A stretch of 64,000 nucleotides of DNA, taken from the NCBI RefSeq assembly GCF_007741475.1, contig NZ_CP036261.1:2418001-2482000 (forward strand). Reading direction: 5' to 3'. Source of the DNA: Rosistilla ulvae. Lineage in GTDB: Bacteria > Planctomycetota > Planctomycetia > Pirellulales > Pirellulaceae. Position numbers and translations under genes: made by a program. The notes beneath the pieces were generated by a model. That model was not told the DNA's origin. It searched no databases and saw nothing but the letters and a program-made list of their open reading frames with translations. Positions 1-64,000 of the stretch are shown piece by piece (the stretch's first letter is position 1; each line of letters begins with the position of its first letter).

Positions 1-317
1 ACGTTCGTCGTCATCGAGAATTTCCTCGCTATCCGCTCTGGATGGCGTCCCCAACGCGAGCCGCCTGCACTCAAACCTACCTCCTACTAACGGAGCTTGT
101 CAAAAGCTTCCCGAGATCGTTCGAGGCAATTCCGCTGTCTACTTTCGACGCGTCTCACCAACCGATACGATAGAATTCTTTGCTAGACGGTTTGCCCGGC
201 CTGTCGCCACGGTCATCTCGCGTTCGGCGATCCCCCCTCTCGCGTCCGCTGCCCTGTGCGACCTGAAGCCTACGTCATCACATCGCGATCACCACCGTTT
301 GACCTTGGATTTGAATC
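1..317. other. Non-coding or unassigned left edge
   Basis: No reading frame here resembles a known protein on either strand. The stretch presumably carries the upstream region of the MoxR-type ATPase gene and perhaps the end of a gene lying outside the window. I see no clear hairpin or promoter in it. Confidence 0.4.
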
Positions 318-1301
318 ATGAATGCTGAAGCCGACAAAGGCTTTGTCGAAATTGACGGCGTGCGGCTGAAGCTGTCCGCCCCGCATCAATCCCAGACCCA
401 ATGGATTGGACAAGGCGAGATCCTGACTCAACTGCTGGCTTGTTGGTTGACTGTCGATCCGACCGATCTGCCTTTGACGCCTCGGTTGATCGGCCCGCCA
501 GGAGTCGGCAAGACCCAACTGGCGATCGCCGGTGCGCAGCAACGCGAACTGCCGATCTACATCTACCAATGCACCGCCGACACGCGTCCCGAGGATCTGT
601 TGGTCACGCCCGTGCTGTCGCAAAACGGCAACATCTCCTACCACGCTTCGCCGTTGGTGACAGCGATGTTATGCGGCGGAGTCTGCATTTTGGATGAGGG
701 CAACCGGATGAACGAAAAATCGTGGGCCAGCCTGGCGCCGCTGTTCGATCAGCGCCGGTATGTCGAATCGATTGTGGCCGGAATCACGATTGGTGCCCAT
801 GAAAATTTCCGCGCCGCGGTGACCATGAACCAAGATGAATCGACCTTCGAAATCCCCGACTACATCCTCAGCCGCTTGCAACCTACATTGGAAGTCGGAT
901 TTCCCGACCCGCAGGATGAGATGGCGATCCTGCAATACCACCTGCCGTTTGCCGAAGCGGAGATGCTGGCGCTGACTGTCGATTTCCTGCAACGATCCCA
1001 TCAACTGAAACTCGACTTCTCCCCCCGCGACGGAATCAACATGTTGCGGTATGCACTCAAGCGACTCTCGCAGGACAGAGCTCATCCGCTCAGTCGCGAT
1101 CAAGCCTGGCACGAAGCGCTGCAAAATTGCTTAGGCCCCGACGCGTTGGACCTCGAATCGCTGGCCGAGCGCAAACAACGGACGCTCGGCGGGAATTCGG
1201 TCCCGATGGGCTTGGCCGACTTCTTCTTCGATCCCAACGATCCGCTGCACCCCGATCGGGACGACGAGGACGAAGTCGACGAAGAGGATCTGGGGCTGTA
1301 G
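318..1301 (+). CDS. MoxR-type AAA+ ATPase
   Basis: A 327-residue AAA+ ATPase. The Walker A motif GPPGVGKTQ lies near residues 61-69 and a Walker B-like ILDEGNR near residue 125. The ATG follows a 5' leader and the protein length suits MoxR/RavA-type chaperone ATPases. Family members usually work with von Willebrand-factor A proteins to mature or remodel partner complexes, but no VWA gene is visible here and the upstream side is cut by the window edge. The C-terminus is strongly acidic (Asp/Glu-rich over the last 20 or so residues), which is not a standard MoxR feature and may be a partner-binding tail. The ATPase call is firm; the substrate is unknown. Confidence 0.85.
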
Positions 1302-1608
1302 GCTCACCGGACCAATCGACTTACATCTGGCGAAGATACAACGGGGCTGGGAACGCAATCTTCCCCGTGGGCTCGCCGATGATGCTTCCCCGTCGACACC
1401 GGGCAGCGTCATCGAAGCTTAGCGCAAAAAAAACGCGGCACTGCTCGGTATCCACCAAACAGTGCCGCTGCCCCTGTCGTTGACGAGCCGCGGACTCGTC
1501 AATACTCTTTTCGGGACGCCCGTGGCTTCTAGTCGAACGATTATCAAAAGAAGGTGGTAGATCGCGGAAAGAGACACATAACTTGTGGTTTCCCGTAGCC
1601 GTTATTGT
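1302..1608. other. Intergenic region between convergent genes
   Basis: About 307 bases between the MoxR-type gene and the end of endonuclease IV, which converge here. The only structure I can support is the terminator listed at 1425-1468. No convincing small gene was found. Confidence 0.6.
1425..1468 (-). terminator. Rho-independent terminator for nfo
   Basis: Perfect 9-bp inverted repeat, GCGGCACTG at 1435-1443 and CAGTGCCGC at 1460-1468, with a 16-nt loop. A run of A lies on the left, so on the minus strand the stem is followed by a U-tract. It sits about 140 nt past the nfo stop codon. Confidence 0.75.
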
Positions 1609-2541
1609 CTAAGCACGCCCCCCCACAAGACCGCGCAGTGTATTCAAGTTGTTAACGTCGAAGTCCTCCCCCGTCTCGTCATCCACTCCCTTGGGCGTCT
1701 CCAGATACATCGGGCAGACATTGAACACAGGATCGGCTAACACGCGGCGGAATCCATCCAGCGTGATCATCCCCTGACCGATGTGATCGTGTCGATCGAC
1801 GCGCGATCCACACCCCTTTTTGCTGTCGTTGATGTGCACCGCTCGAATTACTGACGGGGGTAATTCGTTGGCGATTTCAGTCTGCATGACCGCGTATCCG
1901 GCGTCGGTTGTCAGATCGTATCCGGCAGCAAACGCATGGCAGGTGTCGAAACAAACACCTAGGTTTTCCGTGTTATCGATACCGCGGAACATCGCACCAA
2001 GCTGGGCGATCGTATGCCCCAGACACGACCCTTGGCCGGCCGTGTTCTCCAGCAGCAATCGACAGTGTTGCGGTTTGACGCGATCGATAATCTCACGCAC
2101 CCCGTCGACGATTTTGGCGATCCCCAGTTCTTCACTGCTGTCGGTAAACGCGCCGGGGTGGACGACCAAGCCTTCCAATTGCAATTGTTCGGCGCGCTCC
2201 CACTCGACCACCAATGCCTCGATCGACTTGCGAAACAACTCCTCCTTGGGCGACGCCAGATTGATCAAATAAGATGCGTGTGCGACGGGCGATCCAATCC
2301 CGGTCTGGACCAATGCATCCCGCCAGGCCTGAATCACCGCATCGGTCAGCGGTTTGGCGGCCCATTGATTGTTGTTTTTGGTGAAGATCTGGACCACATC
2401 GCAACTCGCATCGTGGGCTCGTTGGACAGCTTTTTCAAGCCCTCCCGCGATCGACATGTGGGCGCCCAGACGGAGCGATTTTGCTTCTGGCATCGACTTG
2501 AAATTTATCTTGAGAAGAGCGGAACGAGAGACAGAATTCAA
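1609..2541 (-). CDS. nfo: Endonuclease IV (AP endonuclease)
   Basis: Class II apurinic/apyrimidinic endonuclease of base-excision repair, a zinc-dependent TIM-barrel enzyme that cuts 5' of abasic sites. The chain starts with GAHMSIAGG and keeps the expected metal-ligand blocks: VVHPGAF, LLENTAGQG, CFDTCHAFAAGYD, HINDSKKGCGSRVDRHDHIGQG and LETPKG. The longest frame has 310 residues; a start at the internal Met17 (about position 2493), just before the conserved core, is equally plausible and closer to the usual length of about 280. It is monocistronic, with a terminator downstream. Several TIM-barrel proteins share the fold (for example EboE), but the full ligand set supports a real Nfo. Confidence 0.93.
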   Translation of the reverse strand: MNSVSRSALLKINFKSMPEAKSLRLGAHMSIAGGLEKAVQRAHDASCDVVQIFTKNNNQWAAKPLTDAVIQAWRDALVQTGIGSPVAHASYLINLASPKEELFRKSIEALVVEWERAEQLQLEGLVVHPGAFTDSSEELGIAKIVDGVREIIDRVKPQHCRLLLENTAGQGSCLGHTIAQLGAMFRGIDNTENLGVCFDTCHAFAAGYDLTTDAGYAVMQTEIANELPPSVIRAVHINDSKKGCGSRVDRHDHIGQGMITLDGFRRVLADPVFNVCPMYLETPKGVDDETGEDFDVNNLNTLRGLVGGRA

Positions 2542-2604
2542 CGGAAAAGGCTAGCGAACGGGCCTTCCCGCGACTGACGATTTCGGTTGCAAACGAATCG
2601 TCGT

Positions 2605-3198
2605 TTAACGGATGCCAACCGAATCGAAGTATCCCGGTTCGTTTCCAGGCTTCCATTTGATGTTACACCCGATGCTTGGCTTTTGCGGTTCGGGGACAGC
2701 GGCGCTGGAAAGGACCGCATCCAAGGCGTCGCGGAGATCGCTGCCCGAAAGCTCGACATCGTTCTTCGGACGGCTGTCGTCCAATTGGCCGCGGTAGACC
2801 AATCGATGCTTGTCATCAAACAGGAAGAAATCGGGAGTGCAAGCGGCATGGTACGCTTTGGCGACCGATTGGTCGGCGTCGTACAAGTAGGGGAACTCGT
2901 ATCCCTGCGCTGCCTTCTCTTCGACCATTTTGGCGGGCGAGTCGTCGGGATACGCATCGGCATCGTTGCTGCTGATCCCAATCGTCGCGACGCCTTTCGC
3001 TGCGTATTCCGCAGTCAAACGAGCCAGTTCGGGGGCAACGTGTTTGACATACGGACAGTGATTGCAAAGAAAGATCACCAACAAGCCCCTGGAATTGGTG
3101 AAATCGCTCGGCGAAACAAGCTTCCCGTCGGTATCGGGCAGCGAAAACGAAGGGGCTTGCGTGCCCAGCGGCAGCATGGTGCTTGCGGTGCGGACCAT
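2605..3198 (-). CDS. Thioredoxin-like peroxiredoxin (AhpC/TSA-type)
   Basis: A redoxin-fold protein of 197 residues from the chosen start. An N-terminal segment (APSFSLPDTDGKLVS) leads into the redox motif CNHCPYVKH, a CxxC of the AhpC/TSA-type 'thioredoxin family' often found as a single gene in planctomycetes. The frame is open to 3267, but the ATG at 3196-3198 has an AGGAA box about 10 nt upstream and no signal peptide, so a cytoplasmic product is likely. It probably reduces disulfides or peroxides; the substrate is unknown. It lies 64 nt upstream of nfo on the same strand and could be cotranscribed with it, which would fit oxidative-damage defence. Confidence 0.8.
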   Translation of the reverse strand: MVRTASTMLPLGTQAPSFSLPDTDGKLVSPSDFTNSRGLLVIFLCNHCPYVKHVAPELARLTAEYAAKGVATIGISSNDADAYPDDSPAKMVEEKAAQGYEFPYLYDADQSVAKAYHAACTPDFFLFDDKHRLVYRGQLDDSRPKNDVELSGSDLRDALDAVLSSAAVPEPQKPSIGCNIKWKPGNEPGYFDSVGIR

Positions 3199-3406
3199 TG
3201 GGTAAATTCCTGTCGACAAAATGTTGTGGGGCGGACCATTGCGATTGCAGTCCTGGTTATCACCCACTCACCAAATCCAATCAAGTGCCTTGCCCGACAG
3301 CGCAGCATTACGCGTTCTTTTCACGTACAATAGGCGGATGGTCGACGCCTGTCTGCCATACCCACGTTTGCGATCATCTCCCACCCGCTGCCGCATCTCC
3401 TCTGCC

Positions 3407-4564
<1,158 letters not shown>

Positions 4565-4940
4565 GATCGCAACGCGCTGTTCGATCCCATCTGCCAGTCT
4601 TTCCGCTCCGCACGACACCGGCGGGCGGCCGAACTACTGGACAAAACCACCGGTCCTCACGGTGTGCACGACGCACCATCGGGAACCGTCGCACCCCTAA
4701 AAACACGTCTCGACAGCGTGCTAGCGGCCGGCGATTGCTAGGTTTTGCCGATTTTGACGCTAGTGACGTCATTCTCGTTGGATTTTCGTTTCGATCCCAA
4801 CCGATACTACCCGCACAACCAGAACTTTTGCGTTATACGACGGCGCATCAGCATGGGGCGTCAAATTGGGAACAGCAGCTGCAAATGCTGCCGTGCGGAT
4901 TGAAATGCACCGCGTGCATACATCACAAGTGGACAGAGAC
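4565..4940. other. Intergenic region upstream of the porin-like gene
   Basis: About 376 bases without a convincing gene. It probably holds the promoter of the porin-like gene, but I could not find a convincing -35/-10 pair. No strong hairpin was seen. Confidence 0.4.
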
Positions 4941-6149
4941 ATGCCAGTACGTAAACTCGCCGCTTTCTTGGTCGCCGTTATAGCAACGGTGGCAGGAGGA
5001 CATCAGGTCGGAGCTCAGGAGCAGCCACCTGGCACGTGGGGTGAGCCCGACGGAATCTTGGAATTCGATACCGACTTTCGTTGGTTCGAGACTGCGTACA
5101 ACGCGGACATCGAGGAATTGAGTCCCAAACACCGGGCCAACCACGGTTGGTACGGCACGTTTGATCGGGCCTACATGATGGTCAACCGGCCCGAGACCGA
5201 AAGCTCCTACACACAGGGAGATTTCGGTTGGGGCAACCGCCTCGATTTCGGATACATGGGAGACGATGATCGCGGCTGGGCGATGACCTATTGGAGCCTG
5301 ACGGGCCCCAACGCCTACGACATCAACACGGTCTATCGTGCCAACGTTATCAACACGGAAGACCCTCAGGTTCCAAGTGCCGAACCCCCAGAGGTGTTCG
5401 ACCAGTATGGCCAGCTGTTGCCACGTCGCGATCGGGACGACCACGAGTTTCTCGAGCGAGTTTATGAAGTCAAAGACAGCTTAAACGTGATCGAAATGAA
5501 GGGCTTCGAACTGAACCGGACCTGGCGATTGGAATCGTATCGCAAGGGAGGACTATTGGAGCCGATGATCGGTCTGAAATATGTAAAGATCCGCGATCAC
5601 ACCGAAAACGACAGCTACAGCGTTCAACCCGGAACGGCACAGCAAGCCGATGGCTCACTTGCCGAACTGATCCAAGAAAACTTCAACGAACAGATCGATC
5701 TCAACGACAACGAGATGTACGGTGGGCAGTTTGGATTTCGATACATCAAGTTCCAAAATCGATTCACCCACTCGTTCGATCTGCGGGCCTTTGCGATGCA
5801 GAACTTCCAGAACAGTTCTTACATCAACAGAAGTACCGATACGTACTACAACATCGACCTGCAGGGAGAGATCGACGGCGAGATCGCATTCGACGACTCC
5901 AACCGCACCACGATCTACAAACATGGCAGCGAATTTGTGTTCGGTTTCGATCTGCGTGCCGAGACGTCGCTTCAACTGACTCGCGACATCAACTTGCGAG
6001 GGGGCGTCCAATTGATCGACTTTGCCCAAGGCATTCTGCGAGGTCCTGTTCGCGGTGGCAACACGACCAAGCTTGAAGGCACCAACGCGATCACCGACCA
6101 GAATGTTTGGCTGGTCGGATACACCTTCGGTATCACGATCAATCGCTAG
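4941..6149 (+). CDS. Putative beta-barrel outer-membrane protein (BBP7-like)
   Basis: A 402-residue secreted protein. The start at 4941 gives a clean signal peptide (MPVRKLAAFLVAVIATVAGG, then a cut near VGAQ). The mature part is rich in aromatic residues, Asp, Asn and Gly and has alternating amphipathic strands. It begins FRWFETAYNADIEE and ends with a strand finishing in an aromatic-hydrophobic pattern (VGYTFGITINR), as expected for an outer-membrane barrel. It resembles the planctomycete BBP7 porin-like family, but that assignment is from pattern only. The role is probably passive transport or an envelope structure. It is a single gene followed by a very strong hairpin terminator. Confidence 0.65.
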   Translation: MPVRKLAAFLVAVIATVAGGHQVGAQEQPPGTWGEPDGILEFDTDFRWFETAYNADIEELSPKHRANHGWYGTFDRAYMMVNRPETESSYTQGDFGWGNRLDFGYMGDDDRGWAMTYWSLTGPNAYDINTVYRANVINTEDPQVPSAEPPEVFDQYGQLLPRRDRDDHEFLERVYEVKDSLNVIEMKGFELNRTWRLESYRKGGLLEPMIGLKYVKIRDHTENDSYSVQPGTAQQADGSLAELIQENFNEQIDLNDNEMYGGQFGFRYIKFQNRFTHSFDLRAFAMQNFQNSSYINRSTDTYYNIDLQGEIDGEIAFDDSNRTTIYKHGSEFVFGFDLRAETSLQLTRDINLRGGVQLIDFAQGILRGPVRGGNTTKLEGTNAITDQNVWLVGYTFGITINR

Positions 6150-6183
6150 CCCCAAGCAACGACGACCATGCTGATCTAAAGAT

Positions 6184-6221
6184 TCAGGGCGTCTATCATC
6201 GACCGATGATAGACGCCCTGA
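6184..6221. terminator. Bidirectional terminator hairpin
   Basis: Near-perfect inverted repeat: an 18-bp arm at 6184-6201 pairs with 6204-6221, folding as 17 bp plus a tetraloop. The right side continues TTTCGTTT. It lies 35 nt past the porin-like gene and downstream of the convergent 61-residue gene, so it probably ends both transcripts. Confidence 0.8.
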
Positions 6222-6299
6222 TTTCGTTTGCTAAGAACCGCCGGTTCAACCGGCAGGACTGCGGCGCTGTGAAGGAGAAGCGTTCTGTTTTGGTGTCAA

Positions 6300-6485
6300 T
6301 TACTTGCTGCTGGCAGCCAAGGCACGCAATTCATCCAACTCTTGCGACAACCGATGGCGCAAAGGACTCTCTGGACGCAGCTCGTCCAACATCTCCTCAG
6401 CCCGATCAAAAGTCTCTTCGTTCTGTCCGCCATCGCTCAATAATCGACGGACACTTGCTTCAACGGACGACTCGGATAGCAACAC
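6300..6485 (-). CDS. Small acidic hypothetical protein
   Basis: Short reading frame of 61 residues rich in Glu, Leu and Arg, predicted to be helical, with no membrane segment. I do not recognise a family. Support for a real gene is a strong Shine-Dalgarno-like GAGGGAGG at 6489-6496 placed 3 nt before a GTG (6483-6485) or 6 nt before the following TTG (6480-6482), and the bidirectional terminator downstream. The non-ATG start is unusual for such a strong ribosome site. It lies between the porin-like gene and the ketosynthase homologue and could be cotranscribed with the latter. Confidence 0.55.
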   Translation of the reverse strand: MLLSESSVEASVRRLLSDGGQNEETFDRAEEMLDELRPESPLRHRLSQELDELRALAASSK

Positions 6486-6678
6486 ACACCTCCCTCAAAA
6501 TGAATTTAACGCCGATGCTCACACACACACAAAGAGCAACAACGCGCCCCGATCAAAATCGGCAGGCACCTTGCTGGCGACAACAAACCCATTTTAGGCG
6601 AGCGTGGTTTTGCGCCAAGTCGAATAATGCCGCATTGAATGTTTGATGGGAATTCTCCCCGCCGCGAATCGGCGGATC

Positions 6679-7941
6679 TTATTCCTTCCGCAACACCACG
6701 GCGATCGCATTACCCGTTGCGCTGTGATTGGATTGCACCGCCAGAGAAGCATCCGTTTTGCGCGGCGAGTCGGCCAAATCGATCCCAAAGCTGGGGTCTT
6801 TCAAGTGCGCGTTGACCGTTGGCGGAACGATGCCATTCTGTAGCGACAGCGCCGCGATACACATCTCCATCACACCACACCCCGCCCCCGTGTGACCGGT
6901 TGCCCCTTTGGGGGCAGTCACGATCGCTCCCGGGACAAGCGTTGCATGGACCTGCGCGTCGATCTGGTCGAGCATTGGATCCCCCATCGCATGACTGACC
7001 GCGATCCCGATCTCATCGGGCGTTGCACCGGCACGCTGAATCGCATTGCCGATCGCCAGGGAGAGGGCTTCGGAGGATCCGCGACGCCCTGGGGCCGGAG
7101 CGCCAAAATTACAGGATGTCCCAGCCACGCTGACGATCGGTTTGGCCCCTCGCCGCTCGGCATGCTCGCGCGACTCCAAGATCACCGCCGCCGCCCCTTC
7201 GCCACCGATCAAGCCATCGCGATCGACAGCAAACGGCCGGCTACTGGATCCCACCGGATCGCGCAGGGAACCGTACGGAACGGCCCCTTGATAAAGCAAA
7301 CGGGTCAGGCTGATCCGAGTTCCCGTCGAACAGGTGACGACGACATCGGCAGCCCCACGTTGGATCACGCTGATCGATTCGGCAACCGCCGACAATCCCG
7401 ACGTATCCCCCATGACGATGGTATTATTGGGCCCGAGCGCACCGATCGCGATTCCGTAATGGCAAGCCGCCATGTTGGGCAGGTACTTGAGCATCCACAG
7501 CGGAAAGATCTCCCTCATCGCCGACTGGCCCCACAGTTCCGGCTGAAACCGGCCCTCGGGACTACTGCGGGCAACCGTCGGTTGAATCTCTTCCGGTTCG
7601 CCGTAAAGCATCTCCGAACCAAAGACCGTACCGATCCGTTCCTTCGGAGTATCGCAAGCGTCGAATCCGCTCTGCTGCGTTGCCATCACGCAAGCGGAAA
7701 AGGCGGTTTGCAACTCGCGGCTCATCACCTTGAGCGTCTTGCGAGGGCGAACATAGGCCTTCGGATCGAAATCATCCAATTGCCCGCCATAGGTATAGGG
7801 GAGCATTTCGGGGGTGACATGCGTTAGATCGCGAACCCCACTCCGCCCTTGGATCAAGCTCGACCAAAAACGATCGACGCCAGTTCCGATCGGCGAGACA
7901 ACCCCGATTCCAGTGATAACAACGTCTTTGCGAAGGTCCAT
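6679..7941 (-). CDS. Beta-ketoacyl synthase homologue lacking the active-site Cys
   Basis: FabF-like thiolase-fold protein of 420 residues from the ATG at 7939-7941 (a TTG 14 codons upstream is possible). It opens with VVITGIGVVSPIGTG like KAS II and keeps the catalytic His in AVSHAMGD, the Lys and His in APKGATGH, and the C-terminal SNHSATGNA region. At the nucleophile position, where FabF has ATACTSG, this protein reads VMGDTSG, so the Cys is Asp (codon 7405-7407). It therefore cannot form the usual acyl-thioester. By analogy with chain-length factors (KS-beta) it may decarboxylate, set chain length or be regulatory. The next gene on the same strand (about 220 nt upstream) is a fatty-acid desaturase. 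Confidence 0.85.
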   Translation of the reverse strand: MDLRKDVVITGIGVVSPIGTGVDRFWSSLIQGRSGVRDLTHVTPEMLPYTYGGQLDDFDPKAYVRPRKTLKVMSRELQTAFSACVMATQQSGFDACDTPKERIGTVFGSEMLYGEPEEIQPTVARSSPEGRFQPELWGQSAMREIFPLWMLKYLPNMAACHYGIAIGALGPNNTIVMGDTSGLSAVAESISVIQRGAADVVVTCSTGTRISLTRLLYQGAVPYGSLRDPVGSSSRPFAVDRDGLIGGEGAAAVILESREHAERRGAKPIVSVAGTSCNFGAPAPGRRGSSEALSLAIGNAIQRAGATPDEIGIAVSHAMGDPMLDQIDAQVHATLVPGAIVTAPKGATGHTGAGCGVMEMCIAALSLQNGIVPPTVNAHLKDPSFGIDLADSPRKTDASLAVQSNHSATGNAIAVVLRKE

Positions 7942-8161
7942 CAGTGTTACGTGCGTAGGATTCGGCGTGGATGAGGACAGCAATAGCGGCTTGCTTACGA
8001 CGACAGCTCAGTTGGCAAAGGTCATCCATTCCCCATCGGGCGCATCAAGCTGCTCCAACGCCGCTGCACTAGTATGACCTTTGCTGGCGCGTGGTGACAA
8101 GGCGTTGAAGCCGCGAGTCAGCCATTGCCACGCGAATTATTTGAATCTTCGGGGCAATAAA

Positions 8162-9214
8162 TCACCGTACCGCTTCGCTCGGATCGCGAGGGGTCCCCGC
8201 CGTCCCCTCGGTTGCTCGACGACGTTGATGCATCGGTGGAACGATGTTCGTCGCCAACCCGCAGACCCCAAACAGCTGAATAACGTAGTAATTAGGGTCA
8301 AACTCCCACCATCGATGCTGAACCGAAGCCGAGGCTTGATCGGCATGATGATTGTTGTGCCACCCCTCGCCCCCGGTGATCAATGAGACGAACCAATTGT
8401 TCCGGCTGTCGTCGGTCGTCGCATAATTTCGGTAGCCAAACATGTGCGACAGAGAATTCACGCTCCATGTGATATGCCAAACCCAAACGGTCCGCACCAA
8501 CACACCCCAAACGAAAAGACTGGCCGTCATCTGGAATGCTTGCATGTTCGCGCCAAAGATCGCGATCGAAATCGCATAGGAGATCAAAAAAAAGGCGATC
8601 GCATGCCCGACGTAAAACAGTGTCATCGGGTAGGGAACCTTCTCCAGCCACATGTAATAACGATCGCTAAGGATGTCGCGGGCATATTTCTGATACAGCG
8701 AAAAGTTCTGCACGCTGTTGTTCCGGTAGACCAGCCAATTGATGTGCGACCACAGAAAGTTGACCAAGGGACTGTGCATATCCTCGCGATGATCGCTGTG
8801 CTGGTGATGGATTCGGTGCCAGGCAACCCACCGCGCCGGAGTCTCTTGCGCACTGCATAACGCAAACGTGACCAACGTCCGTTCAAACCATTTGGGCGTC
8901 TTAAAGCTGCGGTGGGTCAACAAGCGGTGGTAACAGATCGGAATCCCCAACTGACCAAAGACCACCGTCCCGACTGCAAACGCAATCACGCCAGCCCACG
9001 AAAAGAACCACGGAAACAGCGCCAACAGCGCCGCGGCGTGAACCACCAAAAACGAGATCGAATAACCCCACTGAATATCGTTCAAGTCGACGCCACTGGG
9101 ATATTCCAAGCTCGTCAACGGGGTCGCAGCGGGTGGTTCCCGATTCAGATCCTCCTGGGCAACGGCATTGGAATCGATGGATGGTTTGTCGGTCACGGCG
9201 GCACGAGTGCTCAT
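8162..9214 (-). CDS. Acyl-CoA (delta-9 type) fatty-acid desaturase
   Basis: Integral-membrane di-iron desaturase of 350 residues that introduces a double bond into a saturated acyl chain. The three histidine boxes are present: HRLLTH near residue 98, HRIHHQH near residue 135 and HNNHH near residue 275. They are separated by hydrophobic blocks (residues about 50-90 and 190-245), as in the stearoyl-CoA desaturase family. The N-terminal 45 residues are polar and variable. It is encoded upstream of the Cys-less ketosynthase homologue on the same strand, with a gap of about 220 nt, so an operon is possible but not proven. The likely role is membrane-lipid unsaturation. Confidence 0.92.
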   Translation of the reverse strand: MSTRAAVTDKPSIDSNAVAQEDLNREPPAATPLTSLEYPSGVDLNDIQWGYSISFLVVHAAALLALFPWFFSWAGVIAFAVGTVVFGQLGIPICYHRLLTHRSFKTPKWFERTLVTFALCSAQETPARWVAWHRIHHQHSDHREDMHSPLVNFLWSHINWLVYRNNSVQNFSLYQKYARDILSDRYYMWLEKVPYPMTLFYVGHAIAFFLISYAISIAIFGANMQAFQMTASLFVWGVLVRTVWVWHITWSVNSLSHMFGYRNYATTDDSRNNWFVSLITGGEGWHNNHHADQASASVQHRWWEFDPNYYVIQLFGVCGLATNIVPPMHQRRRATEGTAGTPRDPSEAVR

Positions 9215-9297
9215 CGATTGCCTTGCGTTGGGGCGAGTAGGAGAATCTTGCGGTTGCGTTTAACCTATACAGTACGCGGAGAAGGGACTCCAGCCCA

Positions 9298-10614
9298 ATG
9301 GGGGCACGAGAGCTCCGGGGTCGGGTATTGGAATTTCTTGGAGCGTCGATTTCATTGAACGAGCAAATTGACTGGAATATCTCGCTGATCGGGGCCGGAA
9401 TCGTCGGCCGCGCGATCGCTTGGGACCATCTGCGTGGGGGCATCGGGATCCGCCTGATCGACTCCAATCCGGCTCAGCTTGCCGCAACGGTCGACTCTTT
9501 AATCGCGCAAGCCGGCGGTACCAAGTCCGATCCGATTCGCTGGGGGGACGACGCTTGGGCGACCGAATTGACTCCGCCCGGCGCGACAACCTCCCCCCGC
9601 GGGCAACAAGCGATTGTGATCGAATCGATTGTCGAACGTCGCGAACCGAAGCAGCAGGTCTTGGCCACCGCCGAACAGTTGTCGCCCCCCGACGCGATTC
9701 TGGCGACCAACACCTCGACGATCCCGCTTGCCGACGTCACCCAACGCGTTCTCGATCGCCGCCGCTGCTGCGGCCTGCACTTCTTTATGCCGGTCGACCA
9801 ACGCCCGTTGATCGAGATCATCACGACCGAAGCGACGGACGACGCGACGGTTGCGATCGCCAAACGCTACGCCGCCGCCTTGGGCAAGCAACACCTGATC
9901 GTTCGCGACGCGCCGGGCTTTGTTGTCAATCGAATGCTGGTTCCTTATCTCAATGAAGCGGTCCAACTGCTGTGCAGCGGCACGTCGCCAGATCAGATCG
10001 AACGTGTGTCGACCGAGCGTGGGATGCCGATGTCCCCGCTGGAGCTGATGGACTGGATCGGAATGGAGACCGGTTTTCACGCCGGCCGAGCGATTTGGCA
10101 AGCGTTCCCCAGCCGGATCGAACCGTCACCGCTAACCCCCGCGATGGTCAAAGCCAAGCTGACCGGCCGCGCCGGCGGCGAAGGCTTTTACACCTATCGC
10201 GATGATCGCCGATCGGCCCTCCTCGGACCGACCGCGCAGACGTTGGTCGATCGCTACACGCGCGACGCGACCACGCAATCGGACAGCCAAGTCGCCGCCA
10301 GACTTTTTTTCCCCATGCTGATCGAAGCCGCCTGTATCTTGCTGCAAAATGTCGTCGACGACCTCGAATCGATCCAGCGAGCGATCGGTGGTGGGCTGGG
10401 CTTCCGCGATCCCGCAGGCTTTCTCGATCGCTTCGATCGCATCGGAACCGAACAATGCGTCGCCGAACTAACAGAACTGGCGACACTGGGCCGCCGTTTC
10501 GCCGCGCCGCCAGAATTACTGGCGGCCCTCGCCACCGCCGATTCGGCCAGCGATGCGTTGGAATTGCTTTGCACCGTGGACAATCGCTCGCCGGCAAACG
10601 ATCCGCAACAATAA
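9298..10614 (+). CDS. 3-hydroxyacyl-CoA dehydrogenase (FadB C-half type)
   Basis: A 438-residue NAD-dependent dehydrogenase of the beta-oxidation type. Rossmann motif GAGIVG at about residue 31, NTSTIPLADV, catalytic-His block GLHFFMPVDQRPLIE and DAPGFVVNRML. Two 3HCDH C-terminal domains follow, the second containing a QRAIGGGLGFRDPAGFLDR block. This matches the C-terminal half of FadB/FadJ without the enoyl-CoA hydratase half. The ATG at 9298 leaves 25 residues before the first strand; a TTG at 9355 with GGAG upstream would start right at the Rossmann fold. It is divergent from the desaturase, with 83 nt between them. The substrate chain length is unknown. Confidence 0.87.
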   Translation: MGARELRGRVLEFLGASISLNEQIDWNISLIGAGIVGRAIAWDHLRGGIGIRLIDSNPAQLAATVDSLIAQAGGTKSDPIRWGDDAWATELTPPGATTSPRGQQAIVIESIVERREPKQQVLATAEQLSPPDAILATNTSTIPLADVTQRVLDRRRCCGLHFFMPVDQRPLIEIITTEATDDATVAIAKRYAAALGKQHLIVRDAPGFVVNRMLVPYLNEAVQLLCSGTSPDQIERVSTERGMPMSPLELMDWIGMETGFHAGRAIWQAFPSRIEPSPLTPAMVKAKLTGRAGGEGFYTYRDDRRSALLGPTAQTLVDRYTRDATTQSDSQVAARLFFPMLIEAACILLQNVVDDLESIQRAIGGGLGFRDPAGFLDRFDRIGTEQCVAELTELATLGRRFAAPPELLAALATADSASDALELLCTVDNRSPANDPQQ

Positions 10615-10732
10615 GCCCCTTGCATCCGAGGCCAGATCGGCACACAACCGCGGCGACCGCGAACAAGTTCGCAGCACGCCACCATTCACACAACGAATCA
10701 ATTCCCCAACACTACATATGGAATCCCAAACG

Positions 10733-11074
10733 ATGTCCCAAGCCCTCTTATTATCGACCGACCTGTTTTTCGCCAGCCGCATCAAGTCGGCCGCGGTCGA
10801 GGCAGGGTATGAAATGTCGATGGGCAAATCGATCGAAAAGGTCACGTTGAACGAAGGGCTGCAGGTGGTGATTGTCGACCTAGCGACCACCGGCAGCACT
10901 GTCGAAGCGATCGCCCAACATGTTCGCCAGCAGACGCCCGCCGCGAGGTTGATCGCTTTTGGGCCCCACGTTCAGACCGGCCGACTGTCGGCGGCTCGCG
11001 ACGCCGGGTTCGACCTGGTGTTAACCCGCGGCCAACTCGATCACGGCCTGGGACAACTGTTTTCGAAAGCTTAG
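10733..11074 (+). CDS. Receiver-like (CheY-fold) single-domain protein
   Basis: A 113-residue protein from the ATG at 10733 (another ATG at 10718 adds five residues). Its pattern is receiver-like: an N-terminal strand (ALLLSTD), a central strand VVIVDLATTG, where the Asp sits at the phospho-acceptor position, and a later strand RLIAFGPHV. The usual acidic pair after the first strand is replaced by STD, and the conserved Lys is not obvious, so phosphorylation is doubtful. It lies between the dehydrogenase and rpoD. It may be a degenerate response regulator acting by protein contact; I cannot name its partner. Confidence 0.55.
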   Translation: MSQALLLSTDLFFASRIKSAAVEAGYEMSMGKSIEKVTLNEGLQVVIVDLATTGSTVEAIAQHVRQQTPAARLIAFGPHVQTGRLSAARDAGFDLVLTRGQLDHGLGQLFSKA

Positions 11075-11343
11075 TGTCGACGTGAGGTTCACCGCGAACG
11101 GTCTCTATAATCTTCTAATTGCTAGCTAACCCTCACTCACCAAGTTTATCCGGTAGATCGATTTGCAAGCATTGAGTGAAAGTTTGTATTTTTGAGAAAA
11201 AGGACTCGGTTTAGGTTGAATCATGTCTAGTCTGCAAGAGAGATATGCGTAGAATATCGCTCCTGAGTACGCCAAGGAAGTGCGACCCAACTGTTGTGAA
11301 CTTGTCCGCACAAGTCACAACTCAATCCCAATCCCGCAAGGGG

Positions 11344-11375
11344 CCGACACCCATATCCCGAATCAGTGGTGTCGG
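11344..11375 (+). promoter_or_regulatory. Hairpin in the rpoD 5' untranslated region
   Basis: Perfect 8-bp stem, CCGACACC at 11344-11351 with GGTGTCGG at 11368-11375 and a 16-nt loop. It ends 10 nt before the rpoD Shine-Dalgarno box, with no U-tract after it, so it is not a terminator. It could influence translation initiation or mRNA stability. Confidence 0.5.
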
Positions 11376-11385
11376 TGACAAAAAT

Positions 11386-11390
11386 GGAGG
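11386..11390 (+). promoter_or_regulatory. Ribosome-binding site of rpoD
   Basis: GGAGG, 6 nt before the ATG at 11397. It fixes that ATG, rather than the in-frame ATG three codons later, as the start. Confidence 0.8.
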
Positions 11391-11396
11391 TTTGTC

Positions 11397-13022
11397 ATGG
11401 AAGTGATGGAGAAGGAACTCGTTGATCTGATCGCTAAAGGGAAGTCCCAAGGTTATCTGACTTACGAAGAGGTCAATAACTATCTTCCCGACGAGGACGC
11501 AAGTCCAGAAAAGCTAGACAACCTCCTGTTGGCGATCGAAGACCAGGGAATCGAACTCGTCGACGAATCGCTCGCAGGCGGCTTGCTGGCCAAAGGCAAG
11601 CTGTCGGATGTCGACCCATTTGTTCCGTCGTCGGAACTGCCAAAGGCGAGCGACGACCCGATTCGCATGTACCTGAGCCAAATGGCTGAGATCCCGTTGT
11701 TGTCTCGCGACGAAGAGATCAATCTTGCGAAAAAGATCGAAGTCACCCGCCGGCAATTCCGCCGCGCGATCCTCGAATCGGACTTTGCACTGCGAGCGAC
11801 CGTCGAAACGCTCCGCAACGTCCATGAGGGCAAACTGCCGTTTGATCGCACCATCAAGGTCTCTTTGACCGAACGACTGACCAAGGAACAGGTGAGCGCT
11901 CGGATGCCGCACAACCTGCGAACCGTCGGCATCTTGATGGACCAAAACAAACAAGATTTCGACGTGATCGTGCGTAAAAGCAGCAATGAAGAGGATCGTG
12001 CCATCGCACGATGCAACTTCATCCGCCGCCGTCGCAAGTGCCTGCAACTGGTCGAAGAACTAAGCCTTCGCAGCCGCCGCGTCACGCCGCTGATGAAGCA
12101 ACTGGAAAACTTCTCCTCGCGAATGGATTACATCAAACAACGCATGACCCAACTGGGCAACGATGCGTTGTCGCGAGACGAAGACGCCGACCTGCGACAA
12201 GAACTGCGTGAACTGATCCGCGTCACGCAAGAGAGCCCCACATCGCTACGCAACCGCGTCGCCAAGTTCCGCAAGCACTTCGATGCTTACGAAAAAGTCA
12301 AACGCGAACTCTCCAGCGGCAACCTTCGTCTGGTCGTCTCGATCGCCAAGAAGTACCGCAACCGTGGGCTCAGCTTCCTCGACCTGATCCAGGAGGGGAA
12401 CACCGGGCTGATGCGAGCTGTCGACAAATACGAATATCGCCGCGGCTTTAAGTTCAGCACCTACGCAACCTGGTGGATTCGCCAAGCGATCACCCGGGCG
12501 ATTGCCGACCAAGCTCGCACGATCCGCATCCCGGTTCACATGATCGATGTGCTCAGCAAGCTGCGTCAGGTTCAAAAACGCATGCTGCAAGAATTGCGTC
12601 GCGAACCAACGATGGAAGAGATCGCACTAGAGACCGAGATCCCGGTCGAAGAAGTTCGCCGCGTGATGGACATCGGTCGCCATCCGGTCAGCCTCGACCG
12701 CCCTGTTGGCGAAGGCGAAGACAGCAGCTTTGGCGAATTCATCGAAGATAACGAGAGCGACAACCCGGTCCGATGTGCCAGCAACGGCATCCTGCGACAG
12801 AAGATCGAGGACCTGCTGAAGACGCTCACCTATCGCGAGCGGGAGATCATCAAACTGCGTTACGGCCTGGTCGATGGCTACAGCTACACGCTTGAAGAAG
12901 TGGGACGGATTTTCAAGGTCACCCGGGAACGCGTTCGGCAAATCGAAGCAAAAGCTGTCCGCAAACTGCAGAGCCCAAACCGCGCCGACCACTTGGAGGG
13001 CTTCCTGAAAAGCGAAGTCTAA
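11397..13022 (+). CDS. rpoD: Principal RNA polymerase sigma-70 factor
   Basis: Housekeeping sigma factor, 541 residues. Region 1.1 is at residues 1-60 ([23 protein letters not shown]). Region 1.2 follows ([11 protein letters not shown], about residue 86). After a non-conserved helical insert, region 2 has [15 protein letters not shown] (about 320) and the -10 recognition/melting helix [15 protein letters not shown] (about 355-370). Region 3 is present, and region 4 spans about 477-535 with the helix-turn-helix [23 protein letters not shown]. The presence of region 1.1 marks a primary sigma rather than an alternative one. Translation starts behind a strong GGAGG, and the leader carries a stable hairpin. 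Confidence 0.96.
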
Positions 13023-13162
13023 CGCCCCCTCAACAAGCCCTCTGGGGCGGCGTGGTTGCCGTCGCCGCGAAACGGTTCGCGGCGGACGCCCCCGCGTCCG
13101 CGTGGCAGAGGGAGGTGGCAGCGGAATTCTCGGCGCGATTGCCCGCCGACCGAACAAATGCG

Positions 13163-13192
13163 TTAGGAATGTTGGACCAAATCGGCTACAAT
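13163..13192 (+). promoter_or_regulatory. Candidate sigma-70 promoter of the DUF1501 gene
   Basis: TTAGGA at 13163-13168, an 18-nt spacer and TACAAT at 13187-13192, about 55 nt before the DUF1501 start codon. The -10 is good and the -35 is poor, so this is tentative. Confidence 0.35.
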
Positions 13193-13247
13193 GTCGTTTC
13201 GAAAACGAACGAAGGCGGTTCACCATTTTTGACGAGGTATTGAACAA

Positions 13248-14711
13248 ATGCGCAAACCAGGCATTTGCGGCTCGGCTCATGAACGCCATGCATTCGAGTC
13301 GTTTGGAGGGACAACCCACGAAGGTCTTTGTTTGGCCAGCCGTCGCAATTTTGTGAAGGCGAGCGCCGCGGGGATCGCCGGGCTCTCCCTGCCAGCGCTC
13401 TTGCAACAACGCGCTGCGGCGACACAAGCCGGCCGCAGCATTTCATCGAACAAATCGGTGATCCTGCTGTGGATGACCGGCGGCCCAAGCCACATCGACA
13501 TGTGGGATATGAAGCCCGATCGGCCGCTGAACAACCGCGGCCCCTTCTCGCCAATCCAGACGGCGATCCCGGGCGAATTCATTTGCGAACACCTGCCGCG
13601 ACAAGCGGCGATGATGGATAAGTTCACGCTTATCCGATCGGTCGATTGTCGCAGCAGCAGCCATGAACCGAACATGGTCATGCAGACTGGCAACCGTGAC
13701 GCGGCTCCGCGAACGAATCGACTGGGAGCCAACTATCCCTCGATCGCTTCGATCATCGCCAAGGAACGGGGCCCCAACCAACCGAACATGCCCGCTTACG
13801 TCGCCTTCCAAAAAGCTGCGGGGCACGTCGGACACGCCGGGTATCTCGGCCACGCGTTCGACCCGTTTCAAGGGAACGCCGCGGCAAAGCTGCCGATCTA
13901 CGACACCGTGGGGAAGGACAGCGGACGGATCTCCGACGCGTCCATGTTTAACTTCGCCAAGGACTTGAGCTTCGAGCGGATCGAGCAGCGGCAACAACTG
14001 CTGAAGCAATTAGATCAGGTCCGGCGACGACTGGACCATTCCCCCGCCGTGCAAACATTGGATCAGTACCAGCAGCAAGCGATCCAGACCTTGACCGGCA
14101 GCCATGTCCAGAAAGCATTCGACCTAGGGCAGGAATCCCAAGCAACACGCGACGCCTACGGCGATCACCTGTGGTGCCAGCAGGCGTTGATGGCGCGACG
14201 GCTTGTCGAATCGGGAGTCTCTTTTGTCACGATCGACCTCAGCTACCATCCCTCCTCGGGAACCTGGGACAATCATGGCGACAACATTCCGCCTTATGGT
14301 GGAATCGAACGGGGCTTGAAGCCACTGCTGCCGCTGTTCGATCGCTTGATCACGACGCTCGTCTCGGATCTCGATCAACGCAACATGCTCGACGATGTAT
14401 TAGTCGTTGCGATGGGAGAATTTGGCCGAACGCCGAACATGGGAACCCAGGGCAGCACCGACGGTCGCAACCACTGGCCGCAAGTGATGTCGATGTGTTT
14501 GGCTGGCGGCGGAATGCGACACGGCCAGATCATCGGCGCCACCGAAAAGGACGGGGGCCAAATCAAGAACCGTCCCGTCACACCGGGCGACTTGGCGGCA
14601 ACGATCTATCACCACATGGGCGTGCCGCAAAACGTGACCTACGAGGACACCCGCGGGCGGCCCCACTTCGCGGTCCAAGAAAACGGGCGACCAATCTCGG
14701 AATTGATCTAA
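13248..14711 (+). CDS. DUF1501 domain secreted protein (Tat signal)
   Basis: A 487-residue DUF1501 protein, a sulfatase/alkaline-phosphatase-fold family greatly expanded in planctomycetes. A twin-arginine signal SRRNFVKASAAGIAGLSLPAL lies near residues 31-51, preceded by a long n-region, so export in folded form is likely. The family blocks SVILLWMTGGPSHIDMWD, GPFSPIQTAIPG, GEFGRTPNMGTQGSTDGRNHWP and the C-terminal TPGDLAATIYHHMG are intact. These proteins are normally paired with a DUF1549/PSD1 cytochrome gene; no such neighbour exists here, so this is a solitary copy. Its biochemical role is unknown. Confidence 0.9.
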   Translation: MRKPGICGSAHERHAFESFGGTTHEGLCLASRRNFVKASAAGIAGLSLPALLQQRAAATQAGRSISSNKSVILLWMTGGPSHIDMWDMKPDRPLNNRGPFSPIQTAIPGEFICEHLPRQAAMMDKFTLIRSVDCRSSSHEPNMVMQTGNRDAAPRTNRLGANYPSIASIIAKERGPNQPNMPAYVAFQKAAGHVGHAGYLGHAFDPFQGNAAAKLPIYDTVGKDSGRISDASMFNFAKDLSFERIEQRQQLLKQLDQVRRRLDHSPAVQTLDQYQQQAIQTLTGSHVQKAFDLGQESQATRDAYGDHLWCQQALMARRLVESGVSFVTIDLSYHPSSGTWDNHGDNIPPYGGIERGLKPLLPLFDRLITTLVSDLDQRNMLDDVLVVAMGEFGRTPNMGTQGSTDGRNHWPQVMSMCLAGGGMRHGQIIGATEKDGGQIKNRPVTPGDLAATIYHHMGVPQNVTYEDTRGRPHFAVQENGRPISELI

Positions 14712-14968
14712 CAAGCCCCGACGCCCGACAACTGTTTGGGCCTCCCTCCCCTTCGCTTTGACAAGGTCGGGGTTGCCCAAAGCGCGACATCTGCGAATAC
14801 TTCGCTTAGCAGCGTTCACACGAGCGAGTGAATCTCACTTGCTAGCGAACCCTGCCTTAATGTATACCGCTTACGGCTTAACGTGGCCGCGAAGCCGGAC
14901 CGAAGTGCCGATAGGCACATTGGCTCCGCACGAAGTGGAAGATGTTGGCTGTTTGGAGGATGGAATCG

Positions 14969-15274
14969 ATGGGACGCGTTGGATCTTTTCTACTGGGTGT
15001 CGCCGTGGGTGCTGGCACGCTGTACACCGCGATGAACTACCACGTCGTCCGCTCCGATGGCGGGACCCACTTGGTTCGCAAGACCCAGGTCGGCCTGGAC
15101 GGCACATTCGCTGACATCCGCCAATTCAGCATCACCGATTGGCGCGATCGACCTCAGCTAACCCAAGCGATGCTCAAAGCCCAACGATCCGACCTAATGC
15201 CCAACTCGCCCACGCAGAGCCTGCAGCAACGCGTTGGTTCGCTCTTCGGTGGCGTACTGGGACATCGACAATAA
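14969..15274 (+). CDS. Small single-pass membrane protein
   Basis: A 101-residue hypothetical protein. The start at 14969 is chosen because GGAGG at 14955-14959 lies exactly 9 nt upstream; two upstream in-frame ATGs lack this. The N-terminus GRVGSFLLGVAVGAGTLYTAM is one membrane segment or uncleaved signal, followed by about 75 polar residues facing the other side (HVVRSDGGTHLVRKTQVGL). I do not recognise the family. It is the first of three small membrane or secreted proteins on the same strand (14969-16396) that may form a loose operon. Confidence 0.65.
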   Translation: MGRVGSFLLGVAVGAGTLYTAMNYHVVRSDGGTHLVRKTQVGLDGTFADIRQFSITDWRDRPQLTQAMLKAQRSDLMPNSPTQSLQQRVGSLFGGVLGHRQ

Positions 15275-15520
15275 ACTGCGTGCTGCGACCGCTACCACCA
15301 GCACAACGGACACTCTTTACGACGGACTAGCGAACGACCTCTCCCCTGGTCGATCCCTCTCTTGTGAGCGATTTGCTAGCGTGCAAAACGCTTCGCAAGC
15401 CCCCTCTCCCGTCCCAGCGATCCGCGCCCCAGGGCGATTCGCGTCGCCTGATGCCGGTTGTCCCGCCAGGCACCGGGGCCGCGTCCCAGGCAGGGTTGCC
15501 GCAATGAGGTTTGTCCCGCG

Positions 15521-15808
15521 ATGAAATTCACACGAAACCATTACTTTTTGATCGGCATCCTGCTGATCTTGTTCGGAATTCAGTTTCGGTTAGTCGATTC
15601 GTTTGTGATCAACGAGCGATGCACCCGAGCCCTAGATCGCGTGATGCGGAAGACTCCCGTCGCAAGCAACGATGCGTTTTCGGCTTTCGCAATGCAGGTC
15701 CACCCCAACCCGACCAAACGCGTGCGGCCGCCACGCTGGATCGGCGCGGCGATGGTCGTCAGTGGAATAGTCGTCACCCTGCACAGCTTTGCCCTCAAAC
15801 GCCACTGA
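15521..15808 (+). CDS. Small two-pass membrane protein
   Basis: A 95-residue hypothetical protein starting with MKFTRNHYFLIGILLILFG. One membrane helix lies at about residues 8-25 and a second near the C-terminus (WIGAAMVVSGIVVTLHSFAL), with a loop of about 45 residues between them. A GAGG about 11 nt before the ATG gives weak support for this start. No family is recognised and both termini are short, so it is probably an envelope protein or a small subunit. Confidence 0.6.
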   Translation: MKFTRNHYFLIGILLILFGIQFRLVDSFVINERCTRALDRVMRKTPVASNDAFSAFAMQVHPNPTKRVRPPRWIGAAMVVSGIVVTLHSFALKRH

Positions 15809-15964
15809 ATCGCGTCCTCCCCACCCCAGAAAAAGGCCCCACGCAGCAAGGAACCGCTGCCCCCCCCACCATCGCTCTACGTGGCTTCGAAGGAACGAAC
15901 CACCGAGACAGCAATCCCAACAACCGTCCGTGTTGTGCGATTGACCATCGGAGTCCTTCACCCC

Positions 15965-16396
15965 ATGTTCTTGCTGCCCATCGCCATCTATCTGTTTCGC
16001 GCTTCGCCCTGCGAACAACGCTCGGCCCTGAGCCTGATGTTCAGCGCATTGTTCATCTTCGGAATCCCCTGCTCAGTCGGACGGGGTGCGGATTTCGACG
16101 ACAACAAAGGGGGAACCTTGCGACGCGAAGGATCGACGCTTGCGGAAGTCGCGGGTGAAGTGATGCCGGTTGGCAATCGATGGGTATTTGTAGGCAGCGA
16201 CCAACGAACGTATCGGATCCACGAAAACCTGGCCCTGCAGCGAATCGTCCGCTCGCTCCGCCGCGACCATGCCGACAGCCATTGGACGATCGACGGCACG
16301 ATCACGGAATTCATGGACGAAAACTTCCTGGAACTAACGCGGGCAACGCGAACGTCCCAGTCGAAGCGGTCGGAGATGAAGAGAGAGACCCCTTAA
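15965..16396 (+). CDS. Hypothetical membrane-anchored or secreted protein
   Basis: About 143 residues from the ATG at 15965 (GGAG 11 nt upstream); a GTG at 15881 would extend it and an internal Met at 16037 could begin a signal peptide. Two hydrophobic segments (MFLLPIAIYLF and LMFSALFIFGIP) are followed by a domain of about 100 residues (FDDNKGGTLRREGST ... WTIDGTITEFMDENFLEL) with the alternating strand pattern of a small OB-like or beta-barrel domain. The function is unknown. It follows two other small membrane proteins. Confidence 0.55.
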   Translation: MFLLPIAIYLFRASPCEQRSALSLMFSALFIFGIPCSVGRGADFDDNKGGTLRREGSTLAEVAGEVMPVGNRWVFVGSDQRTYRIHENLALQRIVRSLRRDHADSHWTIDGTITEFMDENFLELTRATRTSQSKRSEMKRETP

Positions 16397-16442
16397 GGTC
16401 GTCGTTCGAACGAGACCGGCAGGGCAGCCAACGGTTGCTGAT

Positions 16443-17957
16443 CTATAGATCCAACCGATCCAAGACGCCACGCGGGACAGCCAGCCGAAACAGCCCCTGC
16501 CCCTCGGGGGAGAGTTCCTTCCATTTACGATTCAGCGAATCGCCCAACTGAGCCGCTTCGTCATGTTTGCCCATCCCGCGCAGCGCATTTTCGCACTGAG
16601 CCATCGCGACGGCGGTCAGGTGCGGCGGCAGATCGGGGTCGTTCATGACTTCTCGAGCGACGCGTTGAGCGCTTTCGGGCGAGCCCTGCTGGTCGTAAAG
16701 ACGCGCTAGCTGGATCCGTGCTTTGGCGGCATAGATTTTGTTTTCCGTACTATCAGCCGCCGGAAAACTAACCCAAACCGCTTGCCAGGCCGCCGGTGTG
16801 TTGATTCGCATCGCTTCAAAGAACTGGCGCTGAACCGATTCCTGAGGCTCGACAGTCGCCGCTTCAGTGCTCAACAGGTCGGCCACATCACTGCGATGCC
16901 GCGCCGACACGATCCCCGCAGCAAGCCCCAACACCGGCAACACAATCGCCGCCAACCACAACAACCGCCGGGCCGTGCTGGTCGGTTCGGCCGACATCAC
17001 GCTTTGCAACGTCTTGGTGGCGGCCAACCGAACTGGCAGCGTTCCAAGCGACTCCTGCCCTCCCGATTCAGCGACCTTTTTCTGCAGATACTCGACCAAC
17101 CGCGCCGGTGTATCGAACCGCTTCTTGGGATCTTTGGCCATCAACCGCGCGACGACCTCATCGATCCAACCGGGGATATGGTCGTCCATCCGCAACCCGC
17201 TGATACGGGGCGGTTCTTCGTGCAGATGACGCACCGCAATCGCCAGCGGTGTCTCCCCTTCGAACGGCGGACGTCCCGTCAGCACATGAAACATCGTCAC
17301 GCCTAACGAATAAAGATCGCTGCGCACGTCGACCGGCTTGCCTTGCACCTGCTCGGGACTCATGTACAACGGCGTCCCAAGCGTCAGCCCGACCTGCGTC
17401 AGATCGCTTTGGAAATCGGGGTTCGCAATCCGCGCCAGCCCAAAGTCGGCGACTTTGACATCCCCTTTGTTGCTGAGCATGATGTTTTCGGGCTTGATGT
17501 CGCGATGCGTGATCCCCTGCTCGCACGCCGCGTCGAGCGCCGACGCCACCCCCATCATCACCGCCAAGCCCTGCTGAAGCGACAGCGGCCCCTCGCGATC
17601 GATCTGCTCGCGCAGATTGCGTCCATCGATGAATTCTTGGCTGATGAAATAGCGGCCCTCGGATCGCCCCACATCATAGACTTGTACGATGTTGGGATGC
17701 GACAACTTGGCCGCGGCCCGCGCCTCGCGCCGAAAGCGTTCGACGTAGTTATTGTCGTTGGCCAACGAGGCGCGCAAGATCTTAATAGCGACCTGGCGTT
17801 CCAGGGAAACTTGAGTCGCAAGATAGACATCCGCCATCCCGCCTCGCCCCAAGCGTCGCAAGATCTGCAGGTCCCCCAACTGACCGCCGGTCAGATCGTT
17901 GCCGATCTCGTGAGCGGTGAACGAGTCGTCAGGCTGGGCGTTGGTGGTGTCGGTCAT
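16443..17957 (-). CDS. Membrane Ser/Thr protein kinase
   Basis: Hanks-type kinase of 504 residues. Glycine loop LGRGGMADVYLA near residue 37, catalytic Lys in VAIKIL, HRDIKPENIM catalytic loop, VADFGLAR, then GTPLYMSPEQV. A single membrane helix (LLWLAAIVLPVLGLAAGIVSA) follows near residue 335, and the C-terminal portion of about 150 residues is helical and TPR-like (AKARIQLARLYDQQGSPESA), presumably periplasmic. All catalytic residues are present, so it should be active. It is last in an operon with the 235-residue membrane protein (8 nt gap) and greA upstream. The substrates are unknown. Confidence 0.92.
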   Translation of the reverse strand: MTDTTNAQPDDSFTAHEIGNDLTGGQLGDLQILRRLGRGGMADVYLATQVSLERQVAIKILRASLANDNNYVERFRREARAAAKLSHPNIVQVYDVGRSEGRYFISQEFIDGRNLREQIDREGPLSLQQGLAVMMGVASALDAACEQGITHRDIKPENIMLSNKGDVKVADFGLARIANPDFQSDLTQVGLTLGTPLYMSPEQVQGKPVDVRSDLYSLGVTMFHVLTGRPPFEGETPLAIAVRHLHEEPPRISGLRMDDHIPGWIDEVVARLMAKDPKKRFDTPARLVEYLQKKVAESGGQESLGTLPVRLAATKTLQSVMSAEPTSTARRLLWLAAIVLPVLGLAAGIVSARHRSDVADLLSTEAATVEPQESVQRQFFEAMRINTPAAWQAVWVSFPAADSTENKIYAAKARIQLARLYDQQGSPESAQRVAREVMNDPDLPPHLTAVAMAQCENALRGMGKHDEAAQLGDSLNRKWKELSPEGQGLFRLAVPRGVLDRLDL

Positions 17958-17965
17958 TGCACAGG

Positions 17966-18673
17966 TTACTTCATACCCGATTTAATACCGGCGGCAATCT
18001 GTCGCTTGACGATCGCAACCAGCGTCACATCGTATTGCTTCTCGGGAACCTCGGCACGGGCAGCGACCAATCGCACCCGAGCGATGAATTCACGCAGCCC
18101 TTCGTCGGAAAACTCTTGATCCAACGAATACCCCGATTCGTGATCGGCCTTGGTCGAGATCGGCTCGAAGATATCGGCCATTTCCAACTGAGTGACTTTG
18201 TCCAGTTCGGCGCCACGTTGCAAACGCGAAAGATCGCGCAGGAAGGCGACCTTCTCCTCGTCGGTAAACGATTCGCGTTGGGCAATGACCGAGCCGATGA
18301 ACTGCATATCGCCCCAGCTGACAATCGGCGCACGAACCAGACGCTGCATCACGCCAGCGATCTGCCAATCTTCCAGCTCTCCCGACTGGCCACGCACGAT
18401 AAAGTCGCGCAGCTCCGCAATCGTGGTCGCTTTGTCATCCGGTTCCAATCGCGATTGTTCGATCAACGGGATCAACGTCCCGTCGATCGTCCGCAAGGCG
18501 AATTCGCCTCGCTGTTGAAACAGGTAATAGGTACCGCCGGCGCAGCTGATGAAAAACAGCATGCCCAGCAGCGCACCACCAGCGATCAATGCGGGAGCCC
18601 AGGCGGCGCACCCGGCCGGCTCTGCTGTCGTCGGAGGTGCGTTTGACGGGTCGGTTTTATTCTGGGTGTTCAA
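17966..18673 (-). CDS. Membrane-anchored hypothetical protein, kinase operon
   Basis: A 235-residue protein with a Pro/Ala-rich N-terminus, one membrane segment ([20 protein letters not shown], about residues 28-47) and a helical soluble domain of about 180 residues rich in charged residues. I do not recognise a family. The first 17 nt overlap the end of greA and it ends 8 nt before the kinase start, so the three genes are almost certainly translated from one mRNA. It may be a partner or substrate of the downstream kinase (inference from position only). Confidence 0.72.
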
Positions 18674-19136
18674 TCTTCACGACTTCAAATTTTTGAATTC
18701 CCGCGGGGACACTGATCTCCGCAACCTGACCGACCTTTTTGCCCAACAGCCCTTGCCCGATGGGACTGGTCACCAGAATCTTACCGGCATCCAGATCATC
18801 GTCTCCCACGCCGACAAGCATAAACTCCTCCTCGTCGTGGTAGGTCAGGTCTTTCACTGTCACCTTGCAACCGAAAACGACCTCATCCTTGGGCAACTGA
18901 GAGACATCGACGATATCGGCCCGGGCGATCTTGCTTTTCAGTTCGTTGATCTTCGCCTGCAGCAACCCCTGATTTTCGCGTTGGGCGTGGTATTCGGCGT
19001 TCTCCTTCAGGTCTCCCTCTTCCCGCGCAGCCGCCAATTTCTCAGTGATCTCGGGCATCAGCACCCCTTCCAGATGGGCGACCTCCGCTTTCAATCGATT
19101 ATAACCGTCGCGGGTCATTGGTACCGATCCACTCAT
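18657..19136 (-). CDS. greA: Transcription elongation factor GreA
   Basis: A 159-residue GreA/GreB family protein that rescues backtracked RNA polymerase by stimulating transcript cleavage. The N-terminal coiled coil carries the acidic tip block [16 protein letters not shown] near residues 38-54, and the C-terminal FKBP-like domain shows [18 protein letters not shown]. The start at 19136 (MSGSVPM) has AGGAAGGA 8-15 nt upstream and gives the usual GreA length; the frame is open 12 codons further. It is first in an operon with a membrane protein and a Ser/Thr kinase. Confidence 0.95.
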
Positions 19137-19686
19137 GGCACCTGTTCCTTCCTGCTTTAAAGTTGGGTTCATTCAAAATTAAAGCGATCGACTCTTGAGT
19201 CAAGAAGTCGACCGCTCAATAGACGGAAACTGTCGTTTCAACACATTTTCAAGGTTTTGCATCCATTGTGCAACCCGCTCGGATGTCAGAGGAGAGCCAA
19301 AGCAGCGAATGCCGCCGATGCAGCGACATGGCAGCGCGATTATCCGCCTTTGCCCGGTTGTTCGGGGACTGTTTGCCATGCCGATTGGGGGCCCCAACTG
19401 CTCCACCAACGGACTGATTCGCCGCGACATCGATGCCGCCCGGCAAAAACAGCCGAACAAAACAGTTGGTAGGTCGAGGGCGTTTCAATCCCCTGAATCG
19501 CTGCAGCGCGGAGGCAATTCTTGTGCCAAAGAACCGATCTGGCCTAGTCAGCGTCGAAGGGATATGCACAATTTCTATGAATAGGATTCGCGGTGATGTC
19601 GCCACCAAACTCGGTGTGCGAAACAGCGGATGCTTGCCGTGGATGCGTTCGCGGCGAACAAACCTTTCTGGAAAGCAACCTGTCTT
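19137..19686. other. Intergenic region between divergent greA and typA
   Basis: About 550 bases with no convincing gene on either strand. It must hold the promoters of the divergent greA operon and typA. A short palindrome GACTCTTGAGTC occurs near 19192-19203. I could not identify a confident -35/-10 pair. Confidence 0.4.
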
Positions 19687-21507
19687 ATGCGTCGAAACGA
19701 TCTACGCAACGTCGTCATTATCGCTCACGTGGATCACGGCAAAACGACGCTCGTCGATTGTTTGCTGCGGCAAAGCAGCGAACAACGTGAATCCGATCTC
19801 CGCGGTGAACGGATTCTCGATTCGAACGATCTCGAAAAAGAACGTGGGATCACGATCCTTTCGAAGAACATCGCGATTCCCTATCGCGGCGTGAAAATCA
19901 ACGTCATCGATACCCCTGGTCACGCCGACTTTGGCGGCGAGGTCGAACGCGTCGTCCGGATGGCCGACGGTGCGTTGGTCCTAGTCGACGCCGCCGAAGG
20001 CCCCATGCCGCAAACACGCTTCGTGTTGGAAAAGGCGTTGGAGGCGGGAGTCAAGCCGATCGTCGTGATCAACAAGATCGATCGTCCCGACGCCCGTTCG
20101 ATGGAGGTTCTCGACGAAGCTCTCGAATTGCTGGCTGAACTTGGCGGCGACCACTTCCTCGACGATGCTTCTTATGTCTTCGCTTCCAGCAAAGAAGGCT
20201 ACGCCACCGACGACCCGAGCAAACCGGGGACCGACATGACACCGCTGTTGGATCGTTTGGTCGACGATCTGCCCGGTCCCGATGTCGAAGTCGACGCGCC
20301 GTTGCAAATGTTGGTGACAACACTCGACTGGTCCGAATACGTCGGCCGAATCGCGATCGGACGGATCACTTCGGGAACGATGTCGGCCGAACAGACCGTC
20401 GCCGTGCATCAATCGGGCGACCGAATCGCACGACGCAAGGTCGGCGGATTGCATATCTTCGACAAGCTGGGACGCGTCGAAGTCGAGAAGGCCTCGGCCG
20501 GCGAAGTCGTCGCGATCGTTGGTCTGGACGACGTCGAGATCGGCGATACGATCTGCCATCCCGATCACCCGATGCCGCTGGATCGATTGAAAGTCGACGA
20601 ACCGACGTTGGAAATGGTTTTCAGCATCAATTCATCCCCGATGGTCGGACGCGAAGGCAAATACGTGACCACGCGTCAATTGAAGACGCGTCTGGAAAAG
20701 GAACTCGAACGAAACGTCGCCCTCCGCGTCGCGCCGATCGAAGGAACCGAAGCTTACGCCGTGCGTGGCCGCGGTGTCCTTCACCTGTCGGTGTTGATCG
20801 AAACGATGCGTCGCGAAGGTTATGAATTGAGCGTCGGTAAGCCGCGCGTGGTCTTCCAGGAGATCGACGGCAAGAAGCACGAACCGTACGAAATCCTGAA
20901 CGTCGAAGTCCCCGAAGAACGGATGGGACCCGTGATGGAATTGGTCGGTCACCGCCGCGGATTGTTGGAAGACATCTCGCCGCGCGGCAGCTACCAATTG
21001 CTGCGATTCAACATTCCCGCTCGCGGTCTGATCGGTTTGCGAACCCGGTTGCTCAACGCAACGCAAGGGACCGCGATCATTCACCATCGCTTCGACAGCT
21101 ACCGTCCCGTCGAAGGCGAAGTTCCCTCGCGTGGCAACGGCGTGTTGGTCTCGATGACCAGCGGCAAAGCGGTTCCGTTCTCGCTGTTTACATTGCAAGA
21201 TCGCAGCGAATTGTTCGTCCGCCCCGGCGACGAAATCTACGAGGGGATGATCGTTGGCGAAAACGTTCGTGACAACGATATGACCGTCAATCCGACCCGC
21301 GAGAAGAAGCTGACCAACATGCGAGCTTCGGGAAGCGATGACAACGTCGTCCTCAAACCGGCTCGCGAACTGTTCCTCGAAGCGGCTCTCGAATTCATCG
21401 AAGACGACGAACTTGTCGAGATCACTCCGTTGAGCATCCGGTTGCGTAAAGCGGTTCTGCGGGAATCGGATCGCCGCCGCATCGGCCGTTCGGGCTCCAA
21501 GGCTTAA
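19687..21507 (+). CDS. typA: Ribosome-binding GTPase TypA/BipA
   Basis: Translational GTPase of 606 residues from the ATG at 19687 ([20 protein letters not shown]); the frame is open 19 codons further but the homologous start is here. G1 [11 protein letters not shown]3 DTPGHADFG and G4 NKID are intact. Domain II (about 200-290), the domain III/V blocks ([25 protein letters not shown]) and the TypA-specific C-terminus ([15 protein letters not shown]) are present. The factor resembles EF-G, binds 70S ribosomes and is needed under cold or stress conditions. It is a single gene with a hairpin 20 nt after the stop. Confidence 0.96.
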
Positions 21508-21526
21508 CGCGAACCGAAACGGAAGC

Positions 21527-21548
21527 CTCTGCCCGATCGCGGGCAGAG
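21527..21548 (+). terminator. Hairpin after typA
   Basis: CTCTGCCC at 21527-21534 pairs with GGGCAGAG at 21541-21548 across a 6-nt loop, starting 20 nt after the typA stop. No U-run follows, so termination is plausible but not certain. Confidence 0.45.
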
Positions 21549-21644
21549 CAAATATGGCCGGCGGTCTAACCGCAATACCGTTCAACGAAGGAGCCTCGGA
21601 CCGTCGCAAGAATTAGCGGCGGGATGTAGTGGACGGTTTTGGGT

Positions 21645-22676
21645 CTAAACGATCGTGGTCTTCGACGGTTGATCGGGCTGTTCGATCACAAAACGCGGGA
21701 CCGCATATCCGGGCAACCGCGTTCGCAAGCCTTCGATCAGCTCGCAACCTCGTTCTTTTGAGACGTCGAAGTGAGCCGCGCCGGCGACCTGGTCTAGTTT
21801 GTGCAGATAATAAGGCGTCACGCGGAGATCGATCAGCCGCCGGCAGAGATCGGTCAACGCATCGAGGTCGTCGTTGACGCCGCGCAACAGCACCGCCTGG
21901 TTCAGCACCGGGATGCCGCGATCGATCAAACGCCCCAGTCCTTGCCCGACGGCTTCGTCGAGTTCGTTGGCGTGATTCGAATGGACGACCATCCAGACGG
22001 TCAGCCGCGAAGCGGTCAGCATCCCGACAAGGGCATCGTTGACGCGCGACGGCAGCACGATCGGCAGCCGGCTGTGAATCCTCAGCCGCCGCAGATGCGG
22101 AATCGACTGCAACGCGTCGATCAATCGCTCCAGCACCGGATCTGCCAGCATCAGCGGATCGCCGCCACTAAGCAAAACTTCTTCGATCGATTCGTCGGCG
22201 GCAATTTCATCGAGCGCCGGTTGCCACTGGTCGATCGAGTGCGGAATGTCCGAATAGGGGAAATGCCTGCGGAAGCAATAGCGACAGTGGATCGCACAGG
22301 CTCCCGTCGTGACCAACAGCACGCGGCCGGCATATTTGTGGATCAAACCTCCGCATCGCGTGAAGCTAGCTTCCTGCAACGGATCGCTGCCAAAGCCCTC
22401 GACCGCCGCGGTCTCGCTGGCCGCCGGAAAGACCTGCCGCAGCAGCGGATCGTTTGGATCGCCGGGACGGATCCGCGACAGAAACTCGCGCGTTACGAAG
22501 ACCGGAAAATCAGCGGCGGCCTGATGCGATGGGGTGATCGCATCTTGCAGGCCTAGCAGTTCGACCAATTGTTGCCCCGTACGAACTGCATTTTTCAGCT
22601 GAACTTGCCAGCGAACAGAACTCTCCGACCGGGCGCGGACAGAATTTGTCGGATTCGCTAGAATCGGGACCTTCAT
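21645..22676 (-). CDS. epmB: EF-P beta-lysylation protein, radical SAM lysine aminomutase
   Basis: KamA-family radical SAM enzyme of 343 residues from the ATG at 22674-22676, the same length as E. coli EpmB (342). The 4Fe-4S motif appears as CAIHCRYCFRRHFPYSD, followed by the PLP and SAM blocks (VLLSGGDPLMLAD, HSRLPIVLPSRV) and the C-terminal PYYLHKLDQVAGAAHFDV. It makes beta-lysine from lysine, which EpmA ligates onto EF-P. It is divergent from efp, 122 nt away, and that pairing is what separates EpmB from catabolic KamA. No epmA is in this window. Confidence 0.93.
   Translation of the reverse strand: MKVPILANPTNSVRARSESSVRWQVQLKNAVRTGQQLVELLGLQDAITPSHQAAADFPVFVTREFLSRIRPGDPNDPLLRQVFPAASETAAVEGFGSDPLQEASFTRCGGLIHKYAGRVLLVTTGACAIHCRYCFRRHFPYSDIPHSIDQWQPALDEIAADESIEEVLLSGGDPLMLADPVLERLIDALQSIPHLRRLRIHSRLPIVLPSRVNDALVGMLTASRLTVWMVVHSNHANELDEAVGQGLGRLIDRGIPVLNQAVLLRGVNDDLDALTDLCRRLIDLRVTPYYLHKLDQVAGAAHFDVSKERGCELIEGLRTRLPGYAVPRFVIEQPDQPSKTTIV
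22636..22664 (+). promoter_or_regulatory. Candidate promoter of efp
   Basis: CGGACA at 22636-22641, a 17-nt spacer and TAGAAT at 22659-22664 on the plus strand. The site overlaps the first codons of epmB on the other strand, so firing of efp could interfere with epmB. Tentative. Confidence 0.35.
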
Positions 22677-22798
22677 TTCGCAGTTCTCGTTGAAACATGA
22701 AGCGGTGGGGCTTGAAGCTCCCGCGTGGGAACTGGACGACGGGTTCGCAGGCGAGAGATGCCGACCTGTATTCAAATCAATTTGGGAGTTTAGGACCA

Positions 22799-23368
22799 GT
22801 GGCAACGTACAACACAAGCGATTTCCGTAGGGGCCTCAAGGTTCAGATCGACGGCGAACCCTACCTGATGACCGAGATGACGTTCGTCAAGCCCGGCAAG
22901 GGGAACGCCATGTATAAATGCCGGCTGCGAAATCTCGTCCGAGGCACGTCGCTGGACCGCACCTACAAAGGGGGCGATTCGCTGGAGTCGGCCGATGTCG
23001 AAGAAATTGACACGCAATTCCTGTATCGCCAAGGCGATGGATTTGTCTTCATGGACAGCAAGACCTTCGATCAATACGAATTGACTGCCGCACAAGTCGA
23101 CGATGCCTGGAAGTACCTCAAGGATGGCATCGCTTGCACGTTGACGCTCTACAACGGCAACCCGATCGTGATGAGCCCTCCGAACCATGTCGAGATGGAA
23201 ATCATTGAATGCCAACCAGGTGCCAAGGGAGACACGGCGACCAACGTCACCAAACCAGCCAAGGTGGAAACGGGAGCCGAAATCACGGTCCCCGGTTTTA
23301 TCAAAGAGGGGAACGTGATCAAGATCGACACCCGTACGGGCGCTTACGTCGAACGCGTCAACAACTAA
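22799..23368 (+). CDS. efp: Elongation factor P
   Basis: EF-P, 189 residues, which relieves ribosome stalling at polyproline. The start is a GTG at 22799: it gives the normal N-terminus (ATYNTSDFRRGLKVQ) and length, while the longer open frame from 22697 has no homologous sequence. GGGAG lies 10 nt upstream. The tip reads KPGKGNA with the Lys at position 34 as in E. coli, the residue that receives beta-lysine. The divergent epmB supports that modification. All three OB/KOW domains are present, ending in FIKEGNVIKIDTRTGAYVERV. Confidence 0.95.
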   Translation: MATYNTSDFRRGLKVQIDGEPYLMTEMTFVKPGKGNAMYKCRLRNLVRGTSLDRTYKGGDSLESADVEEIDTQFLYRQGDGFVFMDSKTFDQYELTAAQVDDAWKYLKDGIACTLTLYNGNPIVMSPPNHVEMEIIECQPGAKGDTATNVTKPAKVETGAEITVPGFIKEGNVIKIDTRTGAYVERVNN

Positions 23369-23484
23369 GTTTTCAGCCTCTCGTTGCCAGAGCGCCAACA
23401 CTGCGCTGCGATACCTTGTGGTCGCAGCCGGCGTTATCGTTTTGGCTCCCCTACGCTTCCTGATTTCAAAGGCCTTCACGTCTC

Positions 23485-24099
23485 ATGTTCTTGTCGATCG
23501 ATGGCATCGATGGTGCCGGCAAAACGACTCAGTTGGAGCGTTTGTGCAAATGGCTGCGTGAGTCGGGGGAAGATGTCGAATTCGTCCGCGATCCGGGAAG
23601 CACGCCAGCTGGCGAAGCGATTCGCGGGCTGTTGCTGGACAGCGATCTGGAAATGCATCGCCGCTGCGAAGCGATGCTCTACATGGCGGCTCGGACCCAA
23701 TTGGTCGAAGCTCGCATTCGACCAGCGATCGCCGCCGGGAAAACCGTCGTCTCGGATCGATATCTGTTAGCCAACGTCGTCTACCAAAGTGTGGGTGGCG
23801 AAGCGGATCCCGAACTGCTGTGGGAACTGGGGCAGATTGCGACCGCAGGGATCTATCCCGATCTGACGATCCTGTTGGATCTGCCAGCCGACGCGGCAGC
23901 CGAGCGTCGCAGCGGACCGGCCGATCGCGTGGAACGACGCGGCGTCGAATATATGGAACAGGTCCGGCAAGCGTTCCTGCAACAGTTGCCCCGATGCCAG
24001 GGAGAGACCGTCGTGATCGATGCCGGGCAAAGCGTCGATGGTGTCTGGTCGGACATTCGTGATGCGGTCCAAGCGGCGATTCCCCGGCAGGATCGATAA
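23485..24099 (+). CDS. tmk: Thymidylate kinase
   Basis: dTMP kinase, 204 residues, converting dTMP to dTDP for DNA synthesis. P-loop GIDGAGKTTQLERL near residue 7, DRY motif SDRYLLANVVYQ near 90, and the LID segment RSGPADRVERRGVEYMEQV near 145. There is no strong Shine-Dalgarno, but the ATG at 23485 begins directly with the first strand (MFLSIDGIDG). It lies 45 nt upstream of the delta-prime clamp-loader gene, a common tmk-holB arrangement. Confidence 0.95.
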   Translation: MFLSIDGIDGAGKTTQLERLCKWLRESGEDVEFVRDPGSTPAGEAIRGLLLDSDLEMHRRCEAMLYMAARTQLVEARIRPAIAAGKTVVSDRYLLANVVYQSVGGEADPELLWELGQIATAGIYPDLTILLDLPADAAAERRSGPADRVERRGVEYMEQVRQAFLQQLPRCQGETVVIDAGQSVDGVWSDIRDAVQAAIPRQDR

Positions 24100-24144
24100 C
24101 GACGCCGGCGGCGAATTCTCAGATCACCTCGGAAGGCAGCTTCG

Positions 24145-25155
24145 ATGCAATGGGACGACTATATTGGCCACGAACAACAGCGGGAATGGTTTGCCACGGC
24201 ACTCCGCAATGGCCGACTGGGGAGCACGTTTCTGTTCGTCGGGCCCGCTTCGATCGGCAAGCAAACCTTCGCCACTTTGTTAGCCAAAACGCTGCTGTGC
24301 ACTACCAATCCGCCCGAACAAATGCAGCCCTGCGGCCACTGTGAAAGCTGTCGACTGGTCGATGCCAAGACACACCCCGATCTGTTGCGGGTTGAAAAAC
24401 CAGCTGACAAGTCGGTGATCCCCGTCGAAAAATTGGTCGGCCCTCGCGAGGCGCGTATGCAGGAGGGATTCTGCCACGACATCCGTCTGCGAGCCTATTA
24501 TGGACGCCGCAAAATTGCGATCCTCGACGATGCCGACCACTTGAACCAAGAGGGGGCCAATTGCCTGCTGAAAACGCTCGAAGAGCCGCCGGTCGGATCG
24601 ATCGTGATCCTAATCGGGACCAGTCTCCAGCGGCAGCTCCCCACGATCCGCAGCCGCGCACAAGTGATTCGGTTTGCCGAACTGACACCTTCCCAAGCCA
24701 AACAATTACTGCAGCGCAGCGAGATCGAAGCGGAAGAGGAAGCGATCGAACAGGCGCTTCAACTGGCCGGCGGCGATCTTTCGCAAGCCGCAGATATCTT
24801 GAACGAAGAATCGCAGGCGTTCCGCGGCGCGCTGGCGGAAATCCTGCAACCGCAAACACCCGCCGCGATCGAACTGGCCAGTCTGGTTTCGGACTACGTT
24901 AACGCCGCCGGCCAAGATGCTTCGGCGCGGCGCGGGCGGATGCGGCAGGTCTTTCGGACGGTGATCGAATTCTATCGAACCCAGATGCGAGACTCCTGCC
25001 AGACGCAGAAAGTATCGGAACCCGCGATGGACGTGACCCTGTACCGGATGGATCGCTGCGTCGAAGCGATCAACCAAGTCGATCGCAATGCGAACCAGCA
25101 GACGCTGGTCGAAAGTTGGTCCTGGGATTTGCAGCGTGGCAAACCGCTGGCCTAA
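24145..25155 (+). CDS. holB: DNA polymerase III delta-prime subunit
   Basis: AAA+ clamp-loader subunit of 336 residues. The N-terminus WDDYIGHEQQREWF is followed by a P-loop-like GPASIGKQTFA (about residue 33), the zinc motif CGHCESCR near 65, the Walker B-like ILDDADHLNQEGANCLLKTLEEPP, and the arginine-finger strand TIRSRAQ. The canonical SRC is SRA here. The start has GGAAGG 8 nt upstream. It follows tmk in a two-gene operon and should act with DnaX and HolA in loading the sliding clamp. Confidence 0.93.
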   Translation: MQWDDYIGHEQQREWFATALRNGRLGSTFLFVGPASIGKQTFATLLAKTLLCTTNPPEQMQPCGHCESCRLVDAKTHPDLLRVEKPADKSVIPVEKLVGPREARMQEGFCHDIRLRAYYGRRKIAILDDADHLNQEGANCLLKTLEEPPVGSIVILIGTSLQRQLPTIRSRAQVIRFAELTPSQAKQLLQRSEIEAEEEAIEQALQLAGGDLSQAADILNEESQAFRGALAEILQPQTPAAIELASLVSDYVNAAGQDASARRGRMRQVFRTVIEFYRTQMRDSCQTQKVSEPAMDVTLYRMDRCVEAINQVDRNANQQTLVESWSWDLQRGKPLA

Positions 25156-25331
25156 CTCGCGGCGGCGAAAAGCAATGCGTTGGACTCAGCCCCCATCGAG
25201 ATCATGCCGCTAGCAACGAGGTGGTGAAATGCTCGATTTTTGCACTGGACGCAAACTTGGGAAATTGTCTAACGTTCCCAACTGGACGCTGCGTATCGTG
25301 TCCGTGATTTTTGAACCATTGCCGGGTGTCA

Positions 25332-25346
25332 GGGAGGACGCACGTG
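25332..25346 (+). promoter_or_regulatory. Ribosome site choosing a GTG start for the LysM-YkuD gene
   Basis: GGGAGG at 25332-25337 is followed after 6 nt by GTG at 25344-25346. The upstream in-frame ATG at 25311 has no such box, so the GTG is preferred. Confidence 0.65.
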
Positions 25347-26678
25347 CAAACGATAAAAACTGCCGTCGTAACCGTATTGTTGCTTGTTGTCTTGTACGGA
25401 GCGTATGTTGCTATCAACACGCCACCGGTGATGATGCCTGATGAATTGCAGGCATTGGTCGAACAGGATGGTCTGCAAATCGATGATGGTGCGATCGACG
25501 TTCCCGAGATCGAAGTCCCGCCATTTGGCGATTCGTTCGGCGGAACGATCAGCTCCACTCAAGAGGGCGTCGTTGCTTCGCTCTCCTCGGAGCCTGAATC
25601 GGACGCCGCAACGGCCAGCTCCGATCCGCTCAACAGCCTGCCGCCACTGGACTTTGGTTCCGATCCCGCTGCGCCGCCAGCCGAAACCAACGACGATCCA
25701 TCGGCAGCACCGCTGATGACCCTGGCGCTCCCCAAGCCCGAGGACCAAGGGCCCGCGGTTCAAGCCGATCCAGGACAAGATTATCCCGAAACACCGATGG
25801 CTGGCCTGTCCTTAAGTGGGCCTAGCGGTACGTCGCAGGACGAACTGAAACTACCCGAAACACCGCAACCGGCCGAAGCTTCGCTCTCCGATTCCGCCGG
25901 TGGTTTCCAGATGCCGTCGGATCCGAGCGCTTCGCCAACAGAAACTCCCGCAGCGGAGAGCCCAAGTTCCGATTCGGCCGCCGGAATCGACAATGCAATC
26001 CAAACCGCCGATCGTCAAGTCGCAGCCGGAGAGTTGCGAGAAGCACTCTTCACGTTGAGCCTGTTTTATGGCAGCCCCGATCTGACCGCGGAACAAACTG
26101 CCCAACTGATGCCACGCCTCAACGCCCTGGCTGGCGAAGTCGTCTACTCGCAACGCCACTTGGTCGAATCGGCTTACCGCGTTCAACCGGGTGACACGCT
26201 GCAGTCGATCGCATCGACTCGCCGCGTGCCGGTGCAGGTGCTGGCGAACATCAACGGTATCACCGATCCAGCCAGCCTCGTTCCTGGCACCGAATTAAAA
26301 GTCTTTACCGGCCCGTTTCGCGCCGAGATCGATCTCTCCAATTCGAAGCTAGCCCTCTTCCTGGGCGATCTCTATGCCGGGTCGTTTGCGGTGAAAACCG
26401 GAACCAGCCCAGCACCGGTCGAAGGGACCTTTGCGATCCAAGCCAAACAGAAGGCTCGCGCCTACTACGGCATGGACGGGACGACCTTTGCCGCGGGAGA
26501 TCCACGCAATCCGTATGGTGAATTCTGGATCGACCTGGGAGACCGGTTGAGCATCCATGGCAGCCCCAGCATGCAACCGGGCGTCAGTGGCTTGGGATGC
26601 ATCCAGATGAATACCGCGGACGCTCGCGACATCTACGGCATCCTTTCCGAAGGCTCTTCGGTCACGATTCGTCGCTAG
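25344..26678 (+). CDS. LysM and YkuD L,D-transpeptidase-like protein
   Basis: A 444-residue membrane-anchored protein. An N-terminal membrane helix (VVTVLLLVVLYGAYVAI) is followed by a low-complexity Pro/Ala/Ser/Asp-rich linker of about 200 residues. Next come a short helical repeat, a LysM domain (YRVQPGDTLQSIASTRRVPVQVLANINGI) and a C-terminal YkuD fold (FLGDLYAGSFAVKTG ... HGSPSMQPGVSGLGCIQM). The catalytic Cys is present; the usual SHGC is SGLGC. The family makes 3-3 peptidoglycan crosslinks or attaches lipoproteins, and planctomycetes do have thin peptidoglycan. The GTG start is set by GGGAGG. Confidence 0.88.
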   Translation: MQTIKTAVVTVLLLVVLYGAYVAINTPPVMMPDELQALVEQDGLQIDDGAIDVPEIEVPPFGDSFGGTISSTQEGVVASLSSEPESDAATASSDPLNSLPPLDFGSDPAAPPAETNDDPSAAPLMTLALPKPEDQGPAVQADPGQDYPETPMAGLSLSGPSGTSQDELKLPETPQPAEASLSDSAGGFQMPSDPSASPTETPAAESPSSDSAAGIDNAIQTADRQVAAGELREALFTLSLFYGSPDLTAEQTAQLMPRLNALAGEVVYSQRHLVESAYRVQPGDTLQSIASTRRVPVQVLANINGITDPASLVPGTELKVFTGPFRAEIDLSNSKLALFLGDLYAGSFAVKTGTSPAPVEGTFAIQAKQKARAYYGMDGTTFAAGDPRNPYGEFWIDLGDRLSIHGSPSMQPGVSGLGCIQMNTADARDIYGILSEGSSVTIRR

Positions 26679-26694
26679 ATCGTCAACGCAATGG

Positions 26695-26723
26695 AAACGG
26701 ATTCGCAAGGCGAATCCGTTTTT
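26695..26723 (+). terminator. Rho-independent terminator after the LysM-YkuD gene
   Basis: Perfect 12-bp stem: AAACGGATTCGC at 26695-26706 pairs with GCGAATCCGTTT at 26710-26721, loop AAG, followed by more T. It lies 17 nt after the stop codon. Confidence 0.85.
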
Positions 26724-26871
26724 GCGTTGATCCAAATAAGCTGTGCAGCGGTTGCTCACGGTTCCTTGCTGAACCCGATGCGAACGCGTCTGGGGCTGAT
26801 ATCTCCAATCGCAGCGCCGATTTGCCCTGAGACGGATCGGTTTCGACGATGGCAGCAAACAACGACTGCGA

Positions 26872-27993
26872 TCAACCGCGGCTGACGCGACGCGTGGTGA
26901 CAAACAGGTCGCCGTCGATCGATTCGACTTGCAACGGTTCCAACTGCGGCGATTGAGCGATCTGCGACAGGCCGATTCCACCCAGCGGCCCCGGTGCCGC
27001 CGAACCACCGATCAATTTCGGGGCGATGTAGACGTGATATTCATCGATCGCATCGGCTTCGAAAAAGCTGGCCATCGCTCCCGCTCCCGCTTCCAACAAA
27101 AGATTGCTCATCCCTTGATCGTGGCACCAGTTGAGCAGCTGGTCGACGCCGCCGGTTCGGGTTCCCGATTCGTTCACGATCAAGCCCACACCAGCTTGCC
27201 GCAATGCATCGACCCGCTGTTGCGGCGCGTCGCCACGCACCACGGCATAGACCGCTGCGGCGTCGCGTGTCTTTAAAAGCTTGGAATCGAGCGGCAGTTC
27301 CGCTTTGTCATCCATCACGATCCGAACGGCAGTTCGTGGGCCGGGCGGCCGCGCGGTCAGGGTCGGATCGTCGGCCAGAACGCTGCCGATACCAGTCGCG
27401 ATCGCGTCGACTTGACCGCGGACTTCATGAACTCGGCGGCGACTCGATTCGCCGCTGATCCATTGGCTGTTGCCGCTGTAGGTTGCGATCTTGCCGTCGA
27501 GCGTCATCGCCCACTTTGCGATCACCCAAGGCTTTTGTTGTCGCACGCGTTTGATAAACGGAGCGTTCAAGCGGTTGGCTTCCGCTTCGCAAACGCCGAC
27601 TTCGACATCGATCCCGGCACCCCGTATCTGATCGATCCCACGCCCGGCGACTTCCGAGAATGGATCGACAGCCGCAATCACGACCCGTTTGGGACGAGCG
27701 GCGATCACGGCGTCGCTGCATGGCGGCGTCTTACCGGTGTGGCAGCAGGGTTCCAGCGTCACATACCAAGTGGCGCCAGCGGGATCGCAATCCGCTGGCA
27801 AGGCAGCTAACGCTTGGCGTTCGGCGTGAGGACCGCCGAACCGCTGGTGAAAGCCCTCGGCCAACGGCTTGCCATCGCGAACGATCACACAGCCGACCAT
27901 TGGATTGGGCTCGACCAAGCCCTTCCCTTGAGCGGCTAATGCAAGCGCGTGACGCATCCATTGCTGATCGATGGGAAGGATCGATTGGGTCAT
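26872..27993 (-). CDS. ribD: Riboflavin biosynthesis deaminase/reductase RibD
   Basis: Bifunctional enzyme of 373 residues. The deaminase domain (about 1-150) has the zinc ligands in [12 protein letters not shown] and [15 protein letters not shown]. The reductase domain (about 155-365) has [16 protein letters not shown] and [13 protein letters not shown]. It carries out the second and third steps of riboflavin synthesis from GTP. Its ATG overlaps the helicase stop codon (ATGA at 27990-27993), so translation is coupled. No FMN riboswitch precedes it, as expected for a promoter upstream of the helicase. Confidence 0.95.
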
Positions 27994-29390
27994 ACCACTT
28001 CAGCCCACATGCTTGCAGGACGGACACGCTTTTTCTTCGCCTTCGGTTTTGCAGCTGACTTTGCCGCGGCAATCACTGCCGCCGCTCCGGTTTGCTGTCC
28101 ACTGGCTTGGCCTGCGGCGGCCGGACGCTTATTGGATCGTGGCTTAGCCGATCGAGGCTGCCCCGATGCGGGAGCTCCCGAGCGAGCACCGCCAGAGCGA
28201 CGCGAGCCGCCGGGACGACGCGAATTGGTCCGCATCTCGTGCCGTTCGGCCGCTGAGACCGGTTTGGGCTGTTCGCCACTGACCTCCAGCTTCTGGCCGA
28301 TCAATTTTTCGATCGCGTGCAACTCGCCACGTTCGGCGGCGGTGCAGAACGAGATCGCCAACCCTTCAGCTCCCGCTCGCCCGGTTCGGCCGATGCGATG
28401 GACATAGCTTTCCGGTTCGGTCGGCAGGTCGAAATTGACGACGTGCGTGACGCCATCGATGTCGATGCCGCGAGCGGCGACGTCGGTGGCGACCAAAACC
28501 TGGACCTGGCGACGGCGGAACGCATCCAACGCTCGCTGGCGTGCGCCTTGAGATTTGTTGCCGTGGATGGCAGCCGATGGAATTCCGCTCTTGACCAATT
28601 TTTCAGCCAACGTGTTGGCGCCACGCTTGGTGCGTGTGAAGACGATCGCGCGGTCGACATCGTCTCCCGAGAGAATCTTTCGCAGCATCGACTGCTTGTC
28701 GCTCCGTTCGGCATGGATCACGCGTTGCTCGATCCGTTCGACACTTGTCGTCTTGGGAGTCACGTTGACGCTGACCGGATCGCGCAACAAACGCTGCGTC
28801 AATTCGACGATCTTCGGCGGCATCGTGGCCGAGAAGAAGAGCGATTGGCGACGGGTGGGCAGCTTGCTGATAATCCGTTTCAGATCGGGCAAGAATCCCA
28901 TGTCGAGCATCCGGTCGGCTTCGTCGAGCACAAAGACTTCCAAGCGATCCAATTGGATATGCCCTTGGTTCATCAAGTCCAACAAGCGGCCGGGGGTCGC
29001 CACAAGAACGTGGACACCACGCTGCATATCGCGAACTTGTTTATGTTGCCCCACACCACCGTAAACCAGGGCGTGGCGAAGTTTCAGATGCTTGCCGTAG
29101 GTGGCAAAGCTGTCGCCGATCTGGATCGCCAACTCGCGAGTTGGTGCCAGAACCAGAACCATCGGACGTCCCGGTTGCGTCTTGCGCGGTTCCGCTCCCA
29201 AGCGGTTCAGGATCGGCAATGCAAACGCAGCGGTCTTGCCGGTGCCGGTTTGAGCACATCCCAACACGTCGCGTTGATCGAGCGCGGCGGGGATCGTTTG
29301 CGCCTGGATCGGCGTCGGGATTTCGTAATTTTCGTCGGCCAAAGCGCGTTGTAATGGAGCGATCAGGTCGAGTTCTTGGAAAGTTTTCAA
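27990..29390 (-). CDS. DEAD-box RNA helicase, RhlE-like
   Basis: ATP-dependent RNA helicase, 466 residues from the TTG at 29388-29390 (AGGA 6 nt upstream); a TTG five codons earlier, at 29405, is the longest option. Both possible starts are TTG. Q motif [13 protein letters not shown], motif [12 protein letters not shown], Ia PTRELA, DEAD box [16 protein letters not shown], and motif [12 protein letters not shown] are complete. The C-terminal 90 residues are basic and low-complexity, with Arg/Gly/Ser then Ala/Lys runs, a likely RNA-binding tail. It is coupled to ribD by a 4-nt overlap. Probable roles are ribosome assembly or cold adaptation. Confidence 0.92.
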
Positions 29391-30019
29391 GGTTGTTCCT
29401 AGCAAAGATGTCGTGGACCGATCGAAAGGGCCCGATGGGGCGAATCGATCCGCGGGTTCGCGCCGTCAAAAATCGGCAGCGAGGGGTGTGTCTGAATGAA
29501 ACCGCAAGCAAAGCGGTCGATGCGACGAACTTGGAACGCGGGCGGCATATTTGAAACCGGCGGACTAGCCAACGCATTTGCCGCACGAGCGGCGATTCTG
29601 GACAAACAAGAAAGTCACAGAATTTTGCGTCCCGTGTGAACGCAGGCGACTTTCCAGAGCGGTTTACATCAACCGGTGGAGGCCGCGGTATGCGGAGTGC
29701 GGCGAATTTGCCAGCACGCGTTTGGCAGGGTTTGCAGGAGCGTCCAGCCCCATCACAGCATATCCTGTTGGCCAGGAAAACGTCTTCAATTCAGATGAAC
29801 GACGTTACTCGTTTGTTCCGAGGCCAGCGATCGATCGCTCTCTCTAGAGTGATCGTCTGCGAAAAGAGTACACCAAGAACAGGGTTTCTGCAAGCGATAA
29901 GCTGCCGATTGGGTAAACTAACCGGCCTCGCAAATGCTCTGGCTTGGGATCGCCCGGCGCTGTTATAAGTGGCCGCATCAGTCAATCGGTCCACACCGCT
30001 CACGGAGGAGTCGTCGGAT
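29391..30019. other. Intergenic region between divergent helicase and parA
   Basis: About 629 bases without a supported gene. It should hold the promoters of the helicase-ribD operon and of parA. TATAAG near 29963-29968 could be part of a parA promoter, but the spacing to any -35 is poor. GGAGGAG at 30004-30010 is the parA ribosome site. Confidence 0.4.
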
Positions 30020-30829
30020 ATGCGCACGATCGCAATCATTAATCAGAAGGGTGGCGTCGGCAAGACAACCACCGCGGTCAATCTGTCCGCTGCCTTGGCC
30101 GAAGCGGGCAACCGCGTTTGTGTTGTCGACCTGGACCCGCAAGCCCACGCATCGCTGCACTTGGGAATTTCGGTTCTCGATGGCAACCCAAGCACCTACG
30201 AAGTCCTTTGCGGCGAGATCAGCCTGGCGCACGCACGGCAATGGGTCAGCCCTAATCTGGCCGTTGTTCCGGCGCACCTCGATCTGGCCGCTGCCGAAAT
30301 GGAATTGTCGGGCGAAGTCGGTCGCGAGATGATTTTGCGCGACAAGGTCGCCGAAGACGACGAACAATTTGATTACATGATCCTCGACTGCCCGCCATCG
30401 CTGGGCGTCCTGACGCTCAACGCCCTGGTCGCGGTCGAAGAGGTCTTCCTGCCGCTGCAACCTCACTTCCTGGCGTTGCACGGACTCAGCAAACTGTTGC
30501 GAACTGTCGAGATCGTTTCGATGCGGTTGAACGAATCGCTGCGGATGAGCGGCGTGGTGCTGTGCATGTACGATTCGACCACGCGACTGGCGGCGGAAGT
30601 TTCCAGCGACGTCGAACAGTTCTTTAACAGCTCCCAAGGTGGACGCCACATTCTCGATGGCGCCAAGTTCTTCGACACGCGAATTCGCCGCAACATTCGT
30701 TTGGCCGAAGCTCCCAGCTTTGGACAATCGATCTTGCAATACGCTTCGGCTTCCAACGGTGCCGAAGACTACCGATCGCTGGCGGGTGAAGTCCAAGCAC
30801 AGATCGCCCGCGCCACCGCGGCAGCCTAA
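30020..30829 (+). CDS. ParA-family ATPase (orphan)
   Basis: A 269-residue deviant-Walker ATPase. [21 protein letters not shown] carries the KGGVGKTT signature and is followed by [14 protein letters not shown] and the switch block [15 protein letters not shown]. The start at 30020 has GGAGGAG 9 nt upstream. Family members move chromosomes, plasmids or protein cargo by dynamic nucleoid binding. No parB, parS-like site or other partner is adjacent, so cargo positioning is as likely as DNA segregation. It converges on the DUF1080 gene. Confidence 0.9.
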
Positions 30830-30961
30830 CCTCCGCGGACGATACCAGACTGCCGCCAATGCAAATCGCCCCGCGAGGTTTCCGGCAATCGATGCCAAAG
30901 ACCGCGAAGGGCGAATGCTGGATCCAACGTCTTCAAATGAAGCGTTGCTTCGATCGCACGG

Positions 30962-31756
30962 CTACTTCTCGAGTGGTTTCTCGTTCCCCTTGCCGTCTTT
31001 CAAATACGGCTCGCGAACCTGCTCTCCTTGAGCGGGTTGCAGTTCGCGAACCCAGATGTTGCGGAAGCGAACTGGATTGCCGTGGTCTTGCAGACGAATC
31101 GGCAATCGATCGGCGTGCTGCTTGTATTCCGCCGGACGATGGTAGGGCGTGTCCCCTTTCAGTTCATAGTGGTTCTGAATCACGACACCGTTGTGCAGCG
31201 CGGTGATGTAGGCTGGCGATTTCAGCGATCCATCTTCATTGAACCGTGGCGCTGTCCAGATCACGTCGTAGACGTTCCATTGCCCGGGCGGCCGAGTCGC
31301 GTTGACTTGCGGCGGCGTCTGTTTGTAGATCGCCCCGGCTTGGCCATCGTGGTAGGTTTCGTTGTCGTACGAATCAAGGATCTGCAATTCGTAGGTGTCC
31401 ATTAAAAACAGCCCGCTGTTGCCGCGGCCCTGACCGCGGCCGGTAGCCGGCGTTGGGGCGGACCATTCGATATGCACCTGGCAATCGCCAAACGCTTCCT
31501 TGGTTCGAATGTCCCCCTTGCCCGAGACGGCCGCGCCGTCGACGATCTTCCAATTGTCGGTCCCCTTCCAAGCCGACAGATCGGTACCATCGAACAACAC
31601 GATCGCATCCGATGGCGGTTTGTTCTCTTCGCCTGGAGTCACGACAGCTGGCGGCTGCCACTTGATGCCATTGAGGTATTCGTCGGCCGACGCCAACGGT
31701 GCGATCGATGCAGCCAGGGCGACGCTGCAAAGGATGGTTTGATTCATTGGTTTCAT
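30962..31756 (-). CDS. DUF1080 (3-keto-disaccharide hydrolase-like) secreted protein
   Basis: A 264-residue protein from the ATG at 31756, which has AGGA 8 nt upstream; the open frame continues upstream to 32251 but without homologous sequence. A signal peptide (ILCSVALAASIAPLASA) is followed by a lectin-like jelly roll typical of DUF1080: IVLFDGTDLSAWKG, GNSGLFLMDTYELQILDS, QAGAIYKQTPP, and VRFRNIWVREL. Members act on 3-keto-glycosides or serve as carbohydrate-binding domains. It is a solitary gene, probably periplasmic or extracellular. Confidence 0.9.
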   Translation of the reverse strand: MKPMNQTILCSVALAASIAPLASADEYLNGIKWQPPAVVTPGEENKPPSDAIVLFDGTDLSAWKGTDNWKIVDGAAVSGKGDIRTKEAFGDCQVHIEWSAPTPATGRGQGRGNSGLFLMDTYELQILDSYDNETYHDGQAGAIYKQTPPQVNATRPPGQWNVYDVIWTAPRFNEDGSLKSPAYITALHNGVVIQNHYELKGDTPYHRPAEYKQHADRLPIRLQDHGNPVRFRNIWVRELQPAQGEQVREPYLKDGKGNEKPLEK

Positions 31757-31891
31757 TTGGGTTATCCTGCTGGGCTTCAAAGGTGAATCATCGAGGCGAC
31801 GCGGCTGCGGCTTGCTTTTCCCAGCCCTCCCACGCCGCGTGGTCCACCAAGATAAACACCGCAACATGGTCACGCTAGGAAGAATATCGAG

Positions 31892-32560
31892 ATGTTTAGC
31901 CCCGGTCCCCGCCCCGATACGGTTCGCACGCCCGATGGCACGATAATGTCGGCCCCCGAGGGCTGGGAACTGTTGCCGCCGGGCGATGCGGGGCTGACCC
32001 GCCGTGTCAAAGCTGCCGGAACCCACTGGGTTGTCCAAGAGAAGAAGGGGCGAAAAATGTTCTCCCGCGGCGTCTGGGCTCCCGCCGCAACGATCGCGCG
32101 GATTCGGGCCGACCTTGTCGCCGAACGATCGACCGACGCCTATGCCAAACGGCAAGCGTCGAGCGCTCGCCGCCGGGAGAAAGTGCAGACCGAATACGTC
32201 GAAGATTTTTTTGCTGCCGTCGTCGAGTTCTTGAACTTTCATGATCGCCACGCAACGCTAGCCGATCGGTTTGCCAAAGCGGTCACCGACCATGCGACTC
32301 CCGTCGGCAGCGGCACCGTCGCGCGGACCCAGCGGATTCCGGTGCAGCAGCGCGCCCAAGCCGCCGTGATCGCTTGGATGCGGCACCAAACGACAGCTTA
32401 CGATTCGATGAAGATCCCTCGAGAAAAGGGGAAGCGGCGCGAGGTCCGGCGGATGCTAGCAGCGAGGTCCAACGAACTGCTCGCCCAATACCGCCGCGGC
32501 GATTCCCCATCCCCTCATTGTCCGTTGTTCAAATCGCTTACCAACCCTCCCGCCGCCTGA
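31892..32560 (+). CDS. DUF2293-like protein
   Basis: A 222-residue protein with no signal peptide. The N-terminal 100 residues are basic (EGWELLPPGDAGLTRRVKAAG). The C-terminal half matches the DUF2293 pattern, a helical module with AQAAVIAWMRHQTTAYDSM followed by a basic REKGKRREVRRMLAARSN helix. Functions of this domain are unknown; the abundance of Arg and Lys hints at nucleic-acid binding. ATG 31892 is used; an ATG at 31946 would also fit. It is divergent from the DUF1080 gene. Confidence 0.68.
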   Translation: MFSPGPRPDTVRTPDGTIMSAPEGWELLPPGDAGLTRRVKAAGTHWVVQEKKGRKMFSRGVWAPAATIARIRADLVAERSTDAYAKRQASSARRREKVQTEYVEDFFAAVVEFLNFHDRHATLADRFAKAVTDHATPVGSGTVARTQRIPVQQRAQAAVIAWMRHQTTAYDSMKIPREKGKRREVRRMLAARSNELLAQYRRGDSPSPHCPLFKSLTNPPAA

Positions 32561-32877
32561 GCCAGACAACGTATCGAATCGGCTGCGCTGGCCAAAACCT
32601 CCCCAACAACAGCAACAGATTGAGCGGTATGGCACGAAAACGTGCGCGCTCGGGCCGACGCCGCACATCCTTTCGATGTGCCGACAAGCCCCACTTTCCG
32701 TAGTGCGTGGCGGCGGCTCAATTGCCTGGAGCGGAGATTCTCACGTGCACCGAAACTAACCGAACTTTGGCACGAAAGATGCGGCGTGTAAAAGGGATGG
32801 ACGTCGCTCTATAGTCTTTCGACTTCCTAACTCGAGCCTTCAAATCTACTTGCCGTGCGGCAGAGGTTGCCTCCCAC
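32561..32877. other. Intergenic region with the sigma-54-type promoter
   Basis: About 317 bases between the DUF2293-like gene and the HPF-like gene. It contains the sigma-54 match at 32768-32782; no other gene is supported. A near-miss TGGCAC...GTGC at 32630-32645 has the wrong spacing. Confidence 0.5.
32768..32782 (+). promoter_or_regulatory. Sigma-54 (-24/-12) promoter candidate for the HPF-like gene
   Basis: TGGCAC, 5 nt, then ATGC, with exactly 10 nt between the GG and the GC. This fits the TGGCAC-N5-TTGC consensus except for one base. It sits about 96 nt upstream of the HPF-like start. No sigma-54 activator gene is in the window. Confidence 0.5.
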
Positions 32878-33177
32878 ATGCCCATGCAGATCCATCTCGT
32901 CAACGATCCCTCGGAAGCCGAACTGGCGGACTACTTACGCGATCGAATCTCGGCGGCGATCGGTTCGCTGAAACATCCCCTGGAATATGTCGAAGCCGAA
33001 CTTCACGATGATCCGACGCAACCCGATCGCGGCCGCGTATGCGACATCGACATGAAGCTCTTCCCTCGCGGTTGGATCTATGTCAACGCCCGCAGCGACG
33101 ACTTCCGCAACGCGATCGATCTCGCGGTCGCCCGCGCCAATGCGGTCGTCAAACGAACGGTCTCTGCCGAGGATTGA
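32878..33177 (+). CDS. Ribosome hibernation factor-like protein (HPF/RaiA)
   Basis: A 99-residue protein of the HPF/RaiA type: an N-terminal strand IHLVND, a helix (EAELADYLRDRISAAIG), strands with VEAELHDDPTQP, DIDMKLFPRGWIYVNARSDD, then helix NAIDLAVARANAVVKRTV. This is the beta-alpha-beta-beta-beta-alpha pattern of factors that bind the small ribosomal subunit and inactivate ribosomes in stationary phase. It is short, with no dimerisation tail, like E. coli HPF. The sigma-54 promoter candidate upstream is noteworthy, since hpf lies beside rpoN in many bacteria. Confidence 0.72.
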   Translation: MPMQIHLVNDPSEAELADYLRDRISAAIGSLKHPLEYVEAELHDDPTQPDRGRVCDIDMKLFPRGWIYVNARSDDFRNAIDLAVARANAVVKRTVSAED

Positions 33178-33308
33178 TGTGTCCAACCGCTGCGTTAGCA
33201 ACGCACCAGTGGTTGACCAATTCCAATCCCTACGATAACAAACAGCTACAAATAGATCGCGGCAGCGGAAGATTGCCGTGTTACCAAATCATCAGGGAGA
33301 AGAATAAA

Positions 33309-33527
33309 GTGACGATCACGCGAGTTGGCAGCAATGAAGCTTATGCCGATGGCTGGAGCAAAGCATTCAGTAGCGGCAAGGCAACGAAGAAAGCCGCAAC
33401 GAAGAAAGCGACCAAGAAAGTAACGACAGCTCGAGCCACGAAGAAGGCTGCCACCAAGAAAACGGCTACCAAAAAAGTTGCAGTGAAGGCTGCGGCTAAA
33501 AAGACGACCAAGAAAAAGAAGCGATAG
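33309..33527 (+). CDS. Histone H1-like Lys/Ala-rich small protein
   Basis: A 72-residue protein with a GTG start at 33309, chosen because AGGGAG at 33294-33299 lies 9 nt upstream; the longer open frame has unrelated sequence before it. An N-terminal segment of about 24 residues (TITRVGSNEAYADGWSKAF) is followed by repeats of the type ATKKAATKKAT and VAVKAAAKKTT ending in KKKKR. This is the eukaryotic-H1 / chlamydial Hc-like composition expected for a DNA-binding nucleoid protein. The methyltransferase tail 7 kb away has the same composition. It lies 130 nt downstream of the HPF-like gene. Confidence 0.72.
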   Translation: MTITRVGSNEAYADGWSKAFSSGKATKKAATKKATKKVTTARATKKAATKKTATKKVAVKAAAKKTTKKKKR

Positions 33528-33817
33528 TTTCGCAGCGGAGCGTCGCGACGACGCTCCCCTTCGCCAGCACTTCGATCACGCGGTGCTTGGCGTCTCTGCC
33601 ACTCGGCGGCTGATTCGATCGCCGCCCTCTCTGTCGCGCGACAGCCGCGGATTGCCGATCGCAATCTGCGGCCGACGCCCTCTCGAAGATCTCCGCTGCT
33701 CGCTCCATCGCACCTGCGACAAAAACGCTCGATGCGTTGGTCTAGTGCCGCGAATCAGCTGTCGCCGGCACGCATCGACCCAAAGTTCATCGCCAGTCAT
33801 TCAAGCGGAACGGGCTA
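33528..33817. other. Intergenic region left of the IS630-family element
   Basis: About 290 bases between the H1-like gene and the left end of the insertion element. No gene or hairpin is supported. The TA at 33816-33817 is the left target-site copy. Confidence 0.5.
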
Positions 33818-33825
33818 GTGCTTTG

Positions 33826-34521
33826 TCAGGCTTTGATTTTGGGGTAGAGGGATTTTAGTTTTGTTCTCGCATCTTTGACTTGGAATTGCCAGTCAACGCC
33901 ACGCTGTCTTCTGTTTGAGTGTGAGGACCACGCCTGTGTTTCCTTTCTCAGCGGCGCAATCGTCGCGAATCGACGACCGTTGATACACTGCCGCGTCATT
34001 GAACTGAGTTCGTTCTCAGCCGCGTTGAGCCAACTTCCATGCTTGGGTGTGTAACGGAACTCGATGCGACGAACCAAGGCACGGGCTTTTTCTGGCTTAA
34101 AGGCCTCGTAGAAGGCGCCTTTGGTGTGGGTATTGAGATTGTCACATACCAGGATGATCTTCTTCGCCTTTTTGTAGCGTGTCGTCAGCAGTGCCTCCAT
34201 TTCGATGGCCCAATCGACCTTGGTTCGCTTTGGACGCACGGTGACTTCTCTCCATCCGGCCAGCGGCTCGGTGAACATGAACACGCTGGCGGTTCCGCAC
34301 CGTTCATACTCGTAATCGACGCGTCGAGCATGATTGCGGGTCGCCGGGATCGGCGTTCGCGTCTCTTTGTGAAGCTGGACCGGCTGTTCGTCCATGCACA
34401 CCACGGGATAGTCCGAATCATACGGTTCTTCGTAGGTATCTAGGACTTCTTCCATGCACGCTACAAATTCGGAGTCGGCGTCGGGTGGAATCACCCAATA
34501 CTGGATCTTGCGATTGGTCAT
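33826..34521 (-). CDS. IS630-family transposase, catalytic part (orfB)
   Basis: A 231-residue DDE transposase domain. The catalytic acids are in VCMDEQP, ILVCDNLNTHT and SWLNAAENELSSM. It begins with an ATG in the overlap with orfA (ATGA at 34518-34521) and lies in the -1 frame relative to orfA. A full-length transposase would come from frameshifting at the A7 run just before the overlap. Alternatively the two parts are made separately by translational coupling. The element's terminal repeats are intact, so it may be active. Confidence 0.88.
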   Translation of the reverse strand: MTNRKIQYWVIPPDADSEFVACMEEVLDTYEEPYDSDYPVVCMDEQPVQLHKETRTPIPATRNHARRVDYEYERCGTASVFMFTEPLAGWREVTVRPKRTKVDWAIEMEALLTTRYKKAKKIILVCDNLNTHTKGAFYEAFKPEKARALVRRIEFRYTPKHGSWLNAAENELSSMTRQCINGRRFATIAPLRKETQAWSSHSNRRQRGVDWQFQVKDARTKLKSLYPKIKA

Positions 34522-34961
34522 GCCGTTTTTTTAAGCGTTTGGCGAACGGTTTCGTAGCTGATCGAGTCCACGATCCCCAGTTCTACCACGTGGTCTGCCA
34601 ACAGACGCAGCGACCAACTCGCGAACCCTTTGGGAGGTTTCCCCAACCGCAAGGCGATCACTTTCGCTTCTTGCTTTCCGTCAAGCGTCTTCTCTCGCGG
34701 GGCGCTCAAACGCGGTTTCCCGTGCAGCGCCGTATCGAACCCTTCGGTCACCAAACGTTTGCGAAGATTCTCCACGGTCTGAATCCGACACGCCAAAGCT
34801 TCCGCGATTTTGGCGTCGGTCCAGCCAGGTCCTTCCGTGTCAGCTTTGAGAAGGATCAGCGCCCGCCGTACCTTCTGCGAGGAGCCTTTCAGCTTCTTTA
34901 CAATCGCCTTCAGTTCTTCCCGTTCTGTATCCGAAAGCCGAACGATATACTTCTTAATCAT
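34518..34961 (-). CDS. IS630-family transposase, DNA-binding part (orfA)
   Basis: A 147-residue helix-turn-helix protein with a winged-helix and basic segment (SSQKVRRALILLKAD, then TDAKIAEALACRIQTVENLRKRLV). GGAGG lies 5 nt before its ATG. It ends in LKKTA, with the A7 run encoding the Lys codons about 13 nt before the stop. It should bind the terminal repeats and be joined to the DDE domain by a -1 frameshift. Confidence 0.85.
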   Translation of the reverse strand: MIKKYIVRLSDTEREELKAIVKKLKGSSQKVRRALILLKADTEGPGWTDAKIAEALACRIQTVENLRKRLVTEGFDTALHGKPRLSAPREKTLDGKQEAKVIALRLGKPPKGFASWSLRLLADHVVELGIVDSISYETVRQTLKKTA

Positions 34962-35146
34962 CGAATCCTCCGTGACTCGTGGGGCAATCGACCTACAAAC
35001 TCCCGGATTCTTCCAATTTAGGAAACCCCAATTCCTAAGCCTGACAAAGCACTAGACCACTTATATCGACAGGCCGTTGACGGCCGGTTGACGAGTTCCG
35101 CTACGACGAGTTCCGCTGCGACGTTGCTTTTGCGATCCCTGTGGGA

Positions 35147-37342
35147 TCAACCGATCACGACGATCTGCACGTCTCCTTCTTTGCGTTCGACATTCATGCC
35201 GACATCGCGAGGGTGGCGGTGAAAGGCGAGGTCGACCACGCCATCACCGACGCGCAGATTTTGAATTCGCACCCAGTTCAGGAAGTCGGGAAGACGGGGA
35301 TTCTCGAATCGGATCTGTGGCTTGGTGGGCGAAAACTCAAGACCAAGGATACTCTGCAGTAGCAGGAAGACCGCTCCGGTTGCCCAGGCTTGCGGTGAAC
35401 AGGCGACCGGATACAACGTCGGTGCGTGACCTGGCATTCGATCGAAGCCGCAGAATAGTTCGGGCAGACGATGCAGGTCGTTAAATAGCGAGGCGTCGAA
35501 CAGGCCTGCGGTCACACGAGCGCACTCGTTGCGGAAACCATAGCGTGCCAGGCCGGCGGCACAGATCGCGGTGTCGTGCGGCCAGACCGAACCGTTGTGA
35601 TACGACATCGGGTTGAACCGGACCTCGCCGTCGCTGATCGTGCGAATGCCCCAACCGTTGAACGTTCGCGGATCGATCAATGTCGCGGCGACCGAAGCGG
35701 CATGAGCTTCGTCGACGATCCCGCTGAACAAAAGATGTCCCGCGTTGCTGTTTCGCACCTCGCACGGTTGCTTGTCGCCGTCCAATGCGATCGCGTAGGT
35801 GCCAAGTGAATTGACCCAAAACGCGTCGTTGAACTTGAGTTTCAATTCTGCCGCTTGGCGTCTCAGTTCGTCAGCCCAAACGCCATCGTCCATGACATCG
35901 GCAAGCTCCGCCGCCAGCAGTTTTGCGTCGTAGACATAGCCCTGCACCTCGCTGGCCGCGATCGCGCCGCCGGCGGCTCGGCCGTCGCTGTGAAATATGG
36001 AATCGTTGCTGTCTTTCCAACACTGGTGCGTGAGGCCACGACCGTTATGCGATTGATATTCGACGAAACCGTCTCCGTCGACATCCCCATACTCGTCGAT
36101 CCAGTTGACGGCACGGCGGATGTTGTGCCAGATGAATTCGATGAATTCGCGATCCCCGGTGCGGCGGAAGTATTGGCCGGCGAGTACGACGAACAATGGT
36201 GTCGCATCGACGGTTCCGTAGTAGCGTTTGAATGGCACTTCCCCGAGAGTCGCCATCTCGCCATCACGCATCTCGTGAACGATCTTTCCCGGTTCGGCTT
36301 CCACATTGGGATCGACCTCCGTCGCCTGAGTCGCCGCCAGAAAGCTCAACACGCCGCGCGACAACTTGGGCCGTACCCACAGCGTCTCTAACGCGGTGAT
36401 GATCCCGTCGCGACCAAACGGCGTGGCGAACCAGGGGACACCGGCATGCGGATACCGCCCATAGATCGTGTCGGAAATCAACATGTCTAGGTCGGCATTA
36501 CTGCGATTCAACCAACCGTTGAACTCTTCGTTGGACGTAAAAATCTCGGTTCGTTCGGATTCGGTTTCTCGGATTCGCGATGTCCAACCGGCGACGGCTT
36601 CGGCGTGGTTGCGAGGGGGCGTTTCCGGCTTTTTGACATGCCCCGGTTTCTCCGTCCGACATTCCGCCATCGCGTGCAACGTCGTCTCGGCACCGCCATC
36701 GAGCCGCACGCGCAGGATGCAGCGGTGACGATCGATCGATTCAATCTGCCCTTCGAACGCGAGACTGACGTGCCGCTTTTGATCGTCCAGTCCGCGGTAC
36801 GCCAGCTTGACGATCGAGTCGACAATCTCGGGGGCCAGGAATTCGCCCCGCTTCTCGCGGCGTTCCCCTCGCACTTCGAAGATGTCGCGGAAATCGGCAT
36901 CGAAACGATACTCGACGGTCAGTTCGATCGGACAGCGAGAATAATTCTTCAGCTGCAGATGTTCATAGAATCCGCCGCCGTCGAGCAGCATGCTGCGGAA
37001 AACATGCAACGTTCCCTGCGGCAGCACGTGGCCGGTTTGAGGCAGCTCCGGTGTCGTCATCTGGACGACCAGCGAACTGTTGTCCTCTTTCATCGTCGAA
37101 TTCAGCAGCAGCGGTCGCTTGCTGTTGATCAACAGTTCCCAATTGGAAAGGAAACGCGTGCCGAGATGATACAGCCCCTGTTCCGATTCACCCGCCGTAC
37201 CGATTTCCCCCAGTCGGTCGAAGATCGCAAACGTGTCCCCTTGTTTGAGAACTTGAATGTCGGCCGGAGCGCGATTGGTTTGGGCTTGAACGTCCCAATC
37301 GGTGGTCCCCTTTTCGACTTTCGCTGGCGGAGGCGTCTTCAT
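35147..37342 (-). CDS. Glycogen-debranching enzyme, amylo-alpha-1,6-glucosidase type
   Basis: A 731-residue enzyme. The N-terminal beta domain (about 30-250, GDE_N_bis type) leads into an (alpha/alpha)6 barrel (about 300-700) with FATPFGRDGIITALETLW, the WKDSNDSIFHSDGR catalytic block, SNAGHLLFSGI and NPMSYHNGSVWPHDTA. These are the usual amylo-1,6-glucosidase motifs. There is no signal peptide, so it probably acts on cytoplasmic glycogen or related glucans. The adjacent upstream GT4 gene on the same strand (152-nt gap) suggests a common glucan operon. Confidence 0.9.
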   Translation of the reverse strand: MKTPPPAKVEKGTTDWDVQAQTNRAPADIQVLKQGDTFAIFDRLGEIGTAGESEQGLYHLGTRFLSNWELLINSKRPLLLNSTMKEDNSSLVVQMTTPELPQTGHVLPQGTLHVFRSMLLDGGGFYEHLQLKNYSRCPIELTVEYRFDADFRDIFEVRGERREKRGEFLAPEIVDSIVKLAYRGLDDQKRHVSLAFEGQIESIDRHRCILRVRLDGGAETTLHAMAECRTEKPGHVKKPETPPRNHAEAVAGWTSRIRETESERTEIFTSNEEFNGWLNRSNADLDMLISDTIYGRYPHAGVPWFATPFGRDGIITALETLWVRPKLSRGVLSFLAATQATEVDPNVEAEPGKIVHEMRDGEMATLGEVPFKRYYGTVDATPLFVVLAGQYFRRTGDREFIEFIWHNIRRAVNWIDEYGDVDGDGFVEYQSHNGRGLTHQCWKDSNDSIFHSDGRAAGGAIAASEVQGYVYDAKLLAAELADVMDDGVWADELRRQAAELKLKFNDAFWVNSLGTYAIALDGDKQPCEVRNSNAGHLLFSGIVDEAHAASVAATLIDPRTFNGWGIRTISDGEVRFNPMSYHNGSVWPHDTAICAAGLARYGFRNECARVTAGLFDASLFNDLHRLPELFCGFDRMPGHAPTLYPVACSPQAWATGAVFLLLQSILGLEFSPTKPQIRFENPRLPDFLNWVRIQNLRVGDGVVDLAFHRHPRDVGMNVERKEGDVQIVVIG

Positions 37343-37494
37343 TGTGATCTCGCATTGCAGTGAGGGTAGAAAACCATTGAATCATCTCACGAAGAGAGGC
37401 CAGGAAAACATGAATAGGAACGCACTCGATTTCCAAGACGCGAACCAACCAGAAGATTCCTGGACGCGTATCAGGTCAGCGGTCGAGGCGTTCG

Positions 37495-38601
37495 CTATGC
37501 CGTTTCCATCGTCAACGGTTGATCGCCCGGATTGACGATGCCAGGCCGCGATGGGATCGGGATCGTTGGTTGCAGCGCGAGTAATTTTTCGTAGACGGCA
37601 AGATAGCCCTTGGTCATCGGTTCGACGTCAAATCGTTCCTGGAAATAAAGTCGACAGCGGCGGCGGCTGATCTTGTCGATGTTCGCGGCGGCCGCCACGG
37701 CTTCATCGACGCTTTCGACGATGTAGCCACTGACGCCATCCTTCATCACTTCGTCGACGCTGCCGTTTCGGAATGCGATCACCGGCGTTCCGCACGCCAT
37801 CGACTCCGTCATCACCAATCCAAACGGTTCGGGCCAATCGATCGGGAACAACAACGCTTTGGCTCCTCCTAACAATTTGTTTTTTCCTGCCTCATCGACC
37901 TCCCCGATGTACTCGATCAAGGGATCGGTTAATTGCGGTTCGATGCGTTCCGCAAAATATTCCACATCCACTTTGTCGATCTTCGCCGCCATCTTCAGCT
38001 TGACGCCCAACCGCCTGGCGATTTCGATCGCTCGTTCGGGACCCTTTTCGGGAGAGAAGCGGCCGAGGAACGCAAAGTACTCGCTTGGTTCGGGGATCGG
38101 TTGATACATGTAGTTCTCCCCCGGGGTGCCGTTGTAGACCGTGTCGACCCAGTTTGCGATCCGGATCGGATGCCGCTGGGAATCGCTGATCGAAACGACC
38201 GGAATGTCGGGGAATTCCTCCAAGACAGATTGGAATTCGGGCAGGTCGAGCCGACCGTGCAGGGTCGTTACGTGGGGCGTGCTCAGGTATCGCATCGAGT
38301 CGAAGTGGCTGAAGCCGGTGTGGAAATGGATGATGTCGAATTTGTCCGCCATCTGCAGCACCTGATTCAATTGTCGCTGATGCCAAACGATAGGATCTTG
38401 AGGCACCCGACTGCATCGCAGCGATTCTCTAACGACGGCCACATGGTCGGCGGTGGTTCGCGAGTCGCCGCTGGCGAACAAGGTCACGTCATGCCCTTGT
38501 CGAACCAGTTCTTCAGTCAAGTAGTGGACGACCCGTTCAATACCACCGTAGGTTTTCGGCGGAACGGTTTCCGTCAGTGGAGCGACCTGAGCAATTCTCA
38601 T
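37495..38601 (-). CDS. Glycosyltransferase family 4
   Basis: A 368-residue GT-B enzyme. The N-terminal acceptor domain has TYGGIERVVHYLTEELV, and the C-terminal nucleotide-sugar domain has FLGRFSPEKGPERAIEIARRLG and the EX7E block PEPFGLVMTESMACGTPVIAF. The start has AGGGAA about 9 nt upstream. It may transfer glucose to make trehalose-like or glucan products. It lies upstream of the debranching enzyme; the substrate cannot be read from sequence. Confidence 0.87.
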   Translation of the reverse strand: MRIAQVAPLTETVPPKTYGGIERVVHYLTEELVRQGHDVTLFASGDSRTTADHVAVVRESLRCSRVPQDPIVWHQRQLNQVLQMADKFDIIHFHTGFSHFDSMRYLSTPHVTTLHGRLDLPEFQSVLEEFPDIPVVSISDSQRHPIRIANWVDTVYNGTPGENYMYQPIPEPSEYFAFLGRFSPEKGPERAIEIARRLGVKLKMAAKIDKVDVEYFAERIEPQLTDPLIEYIGEVDEAGKNKLLGGAKALLFPIDWPEPFGLVMTESMACGTPVIAFRNGSVDEVMKDGVSGYIVESVDEAVAAAANIDKISRRRCRLYFQERFDVEPMTKGYLAVYEKLLALQPTIPIPSRPGIVNPGDQPLTMETA

Positions 38602-39400
38602 TGATTGGTTCCCTTATCAGAGTCCTTGGAAAGCTCGTTTAGCGACCAGCGTAAGAGAGGCGGTGACCGGTATGCGATCAACATCCTCTCTCCGGCTCAC
38701 GTCAAACAATCGAAAATCAGATCGCAACCGCAGTTTGCAACGGGCGTGCCAAAGTAGCGCGACGCCATCCAATGGCGATATCCCGACGAACCGGTCAACA
38801 GCAGCGACACGGCTCAACCCGATTCGCATCGATGATCGTTGCGAGAGCGGGCCACCAGTCTTGTATGCGGCGTTCGGCCTTATTATACGGGAACCGACCG
38901 CCGTTATTCACGATATATTTCACCTACACCCCGAAAGCGAGAACGTTTGCTTCCTGCGGGGTAACACGACGATGCCTCGCTAGAAGGGGCGTGGTGCAAC
39001 CACCAGGCATACAACTCGTGAGAGAGGCCGAGTCCAATCACATTGAACGACGTGCCCGCGGTGACGCTTGCCAGGCAGATTGCGGAATGGAACGTCGCCA
39101 GCGGGGACTGGGATTTGCGTCGATGTTGGGGCCAAGCAACCCGGCGTGAAGAAAAGCGTTGCATGCCGGCCGTTGCTCAGCCGCGACGATCGCAGGACGC
39201 GCGCAAAAAAAGAGACCGCCGAGCTAACTCGGCGGTCTCTTTTCGCTCGACGACGACATATTGCTATGGGAGGGTGGTATGTCGTCGGAGACACTTGTAA
39301 TTCGACGTGGCAGAACGATGCTGGCCTAGCACGGTGGAAGTTCCAAACCGCGTCGAAGTACAAACGAAGTGCTGCAAAGTGTGATGCGCTAAATGGGAAC
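38602..39400. other. Long intergenic region with a terminator
   Basis: About 800 bases. No gene is supported. The part at 38980-39200 has some coding-like character on both strands, perhaps a decayed fragment. The strong hairpin at 39211-39240 closes the right half. The promoter of the GT4/debranching operon must lie in its left part. Confidence 0.5.
39205..39244. terminator. Strong bidirectional terminator
   Basis: Perfect 13-bp stem: AGAGACCGCCGAG at 39211-39223 pairs with 39228-39240, 4-nt loop CTAA. A6 precedes it and T4 follows it, so it can terminate on both strands. It probably ends the 102-residue gene, whose stop lies about 160 nt to the right. Confidence 0.85.
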
Positions 39401-39709
39401 CTATTTGGCTGGTGTTGGCGCGGCGGTTCGCAGCCGGGTGCGGCGTTTCTTCTTCTCCGCTCCCCATTCCTTCGTCAACGACTCAAAGACTTCGGGCGAT
39501 TCGTAACGGACCACGTTTTTCCCCTCGGGGATCGGGCCGACCAGGCCACGGAAAACGGGCATCCCGCGAAGCCCCAGATCGGTGCTGCAGTCGTCGATCC
39601 CGATCTGAGAATGCATGTGCAAAATCGGATCGGCGTTGGGAAAGTCGCGGATTTGTAAATTGCCATCGCTGGCACGTGTTACGATTCGAAATGTGTCTTT
39701 ATGGGCCAT
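39401..39709 (-). CDS. Small hypothetical protein
   Basis: A 102-residue protein with no signal or membrane segment. The N-terminus KDTFRIVTRASDGNLQIRDFPNADP is followed by a central DDCSTDLGLRGMPVFRGLVGP and a basic C-terminal tail (WGAEKKKRRTRLR). GGAGG lies 4 nt before the ATG. I recognise no family. It is a single gene, ending ahead of the strong terminator. The basic tail suggests nucleic-acid contact, but that is only a guess. Confidence 0.62.
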   Translation of the reverse strand: MAHKDTFRIVTRASDGNLQIRDFPNADPILHMHSQIGIDDCSTDLGLRGMPVFRGLVGPIPEGKNVVRYESPEVFESLTKEWGAEKKKRRTRLRTAAPTPAK

Positions 39710-40071
39710 GACGCCTCCTTAGCGGTTTCGCTGGGATGGAAGGAAGGGGTGACGACCTGCGACGCGCTCATGGAAAGGGAGAATTTAAAACGCGATTTCA
39801 ACCGTCACTTTCTATTCATCGGCCGACGCTAGCAAATACAATGACTCGATTGTTCTGTGGCGTCATTCCACGCAAAACCGGTCTGGCATGTCGAGACCCG
39901 CGATACCGGACCCTCCCCAACGGTGGGGGGCGCGGGCGAGCTTCGCCAGCATCGACCTGCCTGCGGGCACGCTGTTGATGCCTCGAAATCATCGGTTACG
40001 ATAACCAACGTGCTGCGGAACCGAGCGTATCCCATGAGGCGAATCGATCATCGCCCCCCGCTCGGAAGACC
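39710..40071. other. Intergenic region upstream of the methyltransferase
   Basis: About 360 bases between divergent genes with no supported gene. It should hold the promoters of the 102-residue gene and of the methyltransferase. No clear -35/-10 pair or repeat was found. Confidence 0.4.
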
Positions 40072-42099
40072 ATGAAACATCAACAAACCAATCAGAAACG
40101 TGCAAACCAGGGAGACTCTGTGGCACTGGAAATAAATCAATTGCATCAAGGCGATTGTGTCGAAAAGCTGGCGGAGATCGAAGCGGGGACGATCGACCTC
40201 TGTTTCGCCGATCCACCGTTCAACATCGGTTACAAATACGACGTCTACGACGATCGCCAAGACGATGCTGATTATCTCGATTGGTGCCAGCAATGGATGG
40301 CAGGGGTGCATCGTGCGCTCCGCCCCAACGGCACCTTTTGGTTGGCGATCGGCGACGAATACGCGGCGGAACTGAAGGTCCGCGCGACGCGCGAACTCGG
40401 TTTCGTCTGCCGCAGCTGGGTGATCTGGTACTACACCTTTGGCGTGAACTGCAAGAATGGCTTCAGCCGCTCGCACACCCATCTGTTCCACTTTGTCAAA
40501 GATCCCAATTCGTTCACGTTTAATTCCGACGATCCGGCGATCCGCGTCCCGTCGGCGCGGCAGTTGGTCTATGGCGATGGTCGCGCTAATCCCAAGGGCC
40601 GCCTGCCCGATAACACTTGGGTTTTGAGACCTCAGGATCTCCCCGAGGGCTTTCAAAGCGATGGCGATACGTGGTACTTCCCCCGCGTGGCGGGAACCTT
40701 TAAGGAACGCCAAGGTTTCCACGGCTGCCAAATGCCCGAACAGCTGTTGGGCCGAATCGTCCGCGCCTGCTCCAACCCTGGCGACACGGTACTGGATCCG
40801 TTTGCCGGTAGCGGCACCACGCTGGTCGTCGCCAAGAAGCTGGGGCGGCAGTGGTTGGGGGCGGAGCTATCTGAGGAATATGCCACTCGAATCGCTCGAC
40901 GGCTCGACGAGACGCAAATTGGCGATTCGTTGAGTGGTGTCGAAAACCCGCTGACCAGTGTTCCCAACACTGCCAACGGCAAACGCCATCGCGGCGCATC
41001 CAATAGCCAACCGCAGACCAACGGAAAGCCGAAGGTGAAATCGGCGGCGGCATCTAAAAAGAAGACCGCTGTCGCCAAAAAGAAAGCGACCCAAAAGCAG
41101 GCCAAGAAAGTCGCTGCGAAGAAAGCTCGAACCAAGCAGGCCGCGGCGGAGGCTGTGAAGGTGACTAAGTCGACGGGCGCGAAGTCGAAGTCGAAGAAGG
41201 TCGCGGCCAAGGCGACGCCTACGAAAAAAGCAGCGACCAAGCGCGCGACGTCCAAGAAAGGGGCCGTTCCCAAGTCGGCCACCAAGAAGGTGAAGACGAA
41301 AAAGGTCGCCGCCAAGGGGGCGCCGACAGAACCGCCCGCGACCACGAAGCGTTCGGCGAAGAAGAAGAGTCCGACAAAGAAGAAGGTTGCCGTTAAGAAC
41401 GTCGCCGTTAAGAAGACCGCCGTCGTGAAGAAGTCCGCTACGGTGAAGGCAAAGGCGAAGAAAGCCGTCGCATCGACCGCGGTGACGCCGACCGAGCCGA
41501 TTTCAAAAGCAACGGCGACGAAGCGGGGAGCGAAAAAGTCGGCCACCGCAAAGGCGAAGAAGACGCCCGCTCCCAAATCGGTTCCGACCAAAAAGGCTGC
41601 CGTAAAGAAGCGAGCGACGAAAACGGCGACCGCTGCGGTGAAGAAGTCGAAGGGGGCAGCGCCCCAAACGCCACCGACCAAGAAGGTGGCTGTGAAGAAG
41701 GTTGCGGTAAAGAAGCGGACGGCGAAAAAGTCGTCCGCCGCCAAGGTGGCGCCAAAGAAGGTCGCGGCCGAGGCAAAGCCTGTGAAAACGTCCGCTCCCA
41801 AAAAAGCTGCGGTGAAGAAACGGACGGTGAAAAAGTCGGCGGTCGCTAAGGTGACGACGAAGAAGAAAGTGGCTGCCGAGACGACGCCTGCGGAAACGAA
41901 GCCGACGAAGAAACGGCAAACGAAGAAGAAGGGAGCTGCGAAGCGAGTTCCACCCAAGGCCCAGCAAAGCGAAAAACGGCCGGAAAGTGAAACCCCAGCC
42001 GAATCGAAGCCGTTGGCAACGGATCCCGTGGCGACCGAAAGTCCCAAGCCGGTCGAGACGCCACCCAAAGTGCGGCAACCGGAACTGTTTCTGTTTTAA
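40072..42099 (+). CDS. DNA methyltransferase with a histone H1-like Lys/Ala tail
   Basis: A 675-residue protein from the ATG at 40072, or 659 from a GTG at 40120 that has GGGAG 5 nt upstream. Residues about 20-300 are a beta-class DNA methyltransferase: motif [14 protein letters not shown] comes before motif [16 protein letters not shown], indicating N6-adenine (or N4-cytosine) methylation. From about residue 320 to 660 the chain is nearly all Lys, Ala, Val, Thr and Pro in repeats such as [10 protein letters not shown], like eukaryotic H1, AlgP or chlamydial Hc proteins. The two parts share one open frame. No restriction enzyme is adjacent, so it is an orphan methyltransferase. The tail probably holds it on DNA non-specifically. 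Confidence 0.88.
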
Positions 42100-42150
42100 T
42101 GGTTGCCGCTTGATCCTGCTTGCATCGGAGAGGTTTCCGGCTCGCCCCGA

Positions 42151-43752
42151 TTACGGTTTGGGGGGGCGATCGCCGACGGCCGAATCGAACAGGGTGCGGC
42201 CGACCGACTTCAACAGACTGGTGAATTGCCCGCGGAGCTGATCGATGCGATTGGCGCTGAGTTGTTTGTAGAACGCCTTCAGGATCGCGGCGGCATGCCC
42301 GTGGTCCAGGTTACCGAGCAACGCGGGGACCAAGTTGTCGGCGACGCTCTCCTGATTGGGATGCTGGTCGCCGGTATAGACGCAAACGGTCTGGGCGATC
42401 GCGTCGCCAAACAGCTCGCGACAGTAGGCGACAGCTTGGGCCATCGATTCCTCTTTCAAACAGGTGGGCGTCGTCCAATCGTACGGAGGCGACCATTCGC
42501 GGACTGGCCGCAAGCGATCGACATGCGTCAGCACGGCGATGATCGTTGGCGGTTTTAGATGGGGTTTGTTGCGATAGTGTTTGGTCAATTCCGAGATCGC
42601 TTGCACATCGCTGCGTCGCGCGGCTGAATTCGCTGCCATCACCAACAGCACGATATCGGCCGCTTCGGCCGCTGTTCGAATCTCTTTCGCTTGCTGTCGA
42701 TCGACATCGGCTTCGCTGTAGCCGGGGGTGTCCAACAGGGTGATCGAGTTGTTCACGCCGGGCAATTTATATTCAAACCGGGCGACCGCACGCGTCTCGG
42801 GCAGGAGACTGGTCGCGGCGACATGGTCTTGCATCAGCGCATTGATCAAACTCGACTTGCCCGCTTTGACCTGCCCGATCACCGCGATCGTGGTGCTGAC
42901 GTTTTCGAGTTGTTGGAACGCTTGGACGTCGCCGCCGCTGTGGTGCATCGCCGATGCCAGCGTCCCAAATTGTTGGCGGTAGCGTCGCGAGCCTCCCTTC
43001 AACCGGCCGCTGTACATTTCGATCAGATAATATCCGACCCGCCGCAGATAGGCTTGGTAGAAGACGCCGATCAGTTCGTCTTGCAGATCCAGACCGATCT
43101 GCCCCGCCTGACGCCACAGCGGATAGGTCAGCAGTTTGGCCGGGTTGGCAATCGTCGTGGTCCAGAAACTGGCGATCCGTCCCAATTCCACCGCGCGGGC
43201 GATTCCAGGCAGGGTCTGCAATTGCCCGACCGTCGCGACATTGCTCAACGGCACGTTTTCCAGCACCCAAGCTTCCATGTCCTCCACCGCCAGATGCACG
43301 ACCGCCAGCACTTCGACTAGCGTCAGCCGATGTAATTCGCCCGACGAGCTACCCTGGTGATAATGCCCTGCCAGCCGCTTGGCCATCGATTGGGCATCTT
43401 CCAGATAGCGGTTGGTATCGGCGATGGTCAACCGGTTCATCTCGGGCAGCTCGCTGCGAAACTGCTCGACGACCGCGATCGCCGCAGTATCTTGAGGCGT
43501 CCAAAATTCGGGAGCGGTCAACGGCACACCGGTCGCCGATTCGGATAACCGCCGCGGCTTCCACAACCGCCCCACGATCCAGGCAGCCGCTCCCATCACG
43601 GGCAGCACCCAAGCGAGGCATGCCAACCAACCGGCGCGATAGACCGCCAGGGTGCCGACGACGAGATAGGTCGCCACGGGGAGAAGCCACAGCACAACCA
43701 ACACGATGGCACGAGGACGCAGCAAACGCAGAAACTTCATTTTGCCGTCCAC
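42151..43752 (-). CDS. Membrane-anchored GTPase A
   Basis: A 533-residue protein. Two membrane helices lie at residues about 10-60 (RAIVLVVLWLLPVATYLVVG, then ACLAWVLPVMGAAAWIVG), followed by an all-helical region of about 230 residues. A GTPase domain follows: G1 GQVKAGKSSLINAL near residue 292, a switch region, G3 LLDTPGY, and G4 LTHVDRL. The order resembles YeeP/dynamin-like bacterial GTPases. The first 16 nt overlap the end of GTPase B, so the two genes are translated together. No function is known; membrane remodelling or stress response are possible. Confidence 0.8.
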   Translation of the reverse strand: MDGKMKFLRLLRPRAIVLVVLWLLPVATYLVVGTLAVYRAGWLACLAWVLPVMGAAAWIVGRLWKPRRLSESATGVPLTAPEFWTPQDTAAIAVVEQFRSELPEMNRLTIADTNRYLEDAQSMAKRLAGHYHQGSSSGELHRLTLVEVLAVVHLAVEDMEAWVLENVPLSNVATVGQLQTLPGIARAVELGRIASFWTTTIANPAKLLTYPLWRQAGQIGLDLQDELIGVFYQAYLRRVGYYLIEMYSGRLKGGSRRYRQQFGTLASAMHHSGGDVQAFQQLENVSTTIAVIGQVKAGKSSLINALMQDHVAATSLLPETRAVARFEYKLPGVNNSITLLDTPGYSEADVDRQQAKEIRTAAEAADIVLLVMAANSAARRSDVQAISELTKHYRNKPHLKPPTIIAVLTHVDRLRPVREWSPPYDWTTPTCLKEESMAQAVAYCRELFGDAIAQTVCVYTGDQHPNQESVADNLVPALLGNLDHGHAAAILKAFYKQLSANRIDQLRGQFTSLLKSVGRTLFDSAVGDRPPKP

Positions 43753-44912
43753 AGTTCGTGACCACGTTGCAATTCGTCGGCAAAGATCTCACGCAGTTTG
43801 TCGGTGCTGGGCGTGCGACCATCGCGCAGGTTGGCGAAGTACCAATCCCACGACATCCCCAACGCGTACGTGAAAGCAAACGCGCTGGCGGCTCCCGCGG
43901 CCATGCCGACCCACGGAATCAATTTGAGAACTTCACGCAGCGCCATCCGTGTGGCGATTCGCGAACCAGCGGCGCTGCTGAGCGCGGCCCAGTGCGACGC
44001 CGTCAGTTCTTGTTCGTAGATCTTCCCCAGCCGCATCGCCAGATGCGACTGGATCGCCAGCACGACCGGGATATCAACCCACGGAACCGGGACCGCGCCG
44101 GCCGTCGCGGCCAAACTGCTCGACGCCAACACCTGCCAACGGGCCCGTCGCTGACGCTTGCTGCGATGCCCTTGGTCTTCCATTCCCAACGACAGCAGCG
44201 CCTGGCGGTAGGCGTGCGGCAGGTATTGCAGGATCGCTTGCCGCAACCGCGGTCCGCCAAAATCGGGATCGGCGAACCCGTCTTCCAGCCGCGTCAGATC
44301 GACGGGGACCATCTGGTCGTAGAGCCCCGCAAATTGTTCGGTCTTGCGATCGATCAGGGTTTGCAACGCGTCGGGGATCGGCGACGGCGATTCGTGGTTT
44401 GGATGTTCGGTGGCAAACGGATCGACGCCTTCGGACAGATCGATCTCGCCGGTCGCTTCGTGCAGGCAGGTCAGCAACAGAAGAACCGGGCGCTCGGGTG
44501 TCGATTTGCGAATCTGGCGGAGCGGTTGCAAGATATCAGCCAACGCGTGGTCGGCGACCCGAACCGTCACGATCATCAACTGAGTCGATTCGCTGTATTT
44601 TGCGATGTCGGCAGCGGGATCGTAATCCGCTTCGCCCAAACCGCGCGTATCCAAGAAGGTCAGCAAAGGTTCGACCGGATCGGGAAAATCAAACCGCTGC
44701 GACGACTTGGTTTCGGGCCGAAAGCCCTCGCCGATCGTCGCCTGTTCGGCGCCGGTCAACGAATGGATCACCGAGCTTTTGCCGCTGCCGGTCTTACCAA
44801 ACAACCACAGCACGGGGATTGGGGCGGCGGCCCGCAGCGGATCGATCTGTTGCTGGTATTCACTTTCGGATTGCGGAAGCTTGTTCCGCCAACGCTGCCA
44901 AACTGAGCTCAT
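43737..44912 (-). CDS. GTPase B with DUF697-like membrane domain
   Basis: A 391-residue protein. G1 FGKTGSGKSSVIHSL is at about residues 39-52 and G3 FLDTRGLGEAD near 88. A G4 candidate in the strand LLLLTCLHE is non-canonical. The C-terminal half (about 250-370) has hydrophobic helices (ASSSLAATAGAVPVPWVDIP, KLIPWVGMAAGAASAFAF), the DUF697 type of membrane-associated region. It is the first gene of a two-gene operon with GTPase A (16-nt overlap). The two may form a heterodimeric membrane GTPase. Confidence 0.78.
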   Translation of the reverse strand: MSSVWQRWRNKLPQSESEYQQQIDPLRAAAPIPVLWLFGKTGSGKSSVIHSLTGAEQATIGEGFRPETKSSQRFDFPDPVEPLLTFLDTRGLGEADYDPAADIAKYSESTQLMIVTVRVADHALADILQPLRQIRKSTPERPVLLLLTCLHEATGEIDLSEGVDPFATEHPNHESPSPIPDALQTLIDRKTEQFAGLYDQMVPVDLTRLEDGFADPDFGGPRLRQAILQYLPHAYRQALLSLGMEDQGHRSKRQRRARWQVLASSSLAATAGAVPVPWVDIPVVLAIQSHLAMRLGKIYEQELTASHWAALSSAAGSRIATRMALREVLKLIPWVGMAAGAASAFAFTYALGMSWDWYFANLRDGRTPSTDKLREIFADELQRGHELWTAK

Positions 44913-45133
44913 CGAATTTCAGGGGAGTCCAATGGTCGAACCGAAGGTGATCGTAAACAGCTCCGCGACCGTTGGATTGGTCGGCGGGAACCTCCATCGA
45001 CAATTGTGACAGTTGTGGCGACCGCCAGCACCCCACGCTACACCACTTCTCCGAGCTTTTGGTGCAAAACGGAGCGGCGTCGTTCGAGCGTGGACTTTCG
45101 CCACGGTGGGCCGATGCGGCGTGAAGGTCCGAA

Positions 45134-45577
45134 TCAGGAGACCAGCAGCGATTCAAAAGCGTCGGGACTCGGTTCGTGCCAAGAGATCAGAACGCCACCG
45201 GAATCGTAGCGTTGGGCGTTGTTGCGTTGACATCGGGTGATCCTCAACCGGGCCCAAAACGTCGGCAATACGATCCGCACGATCTCTTCGGGGAGAAATT
45301 GCCGAGAGGCGACGAAGCCGATTCCGACCTTGGAAAAATCCATGGTATAGATTCCCAGCGGATCGGAGGAGCGAGGAAAGGCGCGGAGAGCCTCTTCGTA
45401 GTACAAGATCCCCCGACCGCGAGCCCGCATCCGCGGCGACGACCGCGACTCATAAGCGCACGGCGATGTGGTACCGTTTTCGCTAAAAAACGCTTCGTCC
45501 CCTTCGGTGAGTTCGATGTCCCAATGGACCGTCTCGATCAGCTCCGCCAGAGTCTGTTTGTAATTTTTTTCCAGCAT
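45134..45577 (-). CDS. PilZ-like c-di-GMP-binding protein
   Basis: A 147-residue protein with a degenerate PilZ domain: the RSSPR (RxxxR) signature near residue 45, then YTMDFSKVGIGFVA, matching the [D/N]xSxxG motif near residue 80. A basic region and a strand follow. The N-terminal 40 residues are acidic and helical. It overlaps the end of the HD-GYP gene by about 40 nt, so production is coupled. It is likely a c-di-GMP effector downstream of HD-GYP. Confidence 0.68.
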   Translation of the reverse strand: MLEKNYKQTLAELIETVHWDIELTEGDEAFFSENGTTSPCAYESRSSPRMRARGRGILYYEEALRAFPRSSDPLGIYTMDFSKVGIGFVASRQFLPEEIVRIVLPTFWARLRITRCQRNNAQRYDSGGVLISWHEPSPDAFESLLVS

Positions 45578-46524
45578 TCCAAGAATTCCTGTTCGTATCC
45601 ATCCCGTTCGTGTTCCAACAATTCGATCGCGCGACGTTTGGGCATGGGGGTTCGATAGGGACGGTTGCTGGTCAACGCTTCGAACACGTCGACCACGGCG
45701 CAGACTTTGGCCCAGGGATGGATCTCATCGCCACAAAGCCCGACGGGATAACCGCCACCATCGACGCGTTCGTGATGCTGGTAGACCATCATCAACTGTC
45801 CCACGGTCAGATCTTCGCGGTGGGCCAGTTGGCGAAATCCGGTAACGGGGTGTTTCTTGATCTCGCGAAACTCCAGTTCGGTCAGCCGCCCCGGCTTGCA
45901 CAGAATTTTGTCGGGAATTTGCAGCTTGCCGAGGTCGTGGATCAGGCCACCGGAGGAGATCAGTGCGACCTCTTCCTGGCTGAAACCGATTTCCGCCGCC
46001 AGCATTCCCGCGTAGAACGCAACGTTCGCCGAATGGGTGAAGGTGGCGTAATCGTGGTGCAACACGCGGAACAGATCGACGCTGGCGAATTGATCGTTGC
46101 AGACGATGTTTGCGGTTTGTTCGCCCAGATAGGTCGCGGTGTCGACCGACGCGTCGGGATCTCCCGATTTAAACGCCGACTCTAACAGGTCGCGGACAAC
46201 TTCGTTTAACGCTCCCGCGCGAGCCGAGACGGGGACGTTGTCCCCGGGATCGTCGATCATCTTGCGCAGATAGGTCTGGTACGACGACTGTTCGGCCTTG
46301 CGAATATAGAGTTTGTTGACACCACGGCTGCGCAATTTGACCAAATCGATTTGTTCCAGCGGATAATCACTTCCCCGATACAGAACATACCGATGTTCGT
46401 CTCGTTCCTCTTGAAACAGCTCGATCCCTACAACCGACGACGGAACCAGCGTCGAAACGCTGATCGGAATATACCCAGAAACGAGGTCATCCATCACTTC
46501 GGATCCCTGCAATGTTATCGCCAT
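45538..46524 (-). CDS. HD-GYP domain protein (c-di-GMP phosphodiesterase)
   Basis: A 328-residue protein from the ATG at 46522-46524, which has GGGAG 8 nt upstream; the longer open frame (to 46614) is less likely. The N-terminal 110 residues (GYIPISVSTLVPSSVVGIELF) act as a sensor or linker. The HD-GYP domain (about 120-320) has the metal ligands in GGLIHDLGK and the GYP block HHERVDGGGYPVGL, so it should hydrolyse c-di-GMP. It is first in an operon with the PilZ-like gene and has a long 5' leader of about 230 nt from the promoter at 46762-46789. Confidence 0.9.
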   Translation of the reverse strand: MAITLQGSEVMDDLVSGYIPISVSTLVPSSVVGIELFQEERDEHRYVLYRGSDYPLEQIDLVKLRSRGVNKLYIRKAEQSSYQTYLRKMIDDPGDNVPVSARAGALNEVVRDLLESAFKSGDPDASVDTATYLGEQTANIVCNDQFASVDLFRVLHHDYATFTHSANVAFYAGMLAAEIGFSQEEVALISSGGLIHDLGKLQIPDKILCKPGRLTELEFREIKKHPVTGFRQLAHREDLTVGQLMMVYQHHERVDGGGYPVGLCGDEIHPWAKVCAVVDVFEALTSNRPYRTPMPKRRAIELLEHERDGYEQEFLECWKKITNRLWRS

Positions 46525-46985
46525 GAGTCTCGCTCCCGATGTGCGCTCTGGAGCATGGAGGGGAACGGATTGAATCGAGTCGAAGCGGACACCAGGGGCT
46601 CGTGCGGATTGCAAGTATTGTATTGGTTCATTTCAATAGCCTCGGGTGCGCCGTTGGCATCGCGGAGACTCGCCGTTGCTTTTGGCACGCGACTGTCGCT
46701 ACGTTACCGATTCGATTACCGAACCGAAAAATGTCTCTCCGTCCTAACTTCGGCTCACTCAAACCTAGCACGCCTTCAATACTTGTCAAAGTTTTCCTAT
46801 GCGAGACGTGCGTACCCGTCCTTTTGGACGGTTCGGTGTGAGCGAAAGCAATCGCCCTGATCGTTGCAGCATCCGCGGTTTCGCCCCGGCACAAGCGACG
46901 CGGAAATAGGTTATGCTGGAAGGAAGTTTTGTGAGGGACCATCGCGCTTTTGCTTACCGGAAAAGGATGGCCACGACGCAGCGAC
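46525..46985. other. Intergenic region with the HD-GYP promoter
   Basis: About 461 bases between divergent genes. It holds the sigma-70 promoter at 46762-46789 (minus strand) and a small palindrome CCGTCC-TTTT-GGACGG at 46816-46831. No gene is supported. Confidence 0.5.
46762..46789 (-). promoter_or_regulatory. Sigma-70 promoter of the HD-GYP operon
   Basis: On the minus strand TTGACA (46784-46789), a 16-nt spacer ending TGC, and TAGGTT (46762-46767). The TG before the -10 makes an extended -10 element. This is the best sigma-70 promoter match in the window and leaves a leader of about 230 nt. Confidence 0.6.
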
Positions 46986-47489
46986 ATGAATCACGATACC
47001 ACTCCCATCAGCGACCTCAGTGGCTCGCCGGATCAGATTCCCTGTTTCCGAGGATACCGAGACGTGCAGTATCGACGTGAGAGCGACCAGTTGTTCCGCG
47101 ATAAGTTGGCCGAGATGCTGCAATCCTCCATGGAAAGACTCGACCGGCATCTGGCGCGTCAGGTCGATCGCGGGATTCTCAGCAGTTTGGCCGCCGGCGA
47201 ACGACTGAAGTCGCGGACCGATCAAACGCTACGAACCATTCGAGCAACTCCCGACAACAGCAGCCCCTTTTTCGATGCTTGCCCGTGCGATGACGTTCAG
47301 CTGAGTCGTCTCGCTGAGTTGGAAAACAAGTTGTTGCAAAATGGCAACGCGATCGAGCAGATCTCGACAGCTTTAGCCAACAACGATTCGCCGAGTCTCG
47401 ACGCGATCGGCGCGTTTGCACGATCGCTGGATGAACTTGGGCAAACGTTCGCCTTGCGTTCTCAGCGAATCGAGTCGTTGCCGGTTTAA
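46986..47489 (+). CDS. Hypothetical helical protein
   Basis: A 167-residue protein from the ATG at 46986 (12 residues shorter than the longest frame). It is predicted almost entirely helical, with Leu/Arg-rich heptads (LAEMLQSSMERLDRHLARQ, LAELENKLLQNGNAIEQI) and no signal or membrane segment, so it is a probable coiled-coil protein. I recognise no family. It ends 61 nt before the PVC cytochrome gene and could be in the same transcript. Confidence 0.55.
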   Translation: MNHDTTPISDLSGSPDQIPCFRGYRDVQYRRESDQLFRDKLAEMLQSSMERLDRHLARQVDRGILSSLAAGERLKSRTDQTLRTIRATPDNSSPFFDACPCDDVQLSRLAELENKLLQNGNAIEQISTALANNDSPSLDAIGAFARSLDELGQTFALRSQRIESLPV

Positions 47490-47550
47490 TCACCCATCGC
47501 CGCTTCGATTCCCACCCGCGCCGCCGCTTCGTTCAACCCCATCGATATCC

Positions 47551-50514
47551 ATGCTATTGCGATCACCTATCGGATTGCCCGGTCTGTTCGTCCTCTTTGT
47601 GCTGCTATCCGCCTCCACGTTGGTCTCCCAGGAAGCCGACCGTCCGCTGCCAGCGGGCGAGGCGGCCCAGACGATGCAGGTTCCTCCCGATTTCCAAGTG
47701 GAATTGTTCGCGGGTGAACCCGCTGTCCAGCAACCTATCGGTTTTTGCATCGACGACCGCAATCGGTTGTGGGGCGCCGAAGCGTATGCCTATCCGGTGC
47801 ATGGGACCGGCAAGAGCGACCGGATCGTGATCCTTGAGGACAGTGACGGGGATGGCCGACACGATCGGCGGACTCTCTTTTACGAAGGGCTGAACTACGT
47901 CACTGGCATCGAAGTTGGATTCGGTGGCGTTTGGGTGATGTCTCCGCCGTCGATGTTGTTCATTCCCGATCGCAACGCCGACGACATACCCGATGGGCCG
48001 CCGCAGGTGATCCTGGATGGGTTTGGCAACCACGCCAACGCCCACAATCTGGCAAACGGTTTCGCCTGGGGCCCCGATGGTTGGCTGTATGGCACGCACG
48101 GGCGAACCAATTGGTCGATGATCGGTCGACCGGGAACCGCCGAAGCCGATCGTCAACGGTTCGACGGCGGCGTCTATCGATACCATCCGGTGCAGCATCG
48201 CTGGGAAGCGTATGCCGACGGGACAACCAATCCATGGGGCATCGATTGGAACGATCTGGGGCATGCGTTCATCTGCAACTGTGTCAATCCGCATCTGTTT
48301 CAAGTGATCCAAGGAGCTCATTACGAACCGTGGCGGGGCCGCAAATCGAGCCAGCATGCGTATCAGCGAATCGATACGATCGCCGACCATCTGCACTATG
48401 TCGGGATCAGCGATGTTCGTCGCGGGATCGGTTCGGCCGACGAAGATGCCGCCGGCGGCGGACACGCGCATTGCGGCACGATCATCTATCTGGGCGACGC
48501 GTTGCCCGCCCCCTACCGCAACACGTTGATGACGAACAATCTGCATGGCCGCCGGATTAACAACGACATCCCGCGACGCAGCGGTTCGGGCTACATCGCT
48601 TCCCACGGTCCCGACCTGATGCGTTCGCAAGACCCTTGGTTTATGGGAGTCACGTTGGCGTATGGCGCTGCGGGAGAGATCTATGTCAGCGATTGGAGCG
48701 ACACCGGGGAATGCCACAGCGTGCGGAACACTCAGCGGCAAACGGGCCGAATCTTTCGAATCACCTACAAGCAGGAGACGATCCCTCGCGTCGATCTAGC
48801 GCGTTATTCCGACGACCAATTGGTCGAGGCTCAGTTGCACGATAACGACTGGCACGTTCGCCATGCCCGGCGGCGGTTGCAGGAACGGGCTGCCAGTGGA
48901 GCGGATATGCGGAAGGTCCATCGCGAATTACATCAGATGTTTCTTTCGCAAACCGCGGCACCGAAGCGATTGCGGGCGCTCTGGGCACTGCACGTCACCG
49001 ATGGCGCGTCGGACGAATGGTTGACCGAATTGCTGGACGATCCCGAGGAAGCGATCCGGTCGTGGGCGATCACGCTGTTGTGCGAAGATCACCAACCGCC
49101 CACCGCAGCGCTGGCAGCGATGCTCGAACTGGCGGCGTCCGGTGACTCGCCGTTGGTCCGGTTATCGATCACCAGCGCGCTGCAGCGGATGCCGCTAGCG
49201 AAGCGTTGGGAACTGGTCGAAGCGTTGGCACGGCGATCCGAAGACGCCAGCGATCAGAATCTACCGTTGATGTTATGGTACGCCACCGAACCGTTGATCG
49301 ACGACGATCTGGCACGCTACGTCCGGCTGGCAACAAAAGCTGAAATCCCGCGATTGCGGATCAACATCGCTCGGCGGATCGCATCGTCGTCGCTCGCCGA
49401 ACCGGGCGTTCCGCTGCTGATCGATCGGATTTCGGAGAAACTGATCGACGCCGCCGTGGCCGCCAACGTGCTGGATGGTTTGTTGGAAGGGATGCGCGGA
49501 CGCAAGCTTGCGTTGCCAGCGAATTGGCCCGACGCCTACGCATCGTTTCAAACCAGCGACAGCGGCGACGTGCGGTCGCTGGCGACGCGGGTCGCGTTGG
49601 CCTTAAACGATCCCGGTGCGATCGCGCTGTTGCGACGCGTCGCCATCGATCGACAGGCTGCGGCGGTCGATCGCAATCAAGCGATCGAAGCGTTGGTCGC
49701 GCGTGGCGCTGCCGGTTTGGATACCGATCTGCTCTCCTTGCTCGATGACCCTACAGTCCGTCGCGCGGCGATTCGTGGGTTGGCCCGATATGCCAACGAA
49801 ACGACAGCGGCGAGATTGATCGCAGCCTATCCAAAATGGGAACCGATCGAACAACAGGATGTTTTGCAGACGCTTGCGTCGCGCGCCACGTGGGCTAGCG
49901 ATCTAATGGCGGCTATCGACGACAAACAGATCTCCGCTCGCGATCTGACTGCCTTTACCGCTCGCCAATTGCGTTCACTCAATAACAACCAAGTCTCCGC
50001 GGACTTGGACCGCTTGTGGGGCAAAGCGCGTCCGGCGGGGGAAGATCGGCAAAAACAGATCGCCAGCTACAAAAAATGGCTGACCGCTGAATTGATTGCC
50101 ACTGCCGACACGACGCGGGGCCGCGAGTTGTTCACCAAGAACTGCGCCACGTGCCACAAGTTCTTCGGCAGCGGAGGTGACATCGGGCCGGACATCACCG
50201 GCGCCCAACGCAGCAACCTCGATTATCTGTTGGAGAATATCGTCGATCCCAGCGCGGCGGTCGCCAAAGACTATCGGATGCAGGTGTTGCAATTGATCGA
50301 CGGTCGCGTGATCACCGGATTGGTGGAATCGTCCGACGACCAATCGATCACCATTCGCACGGTCAACGATCGCAGCACGATCTTGCGCGACGATATCGAT
50401 CTACAAACCGAATCGCCCGTATCGATCATGCCTAGCGGGCTGTTGGATCCGATGACCGAGGCGGATGTCCGCGATCTGATCGGATACCTGCAACAACGAC
50501 ATGCGGTGCCGTAG
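47551..50514 (+). CDS. PVC-type heme-binding CxxCH protein with beta-propeller
   Basis: A 987-residue secreted protein. The ATG at 47551 gives a signal peptide (SPIGLPGLFVLFVLLSASTL). The N-terminal half is a sugar-dehydrogenase-like beta-propeller (WGAEAYAYPVHGTG, FAWGPDGWLYGTHGRTNW, IYVSDWSDTGECH), followed by helical HEAT-like repeats (about 400-810). The C-terminal cytochrome c-like domain has CATCH at residues 865-869, then DIGPDITGAQRSNLDYLLENIVDPSA. It covalently binds one heme c. These proteins are numerous in Planctomycetes and probably take part in oxidising polysaccharide-derived sugars. The physiological substrate is unknown. Confidence 0.93.
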   Translation: MLLRSPIGLPGLFVLFVLLSASTLVSQEADRPLPAGEAAQTMQVPPDFQVELFAGEPAVQQPIGFCIDDRNRLWGAEAYAYPVHGTGKSDRIVILEDSDGDGRHDRRTLFYEGLNYVTGIEVGFGGVWVMSPPSMLFIPDRNADDIPDGPPQVILDGFGNHANAHNLANGFAWGPDGWLYGTHGRTNWSMIGRPGTAEADRQRFDGGVYRYHPVQHRWEAYADGTTNPWGIDWNDLGHAFICNCVNPHLFQVIQGAHYEPWRGRKSSQHAYQRIDTIADHLHYVGISDVRRGIGSADEDAAGGGHAHCGTIIYLGDALPAPYRNTLMTNNLHGRRINNDIPRRSGSGYIASHGPDLMRSQDPWFMGVTLAYGAAGEIYVSDWSDTGECHSVRNTQRQTGRIFRITYKQETIPRVDLARYSDDQLVEAQLHDNDWHVRHARRRLQERAASGADMRKVHRELHQMFLSQTAAPKRLRALWALHVTDGASDEWLTELLDDPEEAIRSWAITLLCEDHQPPTAALAAMLELAASGDSPLVRLSITSALQRMPLAKRWELVEALARRSEDASDQNLPLMLWYATEPLIDDDLARYVRLATKAEIPRLRINIARRIASSSLAEPGVPLLIDRISEKLIDAAVAANVLDGLLEGMRGRKLALPANWPDAYASFQTSDSGDVRSLATRVALALNDPGAIALLRRVAIDRQAAAVDRNQAIEALVARGAAGLDTDLLSLLDDPTVRRAAIRGLARYANETTAARLIAAYPKWEPIEQQDVLQTLASRATWASDLMAAIDDKQISARDLTAFTARQLRSLNNNQVSADLDRLWGKARPAGEDRQKQIASYKKWLTAELIATADTTRGRELFTKNCATCHKFFGSGGDIGPDITGAQRSNLDYLLENIVDPSAAVAKDYRMQVLQLIDGRVITGLVESSDDQSITIRTVNDRSTILRDDIDLQTESPVSIMPSGLLDPMTEADVRDLIGYLQQRHAVP

Positions 50515-50518
50515 CTGT

Positions 50519-51043
50519 TTATCCGATCCGGACCAGGTTCTCGCGATAATCGCGAGCTCGACAGACGTAGCGCTCGGCGGTCTTGGCTAGATTTTCGATC
50601 TCGTCTTCGGTAAGTTCTCGGACTCGCTTCGCCGGAGCACCGAGGATCAGCGAGTTTTCGGGAAAGGTTTTCCCTTCGGTGATCAGAGCGCCGGCGCCGA
50701 CCAGCGAATTGCGGCCGATCACGGCGCGGTTGAGCACGATCGCTTGCATCCCGATCAATGCTCCGTCTTCGATCGTGCAACCGTGCAGCGTCGCTTGGTG
50801 TCCGATCGTGACGCCTTCGCCGACGGTCAACGGGCAGCCCGGGTCGGTGTGCATCACCGTCCCATCTTGGACGCTGCTGCGGGGGCCGATGTCGATCAAT
50901 TCGATGTCGCCTCGCAAAACCGCTCCCGGCCAAACGCTCGCCTCGGCACCGATCGCAACGCGCCCGATCACCGTCGCCTCCTCGGCAATAAAACAGTCGG
51001 GAGTTAGTTCGGGGGTGCGGTCGCCAAGTCGATAGATCGCCAT
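50519..51043 (-). CDS. Gamma-carbonic anhydrase family protein
   Basis: A 174-residue left-handed beta-helix trimer protein. Hexapeptide repeats run through the chain (TVIGRVAIGAEASVWPGAVLRGDIE). The zinc ligand histidines are in VMHTD and GHQATLHGC, at the spacing of gamma-class carbonic anhydrases (Cam, YrdA, PaaY). Active-site Arg and Asp residues are kept (LRGD). It converges on the cytochrome gene with 4 nt between stops. Some relatives are not carbonic anhydrases, so activity needs testing. Confidence 0.9.
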   Translation of the reverse strand: MAIYRLGDRTPELTPDCFIAEEATVIGRVAIGAEASVWPGAVLRGDIELIDIGPRSSVQDGTVMHTDPGCPLTVGEGVTIGHQATLHGCTIEDGALIGMQAIVLNRAVIGRNSLVGAGALITEGKTFPENSLILGAPAKRVRELTEDEIENLAKTAERYVCRARDYRENLVRIG

Positions 51044-51202
51044 GAGTGGATGGTTCCTGAAGAGTGAAGTTTCGTGGTGCGGAGTCGATGCGACCGCGAT
51101 TGTACCTCAGTAGCTCAAATCGGGGACCGGTATGAAAGGGACTTGCGTAGTCGCGACGCTAGCAATGCTAGCACGACGCGCAAGCGAGTGTTCTTTCTTT
51201 TA

Positions 51203-51263
51203 GTCGCCTTTCGCTCTGCGAAAGTGCGTTTGTGGTGCGTTCTTTCGCGGAGCGAAAGACGAT
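51203..51263. repeat. Palindromic repeat, copy 1
   Basis: 61-bp imperfect palindrome: a 22-nt arm (51203-51224) starting GTCGCCTTTCGCTC pairs with 51242-51263 over a 17-nt loop. Several mismatches are found in the outer right arm (CGAT instead of CGAC). It closely resembles copy 2. Confidence 0.7.
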
Positions 51264-51370
51264 CAACGTTGGGACGCTAGCGTTACTAGCACGACGCGCG
51301 GGCGAGTGTTCCTACCGGTTGAGGGAGCGGTGCGCGATCACTCGCTAGCGCTTCGTGCTGGTATGGGGAT

Positions 51371-51431
51371 TGTCGCCTTTCGCTCTGCGAAAGTGCGTTT
51401 GGGGGGCGTTCTTTCGCGGAGCGAAAGGCGA
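51371..51431. repeat. Palindromic repeat, copy 2
   Basis: 61-bp palindrome: 51371-51392 pairs with 51410-51431 with one mismatch in 22, loop 17 nt (51393-51409). It is in the same orientation as copy 1 at 168 nt distance. It is probably a REP/MITE-like intergenic repeat. Confidence 0.75.
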
Positions 51432-51526
51432 CCAACCTCGATTTGCAGTCGACCTCTCCTCCGTTGGGTTGCTATAGGAGAGGGAGACAGTTTTGTATCC
51501 GATTCGAGCCCAGAGAACTTCCGCCG

Positions 51527-53200
51527 ATGTTGCGCTCTCACATCTTCCGACAGCCCACCGGTTCCCGAGCTTTCGCCCTCGCGATGATCGGATTGTTTGC
51601 GATCGCCAACGGATGCTCTGAGCGCGCGGCCGAAGAGACGCCGCTGCGGTATGAAAACTACGAGAACCCCGAGGCGGATGCGGCTGCGATGCGGTCTTCC
51701 GCTGATTCGCAAGGTCTGCCCGCACCGTCACCTGCTCCATTGGACCCACCACAAATCACGCGAGCCGAATCGCTGCCGAAGTTCGCTCCTTCGGCCAAGG
51801 CGCCCACGATGACAAAGGCTCCGCAACCGCAAGCGATGAGCGTTCCCAGAGCGGGTTCGGCAGCCGCTAGTTCGGACGTCGTTACGTCTCAGGCACAACG
51901 GATCGAATATTCCGCAGCCCCAGCCGAGCAGGTGGCTCCCGAAACAGGCGCCCATCTGCAGCGGCTGCCGGCGGGAGCGGAGCACGATGCCGAGGCCGGT
52001 TTTGCGACAGTCGAGGTCTTTTATGCGACCGATCGGATGCGGACCGAAGTGCCCTTATCGTCGTATCAGATCAGCGGACAGAAGTCGGCGTTCATGATGT
52101 TGGCAGGTTTGGCGGTCGTCGTCGCCCTGTATGGACTCTTCAAATTGATCACTGGGCAAGCGCGTGTCGGTACGGTCGCGATGCTGGCCTCTTGTTTTCT
52201 GGGCGTGTTGGCGACCGGCTGGATCGCGATGGGGCAAGCGAATATCGAGAAACAAGGGGTCACCTACAACGGTGATCGGGGAACGTTGGTCCGCGGGATC
52301 TGCGAAGTCACCGTGCCCGACACGCACCAACGCGGGCTGGTCGAACGCCCCAGCCTGCTGCGATTCGAGCTGCGCGAAGATCAAACCAAACACATGGTGC
52401 TGACCAGTGCCACCGAACTCGCACAGGAAGACTTTCGTCAGCGGTTGTCCGATCGCGTCGCCAGCGCACCCGAGAGCGACCTACTGGTCTTCATCCACGG
52501 ATACAACGTCGATTTCGAATCCGCTGTGCAACGGACTGCTCAGATCGCCGTCGATCTTCCTTTTGAAGGAGTTCCCGTCTGTTACAGCTGGCCCAGTCAA
52601 GCGTCGTTGGTCGGATACACCGTCGACGAAAACAACTCCGAATGGACGATCGCCCACTTAAAAGAATTCCTGCTGGAATTGGTGCAGGAGAGTGGTGCGA
52701 AAAGCGTCAACGTGGTCGCTCACAGCATGGGGAATCGCCCGATGACTGCGGTGATGCAGCAGATCGGTTGGGAGTTGAATGATGACGCCGCAGCTCCATT
52801 CGATCGGGTCGTGCTGGCCGCTCCCGATGTCGATGCCGATCGGTTCCGCCGCGATCTGGTTCCGCCGCTGTTGCGCGTTGCCAACCAAGTGACGCTGTAT
52901 GCGTCGAGCGATGATCAAGCGTTGATCGCCAGCAAGAAAGTCCACGGCCATCCGCGAGCGGGAGAGAGTGGCGATCAGATCGTGGTGGTCGAGGGGATCG
53001 AAACGATCGACGTCAGCGGAATCGATCTAAGTCTGCTGGGCCACAGCTACTACGGCGATAACGAAACGATGCTTCGCGATCTGTATGAACTCGTCCGCCA
53101 ACGTCTGCCAGCGCCGCAGCGCGCGATGTTGATCGCGCGCGAAGCTGGCGAGCTGGTCTATTGGCAGTTGGCCCAGCAACAAGGTGCAACGGGCCGTTAA
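51527..53200 (+). CDS. DUF900 alpha/beta-hydrolase lipoprotein with inserted membrane hairpin
   Basis: A 557-residue protein from the ATG at 51527. The N-terminal signal ends FAIANGCSE, a lipobox-like site. A low-complexity Pro/Ala/Ser linker to about residue 160 leads to FYATDRMRTEVP, the DUF900 N-terminal strand. Then comes a pair of membrane helices (about 187-232: AGLAVVVALYGLFKLITG and MLASCFLGVLATGWIAMG) inserted before YNGDRGTLVRG. The hydrolase core has LLVFIHGYNVDF and the nucleophile elbow AHSMGNR (Ser400), so a triad is likely. The substrate is unknown. Only the N-terminal strand precedes the hairpin; the rest of the hydrolase follows it. Confidence 0.82.
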   Translation: MLRSHIFRQPTGSRAFALAMIGLFAIANGCSERAAEETPLRYENYENPEADAAAMRSSADSQGLPAPSPAPLDPPQITRAESLPKFAPSAKAPTMTKAPQPQAMSVPRAGSAAASSDVVTSQAQRIEYSAAPAEQVAPETGAHLQRLPAGAEHDAEAGFATVEVFYATDRMRTEVPLSSYQISGQKSAFMMLAGLAVVVALYGLFKLITGQARVGTVAMLASCFLGVLATGWIAMGQANIEKQGVTYNGDRGTLVRGICEVTVPDTHQRGLVERPSLLRFELREDQTKHMVLTSATELAQEDFRQRLSDRVASAPESDLLVFIHGYNVDFESAVQRTAQIAVDLPFEGVPVCYSWPSQASLVGYTVDENNSEWTIAHLKEFLLELVQESGAKSVNVVAHSMGNRPMTAVMQQIGWELNDDAAAPFDRVVLAAPDVDADRFRRDLVPPLLRVANQVTLYASSDDQALIASKKVHGHPRAGESGDQIVVVEGIETIDVSGIDLSLLGHSYYGDNETMLRDLYELVRQRLPAPQRAMLIAREAGELVYWQLAQQQGATGR

Positions 53201-53209
53201 CGCGGATAC

Positions 53210-53773
53210 TTAAGCTCGCGACAGGAACTCGCCGGTCCGAGTATCGACTTTGATCCGTTCCCCGTCTTTGATGTACTCGGGAACTTGGATCACCAACCCG
53301 GTCTCCAAGGTTGCCGGTTTGCTGCGCGAGGTGGCTGAATTGCCTTTGACCGCTGGATCGCACTGGGTGATATCCATCTCGACCGACGCGGGCAATTCCA
53401 AGCCGACCGGACCGTCGTTGTAGATCAGAGCGCGGATCCCTTCGAGTCCTTCGGACAAGTAGAGCAATTGGTCGCCGACATCATCCAGGTTCATTGCGTA
53501 CTGGTTATAGTTTTCGGTATCCATCAGATGGATCTGTTCGGCGTCGCGATACATCACCTGGACATCGCGTTTGTGGAAATCGGCCATCTCCAACGCGTCG
53601 GTCCCCTTGAGTGTGAGATCGACCTTCTGCCGGCTGACCAGATTGCGGCCGCGAAACTTGTACAGCGTTGCCGCTCCCCGCGCCGATGGCGTCTGCACCT
53701 GAATCCCCAGAATCAACAAAGGATCGCCATTGTAAACGACGACCGTACCGGTTTTGATTTCTTTTGCTTGCAT
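53210..53773 (-). CDS. efpL: EF-P-like protein EfpL (YeiP)
   Basis: A 187-residue EF-P paralogue. The tip reads TPSARGAATLYKF, with Arg (instead of Lys) at the modification position, as in the EfpL/YeiP branch. Three domains are present, ending in VPEYIKDGERIKVDTRTGEFLSRA. It helps translation of polyproline and other stalling motifs and does not need beta-lysylation. It converges on the DUF900 gene. Together with efp (22.8 kb) it gives this genome two EF-P paralogues. Confidence 0.92.
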   Translation of the reverse strand: MQAKEIKTGTVVVYNGDPLLILGIQVQTPSARGAATLYKFRGRNLVSRQKVDLTLKGTDALEMADFHKRDVQVMYRDAEQIHLMDTENYNQYAMNLDDVGDQLLYLSEGLEGIRALIYNDGPVGLELPASVEMDITQCDPAVKGNSATSRSKPATLETGLVIQVPEYIKDGERIKVDTRTGEFLSRA

Positions 53774-53851
53774 GTTCTGCTGACGAAAGGGAGAGAGGAG
53801 CTGGGGACAAAAACGCGATTCGCCAGCGAAGGCGGTCTTCGCGGCTGGGGG

Positions 53852-54094
53852 CTACCAGGGGCCGTCTTCCTCACCGGGATCGACGCCATCGCGCGAGCCG
53901 TTGATCGATTCGAGGACGCTGTCGCGCTCGGCTCGCGAAGCCCAAACCGATTCGTCCAATTCGAGGCGGACTTCGTATTGGCCTTCGCGGGTGCAGTCCT
54001 CTTCGCCACAAAAGTGCGGCGTGTCAGCGACCCACATGATCCGATACAGCGGAACATGTTTGTCGTCGATCAAGATGGTGATTGAATTATTCAT
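53852..54094 (-). CDS. Small CxxxxC-containing hypothetical protein
   Basis: An 80-residue protein from the ATG at 54092-54094, with GGGAG 10 nt upstream. It starts with a strand NNSITILIDDKHVPLYRIMW, then HFCGEEDC (a Cys pair that could bind a metal or form a disulfide), EVRLELDESVWASR, and an acidic tail (DGVDPGEEDGP). No family is recognised. It lies between efpL and proC on the same strand. Confidence 0.6.
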   Translation of the reverse strand: MNNSITILIDDKHVPLYRIMWVADTPHFCGEEDCTREGQYEVRLELDESVWASRAERDSVLESINGSRDGVDPGEEDGPW

Positions 54095-54184
54095 GACTGT
54101 AACACTCCCAAAAACAAGAATATCGCGTAACCGAACGGGGTTCAGCAAGCCGCCAGAGTCGATTGCGAGACAAAAAAATTGCGA

Positions 54185-55000
54185 TCAGCCTTTGCCCAGT
54201 TCTTCACCGCGAAGGGCGGCGGCTTGGACAGCGGAGATCAAGGTGTTTCGCAGTCCACCGCGCTCCAAGGCGGCGATCCCGGCGATCGTGGTCCCGCCGG
54301 GACTGGCGACAGCGTCTTTGAGGACTGCGGGGTGCGAGCCGGTCTGTTGGATAAGGGTTGCGGTTCCTAGCACCGTCTGCGTCGCCAGCTGCATCGCCAG
54401 GTCGCGTGGTAACCCCGACAACACGCCGCCATCGGCCAAGGCTTCGATGATCATGCAGACATAGGCCGGCCCGCTGCCGCTGACTCCGGTGACCGCATCC
54501 ATCAATTTGTCGTCAACGCGGAACGCTTTGCCGACCGAGGAGAGCATTCCGTCGACATAGGCTGCGTCTTCACTGCTGACATCGTCGCCACAGCAGTAGG
54601 CGCTGGCACCGGCACCAACCAGAGAAGGAGTGTTGGGCATCACGCGGACTACGCGGCTGCAGCCGAATTGGCGGACCAGCGTCCCCAATTGAATCCCCGC
54701 CGCGACCGAGATCAGCAGCGACTTGCGGGCTGTTCGTTTTAATTCCGCAACGACCGCCGGAACGCCGTGCGGCTTGATCGCCAACAGGACGACATCGGCT
54801 GCTTCCACAGCGGTCTTGCTGTCGGCGGTGACCTTGGCCTGCGGAACGTTCTGTTTCCACCAAGCCTGCGAATCGGTGTTCCGATCTCCCACGGTGACCC
54901 GGTCGGCTGTCGTGAAACCTGCGTCGATCATTCCCTGGACCAACGCCCGCCCCATCTTTCCGCCACCGATCAGTGCAAGTTGCGGTTTGGTACTTTCCAT
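54185..55000 (-). CDS. proC: Pyrroline-5-carboxylate reductase
   Basis: A 271-residue enzyme performing the last step of proline biosynthesis. N-terminal NAD(P)-binding LALIGGGKMGRALVQGM, then the C-terminal signature AVTGVSGSGPAYVCMIIEALADGGVLSGLPRDLA and the conserved SPGGTTIAG loop. The ATG at 54998-55000 gives the usual length; the frame is open 16 codons further. It lies upstream of the small Cys-containing gene and efpL on the same strand. Confidence 0.95.
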   Translation of the reverse strand: MESTKPQLALIGGGKMGRALVQGMIDAGFTTADRVTVGDRNTDSQAWWKQNVPQAKVTADSKTAVEAADVVLLAIKPHGVPAVVAELKRTARKSLLISVAAGIQLGTLVRQFGCSRVVRVMPNTPSLVGAGASAYCCGDDVSSEDAAYVDGMLSSVGKAFRVDDKLMDAVTGVSGSGPAYVCMIIEALADGGVLSGLPRDLAMQLATQTVLGTATLIQQTGSHPAVLKDAVASPGGTTIAGIAALERGGLRNTLISAVQAAALRGEELGKG

Positions 55001-55109
55001 GGATCGTGAACTTTTAAGAGAGTGCAAGTAGGTCGCGGACCGGTACATTCCAGGACGCGCCTATAGCGTACCGGTTCCTCGGCAACCGACTCAACACCCC
55101 TTGATCCAG

Positions 55110-57275
55110 CTATTGGATCGGTTCGACCAGCAGCGTTTCAAGCTGCGCCGGCTCGAGCGCCCGATCGAAGATGGCGACCTCGTCGATGCGGCCTTCAAAA
55201 TTCGAATCGTTGTCGCTGCGGCCCCCGATGAACAGTTCACCGACTTGCGAAACGCCAGCCGCCGCTGCGGTGGTCTCGATCTCGGGCTGCTTCGATCCGT
55301 TCAGATAGACCCGCACCTTGTCGCCGCTGCGAGTCATCACGACATGATTCCAGCTCCAACGTTCAAGCGTCGTCTGCCCCGTCACCGGCTTGCTGTCGCC
55401 GTTGACGAAGATCAACTTGCCAGGATCGGTCGCGGTGCCGCCGATCCCCAGATGCTCGCCGAACGAACTCGTTTGATAGGGGCGATCGCGGGAGACGATC
55501 CAGCCGGTTGTCTCGCGGCCATCGTTGGGCATCCCGTTCCAGATCCACATCGCCACGCTGTAGTCGGCTTGGCCGCTCGGCAGCCGCGTTTGCAGCCGGC
55601 CGCCCGCAAGGTGGATCGCGCGGTTGACCTCATCGGCTTCGCAGACACCTGGCTGCGCAGGCCCTTCGAGAAACAACGCGTAGCCCGGCGAGACGCTGGC
55701 GTCGCGGTGATGCTTCGAGCTGTCGATCGCGATCGATCCGCCCATATGATCCAGTCGATAAAACGCAAATGGATCGGCTGCCTGAATCGCTTGGGTCAGC
55801 TCTCCAGCGGTCTGCACAAACGGACGTCGCGGTTTGCCCGCCAACTGTTCCAACAACTGCAGATTCGCTTCGGCAATCTTCGGTTCCGCCTGGACTTCCA
55901 AACCGGCCGAACGCGCTGGCCAAGTGTTGTATCCGCCCAAGTGATGCTGTTCGGGCGGCGGGATATAGCCGTCGCCGCCGTTGGCCAATTCGATCACCAT
56001 CTGTTTGGCAAACGGACTTTGCAACTTCAACTTCAAACCGGTCAGCGCGTAGGTTTCGTTAGGCGTTGTCGAGATCCCGATGTCGCCGATTCGAATCCCC
56101 TGGACGACCACGTCGGTCGACTGTAATTCGTGCAACTTCACCTGCTCGCGAGCGTAGACCTCTTGGGTCGTTTTGGGCAATTCGCCTTCCAGCGAATCGA
56201 CGATCTGCTGGGCCCACTGCAAGCGTTGGGCATCGGGCAGCCGGTACATCATCGGCAGACGGGTTTCGGCCATCGCGATCGAATCGACAGGTTTGTGCTC
56301 GATCTTTTCGTATGCTCCGTAAATGAGGTCCAACAATTCGGTCGTGTAGGTTTCCAGCGTTGGGTTGTAATTGCCATCGGGGCCGGCGGTGTAGTCGCGG
56401 CGCCAGATATCGCCGCTGCATCCATGCGACAACATCGCGACCATCGACGGTGTCGTTGCGTTGTCTTGTTTGGGTGATTCTTCCTTGGCCGTCGTTTCCG
56501 ACTGCGCGACGCGATCTTGGAACGCATTGCACAACAGGCCGAAGTAGTCGGCGCTGATCTGGGAGTCGCCAAAGTAGTGCATCGAAAAGTTGGCCAGGAC
56601 GGCGATCGGACGACCTTCGGGCGATGTGAACGAGATCAACGTGACCTCGGGATCTTCGGGACCCGACGGACCTGTCACGTTTTCGGGAACGCGGGCGGCG
56701 TGCATGTTGGCACGGATGGTGGGGTTGCCAAAGGGATCGTTATCGATTCGGTCGGGACGACGAATCCAACGTCGCAATGCCGTGAATTTATCGGCATCGA
56801 CGGTTCCCCAACCGACGTGCGCGGGGGCCAGGTTGGCCTCGGCCTTGGCGATCGCTTCGGCTAGCTTTTCTCGCAGATAGGGGACGTAGCGTGGATCGGC
56901 ATCGGTTCCCAAAGCCCCCATCGCCGAAGGAGCGGTGTGGGTGTGGGTGGCGGAAATCATCATCCGGTCGGGCTTGATCTGGGTTCGCTGAGATGCCAAC
57001 GCCTTGGCGTCGTCCAACAGAAAACGTGGCACCATGCAGCTGTCGACCACCACGATCGCAATCCGTTCCTGGCCATCGTCCAAGACCATCGCGCGGGCGT
57101 TGACCGCCGTTTTTACTTGATTGACCGTTCGCGACAACATTCCGCCATTGACGATCACGGGCATGTCGGGCGGGGTCACGTCGACGACCACCGCGCCCAC
57201 GCGCAGATCGGCCGAAGCAGGCAGGGCCAGCAGGATCGTCAAGATGCCATAAACACAAACAGAGAGTGGTCTCAT
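55110..57275 (-). CDS. Neutral ceramidase-like protein with LamG domain
   Basis: A 721-residue secreted protein. A signal peptide (LSVCVYGILTILLALPASA) is followed by the neutral/alkaline non-lysosomal ceramidase N-terminal domain (LRVGAVVVDVTPPDMPVIVNGG, ISATHTHTAPSAMGALGTD with zinc-ligand His, HGCSGDIWRRDY). A C-terminal LamG/concanavalin-like jelly roll is at about 530-715 (HLAGGRLQTRLPSGQADYSVAMWIWN). The carrier may hydrolyse an ester or amide of lipid or sugar. It is common in planctomycetes; the true substrate is unknown. It is a single gene. Confidence 0.85.
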   Translation of the reverse strand: MRPLSVCVYGILTILLALPASADLRVGAVVVDVTPPDMPVIVNGGMLSRTVNQVKTAVNARAMVLDDGQERIAIVVVDSCMVPRFLLDDAKALASQRTQIKPDRMMISATHTHTAPSAMGALGTDADPRYVPYLREKLAEAIAKAEANLAPAHVGWGTVDADKFTALRRWIRRPDRIDNDPFGNPTIRANMHAARVPENVTGPSGPEDPEVTLISFTSPEGRPIAVLANFSMHYFGDSQISADYFGLLCNAFQDRVAQSETTAKEESPKQDNATTPSMVAMLSHGCSGDIWRRDYTAGPDGNYNPTLETYTTELLDLIYGAYEKIEHKPVDSIAMAETRLPMMYRLPDAQRLQWAQQIVDSLEGELPKTTQEVYAREQVKLHELQSTDVVVQGIRIGDIGISTTPNETYALTGLKLKLQSPFAKQMVIELANGGDGYIPPPEQHHLGGYNTWPARSAGLEVQAEPKIAEANLQLLEQLAGKPRRPFVQTAGELTQAIQAADPFAFYRLDHMGGSIAIDSSKHHRDASVSPGYALFLEGPAQPGVCEADEVNRAIHLAGGRLQTRLPSGQADYSVAMWIWNGMPNDGRETTGWIVSRDRPYQTSSFGEHLGIGGTATDPGKLIFVNGDSKPVTGQTTLERWSWNHVVMTRSGDKVRVYLNGSKQPEIETTAAAAGVSQVGELFIGGRSDNDSNFEGRIDEVAIFDRALEPAQLETLLVEPIQ

Positions 57276-57500
57276 TAGATTACCGAAGCGAGAAAGTGGA
57301 GGGATTGCAAAGGCAGGACGGTTGGAGGGCAGCCCGTTTTTACCCATCCAACGCCGTCAATGCAAATGTTTTTCCACTTCGCTTCGTTCGATCTACGCCC
57401 GGGACGCGGCGATTTCGCGCAGAGAGATTTCCCGCCGTGCTATTCTGTGGCGAGATCGTTGCCACAGCAGTCTCGCTGTGGACCGCTATCGCAACCGTGT

Positions 57501-59528
57501 TCAGCAGGTTTCCAGATCGGAGCGGCCCGCGGTGAGTTGCGACGAGGTGAGCGCGGTGCGGTCTGACGCTGCCGATTGTTCCAGACGCAGCATCAGCCCG
57601 ATCACTTCATCGAGGCTTTTGGGTTCTGAAAAGTAGTACCCCTGGCCCAGGTCGCATTCCAGATCGCGCAGCCGTCGCAGTTGTCGCTGCGTTTCGATTC
57701 CTTCGGCCGTTACGGTGACGCCCAAATTGTGGGCCAACGTGATGATCGCGTGAATGATCGACTCGTAGTCGACGTTGGATTCCATCGTCGATACAAACGA
57801 GCGATCGATCTTGAGGACGTCGATCGGAAACCGATGCAGACAGCTGAGCGAAGAGTGTCCGGTGCCAAAGTCGTCCATGTGCAGTTCGACGCCCAAGTTG
57901 CGGATTTCATGTAGACGATCGACGATGTGTTCGGGGTTCTCCATGATCAACGATTCGGTGATCTCGAGATTCAGCAACTTTCCAGAGACATCGAAACTTT
58001 TCAGGATCTTGTCGAGCATCAACACAAATCCGGGGTCGATGATCTGTCGTTTGGAAACGTTCACGCTGACCGAAATCGGGCGTTGTCCTGCCACGCGGTT
58101 CAATCGTTTGACCGTTCGGCAAGCTTCCTCGAGCACCCAGCGACCGATCGGCACGATCAATCCGGTTTCTTCGGCGACGGGAATGAACTCGGCTGGGCTG
58201 ATCAATCCGTGTTCGGGATGGTGCCAACGAAGCAGCGATTCGACGCCCGTTACCGTTCCGTCTTTTACGCTGAAGATCGGTTGATAGACCATCCGCAAGG
58301 CTTCCTCTTGCAGCACGGTGCGGAGCGATGCTTCCATCTCCAATTGCTTCAGGACCGACGAATGCATGTTGCGATCGAAGACCGCCAAGCAGCGTTTGCC
58401 CGAGAATTTGGCGCGGTACATCGCTAGATCTGCATTCCGCATCAGATCTTCGGGAGTCGTCACATCGGCGTTGGCGAACGCGATTCCCAGGCTGGTTCCC
58501 ACGCTCAATTCTTGGTTCGTCAGGACGTAGGAGTTGATCAGATCGTCGCGAATTGTTTCGGCGAACCGGATCGCCAACGCTTCGGTTTCCACATTGGCCA
58601 AGAAGACGACAAATTCGTCGCCGCCGAGTCGAGCGACCAAGCTGTGGGGCGTGTGCGAATCGTGCTCGAGGTCCGTCGCCGCGTCGTTACAAATCGAAGT
58701 GAGCGAATCTTGCAGACGTTGAGCGATCTGCACCAACAATTCATCGCCAACGATATGCCCGAGGCTGTCGTTGATCAATTTAAAGTTGTCCAGGTCCAGA
58801 AAGATCAGCGCGTCGCACTTGTCGCTGTTCTGTTCGCGACGACGAAACTGCTCCGCCAGAATGTTCTTCAGGTAATTGCGATTGGGCAACTTGGTCAAAT
58901 GGTCGTGCGTCGCGGCGTGCTGCAACTCGCTTTCGGCCGTCTTGCGTTGGCCGATCTCTTCCTGCAACTTGTCGTTGGCGTTTTGTAATTGTTGCAGCCG
59001 CAGTTGGCTGGCCACGCTCGTGCGATGCTTTTGCGTCATCGCCATCGCCAGTTGCAGCACCTCTTCGCTGGCGAAAGGCTTTTTGACAAACAGCAGGTTA
59101 TCGCGATGTCCTAACCGTTCGATGATCTGCGGCCAGGAGTAATCGGAAAACGCGGTGCAGATGATCACTTGCAGCGACGGATCGACCTGCCACAGCCGGA
59201 CGATCGTTTCTAGGCCGTCGATCCCAGGAGGCATCCGCATGTCGACAAAGGCGACTTCGAACGGGTTGTTCGCCGCGATCGCTTGAGACGTCAATTCGAC
59301 CGCCTGGACGCCTTGCAACGCGTGCGTCAATTCAAACGTCATCAACCCCGTCGTGCCGGTGGATGCCGGCGCTGTGGGGGCATCGCCAAACAGTTCAGCT
59401 TCCAGATCATCCAGCTCCGAACTCTGGGTGTCGTTGCTCAACAGCACGGTCCGGTAAGCATCGTGAATCGATTGCTGATCATCGACCAACAGGATGCGAC
59501 CCGGCCGGTTTGCAGACTCGTTGTTCAT
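57501..59528 (-). CDS. REC-GGDEF-EAL response regulator
   Basis: A 675-residue protein from the ATG at 59526-59528. The N-terminal receiver (about 10-190) has [16 protein letters not shown], with an insertion before [12 protein letters not shown], which holds the phospho-acceptor Asp. A coiled coil follows. GGDEF domain (about 230-400): [13 protein letters not shown] is intact. EAL domain (about 420-665): [14 protein letters not shown] (ESL for EAL), VNVSKRQ, LEITES and [11 protein letters not shown] are all intact. It should make and/or break down c-di-GMP. The gene starts 2 nt after the sensor kinase stop codon, so it is its cognate regulator. Confidence 0.92.
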
Positions 59529-59530
59529 GT

Positions 59531-61492
59531 TTAGACTGCCTCTGGGACAGAGTTTTTTATTGGCAGCGACAGTATGAAGGTCGACCCCAGTCCAGCCCCT
59601 TCGCTGTGGGCGGTCAAAGAACCCTTCATCTGCTTTGCCGCGTTTGCGCAATAATGCAAACCGTGTCCATGCCCCAACGGTTTGGTCGTAAATCCACTCG
59701 AAAAGATTTTGTCGATGTTTGTTGCCGAAATCCCACACCCGTGATCGACTACCTCGATGCAAAGTTCTTCGTTTTCGGATTCGAACACGTTGATCGCGAT
59801 TTCGCGATTCCGCGCGTCGATATCTTTGATGGCATCCTTCGCGTTGGCGATCAAGTTGACCAACACCTGGATCACTTTTCCACGATCCATCCGCACTTCG
59901 GGCAGGTTCTCGCAGTGAACCTTAAGGACCACATCGTGGCTGTCTAGCGAAGCTTGCAACATGCCGATCGCATCGCTGATCAGCTTGTTGGGGCGAACCG
60001 ATTCGATCACTTGCGCCCCGGTTGCCAGTTTCTGTTGGGATTCCAGGATTTGGCCGGCATGCTGCAGGTTGGTCGACATCGATTGCAATTGCTGCAAAAT
60101 CTCGAGGTGTTCGGTTTCCAAGTGGTCGGTGACCTGGCAGATGTATTTCGGCAGTTTTTGACCGCGTGGGTCGGTGAGCAAAAAGTCGTTCATCTGATGT
60201 TCGTTCTCTCGCAACAGATCGACCGATTTTTTCAGCCCCAACAACTTCGATCGCTCCAGCCGATTGGACATCGAACTGGACAATACGTTCACGTTGGTCA
60301 TCACGTTGCCAACGTTGTGCAATACACCGGTTGCGACATCCGACATCCCCGCCTGACGCGACAGATCGATCAAGCGACTCTGCGTATCGGCCAAGTTGTC
60401 GACCATGCCGTTAAAGTGCCTAGCGAGGTTGCCAAATTCATCCGATCGGCGGACGTTGACGCGGACCGACAGATCGCCGGTCTCGCCGATATGGCTAGCG
60501 CGATCCGAAAGATGGGTCAACGGTGAGATCACAATGCTTTGCAACAACAGCAGCAAGATCGTCAACACCACAAACGCGGCAACCAACAGCGAACCGAGAG
60601 CATATTGCATCGCGACGCGTCCGGTTTGCGAGATGTTCCGATAGACCATCGCGTGGGTGCGTAGAATGGGTTCCCCCTTGAGATCCAGTAGGATCGATTC
60701 AACCGACAGCCGAGCTTCGTCCAGCTCGGTGATGACGACGGGGACATCGCGAGCTTGCTGGGGGCGCATCGCTGTGACGTGGCGTGGCAGTTCGGTCTTG
60801 TTCGCCCCGGCGATGTCGTTTGCGGCGATGGGGGAATCTGTCTCCGCGAGCATCGGCGAAACGGTAAAGTCGACCGAGATCTGATTCGCGACCGATTGAA
60901 CGGCTTTCGAATCCAAGAAACGCCCCATCACCAAGGTGCCATGGATCGGTAGTTTCCCGCCGGTTCGCAAGATGGGCCGTGAAGCCACTTGGATCGGGCC
61001 GTATTGAGTCATTAATAAGCCCCCGATCTTGCGATCCTTGGGGGATTTCGAATCGTCGGCGTGCTGCAACAGTGGATGGGGCAAGGGCCATTGGTCGGTG
61101 GGGAAGACATCCGAAGCGAGTGATTTCTCGCTGTCGGCCTTGCAAAAGCTGCGGTGGATGACGTTGCCATCGTTGTCGATCACTGCCAATAGATTGAGAT
61201 CGGTGTCGCGAAACATCGAATCGACGTACTTCTCCGAACCCACTTGCCGCGTCGGGTCGACAGCAAAACGATGCAGATCATCCCAGGAGGCCAAATCGTG
61301 GACAAAAAAGTCGAGATGTTCGATGTCGCTTTGGATCGCCTGGTGGCAGCGTTGCAGGTTCTGCGTCGCTTCGCGTTGTTCCAGCGAGACGAACCGTGGG
61401 AATACCACCAACTGCTGAATCGTTGCGTCGATCACGACATACAACGAAAACACAGCGATCAGACTTAGCAAGATTTTTAGACGCAGATTCAT
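59531..61492 (-). CDS. Membrane sensor histidine kinase (CHASE4-like)
   Basis: A 653-residue kinase. Membrane helix at about 7-28, a periplasmic CHASE4-like domain ([19 protein letters not shown]), second helix about 295-325, HAMP ([20 protein letters not shown]), then a phospho-acceptor region [16 protein letters not shown], and HATPase_c ([43 protein letters not shown]). The H-box reads HNVGN rather than the common HELRTP. It is coupled to the REC-GGDEF-EAL gene (2-nt gap). The ligand is unknown. Confidence 0.88.
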
Positions 61493-61915
61493 TTCTGGAG
61501 GCCCATCAGGCAGTCGCTTGGCGCTTCAGGTTTCGTTCCCTTCCAAGGGGATACCCGGCGTTGGTTTACTCCGACCCTCCGAAGACTAGGCCTCAAACGC
61601 TTGCGTGCCGGTCGGTTTCAAAGCAATTTCCGGCTTTCAAAAGCCCCCTACCGAAGCGAGCCGTTGCAAGCCGCACGATCGTTCCAAACCGACCGCCGCA
61701 GCCTGGGCCAATCGGTCTTCCGTTGGGGATCCGCCGGCGCACGCCTAGCGTCCGGTTCCCTTGGACAACGCCGCGCTATCGCGTGTCGGCGTATTCTCCT
61801 AAACCCAAACACTGATTCGCCCTGCAGCAATCGCAGCCGCCGTTTGCGTCTTTTCTAAGCTTCTGCTTTAATCGAACGGCTTGACGCCACCTTCTTCCCG
61901 GTCGACTTCTCCCCC
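61493..61915. other. Intergenic region between divergent sensor kinase and rlmN
   Basis: About 423 bases with no supported gene. It should contain the promoters of the sensor-kinase operon and of rlmN, but none could be identified confidently. No repeat was seen. Confidence 0.4.
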
Positions 61916-63013
61916 ATGCCTGATATCCCTCGCGCTCCCGAAACCGATGCCCCCCCACGGCGGAAATTGCTGGATCTCCAACGCGACGATCTCGTCGGCT
62001 GGTTGGCCGAGCAGAAGCAGCCGAAGTTTCGCGCCGCCCAGATTCTCCGCTGGGTTTACCAGCAACGGGCGATGTCGTTCGATGAGATGACCGACCTGCC
62101 GGCGAAGCTTCGCCAGCGGTTGGCCGAAGATTTCGATCTGTTTACCGCCAGCATCGAAACGGAACAGGTTTCTAACGACGGCACCGAAAAATTGTTGCTG
62201 CGTCTGGGGGACGGTGGCGAGGTCGAATGCGTCTTGTTGCGCGATGGACCCCGACGGTCGATCTGCGTCAGCAGCCAGGTTGGTTGCGCGATGGGGTGTG
62301 TCTTCTGTGCCAGTGGACTCGATGGCGTGAAACGCAATTTGACCCGCGGCGAGATCATGGAACAGATGCTGCGATTGCAGCGGCGTCTGCCCGCCGACGA
62401 ACGACTCAGCCACATCGTGATGATGGGGATGGGGGAACCGTTGGCGAACCTCGACAACGTGCTGGCTACGCTCGATATCGCTCGCGACGCCGAAGGTTTG
62501 GGGATCAGTCCCCGCCGGATCACGATCAGCACGGTCGGCTTGCCCCCGGCAATCGATCGACTGGCACGACACGGGGTTCCCTACAACCTCGCCGTCAGTC
62601 TACACGCTCCCAACGACGAACTGCGAAACCAATTGGTCCCCGTCAACGTGAAGGTTGGAGTCGATAAGATCCTGGCGGCGGCCGATCGCTATTTTGCCAC
62701 CAGCGGTCGCCGATTGACTTACGAATACGTGTTGCTTGGCGGCGTGAACGATTCGATACAGCAGGCCCATGAACTCGTCCGCCTGCTTCGCAGTCGATCG
62801 GCCTTGTTGAACGTCATCCCCTACAATCCCGTCGCCGGACTACCTTATAAAACGCCCAGCGCTGGCGCGATCACGCAGTTTCGCGAAGCCTTGGAACAGG
62901 GTGGCGTCAACGTGCAGTTCCGCACCCGCAAGGGGAGCGACATCGATGCCGCTTGCGGTCAATTGCGCCGCAATCGCGCCATGCTCAACGAATCCCAACT
63001 GCCGCTAGCCTGA
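61916..63013 (+). CDS. rlmN: 23S rRNA (A2503-C2)-methyltransferase RlmN
   Basis: A 365-residue radical SAM methyltransferase that methylates A2503 of 23S rRNA (and A37 of some tRNAs). The 4Fe-4S motif CAMGCVFC is at residues 124-131. VMMGMGEPLANLDNV, ITISTVGLPPAIDRLA and LAVSLHAPNDELR follow, then the C-terminal cysteine region NVQFRTRKGSDIDAACGQL, which contains the mechanistic Cys. The N-terminal domain (DDLVGWLAEQKQPKFRAAQILRWVY) is present. It is a single gene, convergent with the CinA-type gene. Confidence 0.96.
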   Translation: MPDIPRAPETDAPPRRKLLDLQRDDLVGWLAEQKQPKFRAAQILRWVYQQRAMSFDEMTDLPAKLRQRLAEDFDLFTASIETEQVSNDGTEKLLLRLGDGGEVECVLLRDGPRRSICVSSQVGCAMGCVFCASGLDGVKRNLTRGEIMEQMLRLQRRLPADERLSHIVMMGMGEPLANLDNVLATLDIARDAEGLGISPRRITISTVGLPPAIDRLARHGVPYNLAVSLHAPNDELRNQLVPVNVKVGVDKILAAADRYFATSGRRLTYEYVLLGGVNDSIQQAHELVRLLRSRSALLNVIPYNPVAGLPYKTPSAGAITQFREALEQGGVNVQFRTRKGSDIDAACGQLRRNRAMLNESQLPLA

Positions 63014-63042
63014 ACCGCTAGCGAAATGCGGCGGTAACCGAG

Positions 63043-63534
63043 TTACAGTCGCTTCAACAGATCGGCCATCAGACAATCGACTGCTTCTCGCTGGCGATCG
63101 GTTCGGCCGGTCGTTTTCAGTTGATGTCGGGACGTTTCGATTTCAAGCGAGCCATCGCCGCTGCGTCGGGCGATCGAGACGAAGACGATGCCGTCGAGTT
63201 CCGGCGGCGCGTCGGGGCCCAGATGTCCAGTGATCGCTGCGGCCACATCGGCATCGCCCGTCTTGCGGATCACTCCGGCCACCATCTGTTCGGTCACCGG
63301 TTGGCTGACCGCTGTAAAACGCAGCAGGTCCGCTTCGTCGACACCCAGCCAAGCGATTTTCATCGATTCGCGATAGGTCACCACCGATCCGCACAACCAA
63401 CGTGAAATCCCTGGAATCGAAGCCAAAGTCGCGGCGACTAGCCCCGCCGTGCAGCTTTCGGCAAACACGATTTTGGTTTGGTGTTCGGTCAGACGGTCGG
63501 CAACGCGCTGGGTTAGGGTGATCATGCCTGACAT
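63043..63534 (-). CDS. CinA-type nicotinamide-nucleotide amidohydrolase
   Basis: A 163-residue PncC/CinA C-terminal domain protein from the ATG at 63532-63534 (63525 also possible). It converts nicotinamide mononucleotide to nicotinate mononucleotide in NAD recycling. Family blocks: KIVFAESCTAGLVAATLASIPGISRWLCGSVVTY, the nucleophile region (AESCTAG), AAITGHLGPDAPPE and a C-terminal REAVDCLMADLL. It is stand-alone, without the CinA N-terminal molybdopterin-like domain. Confidence 0.9.
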   Translation of the reverse strand: MSGMITLTQRVADRLTEHQTKIVFAESCTAGLVAATLASIPGISRWLCGSVVTYRESMKIAWLGVDEADLLRFTAVSQPVTEQMVAGVIRKTGDADVAAAITGHLGPDAPPELDGIVFVSIARRSGDGSLEIETSRHQLKTTGRTDRQREAVDCLMADLLKRL

Positions 63535-63694
63535 AATACCGTAGCGGCGATCCGGTCGAAAGCGTTTCGCAGCGCGTGCTGGCGACCGCATGAGGCGGGT
63601 AGGTTCTTCTGCTTTATGGCGTAATCGTCGTCCCCGGCGTAAACTACTCCGAGTCCCATTTTCCTTCCACGATTTGTCGATTGAGAGAGCCCCG

Positions 63695-63952
63695 ATGCCC
63701 GAGGATCAATTAGGTCAAGAACTTGAACGGCTGCACGCGATGCTGGCCGCGCAAGAGGAACTGACCGACGAGCAACGCGAGAAATTGCAGCAACTGGCCG
63801 ATGACATCGAAGCGGCATTGGGCAAGTCCGAAGCCCCGGCCGATTTCAGCGACCAGATCGACGATCTCATTCGCGACTTCGAGGCGAACCATCCCACGGT
63901 CACCGATTTGCTGCGGCGGATCGTCGACGGCTTGGCGAATCTCGGAATTTAA
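63695..63952 (+). CDS. DUF4404 family protein
   Basis: An 85-residue protein from the ATG at 63695 (GAGAG just upstream). The pattern matches DUF4404: helix LGQELERLHAMLAAQEELTDEQREKL, then LADDIEAAL and the C-terminal FEANHPTVTDLLRRIVDGLANLGI. It is small, acidic, helical and soluble, and its function is unknown. It is divergent from the CinA-type gene, and the right window edge follows. Confidence 0.85.
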   Translation: MPEDQLGQELERLHAMLAAQEELTDEQREKLQQLADDIEAALGKSEAPADFSDQIDDLIRDFEANHPTVTDLLRRIVDGLANLGI

Positions 63953-64000
63953 GCCGCCCCTATCGCGGGCACCGGAGTTGTCCGCTTTTCGCGGGCTGAC

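Follow-up and report, generated by a model that had tools for sequence, protein, structure and literature searches.

The gene analysed here encodes an apparently solitary DNA methyltransferase with an extremely lysine-rich tail that ends in a short peptide, RQPELFLF, and peptides of the same type, resembling the binding motif for the beta sliding clamp, recur at the C-termini of many planctomycete orthologues. As working explanation we propose, with a probability of about 0.6, that the protein is a clamp-hooked, replication-associated maintenance methylase equipped with a lysine tether. It would represent a planctomycete orphan N6-adenine methyltransferase, mostly vertically kept and acting beside replication forks, in which the catalytic domain is followed by a flexible basic linker and a C-terminal QxxLF peptide that would dock in the hydrophobic pocket of DnaN. 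By way of clamps that remain on new DNA, the enzyme would accumulate at hemimethylated copies of its presumed target site, and the old methylation pattern would thereby be restored. In the genus studied here the linker would have grown from approximately 35 to approximately 374 residues and would carry an excess of about 100 positive charges, and it may serve as a non-specific DNA tether that provides longer residence and more processive methylation, with the tip still reaching the clamp. For bacterial orphan methylases, diffusion is mostly regarded as the way in which they reach hemimethylated DNA in the wake of the fork. If the proposal is true, docking on the clamp would represent a directed route to such DNA, and planctomycetes would gain a candidate epigenetic maintenance enzyme.

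The window, i.e. the whole stretch of 64,000 nucleotides that was analysed, corresponds to positions 2418001-2482000 of the single 7.48-Mb contig of Rosistilla ulvae (NZ_CP036261.1; genome G000). The initial annotation had described an orphan methyltransferase fused to a long histone-like tail in an open reading frame at 40072-42099 on the forward strand. This frame, 675 aa from the ATG at 40072, was confirmed to be intact and has no internal stops in the sequence and the ORF translation, but the conserved start is probably the GTG at 40120 rather than the ATG, because the frame begins just 8 codons upstream of the homologous valine in the relative G002 (L083) and just 4 codons upstream of it in R. 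maiorica (L003), with no Met in between. The protein would then have 659 aa, of which 285 form the core (net charge -9), 324 the Lys/Ala stretch and 50 the terminal segment. The two other genomes of the genus carry the fused frame as well, with 94% identity over aa 2-374 and 92% over aa 394-675 in G001 and 67% over aa 3-674 in G002, where the two stops in the match sit at both ends of a 660-codon frame. Because both genomes keep it, the fused frame is no assembly error, and the fusion is present in all three same-genus genomes. Moreover, among the loci with a frame read, the flanks of which were not systematically covered, none shows methyltransferase and tail as adjacent separate genes. A scan for promoters and terminators gave a result close to chance. 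The gene contains the following features:

40110-40114, forward strand: putative ribosome-binding site GGGAG, 5 nt before the GTG at 40120 (direct sequence reading)
40120-42099, forward strand: coding sequence of methyltransferase plus tail (open frame; L083 and L003 frames opening just before the homologous valine)
40192-40890, forward strand: N6_N4 methyltransferase domain PF01555, residues 41-273 of the 675-aa ORF (E 1.5e-51)
40207-40221, forward strand: catalytic motif IV, ADPPF (sequence; A30, D31, P32, P33 and F34 invariant in the 20 rows of alignment A2)
40801-40821, forward strand: SAM-binding motif I, FAGSGTT (sequence; F228, G230 and S231 invariant in the 20 rows of A2)
40975-41946, forward strand: expanded Lys/Ala linker of 324 aa, net charge +102, no aromatic residues, predicted to be disordered (sequence, alignment, AlphaFold2)
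41947-42096, forward strand: Pro/Glu-rich terminal segment of 50 aa, net charge -1, bearing the clamp-binding-like peptide (sequence, alignment)
42076-42090, forward strand: beta-clamp-binding-like pentapeptide QPELF within the protein end RQPELFLF (sequence, orthologue comparison)

The assignment of the core to the beta-class methyltransferases in the initial annotation was borne out. The order of motif IV (40207) before motif I (40801, read as DPFAGSGTT) fits this class, DPPF is invariant and motif I nearly invariant in the 20 rows of A2, and the PF01555 match reaches 175.9 bits, above the gathering score of 26.7. N6-methyladenine is the likelier product, because MboIIA, an adenine methylase, is the solved structure that matches best (1g60, E 1.3e-28). 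The protein stayed below the cut-offs of the CcrM equivalog NF050803 (98.5 of 830 bits) and of NF008572 (162 of 292 bits). Near the gene, no restriction endonuclease of a recognisable family was found in Pfam scans of 7 proteins, NCBIfam scans of 6 and PADLOC scans of 4, nor in Pfam scans of 10 further window proteins; the sole ResIII match among the neighbours (2.2e-7) underlies a DEAD-box helicase match of 1e-52. As far as these neighbours extend, the enzyme looks like an orphan methyltransferase, as had been claimed. Methylation motifs have been reported for Kuenenia (PMC5854607) and in a marine methylome study (PMC9516812), and the accessible portions of both papers make no link to the orthologue considered here.

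An orthologue was detected at E<=1e-70 in 55 of 60 related genomes, the own genome included. The exceptions are G009, G020, G029, G035 and G039, and both G029 and G020 are single-contig genomes. An even draw across the phylum gave a match at E<=1e-60 in just 34 of 294 genomes; among the misses listed, G331 belongs to the same family and the others to the same phylum. At least 202 relatives were obtained by the GTDB genome scan, the best 80 of which share 65-80% identity and are named as planctomycetes in 79 cases and as an uncultured bacterium in 1. Phage matches did not attain 60% identity, the ten listed showing 29-36%. The gene looks like an old, mostly vertically inherited and solitary one that is missing from some complete genomes. 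Of the 110 loci collected, 101 distinct ones were retained after removal of 7 duplicates and of L026 and L052, which did not match the motif regex. They comprise 54 loci with tails below 100 aa, 41 with a GIY-YIG domain of ~275 aa, 4 with long Lys tails and 2 that are cut by contig ends. Homologues with such a tail had been suggested as worth seeking in other planctomycetes; one exists in CA13, but the long Lys tail was otherwise found only in the three genomes of the window genus. According to the tree, which is unrooted and whose bootstrap has not settled, the Lys tail requires two changes, both forced by well-supported branches, namely one in the window genus and one in CA13, whose sister R. 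maiorica/G014 is short-tailed; the globular domain requires eight changes in the same tree, at least four of them forced. In nature the tails range from ~10 to 377 residues and thus form a ready series for studying how a histone-like tail contributes to the work of a DNA enzyme.

The tip RQPELFLF was absent from the initial annotation. Ends of the QxxLF, QxxLL and QxxLPGL types are frequent among the short tails (QPELL, QKKLL, QKSLI, QRPLF, QPELF, QPELPGL). A strict motif pattern, written post hoc after inspection of the tails and scored in the last 15 residues, was matched by 23 of the 58 members without GIY-YIG domain (shuffle mean 0.42, maximum 4, 2000 shuffles), and a relaxed pattern by 37 of the 58 compared to 4.85 in shuffles. 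The set was extended by 29 further loci, of which 6 were excluded (5 long, 1 tailless), and 2 earlier tails shorter than 10 aa were also dropped; here, 28 of 79 tails matched the strict pattern (shuffle mean 0.62, maximum 5, 5000 shuffles). As a second control, the strict pattern was scored in 621 other long frames of the same loci, which are mechanical frames and not curated genes, and it was found in 9 of them and in 3 of 102 basic-ended ones. The motif is enriched above both controls. Kinship inflates the motif rate, which decreases from 35% to 24% when near relatives are removed at the 80% cut and to 19% at the 75% cut. When the core identity was capped at 90%, 80% and 75%, the strict pattern was found in 20 of 69, 14 of 58 and 8 of 42 tails, with shuffle means of 0.50, 0.42 and 0.28 and maxima of 4, 3 and 3, respectively (2000 shuffles each); the relaxed pattern without Q gave 34 of 58 at the 80% cap versus 4.98 in shuffles. 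Six of the 28 matches stem from a single group (L017, L124, L125, L127-L129), whose RQKKLL ends are nearly identical. The strict pattern is unmatched in 51 of the 79 tails, many of which end Q-less (SLF, TLF, PALF) or show nothing similar (e.g. L042, L046, L050, L056, L089, L096), and the same-family relative G021 (L091) has a Lys-rich tail of 49 aa from which the tip is absent. The motif also occurs in the linker of 4 of the 41 GIY-YIG members (L064, L071, L079, L109), whereas the regex hit in a fifth member, L018, falls within the domain itself. The tip is the recurring feature and the likelier guide of the enzyme, rather than the long tail.

The consensus for bacterial clamp binding has been given as QL(S/D)LF, with variability (PMC9690074), and the clamp motif of DnaE1/PolC as QxxLF (PMC3919608), in the accessible sections of these papers. 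The DinB little-finger domain PF11799 was not found in G000, G001 and G002 and is present in 6 of 7 other relatives tested. Because DinB is missing in the window genus, the C-terminal part of DnaE, the alpha subunit of DNA polymerase III, was used as in-genome yardstick. It shows the same motif form, QKSLF in G000 and QASLF in G014; the second DnaE-like protein of G000 contains the pattern just as QMSML, at a distance of 463 residues from the point where the frame read ends. The DinB proteins of G006, G014, G008 and G012 display RQKNLF, RQLDLF, RQRSLF and RQMSLF, respectively (4 of 6 loci), and a clear RQxxLF was not found in the two remaining loci, L157 and L158. The long-tailed methyltransferase of CA13 carries QKSLF, which equals the DnaE motif of G000 letter for letter. 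Furthermore, DnaN of G000 can be aligned over its full length with solved clamps (E 2e-35 for 1mmi), and RQPELFLF provides a QxxLF-type peptide, presumably accessible, at the C-terminus of a segment predicted to be without structure. Judged from these sequences, binding of the motif-bearing members to the beta clamp appears quite likely.

The tail from NGKRHRG on comprises 374 aa with 102 Lys and a net charge of +101. Its description as a Lys/Ala repeat applies to the first 324 residues but not to the last 50, which are near neutral and end with the clamp-binding-like tip. Similarly, the claimed likeness to histone H1 or AlgP holds for the composition, but the NCBIfam model NF038053 for H1-like proteins gave 27.4 of 80 bits, below the cut-off. 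The AlphaFold2 model has an ordered core, no helix or strand of at least 4 residues past residue 264, and tail blocks with pLDDT of ~31-51, a low confidence that may partly reflect the thin alignment of 20 sequences; core residues ~139-202 are low too. When the tail was used as query against the own genome, only the tail itself was returned; this search was insensitive, because the family search then found further H1-like stretches, i.e. a small free H1-like protein (L169, C1:86266) and a second Lys/Ala (KKA)-tailed protein (L170, C1:5075705-5076118) whose N-terminal part may bind DNA. Both score below the family cut-off. The candidates L171 and L172 from the same family search translate into a Leu/Lys/Trp repeat in a different frame.

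As the initial annotation suggested, the H1-like tail might keep the enzyme bound to bulk DNA and perhaps compact it; in this reading the terminal peptide would be incidental. The high positive charge, the predicted disorder and the other Lys/Ala stretches in the genome fit such nucleoid tethering, and the Lys columns are conserved, with 88 of 91 unchanged between the tails of G000 and G001 in comparison to 212 of 243 other columns. The lysine repeats of actinobacterial TopA, which are H1-like and stabilise the enzyme on DNA, increasing its processivity and DNA residence according to the available text of PMC7398561, may be regarded as the best functional precedent found for the proposed tether. 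However, a good part of the 54 short-tailed loci retains the terminal motif, and the tails of G000 and G002 are only 50% identical yet both keep RQPELF. Hence, tethering as the sole function of the C-terminus seems improbable to us, though worth serious consideration. DNA or nucleoid tethering via the tail is plausible in view of charge and composition, and as part of the clamp-hooked enzyme we consider a tethering role of the Lys tail somewhat more probable than its absence. The long tail could also be functionless, an ordinary basic linker lengthened by (nearly) neutral expansion of repeats. The CA13 tail is a young tandem repeat (12-base units, 6.8 copies, 97% matches), indels are frequent among the tails of the window genus (44 and 71 gap columns), and most other members without GIY-YIG domain are short-linkered. 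Nevertheless, the array in the window genus is degenerate, with only short patches detected by TRF, and yet the tail is constrained: dN/dS between G000 and G001 amounts to 0.24 in the tail (0.03 in the core), and the Lys number is nearly constant (102 in G000 versus 100 in G002). Neutrality is an unlikely explanation for these features; we rather infer that long basic linkers arise through tandem expansion and that the tail composition in the window genus has since been held by selection.

Two further explanations are both very improbable. The gene could be the remnant of a restriction-modification system, in which a GIY-YIG nuclease remained fused in relatives and was lost by the window lineage. 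Indeed, the C-terminal domain of the 41 fused members matches UvrC GIY-YIG by profile (3.3e-7) and by fold. The domain of L061 (4847-5665) was predicted with pLDDT 93.8; it begins with a helical part and continues with a UvrC-type GIY-YIG fold (best Foldseek E 2.2e-3 with probability 1.00, no match at or below 0.001), and Pfam GIY-YIG was matched at E<=0.1 by 17 of 34 fused members (best 1.3e-6). However, the position of the metal-binding, catalytic Glu is occupied by another residue in 39 of the 41 fused copies (Lys, Gln or Arg in 36), with one gap and one Glu, as counted from one MAFFT alignment in which the contig-end-cut L090 and L101 align poorly. The Glu is kept in 10 of 12 stand-alone relatives and in a UvrC-like control, and the Asn in 39 of the 41 fused copies. 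The restriction-modification reading is weakened because the catalytic Glu is replaced, and the neighbours scanned include no recognised endonuclease. The terminal hydrophobic peptide could, alternatively, be a protease degron that adjusts the amount of enzyme during the cell cycle. Proteolysis does occur in methylases of the cell cycle such as CcrM. However, the motif is often located at least 2 residues from the end, and the residues that follow it, as in QPELFGK and QPELPGLNGSS, argue against a C-terminal degron; the Q three residues before the hydrophobic pair, which is built into the strict pattern, also fits a clamp pocket better.

The fused GIY-YIG domain is probably a non-cleaving DNA-binding module, as suggested by its replaced Glu, and it has no Pfam match in the window protein. 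A planctomycete DNA methyltransferase fused to GIY-YIG was not found in our literature search. A wider picture of planctomycete maintenance methylation, consisting of a clamp-docked orphan adenine methylase, a histone-like tether in one genus and a dead GIY-YIG domain reading DNA structure elsewhere, is a tentative one, to which we would give slightly less than an even chance. Profile A1, made from the fused domain, also detects genes that encode the domain on its own, one in G000 (C1:2104615-2105388, 4.3e-35) and others in several relatives. The stand-alone protein of G000 (L111:2113-3039, reverse strand) keeps the catalytic Glu and begins with an N-terminus that is signal-peptide-like by eye; it would be a candidate exported nuclease. 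Such genes were considered as split partners of the methyltransferase (Rosetta-stone) and dropped, since eight of the proteins start signal-peptide-like by eye (G000, G001, G002, G014, G012, G026, one of G010, and G030) and three have another N-terminus, so that they look like domain paralogues. In L117, L119 and L121 the same helical GIY-YIG domain stands behind a different N-terminal segment (VRVPKTLH...EGTSLNQL), which we take to resemble a ribbon-helix-helix.

With CcrM, YhdJ-type and other solitary beta-class adenine methyltransferases the window protein shares the catalytic domain and the solitary chromosomal gene kept within a bacterial group, whereas it scores far below their equivalog cut-offs and adds the clamp-binding-like tip and the Lys tail. 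The eukaryotic pair DNMT1 and PCNA is unrelated to the bacterial enzyme in enzyme family and clamp. By hypothesis, it is nevertheless alike in bringing a maintenance methylase to new DNA via a clamp peptide, as described in the accessible part of PMC9690074, and differs in that adenine instead of cytosine is the predicted base here and clamp binding is predicted from sequence. Actinobacterial topoisomerase I is likewise a DNA enzyme with an H1-like lysine-repeat tail; it is another enzyme, and the tail of the window protein is placed between the enzyme and the clamp-binding-like tip. The KKA/KKV-type composition is shared with the NF038053 proteins and presumably with AlgP and Hc2, but in contrast to these H1-like proteins the window tail is an enzyme appendage. 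The literature searched, which consisted mostly of titles and abstract openings and included few subscription papers, yielded no description of a clamp-binding motif in a DNA methyltransferase from bacteria.

A tip of similar type was also seen in Planctomycetales bacterium 10988, where a protein that is radical-SAM-like by eye (L050:354 onward, reverse strand) ends with a basic stretch and DQLFLFDLE. In the window, a protein of the DNA polymerase III delta-subunit type (clamp loader; PF13177, 4.8e-39) is encoded at 24145-25155 on the forward strand, ~15 kb upstream of the methyltransferase. Finally, two overlapping GTPase genes (dynamin-like and DUF697) at 42151-44912 on the reverse strand are convergent with the methyltransferase gene and gave weak LeoA/LeoBC matches in PADLOC.
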